Source: a virus
Length of the DNA: 35,021 nucleotides
Virus record (IMG/VR): IMGVR_UViG_3300027974_000085
Coordinates: 1-35,021 of that record
Strand: one strand, 5' to 3'
Shown in pieces: positions 1 through 35,021 of the stretch. The notes beneath the pieces were generated by a model. It was not told the origin of the DNA. It was given only the letters and a program-made list of their open reading frames with translations, and made no database searches. Position 1 is the first letter of the stretch. The number at the start of each line of letters is the position of its first letter. Position numbers and translations under genes: made by a program.

Positions 1-117
1 AAAGCTCACGTTCATGTTTGCGTTCTTACATAGCGTTTGAAGCTGTAAGCATGATTGAGCGTAAAAACCAAAACATTGACCGCCGTACATCGGTGTTGCT
101 ACAAATAAGTGTTTCAT
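1..117 (-). CDS. Glycosyltransferase, N-terminal fragment (cut by window edge)
   Basis: This is the first 39 codons of the same glycosyltransferase found whole at 34243-34980; the DNA is identical to 34864-34980. The fragment is cut only because the window starts inside the gene. In this copy the ATG directly follows the TAA stop of the PAPS-reductase-like gene, and the GGGGAT that ends that gene can serve as the ribosome binding site. In a circular genome there would be one glycosyltransferase gene, not two. Confidence 0.85.
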   Translation of the reverse strand, partial: MKHLFVATPMYGGQCFGFYAQSCLQLQTLCKNANMNVSF

Positions 118-126
118 TTAATCCCC
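1..126. repeat. Direct repeat with 34864-34989 (circular overlap)
   Basis: Bases 1-126 match 34864-34989 with no difference; position 127 (g) and 34990 (t) then diverge. A 126-base overlap is typical of a k-mer assembly overlap on a circular or circularly permuted genome, so it need not be a physical terminal repeat. Unlike a plain circular overlap, the far copy is followed by 32 further bases that do not match position 127 onward. Confidence 0.9.
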
Positions 127-903
127 GCAAAAACAATCAATTGATTCAAAGTTAAACATATCTGATTGAGAATTGGCATATTTTCCCATTGCAGAATATG
201 AAGGTCTGTCACTTCTCCATGTTGCACCTATCATTAACTCCATTTCTGCCCACCAAACAGCACGCTCTGGCTTGTCAGAAATAAGGCTAATAATTTGAGA
301 TTGACCTTTAAGGAAGCACAAATCACAGTTCCCTAATGGCGTTACACCGTTATTAAAAGGTATTCCAAGATTAAAACTATGGCTGTTCCAAAACTCTTGA
401 ACATCTTTTTGTGTTACTCCAGCACGAACTAACGGAATAAATTTATCCGGCATCTTTGCTGCTCTACGTTGTTCGTCAGCTCTAATGCCTACCGCAGTTT
501 GATATTCTTTAACTCCAATAGATTTTAAAAACCTATCAATAGTTAATATTTTTAATTCACTTGTGCAAAATCTAGCTACGGGATTAGGCAAATAATTTCT
601 TTTTGTAATAAGTTCTTTAAAAGGTTCGCCATTTCTAGATGCCGTATCAAAATTAACTTTTACAAACTTAGGTTCATTTGCCGAATACTCTAGCCAATGA
701 ATATCAACATTCCAATTTGTTTCGCAGTCACGCACAAACTTTAATGTTGCTTCATCTTCTTTCCCCGTATTAGCAAAGCAAACAATCGCATCGTCTGGCA
801 AACCATTGTTAGATTGCAATACCCTCCAAAGCATATAAGCAGACGTTCTGCCGCCAGAAAACGATATGCAGGTTGGTTCATCGATGATAAAAGGGTCTCT
901 CAT
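118..903 (-). CDS. PAPS-reductase-like PP-loop protein (optional gene cassette)
   Basis: A 261-residue member of the phosphoadenosine-phosphosulfate reductase family, an ATP-pyrophosphatase (PP-loop) fold. Seen: SFSGGRTSAYML at residues 14-25 (variant SGGxxS loop), FANTGKEDEATL near 43-54, a NCDLCFLKG cysteine pair near residue 196, and a C-terminal CFCGD, a cysteine pattern that could hold an Fe-S cluster. No other sulfate-assimilation gene is present, so cysteine synthesis is not implied; phage members could equally activate a nucleic-acid base or tRNA, and the substrate is unknown. The ATG at 903 is chosen because AAGGA lies 5-6 bases upstream; a longer TTG-start form to 942 has no such site. 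The gene is last before the glycosyltransferase, its TAA abutting that ATG. The window's far end shows the same locus without it. Confidence 0.85.
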   Translation of the reverse strand: MRDPFIIDEPTCISFSGGRTSAYMLWRVLQSNNGLPDDAIVCFANTGKEDEATLKFVRDCETNWNVDIHWLEYSANEPKFVKVNFDTASRNGEPFKELITKRNYLPNPVARFCTSELKILTIDRFLKSIGVKEYQTAVGIRADEQRRAAKMPDKFIPLVRAGVTQKDVQEFWNSHSFNLGIPFNNGVTPLGNCDLCFLKGQSQIISLISDKPERAVWWAEMELMIGATWRSDRPSYSAMGKYANSQSDMFNFESIDCFCGD

Positions 904-912
904 AAGTTCCTT

Positions 913-937
913 AATTAGTGGGCTGACCGAGACGTTG
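913..937. repeat. 25-bp direct repeat with 34997-35021
   Basis: The 25 bases upstream of the PAPS-reductase-like gene recur exactly as the last 25 bases of the window, where they sit directly upstream of the glycosyltransferase leader instead. Together with the 126-base repeat they mark the two edges of a replaceable segment (127-912, 786 bases, against 7 bases in the alternative version). Confidence 0.9.
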
Positions 938-959
938 CCCAAGCGTTCCTAACCTGTCC

Positions 960-1343
960 TCAGAGGGACTCGCCCTCGGTCTGGCGGGGGTCTTGTAGTT
1001 CTTCAATCAAAACCCTGATAAGACCACCCTTGATTGGCTCTCCGCGAATCATCTCAATGTGGTCTACCTGAAAATCATCATCGAAAACACCAGCATCTTG
1101 TAAGCTGTCGAGGACGGCTTTAATCCTGTTGTCGATGTCAATTTTCCTTTTATCTCTAGGACGCAAAATCATTGTTATTTTCAATTTCTTGTCCTCAAAC
1201 TTAGGAATGTTTTTCTCAATAATGTAATTCTGCACGTCTGTTTTGAATTGCCGTCCATTCTTTGAGAGAACGGTTCTCCCTCGAAAGTTCCTCCAATAAG
1301 TATTCATTGAAGGAGGGAACGGCAACTCTAGCCAGACGTGCAT
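960..1343 (-). CDS. rusA: RusA-family Holliday junction resolvase
   Basis: A 127-residue endonuclease that cuts Holliday junctions, resolving recombination or replication intermediates before packaging. Seen: the N-terminal LPFPPSMNTYWR typical of RusA, and the motif DIDNRIKAVLDSLQDAGVFDDD (split here as DIDNRIKAV at 69-77 and AGVFDDD at 84-90), giving Asp69, Asp71 and Asp90 in the positions of the family's metal-binding acids. The ATG at 1343 overlaps the preceding TAA as TAATG, so the gene is translationally coupled to its neighbour; an upstream in-frame TTG (1349) is less likely. It closes the exonuclease/annealing-protein/resolvase recombination module. Confidence 0.92.
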   Translation of the reverse strand: MHVWLELPFPPSMNTYWRNFRGRTVLSKNGRQFKTDVQNYIIEKNIPKFEDKKLKITMILRPRDKRKIDIDNRIKAVLDSLQDAGVFDDDFQVDHIEMIRGEPIKGGLIRVLIEELQDPRQTEGESL

Positions 1344-1624
1344 TACCAAGGAATGTCGCCAGCCATCTTCGATTTGGGCGTTATTTCTTTTGGATACTGA
1401 GCATCCTTTTGTTTGTCCTTCCAGTCGGGGTCAGATACCTTGATGTTGAAATACTCACCATGAGGGCCATCATTTTTCCAAATACCAAAGTTCACTATCT
1501 GACCTTTGACGCACAGAGTTCCTTTTAAATCAGGGTCTGTGTCCTTTTGCTTGTATTTGTTGTGTGTGATTCTTCCCTTTAATTCTTGGGGAATAAACTT
1601 TGTGTACTCTCTTGCTTCACTCAT
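1343..1624 (-). CDS. Small protein of recombination module, possible SSB-like
   Basis: A 93-residue protein starting MSEAREYTKF. The ATG at 1624 is preferred over an upstream TTG (1714) because AAGGAA lies 7 bases before it. The core reads GTLCVKGQIVNFGIWKNDG followed by EYFNIKVSD, alternating beta-like strands and glycines, compatible with an OB-fold. It sits between the annealing protein and RusA, where many phages encode a single-stranded DNA-binding protein; that role is inferred from position and strand pattern, not from a diagnostic motif. Confidence 0.75.
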   Translation of the reverse strand: MSEAREYTKFIPQELKGRITHNKYKQKDTDPDLKGTLCVKGQIVNFGIWKNDGPHGEYFNIKVSDPDWKDKQKDAQYPKEITPKSKMAGDIPW

Positions 1625-1685
1625 TACTGGTTCCTTTATCTTAGGTAAAAATGCCCCAATACTTCGAGGCGCATTGTGTCTAAAG

Positions 1686-2483
1686 TTATTCAAGTGGGTC
1701 TTCCAAGTCTGCAAATGGGTCTACGCCCTGTTTAGCTGCGATAAATTTAGTCTTGGTAACAGCATCCATGCGCTTAATTGCGTCAGCGTTCCCCGCCTCC
1801 CAAGTTTTTCGCTTTTCTAGCTTTTGCTCGTCTGTCAGCTTTGGGCTATCTTCGATATTGTTAAGCATGGCAACGTACTCCTTGATGTATTCCTGCCAGT
1901 CTGAGCAGTTCAAATACACTTTGCCGTCTGGTAACAGTAACTGGTACTCCGTTACCTGTTCCTCAATAACAATTTCCGCTTCGCCCATGTCCTTGACAGT
2001 CGGGCTAGGCGTCTTGAACGTCTCAACTTCTTCTGGCGTGTAAACTCCCACGACGCAAGACGGATAGACTGTTCTAACGCCTTCTGAGACGCATCTGGCC
2101 CTAAGCATTGCTCTGGCATAGTTGCGCCAGTTGTCTTTGCCGGTAAGCCCGATTTTCTTAGCCATCTCAAATGTCCATACGACAGTAACAGAGCCGCCGT
2201 TAGGGTGAGAAAAAGTCCCAGCCACTCTTTCATCGGTGTATTCCTCCCATTTGACTGAGCCACCGGCTTGCTGAAAGCGACCTAACATTGCGTCAGCCTT
2301 CAAAGCAGGTCGGCCCTGTATGACATGAAAATCCCGCATAGCGATAGCAGGGTGCATATTCTCTGCTTGGCAGAGCAGCATGATTGCCATTGCTTCCTCA
2401 GTTGATTTAAAGCCGAACATCTTGCTTTTAGATGCAACTTCAGCCATCTCGCGTATTTCATTAATCGGCACTAGGGCAGTCAT
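1686..2483 (-). CDS. recT: RecT-family single-strand annealing protein
   Basis: A 265-residue protein of the RecT/RedB-like annealing family, which pairs complementary single strands made by the partner exonuclease. Seen: the N-terminal EEAMAIMLLCQAENMHPAIA, then DFHVIQGRPALKADAMLGRF (residues ~51-70), a strongly conserved RecT region, and NWRNYARAMLRARCVSEGVR before a charged, coiled C-terminal third. GAGGGA precedes the ATG at 2483, which overlaps the upstream stop as ATGA. Its place two genes after a YqaJ-type exonuclease supports a Red-like recombination pair. Confidence 0.88.
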   Translation of the reverse strand: MTALVPINEIREMAEVASKSKMFGFKSTEEAMAIMLLCQAENMHPAIAMRDFHVIQGRPALKADAMLGRFQQAGGSVKWEEYTDERVAGTFSHPNGGSVTVVWTFEMAKKIGLTGKDNWRNYARAMLRARCVSEGVRTVYPSCVVGVYTPEEVETFKTPSPTVKDMGEAEIVIEEQVTEYQLLLPDGKVYLNCSDWQEYIKEYVAMLNNIEDSPKLTDEQKLEKRKTWEAGNADAIKRMDAVTKTKFIAAKQGVDPFADLEDPLE

Positions 2484-2677
2484 AAGTCCCTCGCTCTCAT
2501 CATTGCGTCAGCGATTTGATAAGCACCTTTAGCAATGTTTTCTTCAATTTCGGGCGTCCAATCAATGTTTTTTCCTGCAAAATGCGTCAAAGCCATTGCA
2601 GCAAAGTAGTCGCGCAATGTCATGCCGCTTTCTTGCGTACCTGTTAGTGGGTTGTGAACATTAGGGAATGCGTACAT
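2480..2677 (-). CDS. Conserved small phage protein between exonuclease and RecT
   Basis: A 65-residue protein starting MYAFPNVHNPLTGTQESGMT and containing GMTLRDYFAAMALTHFAG, a pattern common in small phage proteins of recombination regions; function unknown. The ATG at 2677 has GGAGG 5 bases upstream, which excludes the longer reading to 2788 that would run into the exonuclease gene. The stop overlaps the RecT start as ATGA. Confidence 0.85.
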   Translation of the reverse strand: MYAFPNVHNPLTGTQESGMTLRDYFAAMALTHFAGKNIDWTPEIEENIAKGAYQIADAMMRARDL

Positions 2678-2687
2678 AAATCCTCCG

Positions 2688-3587
2688 TTATTTAAGTAAG
2701 AAGCGGCGAGAACCTGCCGTTTTCGTGACAAACTTTTCATAGGTTTCAGGCATCGTTGATTGAAATAACTTAGCGTCAAATCTATCACTTGCTTTGCTGT
2801 TTTTCCAAGTCGCTAGAATCTTTCCGTCAAACGTCAGCAATTCAGAACAGAATCCCATATGAGACTGGATAGCAGTAGCCAGACGGTCTTCTTGCTCTTC
2901 TAGCATCTTCCTTTGTTCCTTAATATGTTTCAGAGCTTCGGCTGCTTTCTCAATCTGCGAGATAGCCACTACAGACGTGCCGTTGTCTTGGGCATAGATG
3001 AGCTTCGTCTGGTCTGTATCTTCGGGTTCTAGGGGTGTTTTAGTCGCTACTGCACCCCAAAACTTAGCCATATCTTTGATTAGTTCCTCTTTTTGGCCTT
3101 CAGTAATCGTAAAATCAAAGGTTTCAAAGTATTGACCACCAAAAAGAACAGCCAAGACAATGCGGTCAACGCCATGACAAGCCGCCTCATGGACAAGTTG
3201 AGCCATATCTGCCGGAGGAATAATGTTCGATTCAGAATCAAACTTATTACGTACCGCAGCGTTATAGTTCTTGGCCTCCACCAGCGTTTGACCATCCGCA
3301 GAGATGAAATCGAAATGGCTACGCAGCCACCCCTCTTTCGGGTGTGTAATCGCATAATCAGCGTCCTTCAATTCAATGCCGAGCTTGTCTTGGGCTAGTC
3401 TGCCGATAACTGGCTGCATAACGTGACCCATCTGGACAGCTTCCACTTGGCTAAGGTCGGGCCGTTCTTTCAAGCCTAGCTTTTCAAGCACAGCTTCATT
3501 GCCTTTGCCGTTGGCTGCTTTGCGCGAGTCACCAGACCACCATGCAGAATTGCGTATTTCGGGGAGAAAATCGTTTTGGTCGTTCAT
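2688..3587 (-). CDS. YqaJ-type exonuclease (viral recombinase)
   Basis: A 299-residue nuclease of the YqaJ/lambda-exonuclease (PD-(D/E)XK) family, expected to resect double-stranded ends to give single strands for the annealing protein. Seen: NSAWWSGDSRKAANGKGNEA near the N-terminus, VEAVQMGHVMQPVIG (49-63), then the catalytic core HFDFISADGQTLVEAKNY (91-108) with Asp93, Glu104 and Lys106. The C-terminal half has a charged helical stretch (IKEQRKMLEEQEDRLATAI). GAGGAC lies 7 bases before the ATG, which overlaps the preceding stop as ATGA. Confidence 0.88.
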   Translation of the reverse strand: MNDQNDFLPEIRNSAWWSGDSRKAANGKGNEAVLEKLGLKERPDLSQVEAVQMGHVMQPVIGRLAQDKLGIELKDADYAITHPKEGWLRSHFDFISADGQTLVEAKNYNAAVRNKFDSESNIIPPADMAQLVHEAACHGVDRIVLAVLFGGQYFETFDFTITEGQKEELIKDMAKFWGAVATKTPLEPEDTDQTKLIYAQDNGTSVVAISQIEKAAEALKHIKEQRKMLEEQEDRLATAIQSHMGFCSELLTFDGKILATWKNSKASDRFDAKLFQSTMPETYEKFVTKTAGSRRFLLK

Positions 3588-3826
3588 TGTTCTGTCCTCA
3601 AGTTAGGAAAATTTACATCTGGAAAAAGTGCTGCAAGGTCGTAAACAACAGGTTCTGCTGCTTCAAACAGTAGTGCGGAAGGTTTGCATTTGCCAGCTTC
3701 TGTACGCATGACTACGCACATATCAGACTTTAGACCGCCGTCAACTAGGTCAATGCCGTTCTCTGGATGGTAGCAATTGCGTGATTTGTAATGCTTGCAG
3801 TCGATACACAGCTTCGGTGTACTCAT
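3584..3826 (-). CDS. Small cysteine-rich protein upstream of exonuclease
   Basis: An 80-residue protein beginning MSTPKLCIDCKHYKSRNCYH. The CxxC-Hx6C-like spacing in the first 20 residues plus Cys37 and Cys47 suggest a small metal-binding knuckle. AAAGGGG precedes the ATG, and a TTTCCTAAC box begins about 25 bases upstream. A candidate promoter at 3861-3889 would make it the first gene of the recombination module. Function unknown. Confidence 0.8.
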   Translation of the reverse strand: MSTPKLCIDCKHYKSRNCYHPENGIDLVDGGLKSDMCVVMRTEAGKCKPSALLFEAAEPVVYDLAALFPDVNFPNLRTEQ

Positions 3827-3860
3827 GATTTACCCCTTTGTGGTTAGGAAATACAGTAGG

Positions 3861-3889
3861 ACTATATAGGTTAATTCAATTATGTTCAA
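3861..3889 (-). promoter_or_regulatory. Candidate sigma70 promoter for recombination module
   Basis: Read leftward: TTGAAC (3889-3884), a 17-base spacer, then TATAGT (3866-3861), each close to consensus. It lies just before the cysteine-rich protein and exonuclease genes, inside the leftward operon, and would give an internal start for recombination genes. Confidence 0.5.
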
Positions 3890-3912
3890 TATCTTTTTTC
3901 GCCTCACTTTCT

Positions 3913-4032
3913 TTAGTCGATAACCTGCCAAGGGTGGCCTATACCGGCCTCCTCTCCATACTGATTTAAGGCTACAAAACCAGTACCAAGTGCGCGTGAC
4001 GGGTTAGTTGGCTTATGTCTATGTCTTGTCAT
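3913..4032 (-). CDS. 39-residue small protein
   Basis: A short reading frame starting MTRHRHKPTNPSRALGTGFV and ending in EEAGIGHPWQVID. The sequence is protein-like (mixed aromatic, glycine and acidic residues), AGGTGG lies just before the ATG, and it fills an otherwise empty 230-base gap in the operon. No family is recognised. Support is codon sense and context only. Confidence 0.5.
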   Translation of the reverse strand: MTRHRHKPTNPSRALGTGFVALNQYGEEAGIGHPWQVID

Positions 4033-4061
4033 TGCCACCTGCCATAGACTTTACAGATACC

Positions 4062-4264
4062 CTAACCAAGTTCTGTCACATTGCCGTGGGTGTCTCCGGT
4101 ATGCGGTGTTTTCTTGGTAGCAGCCCATTCAAGCCCATTGCTAACGCGACCAGTGCGGTCATCATGGGCAACAAAAAAGCCGCTTGAAACTGCTCCTTGG
4201 TGGAAACCCTGTTAGTGGCAGGGCAAGGAACAGATTCAAACGGCCTTAATTTGTTGTTTTCCAC
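4062..4264 (-). pseudogene. Small gene split by a -1 frameshift at a T6 run
   Basis: A GTG-initiated frame (VENNKLRPFESVPCPATNRV..., from 4264) runs into a run of six T on the coding strand (4178-4173). If read straight on it gives an unusual hydrophobic tail and stops at 4076. A -1 shift on the T TTT TTG heptamer continues instead as FFVAHDDRTGRVSNGLEWAA...NVTELG and stops at 4062; this second half looks far more protein-like but has no start codon of its own. Explanations are programmed frameshifting, a natural one-base deletion, or a homopolymer sequencing error. No good ribosome site precedes the GTG, and the function is unknown. Confidence 0.45.
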
Positions 4265-4303
4265 GACAACAGGAGCGAATCTACATGCGCGTGGGGGATT
4301 TTG

Positions 4304-4417
4304 TCAATCCTCTGGAGTTAAAAAAGTCCATAAAAACCACGCGAGAGCCGTCAAAAGCATTATTCCTGCACCCATAAATATCCCAGCACATAAAATTGTG
4401 AATAAACTGGCAAGCAT
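4304..4417 (-). CDS. 37-residue single-span membrane peptide
   Basis: Starts MLASLFTILCAGIFMGAGIM and ends FLWTFLTPED; almost all of it is hydrophobic, with at most one or two short spans. The ATG overlaps the preceding TAA as TAATG, and AAGGGGG lies 6 bases before it, so coupled translation is likely. It was missed by length cut-offs; a longer frame on the same strand here (4281-4514) overlaps the upstream gene and lacks these signals. Function unknown; early position argues against a lysis role. Confidence 0.65.
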   Translation of the reverse strand: MLASLFTILCAGIFMGAGIMLLTALAWFLWTFLTPED

Positions 4418-4650
4418 TATTGCCCCCTTGCGCGTATGGCCTCTTGAATACCGGAAGCAGTACCGGATTCATGGTCGGATGCAGAATCAATGTATTCATC
4501 GCATAACCTAGCACACGCTTCGCGCTCTGCTGCTGCGACTAAGTTGGCAAAGAGTTCAAGTTGTTCATAATCAAACTCAAATCCCCAACCGTCCGCAGGT
4601 TTGCCCATAGCAGCCGCATTCGCAAGTGCAATAATCATATCTCTATCCAT
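4417..4650 (-). CDS. Conserved small phage protein (EREACARLC type)
   Basis: A 77-residue protein starting MDRDMIIALANAAAMG. It has an acidic aromatic segment (FEFDYEQLELFANLV), a helical AAAEREACARLCDEYID and a C-terminal AIRARGQ. This small-protein pattern is frequent in phage early regions and has no known function. The start at 4650 overlaps the stop of the upstream gene by 8 bases; a longer in-frame version lacks a better ribosome site. Confidence 0.85.
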   Translation of the reverse strand: MDRDMIIALANAAAMGKPADGWGFEFDYEQLELFANLVAAAEREACARLCDEYIDSASDHESGTASGIQEAIRARGQ

Positions 4651-4885
4651 TTTTAGCTTCTTTCTCTGCTTTAATCTCTGCAATAGGACGCCAGCCGAAT
4701 TTCCTCCACGTGCGCGTGACGTCGGTGTTATTGGCAGGAATCCATTCTCTGCCCTCTAAAAGGCCCGTAGCGGGCTTTACAGAGCTTGCCAGTAGTTCGA
4801 TATCCCGAATAGTCTCTAATCGCTTAAACACGCGATTCTGAGTCTCTAATTCGATGTCAATCATTAGGTTTTTAAGTTTGCCCAT
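4643..4885 (-). CDS. Hypothetical early protein, 80 residues
   Basis: Starts MGKLKNLMIDIELETQNRVF, a helical and charged N-terminus, with TRTWRKFGWRPIAEI near the C-terminus. AAAGGG precedes the ATG, which overlaps the previous stop as TAATG. No family assigned. It is tightly coupled to both neighbours in the leftward operon. Confidence 0.8.
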   Translation of the reverse strand: MGKLKNLMIDIELETQNRVFKRLETIRDIELLASSVKPATGLLEGREWIPANNTDVTRTWRKFGWRPIAEIKAEKEAKNG

Positions 4886-5058
4886 TATTGACCCTTTATA
4901 GTTTTGTTTAAGTTTTGCAAATATTCAAGAATTGGAACCGCTTGATACTTTTCAACATTTATCTTGTCTGTAATTGACTTGCTAAAAGTCTCAAATATTG
5001 CTTTATTGGTTGATTTGTCGACAATAACCCATGAAGCGGTACGTAATAATGAACTCAT
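4885..5058 (-). CDS. 57-residue early protein
   Basis: Starts MSSLLRTASWVIVDKSTNKA and ends ILEYLQNLNKTIKGQ. GGGGG lies before the ATG and a TTTCCTAAT box begins about 26 bases upstream; the stop overlaps the next ATG as TAATG. It has no cysteine and no membrane span. The IFETFSKSITDKINVEKYQAV stretch (21 residues, shortened here to FETFSKSITDKINVEKY) recalls small phage proteins of unknown role. It is too short for usual ORF cut-offs but well supported by its signals. Confidence 0.75.
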   Translation of the reverse strand: MSSLLRTASWVIVDKSTNKAIFETFSKSITDKINVEKYQAVPILEYLQNLNKTIKGQ

Positions 5059-5102
5059 AAAACCCCCGTAAAACGATTAGGAAAGCCCATAGGGCGATTA
5101 AA

Positions 5103-5129
5103 TAGGCTAGCCAGTAGTTGACTAGCCTA
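5103..5129. promoter_or_regulatory. Perfect 8-bp inverted repeat in early operon
   Basis: TAGGCTAG (5103-5110) and CTAGCCTA (5122-5129) flank an 11-base loop in the short gap between two small genes. A second small hairpin, GCCC-TAT-GGGC (5085-5095), follows on the leftward strand and runs into TTTCC. This could be an RNA stability or attenuation element, or a protein-binding dyad. Confidence 0.45.
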
Positions 5130-5144
5130 AACAGATAAAACGTC

Positions 5145-5285
5145 TTAAATGCCCTTTTTACGTAAGGCCAGATAATGCAAAAGAATTACTGTTTTGCTCA
5201 TAAACTGATTAGGGTTTTGTGCTGACCTCAAAATCCAGTTAGAGGATTGATTCATCAAAGCATTAAAACATTCACGTTTTTTCAT
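5145..5285 (-). CDS. 46-residue early protein
   Basis: Starts MKKRECFNALMNQSSNWILR and ends HYLALRKKGI: basic, with a helical amphipathic middle. TAGGTG lies 7-8 bases before the ATG and a TTTCTAAC box just upstream of it. No family recognised. Support comes from the start signals and from its fit between neighbouring small genes. Confidence 0.55.
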   Translation of the reverse strand: MKKRECFNALMNQSSNWILRSAQNPNQFMSKTVILLHYLALRKKGI

Positions 5286-5299
5286 GGTATTCACCTAGG

Positions 5300-5386
5300 T
5301 TAGAAAGAAAGTAAAACAAAGAAAAACAAGTAAAACAGAGCAAAGCCGACAAGGCCGGCAATGTATTCAAAGAGTGATTCAGGCAT
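5300..5386 (-). CDS. 28-residue hydrophobic membrane peptide
   Basis: Reads MPESLFEYIAGLVGFALFYL followed by FFFVLLSF, one long hydrophobic helix after an acidic start. It overlaps the last 8 bases of the upstream 193-residue gene, and its stop lies in the leader of the next gene, so the operon stays continuous. The ribosome site is weak (GGAC). The long in-frame hydrophobic run in T-rich DNA could be chance, so confidence is moderate to low. Confidence 0.45.
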   Translation of the reverse strand: MPESLFEYIAGLVGFALFYLFFFVLLSF

Positions 5387-5960
5387 ATGCCGTCCATTCA
5401 GAAGCAGCAAAAACAGGTTTATCGGCAATTACCGCTACTGGCTCAATACGATAAGCAGAAGCAAAACTATAGATTTTGATTGACGGTGAATCATTCCACA
5501 TTGAAACCTTTTTACGCATTGGCTTACCTATAAAATGGCCTGTTTTCGGTACACATTCACCGGATAAAAATCCTGTTGTTTCTCTCATTTGAGCAATTTC
5601 ACACACTTCAATCATTACGCCGATAACCTTTGTTACCTCGTAATAATCAATATTTGTTTGGTCATAGCCCCAAGAGCATCGGAAAACGTCACCGATTTTG
5701 ACGTTATGAGGCTTGCTTCGTTCTGCTTTGCGCTTTTCTTTGCGTTCTTGCCATTCCATATAACCGTTCAGGCTTTCGGATATTTGTTTGTCAAGACTAG
5801 CCATATTTTTGAAACGGTAGTGCCAGTCTGATTTTGTGCGCTTGCCGCCGTAACAAATAGCGACAATTCGAGGTGAGTTAGTTCCGTAAACTTCAAAACC
5901 ATATCTCTCGTCTTTAGCGATTAGTTCATAGCCGGAAGGTATATAGCGTTCTTTTTGCAT
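5379..5960 (-). CDS. Hypothetical early protein, 193 residues
   Basis: Starts MQKERYIPSGYELIAKDERY. It has a lysine/arginine-rich helix (MEWQERKEKRKAERSK, about residues 68-83), then KIGDVFRCSWGYDQTNIDYY (about 87-106), a pattern I recognise from hypothetical phage and plasmid proteins; no activity is known. The C-terminal half is beta-rich with no catalytic signature. AAGGGG precedes the ATG, with a TTTCCTAAC box further upstream. Confidence 0.85.
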   Translation of the reverse strand: MQKERYIPSGYELIAKDERYGFEVYGTNSPRIVAICYGGKRTKSDWHYRFKNMASLDKQISESLNGYMEWQERKEKRKAERSKPHNVKIGDVFRCSWGYDQTNIDYYEVTKVIGVMIEVCEIAQMRETTGFLSGECVPKTGHFIGKPMRKKVSMWNDSPSIKIYSFASAYRIEPVAVIADKPVFAASEWTAYA

Positions 5961-5989
5961 AGTAAGCCCCTTAAATGTTAGGAAATTGA

Positions 5990-6175
5990 TTAGCAGAGAT
6001 GGGAAACGCCGAGTCTTTCGGCAGCTTGATAAGCCGCTTTTGTCTTTTCTTCGACTTGTTTTTGGCCGATATGGTTAGCAAATACGCTGCCGAGATATCT
6101 ATCCTCCTCACGTAAGCATTGTTCATAACGATTAACAGCCGCTTTTTGTTCTTTAGTGAGTCTTTGTTTTTGCAT
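5990..6175 (-). CDS. Hypothetical early protein, 61 residues
   Basis: Starts MQKQRLTKEQKAAVNRYEQC; strongly charged and predicted helical throughout, ending RLGVSHLC. AAGGGG lies 7 bases before the ATG, preceded by two tandem TTTCCTAAC boxes. No family assigned. Confidence 0.75.
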   Translation of the reverse strand: MQKQRLTKEQKAAVNRYEQCLREEDRYLGSVFANHIGQKQVEEKTKAAYQAAERLGVSHLC

Positions 6176-6187
6176 GGTAAGCCCCTT

Positions 6188-6206
6188 GTTAGGAAAGGTT
6201 AGGAAA
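6188..6206 (-). promoter_or_regulatory. Tandem TTTCCTAAC leader boxes (best example of a dispersed motif)
   Basis: Read leftward, TTTCCTAAC occurs twice in tandem here (6206-6198 and 6196-6188), 13 bases before the next gene's start codon. Similar boxes precede other early genes: 3851-3843, 5084-5076 (one change), 5307-5299 (one base shorter), 5985-5977, and 6424-6416/6415-6407. All lie in the same orientation, just upstream of the ribosome binding site. Confidence 0.6.
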
Positions 6207-6207
6207 A

Positions 6208-6225
6208 GCCAGTTAACGTACTGGC
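6208..6225 (-). terminator. Possible leftward attenuator hairpin
   Basis: GCCAGT (6208-6213) pairs with ACTGGC (6220-6225) over a 6-base loop; read leftward it is followed by TTTTCC. It lies between the first and second early genes, so it could attenuate rather than end transcription. The T-tract is short, so a full terminator is uncertain. Confidence 0.35.
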
Positions 6226-6236
6226 AAACGGTTTGA

Positions 6237-6392
6237 TTAGGCTTCAGGATGTTTTGAGTTAAATACTTCAGACGCCAAAACTATTAGCATCGTGGCTTGA
6301 TTTTCGGTGATGCCGTTATGCTCGGCATACTTCTCAATCGTTAAATAATTGTTTACGTAATCTAGGTATGCTGCGATTAGGTTGTCTCTCAT
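6237..6392 (-). CDS. First gene of leftward operon, 51 residues
   Basis: Starts MRDNLIAAYLDYVNNYLTIE and continues KYAEHNGITENQATMLIVLA, ending in HPEA. The NNYLTIEKYAEHNGIT segment resembles a small helix-turn-helix-like motif shared by many small phage proteins, but no function is established. GTGAGG precedes the ATG; two TTTCCTAAC-like boxes lie in the leader, which starts about 48 bases upstream at the strong leftward promoter. It falls below usual ORF length cut-offs but is well supported. Confidence 0.75.
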   Translation of the reverse strand: MRDNLIAAYLDYVNNYLTIEKYAEHNGITENQATMLIVLASEVFNSKHPEA

Positions 6393-6446
6393 GTTTGCCT
6401 CACTTGGTTAGGAAAGGTTAGGAACATTTCTTTGTTGCTGATTGCT

Positions 6447-6474
6447 ATTATATAGATTATAGAGGTTATGTCAA
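6447..6474 (-). promoter_or_regulatory. Strong leftward early promoter
   Basis: Read leftward: TTGACA (6474-6469), a 16-base spacer, TATAAT (6452-6447). Both boxes match the sigma70 consensus exactly, in AT-rich DNA, 50 bases before the first leftward gene. It should be active at once with host RNA polymerase and drive the early operon. Confidence 0.8.
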
Positions 6475-6531
6475 CGGATAAATATATTGTATTTTTCTAT
6501 TGATTAAATATATATGATAGTATTAAGATAT

Positions 6532-6573
6532 AACATCATAAATATATAATAAGAACATCATAAATATATAATA
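6532..6573. repeat. Two 20-bp direct repeats, 22-bp period, in AT-rich intergenic DNA
   Basis: The 20-mer beginning AACATCATAAATATATAA occurs at 6532-6551 and again at 6554-6573 with no mismatch. The 22-base period is close to two helical turns, so both copies would face the same side of the helix. The surrounding 6480-6600 is extremely AT-rich. Candidate operator pair or origin iteron; no trans-acting protein can be assigned from the sequence. Confidence 0.8.
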
Positions 6574-6599
6574 TGTTTACTGTAGTGATATATATTAAG

Positions 6600-6907
6600 C
6601 ATCAATGAACTCTAAGCGGATAACTTGAGTGTCTGCCACTCTCCCCGTTACCACAATTACAATTATCTAGATGGGCATTGGGTACAGCAATAGCACGCAT
6701 ACGCATGCATGCAATGGCGTATGACAGCCTGTAGCAGCACGATATGGCCTTGGGCAATGGTCGACAGCTTGCATGTGATGACACGCTGCACAATGCCGAT
6801 TGAGTTGGACTTTGGGGCCTTGGAGTGAGTGCCCCTTTCATTTCTCCCCCCAAAAAAAATATGTGTTTTCTGGTATTCTGTTGTTGATTTTTCCTTCTGT
6901 GTGAACG
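6600..6907. other. Gene-free GC-richer segment between divergent operons
   Basis: No convincing gene. The longest frame (minus strand, to 6841) is serine/cysteine/arginine-rich and looks like chance. The stretch is more GC-rich than the AT-rich DNA beside it and holds nested complementary arms: CACTC 6637-6641 with GAGTG 6823-6827; GGCATTG 6674-6680 with CAATGCC 6791-6797; CATACGC 6698-6704 with GCGTATG 6717-6723; GCAGC 6734-6738 with GCTGC 6785-6789. It leads directly into two rightward terminators. It may encode a structured leader or small RNA. Confidence 0.4.
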
Positions 6908-6924
6908 CCCCTCTCCGGGGTTTT
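6908..6924 (+). terminator. Intrinsic terminator 1 (rightward)
   Basis: CCCC (6908-6911), 5-base loop, GGGG (6917-6920), then TTTT. The stem is short but all G-C, and it sits directly before a second, stronger hairpin. Confidence 0.5.
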
Positions 6925-6952
6925 GCCTCAGCCTTGTGCTGGGGCTTTTTTT
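6925..6952 (+). terminator. Intrinsic terminator 2 (rightward, strong)
   Basis: GCCTCAGC (6925-6932) pairs with GCTGGGGC (6938-6945) over a CTTGT loop (8 pairs, one T-G wobble), followed by seven T. It lies only 36 bases before the first late gene, so it insulates the late operon or is a site of antitermination control. Confidence 0.8.
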
Positions 6953-6988
6953 CGTCTATAGTGTGTATATTGGTTAGAAGGGATAGAT

Positions 6989-7201
6989 ATGATTAACTTA
7001 GAAGTAGATAAGACGGTGCCGTTGCCGGAGGGAAAGAAGAGGTATCCATACGGCAGCATGGAAATTGGGGACAGTTTCTTTGTAGTAGAGGGGAAGTTGC
7101 AGGTGGTGTGTAATGCGAACTATCGGGCATCTAAGAGGTTGGGGATGCAATTCATAGCTAGGAAAGAACCGGAGGGGGTAAGGGTATGGAGAACGACGTA
7201 A
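6989..7201 (+). CDS. First late-operon gene, conserved small phage protein
   Basis: A 70-residue protein containing KKRYPYGSMEIGDSFFVVEG and ending GVRVWRTT. This YPxGxMxxGDSFF...GVRVWR pattern is common in small phage proteins of unknown role. AAGGGA lies 6 bases before the ATG. It overlaps the next gene by 16 bases. Confidence 0.85.
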   Translation: MINLEVDKTVPLPEGKKRYPYGSMEIGDSFFVVEGKLQVVCNANYRASKRLGMQFIARKEPEGVRVWRTT

Positions 7202-7392
7202 GGGATGAAGATTCGGGTGTGTTGAAGTTTGATGTAGACATGACGGTGGATACGTTTTTAGACCAGTACATGATTTGGCGTATGAAAGATACGTTGCGTT
7301 TTGAGGAGGACCCTAGAGTTCGTAGGGCTTGCCATGAGTTATTGGCTTACATGAGTGTTCAAGGAGAAAGTGATGACACAAGCGATGAATAA
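7186..7392 (+). CDS. Hypothetical acidic protein, 68 residues
   Basis: Starts MENDVRDEDSGVLKFDVDMT, rich in Asp and Glu, with a helical EEDPRVRRACHELLAYM in the middle. A strong GGAGGGGG site precedes the ATG inside the end of the upstream gene. No family assigned. Confidence 0.75.
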   Translation: MENDVRDEDSGVLKFDVDMTVDTFLDQYMIWRMKDTLRFEEDPRVRRACHELLAYMSVQGESDDTSDE

Positions 7393-7579
7393 TTTAATGC
7401 CTTTAGCGATGGAGGATGTAAAGAAGGCGTACATGGAGAAGGTTTACACGATGAGTCATGCTGAACTCTTTCATGAGTTAATGCGTGTTCATACGGAGTC
7501 GGCTAAGTTGCTTCGTGATGCTAATGATGAGAATGAGCGGTTGAAAGATACTCTTGAGCGACTCAGAACCATCAACTGA
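7373..7579 (+). CDS. Hypothetical coiled-coil protein, 68 residues
   Basis: Starts MTQAMNNLMPLAMEDVKKAY; the second half (LLRDANDENERLKDTLERLR) has heptad-like spacing typical of a coiled coil. The ATG at 7373 has AAGGAG upstream and is preferred over a GTG at 7355. Overlapping starts and stops tie it to both neighbours. Confidence 0.75.
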   Translation: MTQAMNNLMPLAMEDVKKAYMEKVYTMSHAELFHELMRVHTESAKLLRDANDENERLKDTLERLRTIN

Positions 7580-7814
7580 TAGGTATGCAGAGGAGCTGCT
7601 TCTCTCCCGGCGTATTTTAAAGTCGGAGATGGGTAAGGCTAACCGTGCTTACAGTCCGGACGAAAAGAAAGACTTGCTACAGTCTTGGAAAAACCAATAT
7701 AGCCCGGAATTAGTGAAGGAGCTATTGCGAGTAGCCAAGAATCCAGAGGCTAGGTACCGTATAGCTAACTGGAACCTAGAAAAGTTCGACAATGAACGAC
7801 GAAAGTCTAAATGA
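7554..7814 (+). CDS. Small protein before terminase, possible small terminase role
   Basis: An 86-residue protein that probably starts at TTG (7554), reading (M)SDSEPSTDRYAEELLLSRR; there is no ATG with a ribosome site in this frame. It is basic and helical (SPELVKELLRVAKNPEARYR). Its stop overlaps the large terminase start as ATGA. Position suggests a terminase small subunit or packaging helper, but it is shorter than usual for that role and has no diagnostic motif. Confidence 0.7.
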   Translation: MSDSEPSTDRYAEELLLSRRILKSEMGKANRAYSPDEKKDLLQSWKNQYSPELVKELLRVAKNPEARYRIANWNLEKFDNERRKSK

Positions 7815-9571
7815 AGTTCAATCTCAAACAGTTTTACACCTTTTGCTCTGAATTAAAGATTGAGACTAAAGAGCAGGGATTACGGAAGATGGATAACTTG
7901 CTCGGCACTCAGACATACGTTATGAATGAGATTGCTGATGGCTTAGCAAACGGTATCCATTTTTTTGTCATTCTTAAAGGCCGTCAACTCGGCATCACAA
8001 CCATAAGTCTAGCTCTAGACCTTTACTGGCACTACATCAATGCGGGGTTAAATGGAACGCTTGTTACAGACACAGAAGAAAACCGAGATATGTTTAGAGG
8101 CACGCTCGGAGCCTATATGGATGGTTTACCAAAAGAATACAAAATACCCATACTTGCACACAATAGAAACTCTCTTGCCCTCAAAAACAGAAGTCGTATC
8201 TTTTATCAAGTCGCTGGGCTTAGAGCGAAAGGAAGTCTTGGTCGTGGCAAGGGCATCACATTCCTTCACGGAACTGAGACGTCGTCGTGGGGAGATGAAG
8301 AAGGACTAGCGTCACTCATCTCTTCTCTTGCTGAGACAAACCCTAAGCGTCTCTACATCTTTGAGTCTACTGCTCGCGGCTTTAATATGTTTCACGATAT
8401 GTACGTGACAGCTAAAAGGGCTAGAACGCAGAAAGCTATTTTCTGTGGCTGGTGGCGCAACGAGTTCTATTCTGCGGCTCCTGAGACTGATGTCTACAAA
8501 GTCTATTGGGACGGGAAACTAACACCAGAAGAAAAAGAGTGGACGCGAGATATTAAGAAGCTCTACAACTTTGAGATTAATTCTCGCCAAATGGCGTGGT
8601 GGCGTTGGAAGATGCTAGAAGGAATTAAGGATGATTCCTTGATGTACCAAGAGTTTCCTCCAACAGAAGACTATGCGTTTGTTATGACCGGAACATCCTT
8701 CTTTTCAAACTCACGGTGTACTGACGCCATGAAGATTGCTAAGAAGATTGATTGCGATAACTATCGCTATGCTATGGGCGTCAACTTCCAAGACACAGAA
8801 GTCTTGAAGTCAACTGAACGACTCTCTACCCTAAAGGTATGGGAAGAACCGATAGATACCGCTTACTACGTCATCGGTGCTGACCCTGCCTACGGCTCGT
8901 CTGATTGGGCTGACAGATTCTGTATTCAAGTCTTTCGCTGCTATTCAGACGGCATGGAACAAGTGGCTGAGTTTGCAACCTCTGAACTTAATACCTATCA
9001 GTTTGCGTGGGTCATTGCTCACTTAGCAGGTGCGTATAAGAATTCAACGCTTAACCTTGAAGTCAATGGTCCGGGTCAGGCGGTGCTAAACGAGATTAAG
9101 AACTTGCGACGTCAGGCTGCAAGCATGGGCAACGCAATGGGCAAGAGTCTGATGGATGTCTTTGGTTCTATGTCGAACTATATCTGGCGGCGTAACGATA
9201 CGATGGGCGGCATTTCTAACTCGCTTGGCTGGCTAACTACGGCAGCAACTAAAGAGCGAATGATGAGTTACACCAAAGACTTGTTTGAGCGCGGAATGTT
9301 AGATGTTTATTCCGTAGATACTATTGAAGAGATGAAGACCATCATCCGTGATGGCGCATCTATTGAGGCTTCGGGTAGAAACAAGGACGACCGTGTAATG
9401 GCGATGGCTTTAGCGTGCGCGGCGTATTCGGAGCAGGTTCAACCCCAATTAATTCAACGCAAGTTAAGCCGAAAAGTATCCAGAGAATTAGAAAGCAAGA
9501 CACCTGAGCAATTGTCTGTAGGAAAAGGCGTATCCAACTATTTGAAAGCGATTGGTGTCTATGGCGCATAA
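7811..9571 (+). CDS. terL: Terminase large subunit
   Basis: The 586-residue DNA-packaging motor: an N-terminal ATPase that pumps DNA into the prohead and a C-terminal RNase H-like nuclease that cuts it. Seen: Walker-A-type LKGRQLGITT (55-64), Walker-B region ITFLHGTETSSW with catalytic Glu156 (149-160), a nuclease strand IGADPAYGSSDW with Asp358, Glu417 in LNLEVNG, and KDDRVMA (Asp526/527) as the third acidic site. Length is normal for the family. It is coupled to the upstream gene by ATGA. Circular permutation of the contig fits headful packaging, but that is inference. Confidence 0.95.
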   Translation: MKFNLKQFYTFCSELKIETKEQGLRKMDNLLGTQTYVMNEIADGLANGIHFFVILKGRQLGITTISLALDLYWHYINAGLNGTLVTDTEENRDMFRGTLGAYMDGLPKEYKIPILAHNRNSLALKNRSRIFYQVAGLRAKGSLGRGKGITFLHGTETSSWGDEEGLASLISSLAETNPKRLYIFESTARGFNMFHDMYVTAKRARTQKAIFCGWWRNEFYSAAPETDVYKVYWDGKLTPEEKEWTRDIKKLYNFEINSRQMAWWRWKMLEGIKDDSLMYQEFPPTEDYAFVMTGTSFFSNSRCTDAMKIAKKIDCDNYRYAMGVNFQDTEVLKSTERLSTLKVWEEPIDTAYYVIGADPAYGSSDWADRFCIQVFRCYSDGMEQVAEFATSELNTYQFAWVIAHLAGAYKNSTLNLEVNGPGQAVLNEIKNLRRQAASMGNAMGKSLMDVFGSMSNYIWRRNDTMGGISNSLGWLTTAATKERMMSYTKDLFERGMLDVYSVDTIEEMKTIIRDGASIEASGRNKDDRVMAMALACAAYSEQVQPQLIQRKLSRKVSRELESKTPEQLSVGKGVSNYLKAIGVYGA

Positions 9572-10361
9572 TAATTTGACTATCGTATCTGTTCACGGGC
9601 ATACCGATGGGTCAGCCACCTTGCCGTCCATCACCCGCAGTATGCGGGAACTACCGGGGTCCAGAGGGCTGTTAATTTCTCCAGCCAAGCCAGCTAATAT
9701 GCCAGAGGACATCCAATGGCTGCATTGCTTTCCTTTTGACTACCGGGGTTACAGCACATTTATTATGCACTGCTTACATGAGTTCATCACTACGGACTTT
9801 TGTTTGATTGTGCAAGATGATGGGTGGGTTTTGGATGGCACCAATTGGAGAGACGATTATTACACCTACGATTACATTGGCGGCATTACTCATGCTGGTC
9901 TGGTGGGCAACACATTACATCTAGGCTTTGAGTGGACTAACTTTGAACACCCAACGCTAGTTCTTAATGGCGGCTTTTCCTTGCGTAGCAAACGGTTCTT
10001 GGAAGCTCCAAGTAAACTTGGCATCGTTCAAACGTATCAGAACGATATTCATCTCTGGAATGAAGACATACAACTGTCTTGCCTAAAACGTGGACTCTTT
10101 GAGTCACTAGGATTTAAGTACGCACCCAACGACGTTGCTAAATACTTTTCCATAGAACACTTTGCTCCCAAGTTTCATGACGATATGGACTTATCTAAAC
10201 TCCTTGGTCATCACTCAACAACTAGGAAACTAATCTCAGACAATGAGATTCTCTTAAAACCCGGCGTAGAAAACGCATACAGAGAAGTAGAATTCTTAGG
10301 TTTTCTGCAATCTAAAGGTTACATACTCAACTATGTCTCAGCCAGTTCTAACCAAACGTGA
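9561..10361 (+). CDS. Glycosyltransferase-like protein (DUF5672-type)
   Basis: A 266-residue protein starting MAHNNLTIVSVHGHTDGSAT. Seen: FCLIVQDDGWVLDGTNW (a DxD-like acidic site), YDYIGG, VLNGGFSLRSKRFLEA and WNEDIQLSCL, the motif order I associate with the DUF5672 glycosyltransferase-like family. It probably transfers a sugar to a virion or host-surface component; the acceptor is unknown. The ATG at 9561 overlaps the end of terL, and the ribosome site is weak. It is unusual to find a glycosyltransferase between terminase and portal. Confidence 0.75.
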   Translation: MAHNNLTIVSVHGHTDGSATLPSITRSMRELPGSRGLLISPAKPANMPEDIQWLHCFPFDYRGYSTFIMHCLHEFITTDFCLIVQDDGWVLDGTNWRDDYYTYDYIGGITHAGLVGNTLHLGFEWTNFEHPTLVLNGGFSLRSKRFLEAPSKLGIVQTYQNDIHLWNEDIQLSCLKRGLFESLGFKYAPNDVAKYFSIEHFAPKFHDDMDLSKLLGHHSTTRKLISDNEILLKPGVENAYREVEFLGFLQSKGYILNYVSASSNQT

Positions 10362-10740
10362 ATTGATGACGCAAATGCGCCGATTCATTAGAGATAAAGA
10401 GCGAGGCATCTCTATGAAGCTTTTTGCAGACTTGTGTGGCGTCAATAAAGCCCACCTGCTTGACGTCTTCTGGTATCGCTCCGAGCCTTTAACAGAATAC
10501 ATCCAGCGTAGAGTCGATAAAGGCTACAAAGCATGGAAGAACGGCGAGGTAGCCATCATGCAATTACGTAACCGCAGTAAATACGTTGAGTACCGCAGAG
10601 AAGCTAAACCTAGAATTATGCCCACTACTGGCCTACAAATGATTAATGGCAAGATAGGTATTAGATTGGGTATGAGGAATATAGACGATTATTCGCAACC
10701 ACCATTATTTGAAGGGGATAACAATGGCAGTTCTACATGA
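10333..10740 (+). CDS. Helix-turn-helix-like protein between terminase and portal
   Basis: A 135-residue basic protein. Residues ~26-50, ISMKLFADLCGVNKAHLLDV, look like a helix-turn-helix, followed by RVDKGYKAWKNGEVAI. It may bind DNA as a late regulator or packaging helper; neither is proven. The ATG lies inside the end of the upstream gene, and its own end overlaps the next gene by 17 bases. Confidence 0.75.
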   Translation: MSQPVLTKRELMTQMRRFIRDKERGISMKLFADLCGVNKAHLLDVFWYRSEPLTEYIQRRVDKGYKAWKNGEVAIMQLRNRSKYVEYRREAKPRIMPTTGLQMINGKIGIRLGMRNIDDYSQPPLFEGDNNGSST

Positions 10741-11221
10741 TTACAAATGCCCAAGACACGGCTATTTTGAGAGCAGAAAAGCGCAATGTCCGATGAAAGA
10801 CTGCGTTGATGAGGTCTCAATAGTCTATTTGCAGCCTGTTGGGCTAGTATCGGACGGTACGAAGAAGAACGACAAGACAATTAAGCAGTTAGCAATGGAT
10901 TTTGATATGACTAACGTCAAATCAACCCGTGAAGGCGAAAATCAAGCCGGATACTTCACTAGAAAGAACAAAACGTCCAAGAAACAGCTTGAGAAGGAAG
11001 CTAGAGAGGCAGCGCAGCGTCCAAGAGAGCCAAGACCGGGTGATGCCGCTAGATGGGGCGGTGACAGCCGTTACAGCTTAGAAAACGTCATAAAAGGCGG
11101 AGCTGTACGCTCAGTTATGGGAGAATCGGTCGGCCTGAACCCTAAAGATGTTGGGAACTTGACAGGACCCAAGACGGCGAGTTATGTTGCCGACCATGAA
11201 AACCTTCAAATGAAGTCCTAA
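10724..11221 (+). CDS. Zinc-ribbon-containing structural-region protein
   Basis: A 165-residue protein. The N-terminus AVLHDYKCPRHGYFESRKAQ followed by CPMKDC gives a C-x2-H...C-x4-C knuckle. The remainder is charged and low-complexity (KKQLEKEAREAAQRPREPRP). AAGGGGATAACA precedes the ATG at 10724, which replaces a longer upstream start. It is found just before the portal; role unknown. Confidence 0.8.
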   Translation: MAVLHDYKCPRHGYFESRKAQCPMKDCVDEVSIVYLQPVGLVSDGTKKNDKTIKQLAMDFDMTNVKSTREGENQAGYFTRKNKTSKKQLEKEAREAAQRPREPRPGDAARWGGDSRYSLENVIKGGAVRSVMGESVGLNPKDVGNLTGPKTASYVADHENLQMKS

Positions 11222-12835
11222 ATGCGGATACCATCTAACGACGATGAACGTGAGTTCTTTTACCGTGACTTAATACAAAAGTGCATGGTATCCCTAGCAG
11301 AGCGCAAAGGGGATTACGCCTCTCTGCGCTCTTGGTTTTTATTTGGCGGCGGGCCAGACGAAAACCCTGCTCTGTTCAACAAGATATATCCACACATTGA
11401 CCAGCTAACATCGTTTCTCTACTCAGCAGAAACAACACGCTTCTCAATCAATGTCGGTGCCGCTGTTCCTAACATGGAACACATTAAGATTCCAAAGCTA
11501 ACGTCTGCATTAAATGATGAGTGGCTAAACTCAAATGCCGACCAAGTATTCTCGTCTGCCCTAACGTGGTCATTGGTCTATAACACGACGTTTATCAAGT
11601 TGGTCGTTAACAACGGTATCCACCCCTACATGGTAGAGCCTAGCTCAATGGGCGTACTACGTGAAGACGTAACCTATACCGACCGACAAGAAGCAATAGT
11701 TCAAACCTATTACATTACAAAATCCGATTTGTATAATCGATTGTATAGCCACCCTAAACGAGAAAACATCGTAAAGCGTGTTCAAACATCGATGTATAGC
11801 AAGAGTGAAGATTTGCCTGAAGGTCTTGACCGGTTAATTATTTCTACCTCCAATCCAACTATTTACGGTAACGTCAACTTAGACTTGTACGGGTCCAATC
11901 GTTACAAAGCTCGCGTTGCCGAAGACACCGTTAAGATGTACGAGTTGTGGGTGTGGAATGACGAGATTCAGGATTATCAAGTAGTCACGATGGCTGACCC
12001 TGACATCTTTATCTATGACCGTCCGGGTGCGTCTGTCTTCTTGCGCGGTGAATGTCCGTTTATTCAAATTTGCCCTAACCCACAATACGATTATTATTGG
12101 GGTCAGAGTGAAGTAGCTAGACTCAATTTGCTTCAAGCGGTACGAAACAATCGAATGTCCGAGATATTGGATATTTTGTCAAAGCAAGCAAAACCACCCA
12201 AAGTGTTTTCTGGCTTTATGGGTATCACGGATGAGAAAGCCTTTGCGTTTGACCGTCCGGGTTCATTTGTCTCTAGCGATATGCCTAACGCTAAGGTGGA
12301 CGCTATTGCACCTGAGATGCCATCGTCTTTATTTGAGGTCATCCATGAAATTGATGCAATGTTTGCAGAAGCAAGTGGAATATCAAGTGTTCTGTCTGGT
12401 CGTGGTGAGCAGGGTGTACGCTCCGCTGGTCATGCTTCTCAGCTGGCCCGTCTTGGAAGTTCTCGCGCAAAAAAACGTGCCCTAATCGTAGAAGACAGCT
12501 TAGAAAAAGTAGCAACGCTGTATCTAAAGCTCATGCAAGCCTACGACAACACGCATTTCACAGACGAAGAAGGCAACAAGTTTATTGCCGAACAATTTAC
12601 CAAGGATTATGTGGTGAAAGTGGACGCTCACTCCAATAGTCCGATATTTACCGAAGATATGAAAGAATTGGCGTTTAATCTGTACAAAACCCAAGCAATT
12701 GATAAAGAATCTCTGCTTGACTTGTTAGAGCCGCCAATGAAACAATTGCTAATAGATAAATTGAAAAAGCGTGAAAAAGATAAGGCTAATCAACCTCAAC
12801 AAGGTAAACCCGAAGAGAAACCTAAAGGTGAATAA
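11222..12835 (+). CDS. Portal protein
   Basis: The 537-residue portal, the ring at one head vertex through which DNA enters and leaves. Seen: long alpha/beta core, FLRGECPFIQICPNPQYDYY, the SGRGEQGVRSAGHASQLARL helix-turn and RAKKRALIVEDSLEKVATLY stem helix typical of podoviral portals, and a lysine-rich C-terminal tail. Its ATG directly follows the upstream TAA, suggesting coupled translation. It is followed by basic peptides and the capsid genes, as expected. Confidence 0.88.
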   Translation: MRIPSNDDEREFFYRDLIQKCMVSLAERKGDYASLRSWFLFGGGPDENPALFNKIYPHIDQLTSFLYSAETTRFSINVGAAVPNMEHIKIPKLTSALNDEWLNSNADQVFSSALTWSLVYNTTFIKLVVNNGIHPYMVEPSSMGVLREDVTYTDRQEAIVQTYYITKSDLYNRLYSHPKRENIVKRVQTSMYSKSEDLPEGLDRLIISTSNPTIYGNVNLDLYGSNRYKARVAEDTVKMYELWVWNDEIQDYQVVTMADPDIFIYDRPGASVFLRGECPFIQICPNPQYDYYWGQSEVARLNLLQAVRNNRMSEILDILSKQAKPPKVFSGFMGITDEKAFAFDRPGSFVSSDMPNAKVDAIAPEMPSSLFEVIHEIDAMFAEASGISSVLSGRGEQGVRSAGHASQLARLGSSRAKKRALIVEDSLEKVATLYLKLMQAYDNTHFTDEEGNKFIAEQFTKDYVVKVDAHSNSPIFTEDMKELAFNLYKTQAIDKESLLDLLEPPMKQLLIDKLKKREKDKANQPQQGKPEEKPKGE

Positions 12836-12999
12836 TGGCTACGAAATCAAATTACACGCCGAAATCTGACCAGCCGAGAGTAACAACCGGCGAACTGAAA
12901 AAGACTGAAGCTGCGCCATCTATTCAGTATCGGGTGACGGGCATTAAGTCTTTTAACCCCCGTCAAGAAAGAAAGACGGGCCGCATGGGCGAACGATAG
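12835..12999 (+). CDS. 54-residue basic protein after portal
   Basis: Starts MATKSNYTPKSDQPRVTTGE and ends RQERKTGRMGER. The ATG overlaps the portal stop (TAATG), and AAAGGTG lies upstream. Highly basic, probably unstructured; it may be a minor virion or nucleic-acid-binding protein. It falls below usual length cut-offs but has good start signals. Confidence 0.65.
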   Translation: MATKSNYTPKSDQPRVTTGELKKTEAAPSIQYRVTGIKSFNPRQERKTGRMGER

Positions 13000-13008
13000 G
13001 AGTACATT

Positions 13009-13050
13009 ATGTACAAAAAGCACAAGCGCGGTCGTAAGACACGCCGTTAA
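13009..13050 (+). CDS. Tiny 13-residue Arg/Lys-rich peptide A
   Basis: ATG-initiated MYKKHKRGRKTRR with a strong TAGGAG site 6 bases upstream. Nine of 13 residues are Lys or Arg. It lies between the portal and scaffold genes, close to a second peptide of the same length and character. It could bind packaged DNA, like the small basic proteins of microviruses; no homologue is assigned. Confidence 0.55.
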   Translation: MYKKHKRGRKTRR

Positions 13051-13117
13051 TTCCCGCAAGGGATAGGGTATGGCTGACTTCCCTTTTTAAGTTGGCCGCT
13101 GCTAATTGGAGAACACC

Positions 13118-13159
13118 ATGGCACGCATGAAACGTAAAGGCCGTAAAGGTCGTAAGTAA
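13118..13159 (+). CDS. Tiny 13-residue Arg/Lys-rich peptide B
   Basis: ATG-initiated MARMKRKGRKGRK with GGAG 7 bases upstream. Eight of 13 residues are Lys or Arg, and the GRK-x-RR/GRK ending parallels peptide A (13009-13050), so the two may be diverged copies. A hairpin region begins right after its stop, closing this transcription unit. Confidence 0.55.
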   Translation: MARMKRKGRKGRK

Positions 13160-13164
13160 TTAGT

Positions 13165-13206
13165 CCCTTGTGGATTAAACCCAAGGGGGAGGGGGCATAC
13201 TCCCCC
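13165..13206 (+). terminator. Overlapping hairpins after basic peptides
   Basis: Hairpin 1: CCCTTG (13165-13170) with CAAGGG (13182-13187). Hairpin 2: GGGGGAG (13185-13191) with CTCCCCC (13200-13206). The arms share bases 13185-13187, so they compete. No T-run follows, so this may be a partial terminator, an RNA end-protecting structure or a switch rather than a standard terminator. Confidence 0.55.
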
Positions 13207-13208
13207 AC

Positions 13209-13236
13209 TTGACATTTGCTGATAGTCTGGTTTAAT
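13209..13236 (+). promoter_or_regulatory. Capsid-operon promoter
   Basis: TTGACA (13209-13214), 16-base spacer, TTTAAT (13231-13236; one change from consensus). It lies between the hairpins and the scaffold/capsid genes, giving the capsid block its own strong sigma70-type start. Confidence 0.7.
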
Positions 13237-13265
13237 CGCGTCTAGTTTGACGATAGAGGTTATTT

Positions 13266-13766
13266 ATGAGCGTACCACCCGATAAGTTAATGGAAATGAT
13301 TGGCAAGCAACAGGGTAACCCTGCTGAAGCCCCGCCTGAATCAAACACCGCGATGTCTGATGCGACTACGGCTCCTATGTCTGCGCCAATGTCTACGCCA
13401 GAACCTAAAATGGGGAATCGTGAAGGTGCGCTAGTCAATATTTCGATGGCAATGGATTTGATTGAACAAGCCTTGCCAAGTTTAGGTAGTGAATCTCCAG
13501 AAGGTCAAAAAGCATTGAACGCTATTAGAGCGTTGAGTGGTTTGATTGGACCTCGCAAGCAAAAAACAAATGAACTCCAGCAATCTGAGATTATTCAGAT
13601 GCTACAGAACTTGCCGCAAGCCGGTGGAGCAACACCAGAAGGCCGAGCAATGTCGCAAGCTCCTGCTGTCCCGAACCTCCCTCCTATGCCCGGTGCAGCA
13701 CCTTCTCCAATGGGTGCGCCCGGTGCCGGTGGTGGCGGTGCTTCACCTCAACCCACTCCAATGTAA
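13266..13766 (+). CDS. Proline/alanine/glycine-rich structural protein
   Basis: A 166-residue protein. Helical middle (NISMAMDLIEQALPSLG) between low-complexity ends rich in Pro, Ala, Met and Gly (GAAPSPMGAPGAGGGGASPQ). AGAGG precedes the ATG. Between portal and capsid, such proteins are often scaffold-associated or minor head proteins; that role is inferred from context. Confidence 0.75.
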   Translation: MSVPPDKLMEMIGKQQGNPAEAPPESNTAMSDATTAPMSAPMSTPEPKMGNREGALVNISMAMDLIEQALPSLGSESPEGQKALNAIRALSGLIGPRKQKTNELQQSEIIQMLQNLPQAGGATPEGRAMSQAPAVPNLPPMPGAAPSPMGAPGAGGGGASPQPTPM

Positions 13767-13775
13767 GGAATAATT

Positions 13776-13961
13776 ATGGACCTGTTTAAACCAAGAGGTG
13801 CTAACAGCCCTCGTCGCCCTACAGACAACAACCAGCAAAACGGTGTTGTTACTAATCCACCACGTTTTGAGCAATTTGGCGGTTTGTCTAGTTCAGGTGC
13901 AATTGGCAGCAAGAACAAAATGGGCGTTCAAAAGCCCGGTGATGGAAAAAAAGTAATTTAA
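13776..13961 (+). CDS. Small structural-region protein, 61 residues
   Basis: Starts MDLFKPRGANSPRRPTDNNQ; basic, Asn/Pro/Gly-rich and probably disordered. AAGGA precedes the ATG. It is located between two head genes and may be a minor head component. Confidence 0.65.
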   Translation: MDLFKPRGANSPRRPTDNNQQNGVVTNPPRFEQFGGLSSSGAIGSKNKMGVQKPGDGKKVI

Positions 13962-13979
13962 TTTTATTAGGGGATAAGA

Positions 13980-14510
13980 ATGAGTCTTGAAGATATGTCT
14001 TTTGAACAACGCGACCAACTTGCGTTGTTAATGCGTGAACTTTCTGATAATCCATCAACGAGAAAAGATGTTCTGCGTTTGACGAAGCAACTCAAACCAG
14101 ACCTTGTTATCCCTGAGCTGGAAATAGAAAACACAACTAAATCGTACGTTGATAAGTTAGAACAGCGACTTATGGAACGTGATGCAAAAGACAGAGAGCA
14201 AGATGCGTTGCGCGACCTTGAGTCTCGCCGTAATAAATTAATTAAAAAAGGTTTAGTAGACCGTGAAGAAGATATTCACGAGGTGGAAAAAATTATGCTG
14301 GAAAAAGGCATAACTAACCATGAGGCGGCAGCAGAGTATTGGAATTGGATGAAACAATCCGCTACGCCAACGCCGACAGGCTACAACCCTTCAGCGGTTA
14401 GCAAGTTTGATTTAGGTAAATACTATAAGAACCCGCAAGCCGCAGCAAGAGATGAAGCAGCAAAAGCACTCCAAGAGTTGCGTAAAAATTCGCGACCCAT
14501 TGGATTTTAA
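13980..14510 (+). CDS. Scaffold-like protein upstream of capsid
   Basis: A 176-residue protein, mostly charged helix (KSYVDKLEQRLMERDAKDRE, residues ~59-78) with a basic C-terminal AAKALQELRKNSRPIGF. Composition, length, coiled coil and position just before the major capsid gene fit a scaffolding protein that guides prohead assembly. GGGGATAAGA precedes the ATG. Confidence 0.7.
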   Translation: MSLEDMSFEQRDQLALLMRELSDNPSTRKDVLRLTKQLKPDLVIPELEIENTTKSYVDKLEQRLMERDAKDREQDALRDLESRRNKLIKKGLVDREEDIHEVEKIMLEKGITNHEAAAEYWNWMKQSATPTPTGYNPSAVSKFDLGKYYKNPQAAARDEAAKALQELRKNSRPIGF

Positions 14511-14542
14511 TTAGTAGGGGATAAAGTTTTTAGGAGATAACC

Positions 14543-15544
14543 ATGCCTATTGGTGGCGGTATCATTCCAGCTACAGGTAGTACGCAATATACCGAGTTGA
14601 CATACGTCACACGGCGAGCGTTCATTCCGAAGCTGGTAGTTCAATTATACAACTCGACTCCGTTAATGGCAGCCTTGATTGCTAACTCGCAACAAGCCTC
14701 CGGCGGTGTTTCTTCCGTAACCGTTCCCGTTCAAGGCGCACAGTTTGTGAACGCACAATGGTCTGATTACTCTGGTTCGTTTAACCAGCCATCAGTCCAA
14801 CAAGGTGCTTTCAACGCTGAGTTTGACTTGAAGCTGATGATTGCTCCAGTACCGTTCCTCGGTATGGAAGGTGCAGTTCAGCAAGACGCTGCAATCATTC
14901 CATTGATTGAAGCTCGTATGAACGATGCGACAAACGTGATGATGGATGCAATGGCAACTGCCTTGTACACCAACAGCACTAACACGCAACAGTTTACAGG
15001 TTTGCCAGCAGCTGTTTCTGCTTCTGGTACCTACGGTAACATCAGCCGTTCTGCTTACACTTGGTGGCAGTCAAAAGCCTACTCAGCAGGTAACGTCAAC
15101 CCAACCCGTCAAAACATTCTTCAGTACATCTCTGGTACCGTTAAAAACGGTGCTGAAGTGCCTACGTTTGGTGTTTGCGGTTTTGGTACATGGACCCTGT
15201 TGGCGCAAGACTTTGTCGGTCAAGAGCAATACGTTATCACTCCCGGTCACGGTTTTGATGGCGACTCTAATGGACCACAAGCTGCTTTCCGCGCTTTGAT
15301 GGTTGCCGGTGTTCCTATTTATCCTGACCCATATTGTCCAGAAGGTACGGTTTACTTCCTGAACACTAATTACCTCTCGCTCTACATCCATGAGCAAGGT
15401 TCGTTCGTGTTTACTGGTTTTGAATCGACCCTGCCAAACTGGCAGATTGGTTATGTTGGTGCTGTCTTGATGATTGCTGAGTTGGTTTCAACTAAGCCTA
15501 AGTCAATGTCAGTTGTGTCAGGTTACAACTCTCTAAGCATCTAA
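14543..15544 (+). CDS. Major capsid protein
   Basis: A 333-residue protein starting MPIGGGIIPATGSTQYTELT. Seen: SSVTVPVQGAQFVNAQW, an alpha-rich DAAIIPLIEARMNDATNVMM and strand-rich C-terminus (GVPIYPDPYCPEGTVYFLN). Length, lack of catalytic motifs and position after a scaffold-like gene mark it as the shell subunit, presumably HK97-fold. AGGAG lies before the ATG, and a second AGGGG site lies further up, suggesting very strong translation. Confidence 0.85.
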   Translation: MPIGGGIIPATGSTQYTELTYVTRRAFIPKLVVQLYNSTPLMAALIANSQQASGGVSSVTVPVQGAQFVNAQWSDYSGSFNQPSVQQGAFNAEFDLKLMIAPVPFLGMEGAVQQDAAIIPLIEARMNDATNVMMDAMATALYTNSTNTQQFTGLPAAVSASGTYGNISRSAYTWWQSKAYSAGNVNPTRQNILQYISGTVKNGAEVPTFGVCGFGTWTLLAQDFVGQEQYVITPGHGFDGDSNGPQAAFRALMVAGVPIYPDPYCPEGTVYFLNTNYLSLYIHEQGSFVFTGFESTLPNWQIGYVGAVLMIAELVSTKPKSMSVVSGYNSLSI

Positions 15545-15554
15545 GGAGCTAACC

Positions 15555-15881
15555 ATGTCACTAAGTACCAATAAAATCATTCTTGCTGGCGCACAGACTA
15601 ACACCGCTGGTGCCTATTTCCTAACGACTACTGTTACAGCAGTCAGCACAGGTAACGGCACAGTTATTCCAGCTGGTGTTTACGTGATGTTCCCGCAAGC
15701 TAATACGTCTGTTTTGGCTTACAACGGCACGTCTAACGCTACCGTTATGCCAGCTAATACTGGCGGCGTCATCATTTCTGATGGTGTCAACGTATATGCT
15801 AAGACAACGGCAGCAAGCGATGTTGTGACTCTGTTGGCTACCAACGGTGGTCAGAACGTCAGCAGCACGTACACATCGTAA
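15555..15881 (+). CDS. Possible head decoration protein
   Basis: A 108-residue beta-rich protein starting MSLSTNKIILAGAQTNTAGA, rich in Thr, Val, Ala and Asn with no charged clusters. It directly follows the capsid gene with a good AAGGAG site. Small all-beta proteins here often decorate the capsid; this is inferred from position and composition. Confidence 0.6.
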   Translation: MSLSTNKIILAGAQTNTAGAYFLTTTVTAVSTGNGTVIPAGVYVMFPQANTSVLAYNGTSNATVMPANTGGVIISDGVNVYAKTTAASDVVTLLATNGGQNVSSTYTS

Positions 15882-15890
15882 GGGGGCATC

Positions 15891-16343
15891 ATGGCTAATT
15901 CTGATGCAGTATCGCAACTATATCTTGACAGTTTTAGCTTTGGTCGTCTTGGTGTTGTTCGCGGTACAACGCTAAACACCGCTGGTAACGCAGTTATCAC
16001 CATTCCAATTCTGAGTGGTGGTTTAACTAACGGCGGTGGTGTAGCTAACTCGGGCGGCATTATTGTTCGTAGAATTACGATTCAAAATGGTTCCGGAAAC
16101 GTTTCTAATGCAAACGTAAGCATATCCGCAACTGGTGATGGCGCAAACCTTATTACGGCTAACACCGTATTAACGAATATGTCCACTACTGGTCGTTATG
16201 CTGATATTAATGCAGCGGCACCATACACTAGCAATGTTGTATCCGGTAGCGTAACCCAATGCTTGTATGTAAATATTAATGCTATCGCTAACAATGCGAA
16301 CACCGTTGATATTTGTGTATATGGCGACGTTGTGAGCTTCTAA
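15891..16343 (+). CDS. Beta-rich virion protein, 150 residues
   Basis: Starts MANSDAVSQLYLDSFSFGRL, with many Asn, Gly, Thr and Val residues in alternating strands (IIVRRITIQNGSGNVSNANV). AAGGGGG precedes the ATG. Probably a head decoration or head-fibre protein, given its neighbours; no motif proves this. Confidence 0.65.
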   Translation: MANSDAVSQLYLDSFSFGRLGVVRGTTLNTAGNAVITIPILSGGLTNGGGVANSGGIIVRRITIQNGSGNVSNANVSISATGDGANLITANTVLTNMSTTGRYADINAAAPYTSNVVSGSVTQCLYVNINAIANNANTVDICVYGDVVSF

Positions 16344-16345
16344 TT

Positions 16346-16681
16346 ATGCAAACCGTCTATGTGACAAACAAATGGGATAAACCCATAACCTTTAGCTACA
16401 ATTACATACCTTACACATTTCCGGTGGGTGAGAGTGTGGAAGCACCTCTAGAGGCTGTTTGTCACATATTCGGTCATAACGACCCTGATAAAGAACCGTA
16501 TATGGCGCGGTTGGCAATGATTCAGACTAAGGCAGACATTCCTAGCGGATTAAAAATCCTTCAGAAAATTCTGATTACAGACCAGCCGCCAAAGAAAGAC
16601 CACTCGTTATCCCCGGTGGTTGAGAGAGTACCCCTTCCTTCTACCAAGGGGGATGGGGGAAAAATCAATGTTGCAGCTTGA
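16346..16681 (+). CDS. Conserved structural-region protein, 111 residues
   Basis: Starts MQTVYVTNKWDKPITFSYNY, with YTFPVGESVEAPLEAVCHIF in the middle. The start at 16346 is chosen because the longer frame overlaps the upstream gene. Between the head and adaptor genes, so probably a head-completion or joining component; family not identified. Confidence 0.7.
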   Translation: MQTVYVTNKWDKPITFSYNYIPYTFPVGESVEAPLEAVCHIFGHNDPDKEPYMARLAMIQTKADIPSGLKILQKILITDQPPKKDHSLSPVVERVPLPSTKGDGGKINVAA

Positions 16682-16693
16682 TATGGACTTTAA

Positions 16694-17551
16694 ATGTCTC
16701 AAACACTTCAAAGCTACATTACGTCGGTCAGATACCTTTTGCACGATGCAAACGCTAACTTTTACACCAACAATCAATTAACTGATTACGTTAACGGTGC
16801 AAGAGCAAGAGTTGTTCGTGATACGGGTTGTCTTCGCACAATCCAAACAACTCAAATTCCTTGCGCTCCGGGCGACTACGACATAAATACAGCAGCTCCG
16901 ATTCTTTGGCAGACCGGTACGGTGGTCGCTTCTGGAGATTATGTATTTTCTAATATTTATATTTATTTAGTAACTAGCGGTGGCACATTAGGAACTGCGC
17001 CTGATTATCCTAACGCTAATAATGTTTATCCTCCAGACGGAACAATTTACACCGATACTACTGTCTCATTGCAATATGCTGGACCGTCAGAAATAATCAA
17101 CTATGCTTCTTTACCGTCTGGTGTAAAAACGCTAGACGTTATTAACATCAATCTTTATTGGGGAAACTCCAGAATACCTTTGCGGTATATGGCTTGGACA
17201 GACTTTAACGCACAATTGCGTTATTGGCAGAACCGCATAGGAACACCGGTTGCTTACAGCATTTATGGGCAATCTCAAATATACATTGGACCCGTTCCCG
17301 ACATATCTTACACGGCTGACTTAGATACGATTTTATTGCCAACAGATTTAGTGGCTCTCGATGATGTAGATAACATTAACGACCCGTATTCTAGTACCGT
17401 TAAATTTTATGCTGCTTACCTTGCCAAATATTATGAACAGTCGTTTGGTGAGGCTGAAGTTTATTTAGGACAGTATAAACAACAGATTCAATCGGTTCAG
17501 GCGTCCGTCTACACTAGAAGGCTGCCGGACCCATACTCTAGAGCGTACTAG
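16694..17551 (+). CDS. Head-tail adaptor / tail-tube-like protein
   Basis: A 285-residue protein whose N-terminus (SYITSVRYLLHDANANFYTN, then LTDYVNGARARVVRDTGC) is the pattern of podoviral adaptor proteins that bind below the portal. The C-terminus DPYSSTVKFYAAYLAKYYEQ is also typical. It is followed at once by the tail hub gene, as in related gene orders. The ribosome site is weak. Confidence 0.8.
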   Translation: MSQTLQSYITSVRYLLHDANANFYTNNQLTDYVNGARARVVRDTGCLRTIQTTQIPCAPGDYDINTAAPILWQTGTVVASGDYVFSNIYIYLVTSGGTLGTAPDYPNANNVYPPDGTIYTDTTVSLQYAGPSEIINYASLPSGVKTLDVININLYWGNSRIPLRYMAWTDFNAQLRYWQNRIGTPVAYSIYGQSQIYIGPVPDISYTADLDTILLPTDLVALDDVDNINDPYSSTVKFYAAYLAKYYEQSFGEAEVYLGQYKQQIQSVQASVYTRRLPDPYSRAY

Positions 17552-17554
17552 GTC

Positions 17555-19543
17555 ATGGCATCGGCAGAGCAAAAAAAATCATACGAAGTTTTTAAGAACT
17601 TTCGTGGAATTAACACGAAAGCTAACCGTACGGCTATTGGTGATGACGAGTTTTATTGGCTTGAAAATGCCATGCCAATTGGCTACGCCAATTTAAAAAC
17701 AACGCCTACGTATGACGATGTTGGAAGTATTACTTTTGCTAATACTGTTGTAAATTTCTTTTCAGCCAATATTGGCATTACAGATTACTTGTTAGCCTTC
17801 CAAAATGACGGAAGTTGTGAATACGTAAATCTAACAACTAATGTTAAAGGTACATTAGCAGCAGCAGGTACGTTTACAACTACGGGCGGCATTAATGTTA
17901 GTCAATGGAAAAATGACCGTGTTTTAATTATCGACCCTGTTAAAGGCTACTATACTTGGAATGCGGTTAATTTAATTTCCGTTGGCTCAATTGCGTCTAT
18001 TGGTATAGTCAATCAAGGAACTGGATATACCTCATCTCCTGCTGTAGTTATTTCCTCACCAAATCAAACAAACGGAATTCAAGCGACTGCTGTTGCTACG
18101 ATTTCTAACGCTAATGTTATTTCGTCAGTAACTTTAACTGAAGCAGGTTCTGGTTATACGTCATCTCCAACCATAACATTAAATGGTGGTGGAGGAACGA
18201 ACGCCAACATTATTGCAAGTGTGCTTACGTTCGCGCAAGGAACGGTATCTGTTTTAGTCACAAACGGAGGTACTGGATATTCCAATGCGGCTAACATTTC
18301 CGTAAGCATTGCTGGCGGTGGTGGAGCAGGAGCAGCTGGCAAAGCAATTATTTCTGGAAACATTGTTACTCAGGTCATTATGACCAACAACGGTTCTGGA
18401 TATACAAATCAATCTAACATTACGGTATCTATTACTGGTGGTGGCGGAACAAACGCTACTGCCTCAGCCATTATTAATACAAACACTAATTCAGGAATTC
18501 AATCGTTTTCTGGAAGAGTTTGGATTTCTAGCGGAAGAACTGTTTATTATTCTGCTGCTGGCTCATACAGCGATTTTGTAACGGTATCAGCCGGAACAAT
18601 AGTTTTGACTGATTCTACGTTACATGGAAACATTATTCAATTATTGTCAGCCAATAACTTTTTGTACATCTTTGGTGATGACAGCATTAACGTATTTTCT
18701 GACGTTAGAGTAACCGCTGTTGGAACCACGTTATTTACAAACACAAACGTAAGCGCATCAATAGGAACAAAATTAAAGTACGCTATTTTCCCGTACTTCC
18801 GTTCTGTTCTTTTTATGAATGATTACGGTGTTTATGCTCTTGTTGGTTCTACAACATCAAAAATTTCTGACCCTTTAGATGGAATTTTTCCAAATATTGA
18901 TTTTGTTAATGGTGCTGTAAATGGTGGTCAGGTACTTTTAAACAATATTTTGTGTGCGGCATTTAATTTTAAATATACAGGTGGATTAGGCTATTCTTCT
19001 CAAGATAGATATATTCAAGCGATATTTTTTGAGAAGAAATGGTTTTTTACAAGCTCCGACGATAATTTGAAATATGTAACGTCTGTTCCGGTAGGTGGAA
19101 GAGTTACTTTGTTTGGTACTAATGGGAATTCGTGCGTCAAGATGTACGCAAATACAACATCAACTGTAAACAGTTATGTTCAGACTTCTTTGAACCCAAT
19201 GAAGGACCCAATCAGAACTAAACAGGCGTTGAAAATTGGAGTTGAAGCGACGTTGGATGCAGGGGCTAGTATTGCTGTAACTGTTGATTCTGAATCTAAT
19301 ACATCTCCTGTAATTTCTTTGCCGTCAGGTATTAGCTGGATTAATATTTACAATGGAATTATTCCTTGGATAAATAATTCTTCTGTAGAAATAGAATGGA
19401 CTTCAGGCGGCATTGGATACACGTTATACAAATCTGACGCCAAGCAATATGGAAAATATTTAGGTATGACAATTACATCTAGTACACAAGGAATTGTGTA
19501 CAACGGTTTTGAATACGAACATGAATTAAGAACGAGGTTTTAA
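17555..19543 (+). CDS. Tail hub/stabilisation protein with inserted GxGYT repeats
   Basis: A 662-residue protein. The N-terminus (EVFKNFRGINTKANRTAIGD) and length fit the beta-propeller tail hub proteins that form the short podoviral nozzle. Residues about 143-308 hold four repeats of a GTGYTSSP...GGGG-type unit (GTGYTSSP, GSGYTSSP, GTGYSNAA, GSGYTNQS), an apparent insertion in the hub. The rest has strands around RVWISSGRTVYYSAAGSYSD. The GxGYT repeats are known from phage tail proteins and may form a surface-exposed beta structure. Confidence 0.78.
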   Translation: MASAEQKKSYEVFKNFRGINTKANRTAIGDDEFYWLENAMPIGYANLKTTPTYDDVGSITFANTVVNFFSANIGITDYLLAFQNDGSCEYVNLTTNVKGTLAAAGTFTTTGGINVSQWKNDRVLIIDPVKGYYTWNAVNLISVGSIASIGIVNQGTGYTSSPAVVISSPNQTNGIQATAVATISNANVISSVTLTEAGSGYTSSPTITLNGGGGTNANIIASVLTFAQGTVSVLVTNGGTGYSNAANISVSIAGGGGAGAAGKAIISGNIVTQVIMTNNGSGYTNQSNITVSITGGGGTNATASAIINTNTNSGIQSFSGRVWISSGRTVYYSAAGSYSDFVTVSAGTIVLTDSTLHGNIIQLLSANNFLYIFGDDSINVFSDVRVTAVGTTLFTNTNVSASIGTKLKYAIFPYFRSVLFMNDYGVYALVGSTTSKISDPLDGIFPNIDFVNGAVNGGQVLLNNILCAAFNFKYTGGLGYSSQDRYIQAIFFEKKWFFTSSDDNLKYVTSVPVGGRVTLFGTNGNSCVKMYANTTSTVNSYVQTSLNPMKDPIRTKQALKIGVEATLDAGASIAVTVDSESNTSPVISLPSGISWINIYNGIIPWINNSSVEIEWTSGGIGYTLYKSDAKQYGKYLGMTITSSTQGIVYNGFEYEHELRTRF

Positions 19544-19544
19544 T

Positions 19545-20174
19545 ATGAGTGTACCTTATACATTTTCTGGCGCAACGTCATCAATACCATTATCTCAATT
19601 AGATACTAATTTTCAGACTACAGTTATTTTGGGAACAACGTCATTTCAGTTGGGTGATACTGTTTCTACAATAGATGGATTAAGTTTTTCAAACATAACT
19701 GTTAATAGTACGTCTTCTTATGACGCTATTAGAATTAATCAAACAGGAACTGGTAATTCATTTGTTGTTGAGGATTCAGTAAATCCAGACTCATCTCCTT
19801 TTGTAATTAATACTGATGGTAATGTTTCTGTTGGTTATACAAATACATTATTAAAATTAGGCGTTAATGGTTCTGTTGGATGGAATGCGCCGGTAACTGT
19901 TACAGCTGCAACATATACTGTTTTAGCAACAGACAATTGGATTATTGCAAATCGCGCTGGTACTGTAACTGCTACATTGCCTACGGCTTCTGCTTATACG
20001 GGTCGCATATTAACAATCAAAACTGTGCAAGCACAAACTGTTGTTTCTGCCGCATCTAATGTAGTTCCTATTGGTTCTACTGCTGCTGGAACCGCTATTT
20101 TGGCTGCTACGGCAGGAAAATTTGCTACGTTAGTTAGTGATGGAACTAACTGGGTAATTATGCAAGCTAACTAA
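19545..20174 (+). CDS. Tail fibre protein with conserved N-terminal anchor
   Basis: A 209-residue protein. The N-terminus MSVPYTFSGATSSIPLSQLD with TNF following is a common virion-anchoring motif of short fibres; the middle (VNPDSSPFVINTDGNVSVGY) and C-terminus (KFATLVSDGTNWVIMQAN) are fibre-like beta segments. GAGG precedes the ATG. Probably attaches to the tail hub and helps in host recognition. Confidence 0.75.
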   Translation: MSVPYTFSGATSSIPLSQLDTNFQTTVILGTTSFQLGDTVSTIDGLSFSNITVNSTSSYDAIRINQTGTGNSFVVEDSVNPDSSPFVINTDGNVSVGYTNTLLKLGVNGSVGWNAPVTVTAATYTVLATDNWIIANRAGTVTATLPTASAYTGRILTIKTVQAQTVVSAASNVVPIGSTAAGTAILAATAGKFATLVSDGTNWVIMQAN

Positions 20175-20183
20175 GGAAAACAA

Positions 20184-20513
20184 ATGGGACTTAATGCGTT
20201 TACAAAAACAGGAAACACAATAGCATTTGTGGCGGGTATAACAGCCCCAACGCCGGTTCAATGCGTTTCTACTACATTGGGTGGAAATCAATATCGTGTC
20301 ATTAACAATGGTTCTGTAACGGCTTTTCTTGGTTATGGGCAAGATGCAGCTAACGCATCAACTAACGCCAATGTGGTTAGCACTACAAGCCCGTCATTTC
20401 CTTTGCTTCCAAACACAGACGAGATTTTGACATTTGTTCCAAACGCTTATTTTACGGCGGTAACGTCTAGTGGAAACGCAACAATCTTCATTACGCCGGG
20501 CGACGGCCTATAA
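20184..20513 (+). CDS. Small beta virion protein with TPGDGL C-terminus
   Basis: A 109-residue beta-rich protein starting MGLNAFTKTGNTIAFVAGIT. It ends SGNATIFITPGDGL, matching the CYFTPGEGF ending of the 117-residue protein at 30865-31218. AAGGA lies 6 bases before the ATG. It is probably a small spike or fibre-associated protein in the fibre gene cluster. Confidence 0.65.
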   Translation: MGLNAFTKTGNTIAFVAGITAPTPVQCVSTTLGGNQYRVINNGSVTAFLGYGQDAANASTNANVVSTTSPSFPLLPNTDEILTFVPNAYFTAVTSSGNATIFITPGDGL

Positions 20514-20522
20514 GGAGCAAAT

Positions 20523-22211
20523 ATGTTAAAGACAGCAGGTGGGTCGACAGGAAGTAATGGAACAGTAATTTCAATTAATACTGGCACAGGTTTAACTGGC
20601 GGCCCGATAAATACTTCTGGAACGATTTCATTAGCAAATACAGCTGTTATAGCGGCCTCTTATGGTAATGCTACACAAGTAGGTACATTTACAGTTGATG
20701 CTCAAGGTCGATTAACTGCTTCTTCTAATGTAAATATTTCAATTAGCAATTCTTCCGTTTCTGGTTTGGGAACGATGTCTACCCAAAACGCTAACAACGT
20801 AAATATTAGCGGAGGAAATATTTCGGGGTTAGCCAGCCCTCTTCCTGTTGGTTCTGGAGGCACAGGTGGAGCAACTCAAGCTGCTGCAAGGTCTGGTATC
20901 GGTGCTGCTGCAAGCGGAACTAATACTGATATTACTTCGATTGCGCTCACTACTGGCACTATTACCACTGCACCAAGTGGCAATAATGATATTGTGAATA
21001 AACTATATGCAGACTCAATAGCCGAAGGTATTAACTTCCATGAGGCGTGTAGTTATGCTACCACAGTAGCCGGTGGTAACTTAACTGCCACTTATAACAA
21101 CGGTTCTTCTGGTGTGGGAGCAACGCTTACTAATTCTGGAGCGCAAGCCGCATTAGCTATTGATGGATATACGTTTACTGGAACAGATGTTACTAATGCT
21201 ACCCGTGTACTCGTTAAAAACCAAACTACACAATCGCAAAATGGCATTTATACGGTAACTAATCAAGGCTCTGGTTCTACTAATTGGGTACTTACACGTG
21301 CTACCGATTTTGATACTGCAGGCACTGGCGTGGATGTAATCGCACCGGGCGATTTTATACTGGTCGTATTTGGCACTGCAAATGCGAATACCGCTTGGGT
21401 TCAACAAACACCACTACCAATTATTGTCGGCAGCACGAATATCGTCTTTGTGCAATTCGGCGCAGCTTCGGGCGGTGTGTCTTCATTTACCGCAGGTACA
21501 ACAGGATTCACACCAAATACAGCAACAACAGGTGCTGTTACTTTAGCGGGTACATTAAATGTACTAAATGGCGGCACAGGTCAAACTACTTATACTGATG
21601 GTCAACTTTTAATTGGTAATTCAACCGGAAATACTTTAAATAAGTCCACGTTGACTGCTGGTTCTGGAATTACGATTACTAATGGTAGCGGAACAATTAA
21701 TATTTCAGCAAACGCTAGTGTTACTTCTTTTACTGCGGGCACAACGGGTTTTACTCCAAATACAGCCACGACCGGAGCCGTTACTCTGGCTGGAACATTA
21801 AATATAGCTAATGGTGGCACAGGTAATACATCTTTTGTTGCTGCAAATATTGCTACGTATACAGGTGCAGAGACATTAACAAATAAACGTATTAATCCAC
21901 GTTTTTTAACCTCTGCTAACGCAGCAACATTAGTTCCGGACATTTCAGCGTATGACCAATATAACTTAACTGCTCAAGACCAAACATTAACTGTTAATGC
22001 TCCTACTGGAAGTCCAGTAGACGGTAACAAATTAATGTTTAGAATTTTAGACAATGGTACAGCTAGAACAATAAGTTGGAATGCTACTTACACTAATATT
22101 GGTGTGACGTTGCCGACCACAACTACGGCAAGTAAGACTATATATGTTGGTTCTATATATAACGCAACTAATACTCGTTGGGACGTTATAGCTGTAACGA
22201 CACAGGCTTAA
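20523..22211 (+). CDS. Large tail fibre with internal duplication
   Basis: A 562-residue fibre, rich in Thr, Gly, Asn and Ser. Seen: an N-terminal TGTGLTGGPINTSGTISLAN, common in fibres; a central domain INFHEACSYATTVAGGNLTA leading to NQTTQSQNGIYTVTNQGSGS; and two copies of SSFTAGTTGFTPNTATTGAV or its near copy (around residues 319 and 399). The C-terminus ends in a beta domain (TIYVGSIYNATNTRWDVIAV). AAGGAG precedes the ATG. It is a likely host-receptor-binding fibre or its shaft. Confidence 0.8.
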   Translation: MLKTAGGSTGSNGTVISINTGTGLTGGPINTSGTISLANTAVIAASYGNATQVGTFTVDAQGRLTASSNVNISISNSSVSGLGTMSTQNANNVNISGGNISGLASPLPVGSGGTGGATQAAARSGIGAAASGTNTDITSIALTTGTITTAPSGNNDIVNKLYADSIAEGINFHEACSYATTVAGGNLTATYNNGSSGVGATLTNSGAQAALAIDGYTFTGTDVTNATRVLVKNQTTQSQNGIYTVTNQGSGSTNWVLTRATDFDTAGTGVDVIAPGDFILVVFGTANANTAWVQQTPLPIIVGSTNIVFVQFGAASGGVSSFTAGTTGFTPNTATTGAVTLAGTLNVLNGGTGQTTYTDGQLLIGNSTGNTLNKSTLTAGSGITITNGSGTINISANASVTSFTAGTTGFTPNTATTGAVTLAGTLNIANGGTGNTSFVAANIATYTGAETLTNKRINPRFLTSANAATLVPDISAYDQYNLTAQDQTLTVNAPTGSPVDGNKLMFRILDNGTARTISWNATYTNIGVTLPTTTTASKTIYVGSIYNATNTRWDVIAVTTQA

Positions 22212-22215
22212 AATT

Positions 22216-23211
22216 ATGGCGACAGTAGTAAAAACGATTATTCTTAGCCCGGGTAGCACAGGACCGGGTACTTATATTATACCAAGTGATTTTGTGTCTT
22301 TAGTTTCTCTAGAGGCTATTGGCGCAGGGGGAGCTGGAGCTAGCGACGTAACTGCTAGTACCGGTGGCGGCGGTGGTGGAGGGGCTTATGCAAAAACGTT
22401 AGGCGCAACAGTTACAGCCGTAACACTTACCCCGGGCGCGACAATATACTATCAAAGGTCAGCTGGTGGGGAGTGGAATTCAGCTGCACCGCAAGATTCC
22501 TATATTAATGTTTCATTTTTTGGTGCGCCAACATCTACTACACAAGGAGTATTAGCAAAACCCGGAAATAATGGTCCAATTGGAAGTAGCAATTTGGGAG
22601 GAACTGGGGGAAGCTCTACAACCAGCATTGGCAATACTAAGTTTTCTGGAGGTAATGGTGGAGCCGGAGTGAGTTCCCTTGCGAGAAATTCGGGGGGTGG
22701 CGGTGGCGGTGCGGCAGGTCCAAGTGGGGCAGGGGGGATAGGGGGGGCGGCTTACAACACAGGTTCTACAACACAAGGCGGTGGCGGTGGTGGCGCAGCA
22801 AATGGCGGGTCTGGTGCTTCTCAAGGTACGTTAAACACGGGAAGTAATGGCGGAACTATAACGGGTGGAACGGGTGGAACTGGATATATCATAACTAATA
22901 GCACACCTGCAACAGACGGTACGGTTGGAGGTGGTGGCGGTGGCGGTGCTTGGGATGGCGTAAGCGTAAAAAGTGGCGGTAATGGCGGTATGGTTCCATT
23001 ATTCATAGATTCAAATAGCGGAGCAACTAGAGGACCTACTGGAGGTTTTGGTGGCAATAACAGCGGGCAAAGTGGCTCAACTTTCTTTGGATGTGGTAGC
23101 GGTGGTAACGGTATTGGCGCTGGCTTAGCTGGTGAAGGTGTTCTAGTGTTTACCTATAACGCATTAGTTTCTGATGGCTCAAATAGTAATATGTTTCTTA
23201 TGTTCAGATAA
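22216..23211 (+). CDS. Glycine-rich tail adhesin-like protein
   Basis: A 331-residue protein. After an N-terminal cap (YIIPSDFVSLVSLEAIGAGG) it consists mainly of Gly-rich blocks (NSGGGGGGAAGPSGAGGIGG, TVGGGGGGGAWDG) separated by short non-Gly loops, ending AGEGVLVFTYN and a short tail. This resembles the polyglycine-II sandwich adhesins at fibre tips (as in T4-like gp38), where the loops set receptor specificity. Placement directly after the long fibre fits. Function is inferred from composition and position. Confidence 0.7.
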   Translation: MATVVKTIILSPGSTGPGTYIIPSDFVSLVSLEAIGAGGAGASDVTASTGGGGGGGAYAKTLGATVTAVTLTPGATIYYQRSAGGEWNSAAPQDSYINVSFFGAPTSTTQGVLAKPGNNGPIGSSNLGGTGGSSTTSIGNTKFSGGNGGAGVSSLARNSGGGGGGAAGPSGAGGIGGAAYNTGSTTQGGGGGGAANGGSGASQGTLNTGSNGGTITGGTGGTGYIITNSTPATDGTVGGGGGGGAWDGVSVKSGGNGGMVPLFIDSNSGATRGPTGGFGGNNSGQSGSTFFGCGSGGNGIGAGLAGEGVLVFTYNALVSDGSNSNMFLMFR

Positions 23212-23223
23212 ACCGAGGAAATT

Positions 23224-23460
23224 ATGGAAATTGAAATGACATTTAAGATTGCCATAACGTGCGTCGGTGCTTTAGGTGGCTGGATGCTTAAAGTTATTTG
23301 GGAATCTATTAAAGAAGTTAAAGAAGAATTAAAAGAATTAAATCGTGAAATGAATCAAGACTTTGTTCGCAGAGACGATTTTTCTGAAACCATTTTGCGT
23401 ATTGAAAATATGTTTAATCGTATTTTCGACAAGTTAGACAATAAAGCAGACAAATCATGA
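23224..23460 (+). CDS. Small membrane-anchored coiled-coil protein
   Basis: A 78-residue protein: hydrophobic N-terminal segment (FKIAITCVGALGGWMLKVIW) followed by a charged coiled coil (KEVKEELKELNREMNQDF). The layout resembles XhlA-type holin accessory proteins, though the order is reversed and no family is certain. GAGGAAATT precedes the ATG, and the stop overlaps the next start as ATGA. Confidence 0.65.
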   Translation: MEIEMTFKIAITCVGALGGWMLKVIWESIKEVKEELKELNREMNQDFVRRDDFSETILRIENMFNRIFDKLDNKADKS

Positions 23461-23807
23461 ATATGAGTACCATCTCCTCCGTTGAATTTGGGAACAATGA
23501 GTCCTTGGGGGAGTTTTTGTTTGAAAATGGTTTGCAGCACAAGTTATTTCAAGAAATATTGATGGATGCGGGAATTACGGTGCCTATTTACCCGTTAATA
23601 GACGCTGAAACAGACAATTTAGATGACTGGTTATTGGCTCATCAGGTCGAGCATCAGGCGTTTGCGGGGCTACTTGGATTGAATAATCCGTTCAATATGT
23701 TGGACGTAGATTTTAATAATGAGCCAGATTTTTACGATTGGATAGCCAGCCATTTGTACATTCACGAACAAATTGCTGCGGCCCTGAAAATTTCTGAGGC
23801 AAATTAA
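23457..23807 (+). CDS. Acidic hypothetical protein, 116 residues
   Basis: Starts MNMSTISSVEFGNNESLGEF. It contains two similar segments: DNLDDWLLAHQVEHQAFAGL and PDFYDWIASHLYIHEQIAAA, both of the pattern DxxDWxxxHxxxHxxhA, an apparent internal repeat. The repeated His residues could bind metal, but this is speculative. It sits between fibre and internal-virion genes; role unknown. Confidence 0.7.
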   Translation: MNMSTISSVEFGNNESLGEFLFENGLQHKLFQEILMDAGITVPIYPLIDAETDNLDDWLLAHQVEHQAFAGLLGLNNPFNMLDVDFNNEPDFYDWIASHLYIHEQIAAALKISEAN

Positions 23808-23809
23808 AA

Positions 23810-23851
23810 ATGTTTCCCCCGCCCCAAAAAAAATCAGTTTTTAGGAAATAA
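23810..23851 (+). CDS. Possible 13-residue peptide MFPPPQKKSVFRK
   Basis: A 13-codon frame that fills the gap between two virion genes. A GAGG lies about 10 bases upstream, further than ideal. It contains a proline cluster and a basic end. It is included because other genuine-looking tiny frames occur in this genome; it may equally be the leader of the next gene. Confidence 0.25.
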   Translation: MFPPPQKKSVFRK

Positions 23852-23855
23852 CGAA

Positions 23856-26210
23856 ATGGCAATTACTTATCAACAAGCAGTTCAGTTTATGAACGGACCC
23901 ATAGGCTCTCAGATACCTTATGTATCTAGAGCTTTAAAACCAAGTAATTGGAACAATTCAAATAGTAAATATAGAGCCAAATATTTATCAGAAATTGAAA
24001 GAGCAATAAACAATCCTGTTGCTTTTAGCTATGAAAAATTACAAGAAGATATTGCCGCTTATGTTGTTTATGGAAATCTTCCTGACGGCGGAAAAACAGC
24101 AAAGGCTGAAGCAGCAGACATAAAAGCAAGAATCGAAAAAGAAATTTCTTTTCTTAAAAGCAATAATCAATCAATAAACAATATTACAGCAGCTATTACT
24201 CAAGGCTCTTTAAAAGGAGAGCAAAGTTTAAGAGAGCAAGTTGGTAGAAAAAATCAAACTTCTTTAGTTGATGTTGTTGGAGATTTTGCTCTTAATATTG
24301 GTTTAGGAGTAGCAACAGGCGGATTGGGATTTGTAGAACAAATTGCGGCTAATGCACTTCTTGGATTAGCTAGAGGTGGTTCTCCGCAAGACATTGTTAG
24401 AGGCATTGTTGGTTCCGTTGCTGCCGACCAAGTTGCTGACGTATTAAAAGGAGTAAATGCTCAAATAGCTGCTGCTGGTCCGCAGTTTTTTAAAGATGAC
24501 GTAGTTTCTGCTTTAGTTAATGCTGAAAGAGCGGCTACGAGTGCTTTAATAACCAAACAAGATGTTGGTACTGCTGCGTTGGCTGGTGCTGCTGGTGGAG
24601 CAACAGCAAGCCTTTCTAATTTATTGACAGACAGCAAATCGTTACAAAAAGCTGCTGGTGAATATGTCAAAAACCTTGTTGCGGGAAAAACTCAAGAGCA
24701 AGCATTAACGGGAGCGTTATCTGGTTATCTTGTTTCTTCCGCAAGAGAAAAAGACCAAGCAGAAAAAGCAGTTAAACAACAAGTTGCTACTGATATAGAA
24801 AATGTTGAGTGGAGCAAATTAACTGAATCTCAAAGAAATTTTTTAAATAACACATACGCTCAATTGGTAGGTTCAACAATTGGTGGGCAAGCTGTAGTAG
24901 AAGCAAATTTTAGCTCAGGACAAGAAAACTTTCCTAAGATTTTTGCGAACGCAAATTATGTATATGACCCAGCTGGAAAAGCCGGTGATGAATTTCAAGT
25001 AACAAATAATAAAGGCGAATTAATTCAGGGTAGAGAAATTACAACCCCTGAGGGCATTAAATATTTTTTTTACTATAACAGCGCAACAGGAGAAACTGGA
25101 AGCTCAGCCGTAGATTTAGGAACGGGTCAAACTGCGGGAGAAACAAAAACATTAAATACGGTTTTTGCTGCTGAACATATTGCTCCTGACCAAAAATTAG
25201 ACGTAAACAATCAGTTGATATTAAAAAATGGCAAGCAAAGCGGATTGTACGTAGATAAAAAAGGAACTCTGTTAGACCCTAAAGACCCCACATTTAAAAT
25301 TGAAAATTTTGTAGACGCTTCAACATTAACTGGCGGAACAGGTAACGCAACAAGCAATGTTAGCAATGTAACCGTTACTGGTGGCAACACTTCAAGCAAC
25401 ATAAGTAATGTAACAAGCAATGTAGGCAACGTAACTATTACTGGTGGAAATACGACTGCTAATTTAATAAATTTAATTTACGGAAATGCTACTAGTAACG
25501 CAACTAGCAACGTAAGTAATGTAATTATTACTGGTGGAAATACAACTAGCAATATCAGCAATGCAACTAGTAACGTAGGAAACGTAACTATTACTGGTGG
25601 AAATACGACAAGTAATGTATCTAACGCAACAAGCAACACAGGAAACGTAATTGTTACTGGTGGCACCGGAAATAACGTAGGAAATGTACTTATTGGAGGT
25701 GGGGGCGGTAACGGTAATGCTAATGTACTTATTGGCGATGGCGGAGGTAACGGCAATGCTAATGTAATTATTGGGGGTGGTAATACAACTGGCAATTTAA
25801 TTAATTTAATTTACGGTAGCTCGAACGCTAATGTGATTATTACTGGTGGAGGAGATAACAGTAACTCCAACGCTAACGTAATAATTAATGATGGTGGTGG
25901 TAATAATTCTAATGCTAACGTCATTATTGATGATGGTGGTGGTAACAACGCTAATGTAATTATTGATAGCGGTGGCGGTAATAACGCTAATGCTAACGTG
26001 ATTATTTTAGACCCTATAACACCAAGGCCACCACCACCACCAAGGCCACCACCACCACCACCACCCCGTCCTAGTTCGGATGCGTTGGCGCAAGCGTTAC
26101 GAATAGGTGATGCAGGGTTGCCTATTTTTGGCAAAGACGAAGAAGGTAAACGAGCAGGTTGGAATCTAAAATCATTACGTTATATGGGCAATTTTGGAGA
26201 TGATAAATGA
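23856..26210 (+). CDS. Large virion protein with Asn/Gly repeat and proline spacer
   Basis: A 784-residue protein. The N-terminal ~100 residues are helical (QAVQFMNGPIGSQIPYVSRA). Residues ~135-270 hold Ala/Gly-rich hydrophobic stretches (FALNIGLGVATGGLGFVEQI). From ~488 to 715 are repeats of NVSNVxxTGGNTTSN and NANVIIxDGGGNN type. A poly-proline segment (about 722-738) then leads to a conserved-looking C-terminus, GLPIFGKDEEGKRAGWNLKS. It could be an internal ejection protein or a tail spike; gene order (before two internal-virion-like genes) favours a virion protein of some kind. Confidence 0.65.
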   Translation: MAITYQQAVQFMNGPIGSQIPYVSRALKPSNWNNSNSKYRAKYLSEIERAINNPVAFSYEKLQEDIAAYVVYGNLPDGGKTAKAEAADIKARIEKEISFLKSNNQSINNITAAITQGSLKGEQSLREQVGRKNQTSLVDVVGDFALNIGLGVATGGLGFVEQIAANALLGLARGGSPQDIVRGIVGSVAADQVADVLKGVNAQIAAAGPQFFKDDVVSALVNAERAATSALITKQDVGTAALAGAAGGATASLSNLLTDSKSLQKAAGEYVKNLVAGKTQEQALTGALSGYLVSSAREKDQAEKAVKQQVATDIENVEWSKLTESQRNFLNNTYAQLVGSTIGGQAVVEANFSSGQENFPKIFANANYVYDPAGKAGDEFQVTNNKGELIQGREITTPEGIKYFFYYNSATGETGSSAVDLGTGQTAGETKTLNTVFAAEHIAPDQKLDVNNQLILKNGKQSGLYVDKKGTLLDPKDPTFKIENFVDASTLTGGTGNATSNVSNVTVTGGNTSSNISNVTSNVGNVTITGGNTTANLINLIYGNATSNATSNVSNVIITGGNTTSNISNATSNVGNVTITGGNTTSNVSNATSNTGNVIVTGGTGNNVGNVLIGGGGGNGNANVLIGDGGGNGNANVIIGGGNTTGNLINLIYGSSNANVIITGGGDNSNSNANVIINDGGGNNSNANVIIDDGGGNNANVIIDSGGGNNANANVIILDPITPRPPPPPRPPPPPPPRPSSDALAQALRIGDAGLPIFGKDEEGKRAGWNLKSLRYMGNFGDDK

Positions 26211-27223
26211 GTAAAAAAATAGCAAAGTTATTAAAAGCTGATATTCAAGAATCTAGCGATTTAAGAGAAATTGCTAGGATGCTTGCCGGTAAAGGCCGGG
26301 GAGGCGATAGTTTGCTGGCTCATATAACTCCCAAAGAAGCCGAAATTCTTAAAGAGGCTGGCGGCGCAGGAACAGTCAATCCTGAAACCGGATTGCTAGA
26401 GTTCTACGATTGGACAGGTACTGGCGGTACTGTCAGCGGATATGACGGCAGCACACCATCGTATGAATCTTCTCCGTCAAGTTATAGCGGTGGTGATAAT
26501 TATGATTATTACCAAATAGCTCCTGAAAATTATTCTCCGGCTATAAATATTCCTTCTCCCACATCTAGTAGTTCTGGAGGAGGAGGTTATCAAGACTTTG
26601 CAGAAATAGGACCTTCACCAGAACAAATAGGTCAATCTTTCTCTTTGACTCAACAAGGATTTCCTTCTGGAGCAGCAGCAGCAGCACAAGAAAGACAAGC
26701 ATTAATAGGAAAAGGTGGACCCGCTGGTGATAAAGAAAAACCATTTTTAAGTAATGAGCAAATGGTTCGTCTTGGTTTAGCCGGTGGTTTGGGCGTGTAC
26801 GGCGCAATGCAACAGAAAAAAGCAGCGGAACAAAACAAACAAGCTGCGGCAGAACAACAGAAATTAGCTGCGCCATATCAGCAGCAAGGCAAAGATTTGG
26901 TAGCTGCCGCTCAACGTGGAGAATTGACAGCCGCTGGACAGCAACAGCTACAAGGGTTACAAGCTCAGTTAGCTCAGGGTGCTGAGTCTAGGGGCGGTGT
27001 TGGTGCGGCTCAGGCAGCAGCTCAAGCACAGGCTTTCCGTAACCAGTTGCTTCAAAACCAGTATGACTATGGATTGAAAGTTTCTCAGATTGGCGACCAA
27101 ATTGCTTTGGGTGCTATTAGAACGGGTATGCAGCTTGACCAGCAATTGAATCAGGCTAACATGGCGTTCTACACTCAGCTTGGTAGCTTGGCTGCTGGTG
27201 TTCCAATGTATAGGAGTTCGTAA
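26207..27223 (+). CDS. Internal virion-like protein with LAHITPxEA motif
   Basis: A 338-residue protein. The segment DSLLAHITPKEAEILKEAGG, then AGTVNPETGLLEFYDW (residues ~34-69), is widespread in phage virion proteins of unknown structure. The middle is Ser/Tyr/Gly-rich and disordered. The C-terminal half is an Ala/Gln-rich helix (QKKAAEQNKQAAAEQQKLAA) ending in a short conserved tail. GGAG precedes the ATG, which overlaps the upstream stop as ATGA. An ejection-protein role is inferred. Confidence 0.75.
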   Translation: MSKKIAKLLKADIQESSDLREIARMLAGKGRGGDSLLAHITPKEAEILKEAGGAGTVNPETGLLEFYDWTGTGGTVSGYDGSTPSYESSPSSYSGGDNYDYYQIAPENYSPAINIPSPTSSSSGGGGYQDFAEIGPSPEQIGQSFSLTQQGFPSGAAAAAQERQALIGKGGPAGDKEKPFLSNEQMVRLGLAGGLGVYGAMQQKKAAEQNKQAAAEQQKLAAPYQQQGKDLVAAAQRGELTAAGQQQLQGLQAQLAQGAESRGGVGAAQAAAQAQAFRNQLLQNQYDYGLKVSQIGDQIALGAIRTGMQLDQQLNQANMAFYTQLGSLAAGVPMYRSS

Positions 27224-28704
27224 TGGCTGACCCAATGTCACCTGAAGCACAGGCTTTATCTAAGCAGCCTAAAGCATTTACGTTGCCTCCGGCACCAGAG
27301 TTGTCTGCCCTTAATGCAAATTTAGGTGGAACTCCGGGCGTGTCTGATTTTGCCGCTAAACGTCCAGACTTTAAAACTTCTGCTCAGGCATCAGCAGAAC
27401 AGGAAAAACAACTTGCAAAACTAGGTGAAGTTGAAGCTCCTATTATGGCTGCTCAACAAGCCGGAGAACAATACAAGGCAACGGCTCAAGCCGATATTGC
27501 TCGTCAAAGCAGAGAACAATCTCAAGATATTGAATCTGGATTAGACCTAGTACGTGAGAAATTTCCTTACGAGCAATTTAAGCCAACTCAAGAAAATATG
27601 CAGAGTTTAGCTACCTTGTTTAGCGTGATTGGCATGATTGGCGTTTCTATGGGTGGCGGCGGTAAAAACTCTGCAATGGGCGCATTAAACGCTATGACAG
27701 GCATGATGTCTGGCTGGCAAAAAGGCCGTAAAGATTTGTGGGAAAAAGAAAAAGCAGAGTTTGATAAGAACATGGCTAAAACCAAAGCCATTCTTGATGA
27801 TGCTTACAAAGATGCTGACCGAGCTTACAAAGCGTTGGCTTACAACCGTGAGGAAGCAATGGCGTTGGCTGGCGAGTCCGTTGCTAAACTTGGTGGTCAA
27901 GTTGGTAAGCAAATATTAGAAAAACAAGGTATTGAGCGTTACATTAATTACCTTGACGGAGTTCGTAAAGATTTAAAACACGCTGAAGATTTAGCTTCTA
28001 AAGAAAGAATAGATGCTGAACGTGAAGATAGGCGAGATGCTAGACAAGTTGCTAGAGATGCTCATTCTGAAAAAATGCAACAAAGGCAGTTTGCTCAAGC
28101 GTTTGCTTTGTTATCAGCAAAATTAGAACAAAAAGAAAATAAGCCTTTAAAAGAAAAGGAAGCTCAACAAATTGAGGGATTAACTTCTTTGTCTCAAGAA
28201 TTAAGACAGCTTGAAAAAGAATTCAAACCAGAATATGCGAGTCTTGGTTTGTTAGGTGTAGGTGCGGACGCTTCATTAGAAGCTAAACGCCGTTTAGGGA
28301 CCGAAGAAGGAGCAAAAGCAGTTCAATGGTGGTCTAAATATGAGCGTTTGCAAGCACCTAATAGACACTCTTTGTTTGGTGCAACATTGACAGGAAATGA
28401 ATTGAAAAATTATCAATCGTTTACTGCTAAAAAGTCTGATGACCCAAATATTGTAAGAAATATGTTGCTTGACCAAGCAGATTATTCTGATGCAACAGCA
28501 AGAGGAAGAGCGCGTGCGTTAGAGCAGTCTGGTTATAAAGTTCCTGAAATAAGGCCAAGAAGTTTCTTGGGCACTTATAGTGGTGAAAGTTCTGGGGTAA
28601 ATATTCAAACAGAAAGAAAAAATGCTCAGTCTGCAATTGATGCTGGAGCGGATGCTAATCAAGTAAAAGCTAGATATAAACAAAAAACTGGTCAGGAGTT
28701 TTAA
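27223..28704 (+). CDS. Helical internal virion-like protein, 493 residues
   Basis: Mostly charged helix and coiled coil (KDLWEKEKAEFDKNMAKTKA; REDRRDARQVARDAHSEKMQ), with one hydrophobic glycine-rich stretch near residues 125-165 (LATLFSVIGMIGVSMGGGGK). TAGGAG precedes the ATG, which overlaps the previous stop as TAATG. Helical proteins with such a segment, placed after the tail genes of podoviruses, are usually ejected with the DNA; this is inference. Confidence 0.7.
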   Translation: MADPMSPEAQALSKQPKAFTLPPAPELSALNANLGGTPGVSDFAAKRPDFKTSAQASAEQEKQLAKLGEVEAPIMAAQQAGEQYKATAQADIARQSREQSQDIESGLDLVREKFPYEQFKPTQENMQSLATLFSVIGMIGVSMGGGGKNSAMGALNAMTGMMSGWQKGRKDLWEKEKAEFDKNMAKTKAILDDAYKDADRAYKALAYNREEAMALAGESVAKLGGQVGKQILEKQGIERYINYLDGVRKDLKHAEDLASKERIDAEREDRRDARQVARDAHSEKMQQRQFAQAFALLSAKLEQKENKPLKEKEAQQIEGLTSLSQELRQLEKEFKPEYASLGLLGVGADASLEAKRRLGTEEGAKAVQWWSKYERLQAPNRHSLFGATLTGNELKNYQSFTAKKSDDPNIVRNMLLDQADYSDATARGRARALEQSGYKVPEIRPRSFLGTYSGESSGVNIQTERKNAQSAIDAGADANQVKARYKQKTGQEF

Positions 28705-30222
28705 ATGTCTGATGGCTATGAAGACTTAATCCCCTCCAAAACTAAAAGCGGTAGCGGTGGATACGATGATTTAATTCCAGCTAAACCTAAAGCGGAGCCG
28801 TTTACTGCTGGAAGGATTATTCCTGAAGCAATTTCAAACGCAGAAAGTTTGGCTAGGGGAGGCGTTGCGGGAACTATTGCCAGCATACCTGCTGTAGCCG
28901 GACTTCCGGGAAGCGTAGAGGAATTAGGTAGAGCAGGATTACGTAAGTTGGGGGCCAATGTTTCCGCTGAGCCTTCGTTGCCAACAATGGGTCAAATTTA
29001 TGAGCCTGTAGCAAAAAAGGTTAAGGGAGCAATCCCTAGAATTACTACTCCTACAGCTGAGTCAGGTGGATTTGAAACTATTGGTGAAGTTGTTGGCGTC
29101 CCTGCTGCTCCTAAAACAGCTCCTCTTGCTGCCCTCAAAACCAAAGCAGGTAAAGAAGCTCTAGAACAAGGTTTAAAAACTAAGATGGGTAATGTTGCAG
29201 ACATTATTCGCACCCCAAAACCTATTGCTGAAAAGTCTGGCTATGTATCTCTTGGGGAAAAGCTAGAAGAAAAAGTTAAGGGTGCTGCTGGAGCAAAATA
29301 CGAAAAACGGGCAAAACAAGCTGATACTCTATATGACAACGCATTAGAAACTGCAAGAAAAATGCAAGCAGAAAAAGGTTCTTTTGCTAATTCTGCTCCC
29401 GGTCAACAATTATTAAATGATTTAGAAGCATCTAAAAGAGTCATTGCTGGTGGTAGAGAGTACGTTGTTGGCGAAGACAAAGTTAAAGCTATTGACCGTT
29501 TAATCAATGCAATTAAAGGAACAAAAACTGGTGGTGAAATTGTTCCTGTTGGCAAAGGCAAAGTTTCATCTAGGTTAGAAACAAGAAAACCAACCAAAGT
29601 AACGGAAAAGGATGTTGACGCAATTGTTGAGGAGTTAAGATTTTTGCGTGAGGTTAATAAACCCGGTACTGAATATACTGGTTATAGCGCGTTAGATGCC
29701 AATACCCGCCGTGACTTAATAAACAAGTTGCAAGGTTCTCTTTATACATGGAGTCCTGAATACAGAGTTGCTGATGATTCTTACAAAACAGCTTCTGAAG
29801 CATTGCGTCCATTCCAGACTAAATTGATGGATAAATTGCTCAAACGTGAAAAGTATGACCGTTCTGAATTAGCAACTGATACAGAAAAATTTGCTGATGA
29901 ATTTTTTAATAGCAGAGATTCTGTTAAAAATTTAAAAGTTGCTATTAACGATGATAAGTTTGTTCAAGATTTAAGCAAAGATTATGCGGCTACCGTAATG
30001 TCTAACAAGTCGCCAACAGAAATAAAGAACTTTGCTTTTGACCCAAAAAATGAAGGTTGGTTAACAGAAGCTGGCATTAAAGACGTTGTTCAAGATTATG
30101 CCAAGAAAGCAACTACAGCAGAAGATAGGCAAAAAATACTTAAAAGTTTTGCCATTTGGTCTGCTGCTGGCGCAGCTGGCGCAGGTACTTACGGAGCGTT
30201 ACGTTCTGTGTTTGGATATTAA
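28705..30222 (+). CDS. Internal virion-like protein with DLIP N-terminal repeats
   Basis: A 505-residue protein starting with two short repeats, GYEDLIPSK and GYDDLIPAK, a motif known at the N-termini of phage internal proteins. A hydrophobic segment GGVAGTIASIPAVAGLPGSV follows, then a long helical body, ending with a hydrophobic Ala/Gly tail (FAIWSAAGAAGAGTYGALRS). AGGAG lies before the ATG. Likely an ejection protein that may insert into the host envelope. Confidence 0.72.
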   Translation: MSDGYEDLIPSKTKSGSGGYDDLIPAKPKAEPFTAGRIIPEAISNAESLARGGVAGTIASIPAVAGLPGSVEELGRAGLRKLGANVSAEPSLPTMGQIYEPVAKKVKGAIPRITTPTAESGGFETIGEVVGVPAAPKTAPLAALKTKAGKEALEQGLKTKMGNVADIIRTPKPIAEKSGYVSLGEKLEEKVKGAAGAKYEKRAKQADTLYDNALETARKMQAEKGSFANSAPGQQLLNDLEASKRVIAGGREYVVGEDKVKAIDRLINAIKGTKTGGEIVPVGKGKVSSRLETRKPTKVTEKDVDAIVEELRFLREVNKPGTEYTGYSALDANTRRDLINKLQGSLYTWSPEYRVADDSYKTASEALRPFQTKLMDKLLKREKYDRSELATDTEKFADEFFNSRDSVKNLKVAINDDKFVQDLSKDYAATVMSNKSPTEIKNFAFDPKNEGWLTEAGIKDVVQDYAKKATTAEDRQKILKSFAIWSAAGAAGAGTYGALRSVFGY

Positions 30223-30224
30223 TT

Positions 30225-30434
30225 ATGGCTAAGAAGCAAAAGGGGATAAATCCAGAACTTGAGACGGCAATTGCTCAAATGTTAATTACTGTAATGAATG
30301 ACCCGATGGCGTCTATTACAGACAAGACAAAGGTTTTGGATAGGGCGTTAAAGCTAGAGGCAATTAAGTTGAAGTTGTCGGACGATGAGTGGGGTTCTGG
30401 CTTTGGTATGGACGATGAGGACGATAAAGATTAG
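30225..30434 (+). CDS. Conserved small protein, 69 residues
   Basis: Starts MAKKQKGINPELETAIAQML and ends in a very acidic tail (GFGMDDEDDKD). The helical core (DKTKVLDRALKLEAIKLKLS) is of a kind common in small phage proteins before lysis genes. The start at 30225 is used because an upstream frame overlaps the previous gene. Role unknown. Confidence 0.75.
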   Translation: MAKKQKGINPELETAIAQMLITVMNDPMASITDKTKVLDRALKLEAIKLKLSDDEWGSGFGMDDEDDKD

Positions 30435-30465
30435 ACTGTGAATCTCTTTTATTCAGGGGATATTC

Positions 30466-30690
30466 ATGGACGTAGTTACTTTAGTCACTATTGCTTTGCG
30501 CGTCATCTCAAACCGGCTTATCACGATTTTGGCACTACTGACGTCGTTTGGTTTAGGATGCTGGGTAATGTGGGACCCGAAATGGGAACGGGTGACAACC
30601 TTAGCAATATTTGTACTGTTCAGTTACCTTCTAGTGAAGGTTGAAGAAAGGAAAGATGATGGAAAACAAACAACACAAGCGTCGGTTTGA
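30466..30690 (+). CDS. Two-span membrane protein, holin-like
   Basis: A 74-residue protein with two hydrophobic helices (NRLITILALLTSFGLGCWVM and RVTTLAIFVLFSYLLV) followed by a charged tail, a class-II-holin-like layout. AGGGGATATTC precedes the ATG. It is near the lysis genes; holin function is plausible but not proven, since a better 3-span candidate lies at 31958-32440. Confidence 0.7.
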   Translation: MDVVTLVTIALRVISNRLITILALLTSFGLGCWVMWDPKWERVTTLAIFVLFSYLLVKVEERKDDGKQTTQASV

Positions 30691-30865
30691 AGTTAACCAA
30701 CAGATTGCTAAGTCAACTCGTCCTCAGTTGCCAAGAGACGGTAGCAGAGACGGTCAGAACAACACGAACAAGATGCCATCAGGTTTTATTTCTGTTTGGG
30801 ATTTTGGTAATGGTGAGCAGACTAAACGCAGCCCTTCTACTGGTGGCGGCAAAAAGGTGTATTAA
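30656..30865 (+). CDS. Basic hypothetical protein, about 69 residues
   Basis: Begins with adjacent ATG codons (30656, 30659), preceded by AAAGGAAAG, reading MMENKQHKRRFEVNQQIAKS; ends in GGGKKVY. It is polar and probably disordered. It overlaps the end of the membrane protein and its own stop overlaps the next ATG (TAATG). Function unknown. Confidence 0.65.
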   Translation: MMENKQHKRRFEVNQQIAKSTRPQLPRDGSRDGQNNTNKMPSGFISVWDFGNGEQTKRSPSTGGGKKVY

Positions 30866-31218
30866 TGGCTAATAACATTCCGTTTCAAGCTCAGGGCAAG
30901 ACGTATAAAGCTAATGCAACGACATCAAGTCAGACCATTACTATTTATGCTGACAGCCCTTGCAATCAACTTTTAGTAGCCAATCATCAGCCAACAGGTT
31001 CTGGCGGTCAACCGATTTATTTTAATATTAGTGCGAATTCTACGGTGACTGCTTCTATACCAGCCAACGGTAGTCCTCAGTATTGTTTAGTATCTGTTCC
31101 GGCATCTACTAAGTCGTACACAATACCGTACCAGTTCAGTAACACAACTCCTATGTACATTGCATTTATAGGTGCTGGTGCGTCTGAATGTTATTTCACT
31201 CCGGGTGAGGGGTTCTAA
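30865..31218 (+). CDS. Small beta virion protein with TPGEGF C-terminus
   Basis: A 117-residue beta-rich protein (QTITIYADSPCNQLLVANHQ; YFNISANSTVTASIPANGSP) ending CYFTPGEGF, like the 20184-20513 protein. AAGGTG precedes the ATG. Similar ending, size and composition suggest the two share a fold, possibly a spike or decoration protein, despite lying about 10 kb apart. Confidence 0.65.
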   Translation: MANNIPFQAQGKTYKANATTSSQTITIYADSPCNQLLVANHQPTGSGGQPIYFNISANSTVTASIPANGSPQYCLVSVPASTKSYTIPYQFSNTTPMYIAFIGAGASECYFTPGEGF

Positions 31219-31830
31219 ATTGACCCGCTTACCATCCTTGCCGCTGCTAAGACTGCTGCCGCTGCTATACGCAAAGGCTGTGAGCTTTATCAAGAGTACA
31301 AGGCTCAAGGCATGGAATTGGTGGACGCTTACGGTCAAGCCAAGGATGTCGTTGCTGACATTAGCGGTCATCTGGGGCACTTTTTTAAAGCGCATGAGCA
31401 GCTTGAAAAGCACGTTTATGAGGAAGAACTAAAGGCTAAAAAAGTTCGTGACCCGGAATTGTCTCTGAATCAAGAGGCATTTAATCGCGTGATGGCTATC
31501 AAAGAGATGAATAGGCTGGAAACCGAGTTACGCGAAACTCTTGTGTACTCGGCACCCCCGCAGCTCGGAGCAATTTGGTCTGAGTTTGAGGCGATGCGCG
31601 AAAGAGTTAAAGAAGAGCGGGCAGAGGTACAACGTCAAGAATTACGCAAGCAGCAGGTGGCGAAATGGCGACGGGAAAGTATAAAAAGAAAGATAAAGGA
31701 ACAGCTAACGTCAATCGTGGCGGTAGTGTTCATAATGTTATGGTTTCTATGGCTGATGATTCTACTAAGGACGAGTCAGACGTACCGTTATCACTACTCA
31801 TCTCCTTGGTGGTTATGTGTATTGTGCTAG
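31219..31830 (+). CDS. Charged protein with C-terminal membrane span, probable ATT start
   Basis: The frame opens at ATT (31219), immediately after an in-frame TAA, with GAGGGG 6 bases upstream; it reads (I)DPLTILAAAKTAAAAIRKG, the N-terminus expected for this phage family, which normally begins MDP. The first ATG (31312) would remove that N-terminus and has no good site. The 203-residue product has a long charged helix (ERVKEERAEVQRQELRKQQV) then one span (LTSIVAVVFIMLWFLWLMIL). It may act in lysis or envelope interaction. Its last 166 bases overlap the next gene. Confidence 0.65.
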   Translation: MDPLTILAAAKTAAAAIRKGCELYQEYKAQGMELVDAYGQAKDVVADISGHLGHFFKAHEQLEKHVYEEELKAKKVRDPELSLNQEAFNRVMAIKEMNRLETELRETLVYSAPPQLGAIWSEFEAMRERVKEERAEVQRQELRKQQVAKWRRESIKRKIKEQLTSIVAVVFIMLWFLWLMILLRTSQTYRYHYSSPWWLCVLC

Positions 31831-31958
31831 TCATAACAATTCCTGTGATGGCGGTAATGTACATGGACATGAATACTGCGACCAATGTTGCATTAGAAGA
31901 AGCAAAGAAGATGCGTGAATTACGAGCAAAAATAATACTTGAATTGCAAGGTGAATAA
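31665..31958 (+). CDS. Single-span protein overlapping its neighbour, spanin-like layout
   Basis: A 97-residue protein starting MATGKYKKKDKGTANVNRGG. One strong membrane span (PLSLLISLVVMCIVLVITIP) is followed by a charged helix (MNTATNVALEEAKKMRELRA). AGGTGG precedes the ATG. It overlaps the previous gene by 166 bases in another frame, and both frames encode a membrane span in or near the overlap. Position among lysis genes suggests an inner-membrane spanin-type role; unproven. Confidence 0.7.
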   Translation: MATGKYKKKDKGTANVNRGGSVHNVMVSMADDSTKDESDVPLSLLISLVVMCIVLVITIPVMAVMYMDMNTATNVALEEAKKMRELRAKIILELQGE

Positions 31959-32440
31959 TGCTGACTATCCTTTCAACCTTAATTAGTTTTCTTTCTGGTG
32001 GGTTGCCAAGAATTTTAGACTTTTTTCAAGACAAGTCTGACAAGAAGCATGAGTTAGAACTTGCTCAAATGCAGATGGAACAGCAAATAAAGCTGCAAGC
32101 AGCTGGCTTTGCATCTCAGGAGCGTGTTGAGGAAATACATACAGAACAGATACAGATACAGGCAGCATCAGACGAGCGCAAAGCACTTTACAACCACGAT
32201 ATTGAGATAGGCAAGGGTGCAAGCCAATGGGTCATTAATATGCGTGCTTCTGTGCGCCCTGTGATTACCCTTGGCCTGTTTTTTTTGCTGGTTTTCATAG
32301 ACATTGCTGGTTTTATCTATGCTTGGGCGCATGACGTAGACTTTAAGTTAATGTTAGATATGTTGTGGGATGACGATACTCAACAGATTTGGGCTTCAGT
32401 CATAGCGTTCTGGTTTGGAACTCAAGCATTTAAAAAATGA
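31958..32440 (+). CDS. Holin of the 3-span (GTA-holin-like) type
   Basis: A 160-residue protein: an N-terminal hydrophobic helix (LSTLISFLSGGLPRILDFF), a long charged helix (ELELAQMQMEQQIKLQAAGF), then INMRASVRPVITLGLFFLLV with two more spans and a final WASVIAFWFGTQAFKK. The RASVRPVIT motif and the span pattern match the 3-span holin family. It lies directly before the lysozyme with an ATGA overlap, so it likely forms the membrane holes that release the lysozyme. Confidence 0.78.
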   Translation: MLTILSTLISFLSGGLPRILDFFQDKSDKKHELELAQMQMEQQIKLQAAGFASQERVEEIHTEQIQIQAASDERKALYNHDIEIGKGASQWVINMRASVRPVITLGLFFLLVFIDIAGFIYAWAHDVDFKLMLDMLWDDDTQQIWASVIAFWFGTQAFKK

Positions 32441-32937
32441 AGATGTCGGACAAAGGCAGGGTTGCTCTAGCGCATCATGAGGGTGTGAGGAAGAAACCTT
32501 ATCTAGATAGCGTGCTGCTTTGGACAACCGGAGTAGGGCATCTAATAGCTCCAGAGAGTCATTTAAAAATGACTTTAGATGAACGCAAAGACGCTAAAGC
32601 TGCTGGAAAGTTGAAGTGTCCTAAAGAGTGGGATAGAAAGTTAAGCGATGATGAAGTCCTTGAAGTTCTTGAGAAAGACTTGGTTCGGTTTGAGCGAGGT
32701 GTTTTACGTCTTTGCCCTACTAATCTTACTCAGGGAAGGTTTGATGCACTATGCTCATTTGCCTTCAATGCAGGGATTGGCGGGCTTCAAAAGTCTAGTA
32801 TTAGACAATGCCACAATCGCGGTGACTTTGATGGTGCGGCTAATGCCTTTTTGAAGTATCGTTTAGCTGCTGGCGTCATCCAAAAAGGGCTAGTAATTAG
32901 GCGTAATGATGAACGTGCTATGTATTTGGGGGCGTAA
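32437..32937 (+). CDS. Endolysin, T4-type lysozyme (GH24)
   Basis: A 166-residue muramidase that cuts peptidoglycan at lysis. Seen: HHEGVRKKPYLDSVLLWTTG with Glu15, Asp24 and Thr30, exactly the 9- and 6-residue spacing of the T4 lysozyme catalytic triad; FDALCSFAFNAGIGGLQKSS; and a C-terminal RRNDERAMYLGA. There is no signal peptide or cell-wall-binding domain, so it needs the adjacent holin. The start could be either of two ATGs (32437, 32443). Confidence 0.93.
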   Translation: MKMSDKGRVALAHHEGVRKKPYLDSVLLWTTGVGHLIAPESHLKMTLDERKDAKAAGKLKCPKEWDRKLSDDEVLEVLEKDLVRFERGVLRLCPTNLTQGRFDALCSFAFNAGIGGLQKSSIRQCHNRGDFDGAANAFLKYRLAAGVIQKGLVIRRNDERAMYLGA

Positions 32938-33161
32938 TGTCTAAAGATACGAATTTATCAGTAGGTAGAGGTGAAAAGCTCTCCGTCAGAGCTGGTGGTG
33001 GACTAACTGCTAAAGGCCGTAAGAAGTACAACCGAGCCACGGGAAGCAAACTAAAAGCCCCGACCAAATCAGGGCCACGACACAAGTCTTTCTGCGCTAG
33101 GTCTAAGAACTGGAAGGGTGAGAGAGGTAAAGCCGCTAGACGTAGATGGGGGTGTAGATGA
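32937..33161 (+). CDS. Highly basic protein, DUF6321-like
   Basis: A 74-residue protein rich in Lys, Arg and Gly; KLSVRAGGGLTAKGRKKYNR and GPRHKSFCARS with a C-terminal RRRWGC match the pattern I recall for DUF6321, common in phages. A nucleic-acid-binding or condensing role is plausible. GGGGG precedes the ATG, which overlaps the lysozyme stop. Confidence 0.75.
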   Translation: MSKDTNLSVGRGEKLSVRAGGGLTAKGRKKYNRATGSKLKAPTKSGPRHKSFCARSKNWKGERGKAARRRWGCR

Positions 33162-33313
33162 AACCGGGTTTATACGCAAATATTCACGCTAAACGCAGAC
33201 GCATAGCTAAAGGTTCTGGCGAACGCATGAGAAGTCCGGGCAGCAAAGGTGCGCCGACAGCAGCAAACTTCAAAAGAGCAGCAAAGACGGCACGTAAAGG
33301 TCGCCGTCGTTAA
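33158..33313 (+). CDS. 51-residue basic protein (GLYANIHAKRRRI type)
   Basis: Starts MKPGLYANIHAKRRRIAKGS and ends TARKGRRR; a recurrent phage protein that usually neighbours a DUF6321-like gene. It is very rich in Lys/Arg, so DNA or RNA binding is likely. ATGA overlap with the upstream gene and GGGGG in its leader support translation. It falls below usual length cut-offs. Confidence 0.78.
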   Translation: MKPGLYANIHAKRRRIAKGSGERMRSPGSKGAPTAANFKRAAKTARKGRRR

Positions 33314-33333
33314 TCAAATCATAGGGGATAACT

Positions 33334-33849
33334 ATGTCGCATCCAGCACAACTGGCTTTTATAGCCAGCGTTAAGGAACGCTTTCCTGAAATGTTTCAGC
33401 GCAAACAAGTATTAGAAGTGGGCAGTTTAAACATCAATGGCTCAATAAGAGACTTTTTTGAGCAATGCACTTACATCGGCGTAGACCTAGCTAGAGGCCC
33501 TTGCGTTGACGTTGTCGCTAGGGGTGAAGACTTGACCTATAGCGATGGTTTCTTTGACGTTGTAGCCTCTTGTGAGTGCTTTGAGCATAGCCCTAACTGG
33601 GCCAAGATATTCAATAACATGGTGAGGATGTCATCGAAGTTAGTGTTCTTTACTTGCGCTACAACCGGTCGAGCTGAACATGGAACCAACCGTTCCAACC
33701 CTTCTGACTCACCGTTCACGGCTCACGATTACTACGGTAATGTCATGGAAGAGGATATACGCAGGGATTGTGATTTAAGCCAATTTTCGTCGTTTGAGTT
33801 CACGACAAATGAAGACGCAAAAGACTTATATTTTTGGGGAATTAAATAA
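33334..33849 (+). CDS. SAM-dependent class I methyltransferase
   Basis: A 171-residue Rossmann methyltransferase. Seen: motif I VLEVGSLNINGSIRDFF (residues ~26-42), motif II acidic end YIGVDLARG, motif III-like RGEDLTYSDGFFDVVASCEC, then FEHSPNW. Substrate unknown; with two glycosyltransferases present it could finish a glycan, but nothing in the sequence shows that. AGGGGATAACT precedes the ATG. Last gene of the rightward operon. Confidence 0.82.
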   Translation: MSHPAQLAFIASVKERFPEMFQRKQVLEVGSLNINGSIRDFFEQCTYIGVDLARGPCVDVVARGEDLTYSDGFFDVVASCECFEHSPNWAKIFNNMVRMSSKLVFFTCATTGRAEHGTNRSNPSDSPFTAHDYYGNVMEEDIRRDCDLSQFSSFEFTTNEDAKDLYFWGIK

Positions 33850-33876
33850 ACTGCTCCATCCCCCAAGAAAAACTCT

Positions 33877-33893
33877 ATGTTGCGCTGCAACAT
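33877..33893. terminator. Hairpin between convergent operons
   Basis: ATGTTGC (33877-33883) and GCAACAT (33887-33893) form a perfect 7-bp stem with a 3-base loop. It lies in the 43-base gap where the rightward and leftward operons meet and touches the leftward stop codon. It lacks long T-runs on either side, so termination strength is uncertain. Confidence 0.5.
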
Positions 33894-34246
33894 TAACCTA
33901 TATCGGCTACTAGATACCATTCAGTAATATAGTCTTTGAATTCAATTAACCCTTTGCCGGATTGGACGTAATTGCCGTCCGGCGTAATGCGCCAAAAGCT
34001 GCCTACGCGCATCCCGTTCTCAGTATCCCCGTTGATGACCAAGACAGTAGCCCTAGGAAGCCTTGAGAGGGCTTTTAAGAGGATTTCTTGGCCCTTGCTT
34101 ATCTTTTCCCCGTCTCGCTTCCATTCGCCGAATAGGAAGTGTCCTTTGCGTTCTAGGACCATATCTAGATTTGACGGCACTACTTTGCCGAGTAAGCCTG
34201 ACAGCTCCCCAAAATCAACATGGGGAGCGTATTTATCGCGCATCAT
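33893..34246 (-). CDS. PD-(D/E)XK-like nuclease candidate
   Basis: A 117-residue protein. PSNLDMVLERKGHFLFGEWK places Asp28, Glu32, Glu41 and Lys43 in a D...ExK arrangement, followed by ISKGQEILLKAL (a Gln often found after this core in resolvase-like nucleases). It is probably a small DNA nuclease of the recombination/processing set; exact activity unknown. Two ATGs (34246, 34243) overlap the glycosyltransferase stop, so it is translationally coupled. It is the last gene of the leftward operon. Confidence 0.65.
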   Translation of the reverse strand: MMRDKYAPHVDFGELSGLLGKVVPSNLDMVLERKGHFLFGEWKRDGEKISKGQEILLKALSRLPRATVLVINGDTENGMRVGSFWRITPDGNYVQSGKGLIEFKDYITEWYLVADIG

Positions 34247-34980
34247 GGCGTTTGCAGTAATTGGCCTTCAAATGCGTATGTGCCAACGTGTCCTAAGTTA
34301 ACCCAAGGAGCAGCCCATACTTTTAAACCATTATCACGGGCTTTTTTACAAAAATCGTAATCTTCAGACAATAACAATTTTGATTCTTTTTCAATTTGGG
34401 TAGCAAAAAATTCGTGAATTGTTTCGCCGTTTTGGCTATTTCTCATGTCTAGCACGTTATTTAAGTACATCGGCACTTTTCCAATCAAACTCTCAAATAC
34501 CTCACGCTTAATCAGCATGAATCCTGTGCCGCCGTTCCATATCTCAACGGGCTTATTAATTGGCACGGTCACTTGACTTTGATAATCAATCAGATTGACC
34601 ACAAATGCGCCTGTATGATGTTTTAGCTGGTCATCAGGCACACCGGCTTCAATAGCATTGCGAACAGTCTGCCAATTAATTTCTTTTTTCGGGTAAATGC
34701 CGCAAATGATGTCTTTGTCAGCTTCCAGCATAGGAAATATGTCGTTAGGATTGAAGCGAATATCCGCATCAATAAACATCATATGAGTAGCATCAGACTT
34801 TAAAAAATAATGTACTAATAAATTCCTAGCTCTTTGGATTAATGATTCATTAAAAAGATAAGAAAAGCTCACGTTCATGTTTGCGTTCTTACATAGCGTT
34901 TGAAGCTGTAAGCATGATTGAGCGTAAAAACCAAAACATTGACCGCCGTACATCGGTGTTGCTACAAATAAGTGTTTCAT
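34243..34980 (-). CDS. Glycosyltransferase (GT-A fold, DxD)
   Basis: A 245-residue cytoplasmic GT-A enzyme. Seen: ATPMYGGQCFGFYAQSCLQL at the N-terminus, FNESLIQRARNLLVHYFL, the metal/nucleotide-sugar motif FIDADIRFNP with Asp71-Ala-Asp73, YPKKEINW, then NGGTGFMLIKREVFE and a LLSEDYDFCKKARDNG C-terminal acid cluster. It probably adds sugar to a phage or host-surface target. AAGGGGATTAA precedes the ATG. Its first 39 codons are repeated at the window start. Confidence 0.88.
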   Translation of the reverse strand: MKHLFVATPMYGGQCFGFYAQSCLQLQTLCKNANMNVSFSYLFNESLIQRARNLLVHYFLKSDATHMMFIDADIRFNPNDIFPMLEADKDIICGIYPKKEINWQTVRNAIEAGVPDDQLKHHTGAFVVNLIDYQSQVTVPINKPVEIWNGGTGFMLIKREVFESLIGKVPMYLNNVLDMRNSQNGETIHEFFATQIEKESKLLLSEDYDFCKKARDNGLKVWAAPWVNLGHVGTYAFEGQLLQTP

Positions 34981-34989
34981 TTAATCCCC
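34864..34989. repeat. Direct repeat with 1-126
   Basis: Far copy of the 126-base repeat, covering the start of the glycosyltransferase gene and its ribosome site. Here it is followed by TTAGTTA and then the 25-base repeat (34997-35021), not by the PAPS-reductase-like gene. Confidence 0.9.
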
Positions 34990-34996
34990 TTAGTTA

Positions 34997-35021
34997 AATT
35001 AGTGGGCTGACCGAGACGTTG
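34997..35021. repeat. Direct repeat with 913-937
   Basis: The last 25 bases of the window equal 913-937. Their position directly upstream of the glycosyltransferase leader shows a junction lacking the 786-base segment present in the other copy. Confidence 0.9.

What the first reader, a model, noticed from the sequence alone, without database searches (positions are those of the whole stretch)
118..937. Contig ends record presence and absence of a PAPS-reductase-like gene
Seen directly: the sequence entering the glycosyltransferase exists in two forms. At the window start the 126-base shared stretch continues into the PAPS-reductase-like gene; at the window end the same stretch is followed by only 7 unique bases and then the 25 bases that normally lie upstream of that gene. 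The replaced segment is 786 bases, exactly the gene's length (118-903), and the gene's last codons (GGG GAT TAA) rebuild the neighbour's ribosome site. This points to a clean gene cassette gained or lost in a mixed phage population (about 34.86 kb with, 34.08 kb without). It could be a cargo gene whose benefit depends on conditions.
Basis: partly seen in the sequence, partly recalled or inferred. Interest (0 to 1): 0.75.

Follow-up and report, generated by a model that had tools for sequence, protein, structure and literature searches.

The report
Optional phage gene beside structured RNA
A circular aquatic phage genome was assembled across a spot where one gene is present in some copies and absent in others; relatives show that this spot repeatedly gains and loses genes and lies right next to a folded RNA element that no RNA library describes.

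Summary
Bases 1-126 recur at 34864-34989; there the sequence branches: 786 bases (127-912, holding the PAPS-reductase-like gene) at the start, 7 bases at the end, both followed by the same 25 bases (913-937). Relatives show that the empty end is real. Among 94 distinct rusA-GT stretches, 58 have no gene between rusA and the glycosyltransferase; the others carry a PP-loop gene, HNH gene, C5-methyltransferase or other insert. The 7 'unique' bases are the ordinary linker of empty relatives, so the empty allele is ancestral-type and the gene a gain; a second lineage (L096/L099 versus L097) repeats it. 'Gain or loss in a mixed population' is well supported. Allele frequency, benefit and 'PAPS reductase' are not: the protein lacks the CysH ECGxH motif and matches SspD best among defence models. 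Unexpectedly, the 25 shared bases are the 3' part of a strongly covarying pseudoknotted RNA at the end of rusA (window 919-990, minus strand): 21 of 22 pairs have compensatory changes, with no Rfam match. In 71 of 72 viral contigs carrying its core pattern it follows rusA; the other looks like a chance match. The cassette is a known kind; the RNA is the new part.

The parts
1..126 (.). stretch shared by both alleles (first 117 bases of the glycosyltransferase gene plus GGGGATTAA), copy at window start
   Evidence: identical to 34864-34989
34864..34989 (.). same shared stretch, copy at window end
127..912 (.). segment present only in the filled allele (786 bases)
118..903 (-). PP-loop gene, 261 aa, annotated kin 'PAPS reductase'; ends CGD-stop = GGGGAT TAA, the Shine-Dalgarno of the next gene
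34990..34996 (.). 7 bases specific to the empty allele (TAACTAA on the coding strand); matches the natural linker of empty relatives (CAACTAA, CAACAAG)
913..937 (-). 25 bases shared by both alleles; holds strands P4b, PKb and P3b of the structured RNA
34997..35021 (-). same 25 bases at window end; scored by the RNA model as a truncated copy
919..990 (-). structured RNA overlapping the rusA 3' end: P0 986-983/974-971, P2 969-966/959-956, P4 946-944/934-932, P3 941-937/923-919, pseudoknot 980-975/931-926; rusA stop codon (962-960) in the P2 loop
960..1349 (-). rusA, Holliday-junction resolvase, left border of the slot
34243..34980 (-). glycosyltransferase-like gene, right border of the slot (in the circle: 34243-34863 + 1-117)
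1686..2483 (-). RecT-like annealase candidate (Pfam score below gathering), same early operon
2688..3587 (-). YqaJ-like exonuclease candidate (Pfam score below gathering), same early operon

Best explanation
The window is a circular phage genome (34,863 bp in its filled form). The assembler closed the circle at a population branch and kept a 32-base stub of the second branch at the end. The branch is a variable gene slot between rusA and a glycosyltransferase gene. One allele carries a PP-loop gene; the other carries the short ancestral-type linker. SHOWN: both allele ends, the slot's variability in relatives, at least two separate gains of the PP-loop gene, and borders at the 3' edge of a conserved structured RNA (left) and at GGGGATTAA before the next ATG (right). 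INFERRED: the gene entered by recombination with a related phage, helped by the phage's own annealase, exonuclease and resolvase. Because its near-invariant last codons (GGR GAY stop) double as a Shine-Dalgarno, it slots in front of another gene without breaking that gene's translation. INFERRED: the protein is an ATP-pyrophosphatase with probable cysteine-bound iron-sulfur or sulfur chemistry, closer to SspD-type than to proven CysH enzymes; its benefit is unknown.
For: Exact repeat structure. Slot content in 94 distinct rusA-GT stretches: 58 empty, 5 C5-MTase, 4 HNH, 3 PP-loop, 6 short, 18 other. The empty linkers of relatives nearly match the window's empty end; L179's linker differs by one base between RNA and ATG. 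At least 8 state changes on the RusA tree, PP-loop gain at least twice. L097 (empty) and L096 (filled) have near-identical left flanks. L161 confirms the filled junction. L160, a contig from another sample 99.8% identical, stops exactly at base 913, the branch point. Base composition of the gene (GC 0.37, third-position GC 0.27) differs from rusA (0.43, 0.51). Of 75 relatives of the PP-loop gene with a readable 3' end, 61 have GGA or GGG as the Gly codon before the final Asp codon and stop, and 64 have a start codon within about 15 bases of the stop.
Against: No reads or coverage are available, so coexistence in one sample rests on the contig's own end. Only 32 bases of the empty branch are seen; it could belong to a sister strain that differs elsewhere. 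The exact empty junction is not found in other viral contigs. RecT and YqaJ assignments are below Pfam's gathering scores.
Confidence: 0.85

Rival explanations
1. The window end is an assembly or chimera error and there is no empty allele.
For: The end is short (32 bases past the branch) and no other viral contig holds it exactly.
Against: Its 7 unique bases reproduce the linker of natural empty relatives, which an error could not supply; L160 breaks at the same base in another sample.
Confidence: 0.06
2. The two ends come from two distinct co-occurring phage strains rather than from one mixed population of otherwise identical phages. (This modifies the main reading; it does not exclude it.)
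For: Relatives with almost the same flanks are common; two other contigs end on branches that differ by about 10% or by indels.
Against: The 126 shared bases are identical, while the glycosyltransferase of the nearest empty relatives is only about 83-90% identical in protein.
Confidence: 0.3
3. The gene was lost by deletion from a filled ancestor.
For: Filled and empty alleles share both borders exactly.
Against: A deletion would have to create TAACTAA, which the filled allele lacks at this place and empty relatives have; the close rusA clade is mostly empty or carries other inserts.
Confidence: 0.07
4. The slot is a dedicated insertion site: the structured RNA (or its DNA) or HNH homing enzymes direct cassette insertion there.
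For: HNH genes occupy the slot in four distinct stretches; many inserts begin right after the RNA; in MTase loci the RNA element lies at the 3' end of the inserted gene.
Against: No recombinase or attachment site was found; the borders vary (MTase inserts lie upstream of the RNA); GU/AC counts point to an RNA, not a DNA, function.
Confidence: 0.12

Closest known systems
Phage morons / accessory gene cassettes in modular (mosaic) phage genomes
   Same: single gene with its own start signals inserted between conserved genes, present or absent among close relatives
   Different: no own promoter or terminator was demonstrated; the gene's end supplies the next gene's ribosome site; the left border is a structured RNA
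Phage 'PAPS reductase' / cysH auxiliary metabolic genes (PHROG phrog_424)
   Same: the protein is a clear member of phrog_424 (5e-49) and of the PP-loop superfamily
   Different: lacks the catalytic ECGxH motif; PF01507 is below its gathering score, so sulfate-assimilation activity is unsupported
SspD / DndC ATP pyrophosphatases of DNA phosphorothioation (PMC8092258, PMC10853773)
   Same: SspD is the PADLOC model that all 27 relatives match; PP-loop plus conserved cysteines
   Different: none of the ten other window proteins scanned matches a PADLOC model, so no Ssp partner was seen; role here unknown
H-type pseudoknot cis-RNAs (such as the preQ1-II and SAM-II riboswitches, from general knowledge)
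   Same: compact pseudoknot lying before a ribosome site in an mRNA
   Different: different strand order and conserved sequence as far as I recall them, no Rfam match; follows one gene (rusA) while the downstream gene varies; stop codon of rusA lies inside it

Membership tests
CysH PAPS/APS reductase | PP-loop nucleotide-binding motif SGGxxS and fold | tested here: met
   SGGRTS in 27 of 27; model resembles CysH and APS reductases, LarE and TtuA-type thiolases
CysH PAPS/APS reductase | catalytic C-terminal ECG(L/I)H motif | tested here: not met
   0 of 27 sequences; C-terminus is CFCGD
CysH PAPS/APS reductase | CC...CxxC iron-sulfur ligands (APS-type enzymes only) | tested here: not met
   0 of 27 have CC..RK; one invariant Cys (RFCT) plus NCDLC and CFC instead
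SspD (DNA phosphorothioation) | profile match | tested here: met
   PADLOC SspD 1.6e-14; all 27 relatives match
SspD (DNA phosphorothioation) | SspA/B/C partners nearby | tested here: inconclusive
   none among the ten window proteins scanned; not all window proteins were scanned and the host could supply them
Phage accessory gene cassette (moron-like) | presence/absence between conserved flanks in close relatives | tested here: met
Phage accessory gene cassette (moron-like) | own promoter and terminator | not tested
   not scanned
Any Rfam 15 family (for the rusA-end RNA) | match to a covariance model | tested here: not met
   no gathering-level match in the window or five diverse relatives; nothing over 913-982 even at E up to 10, the few chance hits lie at 983 and beyond
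Structured RNA (for the rusA-end element) | compensatory base changes above shuffled and slid controls | tested here: met
   21 of 22 pairs, 223 double-change cells against 49.5 shuffled and at most 40 slid

The most novel reading that the evidence does not exclude
The rusA 3' end of a large group of aquatic phages carries an undescribed class of multi-pseudoknot RNA, with the rusA stop codon inside it, that acts in cis on the mRNA (termination, stability or downstream translation); accessory genes come and go at its edge.
Probability: 0.8. Interest if true: 0.65.

Novelty: new variant of a known kind. Interest (0 to 1): 0.52.

Why it matters
For the cassette: it is a snapshot of one gene being gained at a slot that keeps changing, and it warns that phage 'PAPS reductase' genes, widely counted as sulfur-cycling genes, may not be sulfate-assimilation enzymes. 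For the RNA: a compact, strongly covarying pseudoknotted RNA absent from Rfam and tied to a recombination gene would be a new orphan RNA class with a clear test case; it is short enough for direct biochemical probing.

Tried and rejected
Exact search for the empty junction in viral contigs found none. No convincing prophage copy of the RNA in bacterial genomes: two pattern hits only, weak to the model (18.1 and 11.3 bits), taken as chance. Nested minimum-energy folding of the RNA is not unusual (z 1.25); it cannot represent the pseudoknots, so it was not counted either way. HDV, pistol and twister topologies were compared by strand order from memory and do not fit. Stop-codon readthrough or frameshifting was judged unlikely because loop lengths change by numbers not divisible by three. 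Sequence search against solved structures found no relative of the PP-loop protein. Literature search for a rusA-linked RNA found nothing. L160 and L161 lie in contigs of only 4.2 and 4.5 kb, so they do not allow whole-genome comparison.

Full report
OBSERVATION. The repeat structure is exactly as described. Bases 1-126 equal 34864-34989. At the start the sequence goes on into 127-912; at the end it goes through 7 bases into the 25 bases 913-937. One correction: the replaced segment (127-912) and the gene (118-903) have the same length but are offset by 9 bases, because the gene's last 9 bases, GGGGATTAA, are shared by both forms. The record is an IMG/VR virus contig of exactly 35,021 bases.

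WHY THE CONTIG ENDS THERE. Of ten relatives whose ends were read, four end with exact terminal overlaps of 123, 123, 102 and 22 bases, as circular genomes do, and two others (G009, G005) share 127 and 113 bases with their own start and then run onto a variant branch. In G009 that branch is a 90%-identical version of what reads as the terminase gene. So 'closing the circle and then stepping onto a population variant' is a recurrent assembly outcome. A shared length of 126 fits an assembler word of 127 (my own knowledge of common settings, not tested). The window's branch is therefore most simply a real second path, kept only as a short stub.

THE EMPTY ALLELE IS REAL SEQUENCE. On the coding strand the window's empty end reads CACTAATTTAACTAAGGGGATTAAATG. 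Natural empty relatives read CACTAATTCAACTAAAGGGGATTACATG (L168-L173) or CACTAATTCAACAAGGGGATTTAATG (L162-L164); the MTase-bearing L179 reads CACTAATTCAACTAAGGGGATTAAATG. The 7 bases that look unique are thus the ordinary linker. A deletion from the filled allele could not easily have produced them. The filled allele is confirmed by L161. L160, from a different sample and 99.8% identical, ends exactly at base 913, the same branch point.

THE SLOT. Of 94 distinct rusA-to-GT stretches in viral contigs, 58 hold no gene between the two; the rest hold a C5-cytosine methyltransferase (5), an HNH protein (4), the PP-loop gene (3), short inserts (6) or other stretches (18). On the RusA tree of close relatives the slot content needs at least 8 changes, and the PP-loop gene at least two gains. 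L096 and L099 (filled) against L097 (empty) repeat the window's case with a PP-loop protein only 56-59% identical. The early operon also encodes RecT-like and YqaJ-like proteins besides RusA (the first two below gathering scores), so homologous exchange between related phages is a plausible route, not a demonstrated one.

THE GENE. It belongs to PHROG 424 and the PP-loop superfamily; the AlphaFold model (mean pLDDT 81) resembles CysH, APS reductase and LarE most. All 27 aligned relatives have SGGRTS, RFCT, NCDLC and CFCG, and none has the CysH ECGxH motif. Every one matches PADLOC's SspD model. I read it as an ATP pyrophosphatase with likely sulfur or iron-sulfur chemistry, substrate unknown; 'PAPS reductase' should be treated as a family name only. 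Its conserved C-terminus CGD-stop is usually written GGR GAY TAA/TGA and lies within about 15 bases of the next start codon in 64 of 75 relatives, so the gene brings a ribosome site for whatever follows it.

THE RNA. The 25 shared bases are the 3' part of an element spanning 919-990 on the minus strand. Across 74 matches (66 distinct) it forms a 4-bp hairpin P0 whose loop makes a 6-bp pseudoknot with a distant strand, a hairpin P2 that is missing in a few relatives, a helix P3, and a short helix P4 interleaved with P3 and the pseudoknot, plus the nearly invariant GUUAGG; 95.4% of cells pair, 21 of 22 pairs show changes on both sides, 223 double-change cells against 49.5 in shuffles and at most 40 in slid controls. 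The pseudoknot and P4 were not part of the model that made the alignment, yet 99.5% and 88% of their cells pair. G-U cells outnumber A-C cells 67 to 18, so the coding-strand RNA is probably what folds. In 44 of 74 the stop codon of the gene it overlaps is the UAG of GUUAGG, and in 20 the UGA in the P2 loop. In 71 of 72 viral contigs with the core pattern it follows rusA; the remaining one (L291) shows neither rusA nor a model match. In MTase loci the RNA lies at the end of the methyltransferase instead, whose C-terminus then reads like RusA's. No Rfam family matches, and no paper found in the library describes it. Its function is unknown; a cis role in rusA mRNA termination, stability or downstream translation is my best guess (about 0.6), a self-cleaving or ligand-binding RNA less likely.

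VERDICT. The finding is real and its biological reading is largely right, but it is an ordinary kind of phage variability. The neighbouring RNA is the more original result.

Noticed in passing
window 919-990 (-): Strongly covarying multi-pseudoknot RNA overlapping the rusA stop codon, absent from Rfam, present after rusA in dozens of aquatic phage contigs.
   Followed up: yes
L084, L176, L177, L179-L183, between rusA and GT: A C5-cytosine methyltransferase sits between rusA and the RNA; the methyltransferase's C-terminus (PRxxEGESL) then equals RusA's, because the RNA's 5' half encodes it.
   Followed up: partly
L083, L165, L166, L178 (slot between rusA and GT): HNH-type genes occupy the same slot, raising the possibility of homing into it.
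   Followed up: partly
L269/L270 (G009 ends) and L265/L266 (G005 ends): Other circular phage contigs in IMG/VR end by closing on themselves and then running onto a variant branch; such ends could be mined systematically for population variants.
   Followed up: partly
L096 versus L099, PP-loop gene: L099 lacks 24 codons inside the PP-loop gene that L096 has, with otherwise matching flanks; deletion variant or assembly artefact.
   Followed up: no
L160 contig end = window 913: A 99.8% identical contig from another sample stops exactly at the branch point, suggesting that the slot is polymorphic there too.
   Followed up: partly
L061, L063, L065: In other phages the PP-loop gene lies directly upstream of a RusA homologue instead of downstream.
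   Followed up: no
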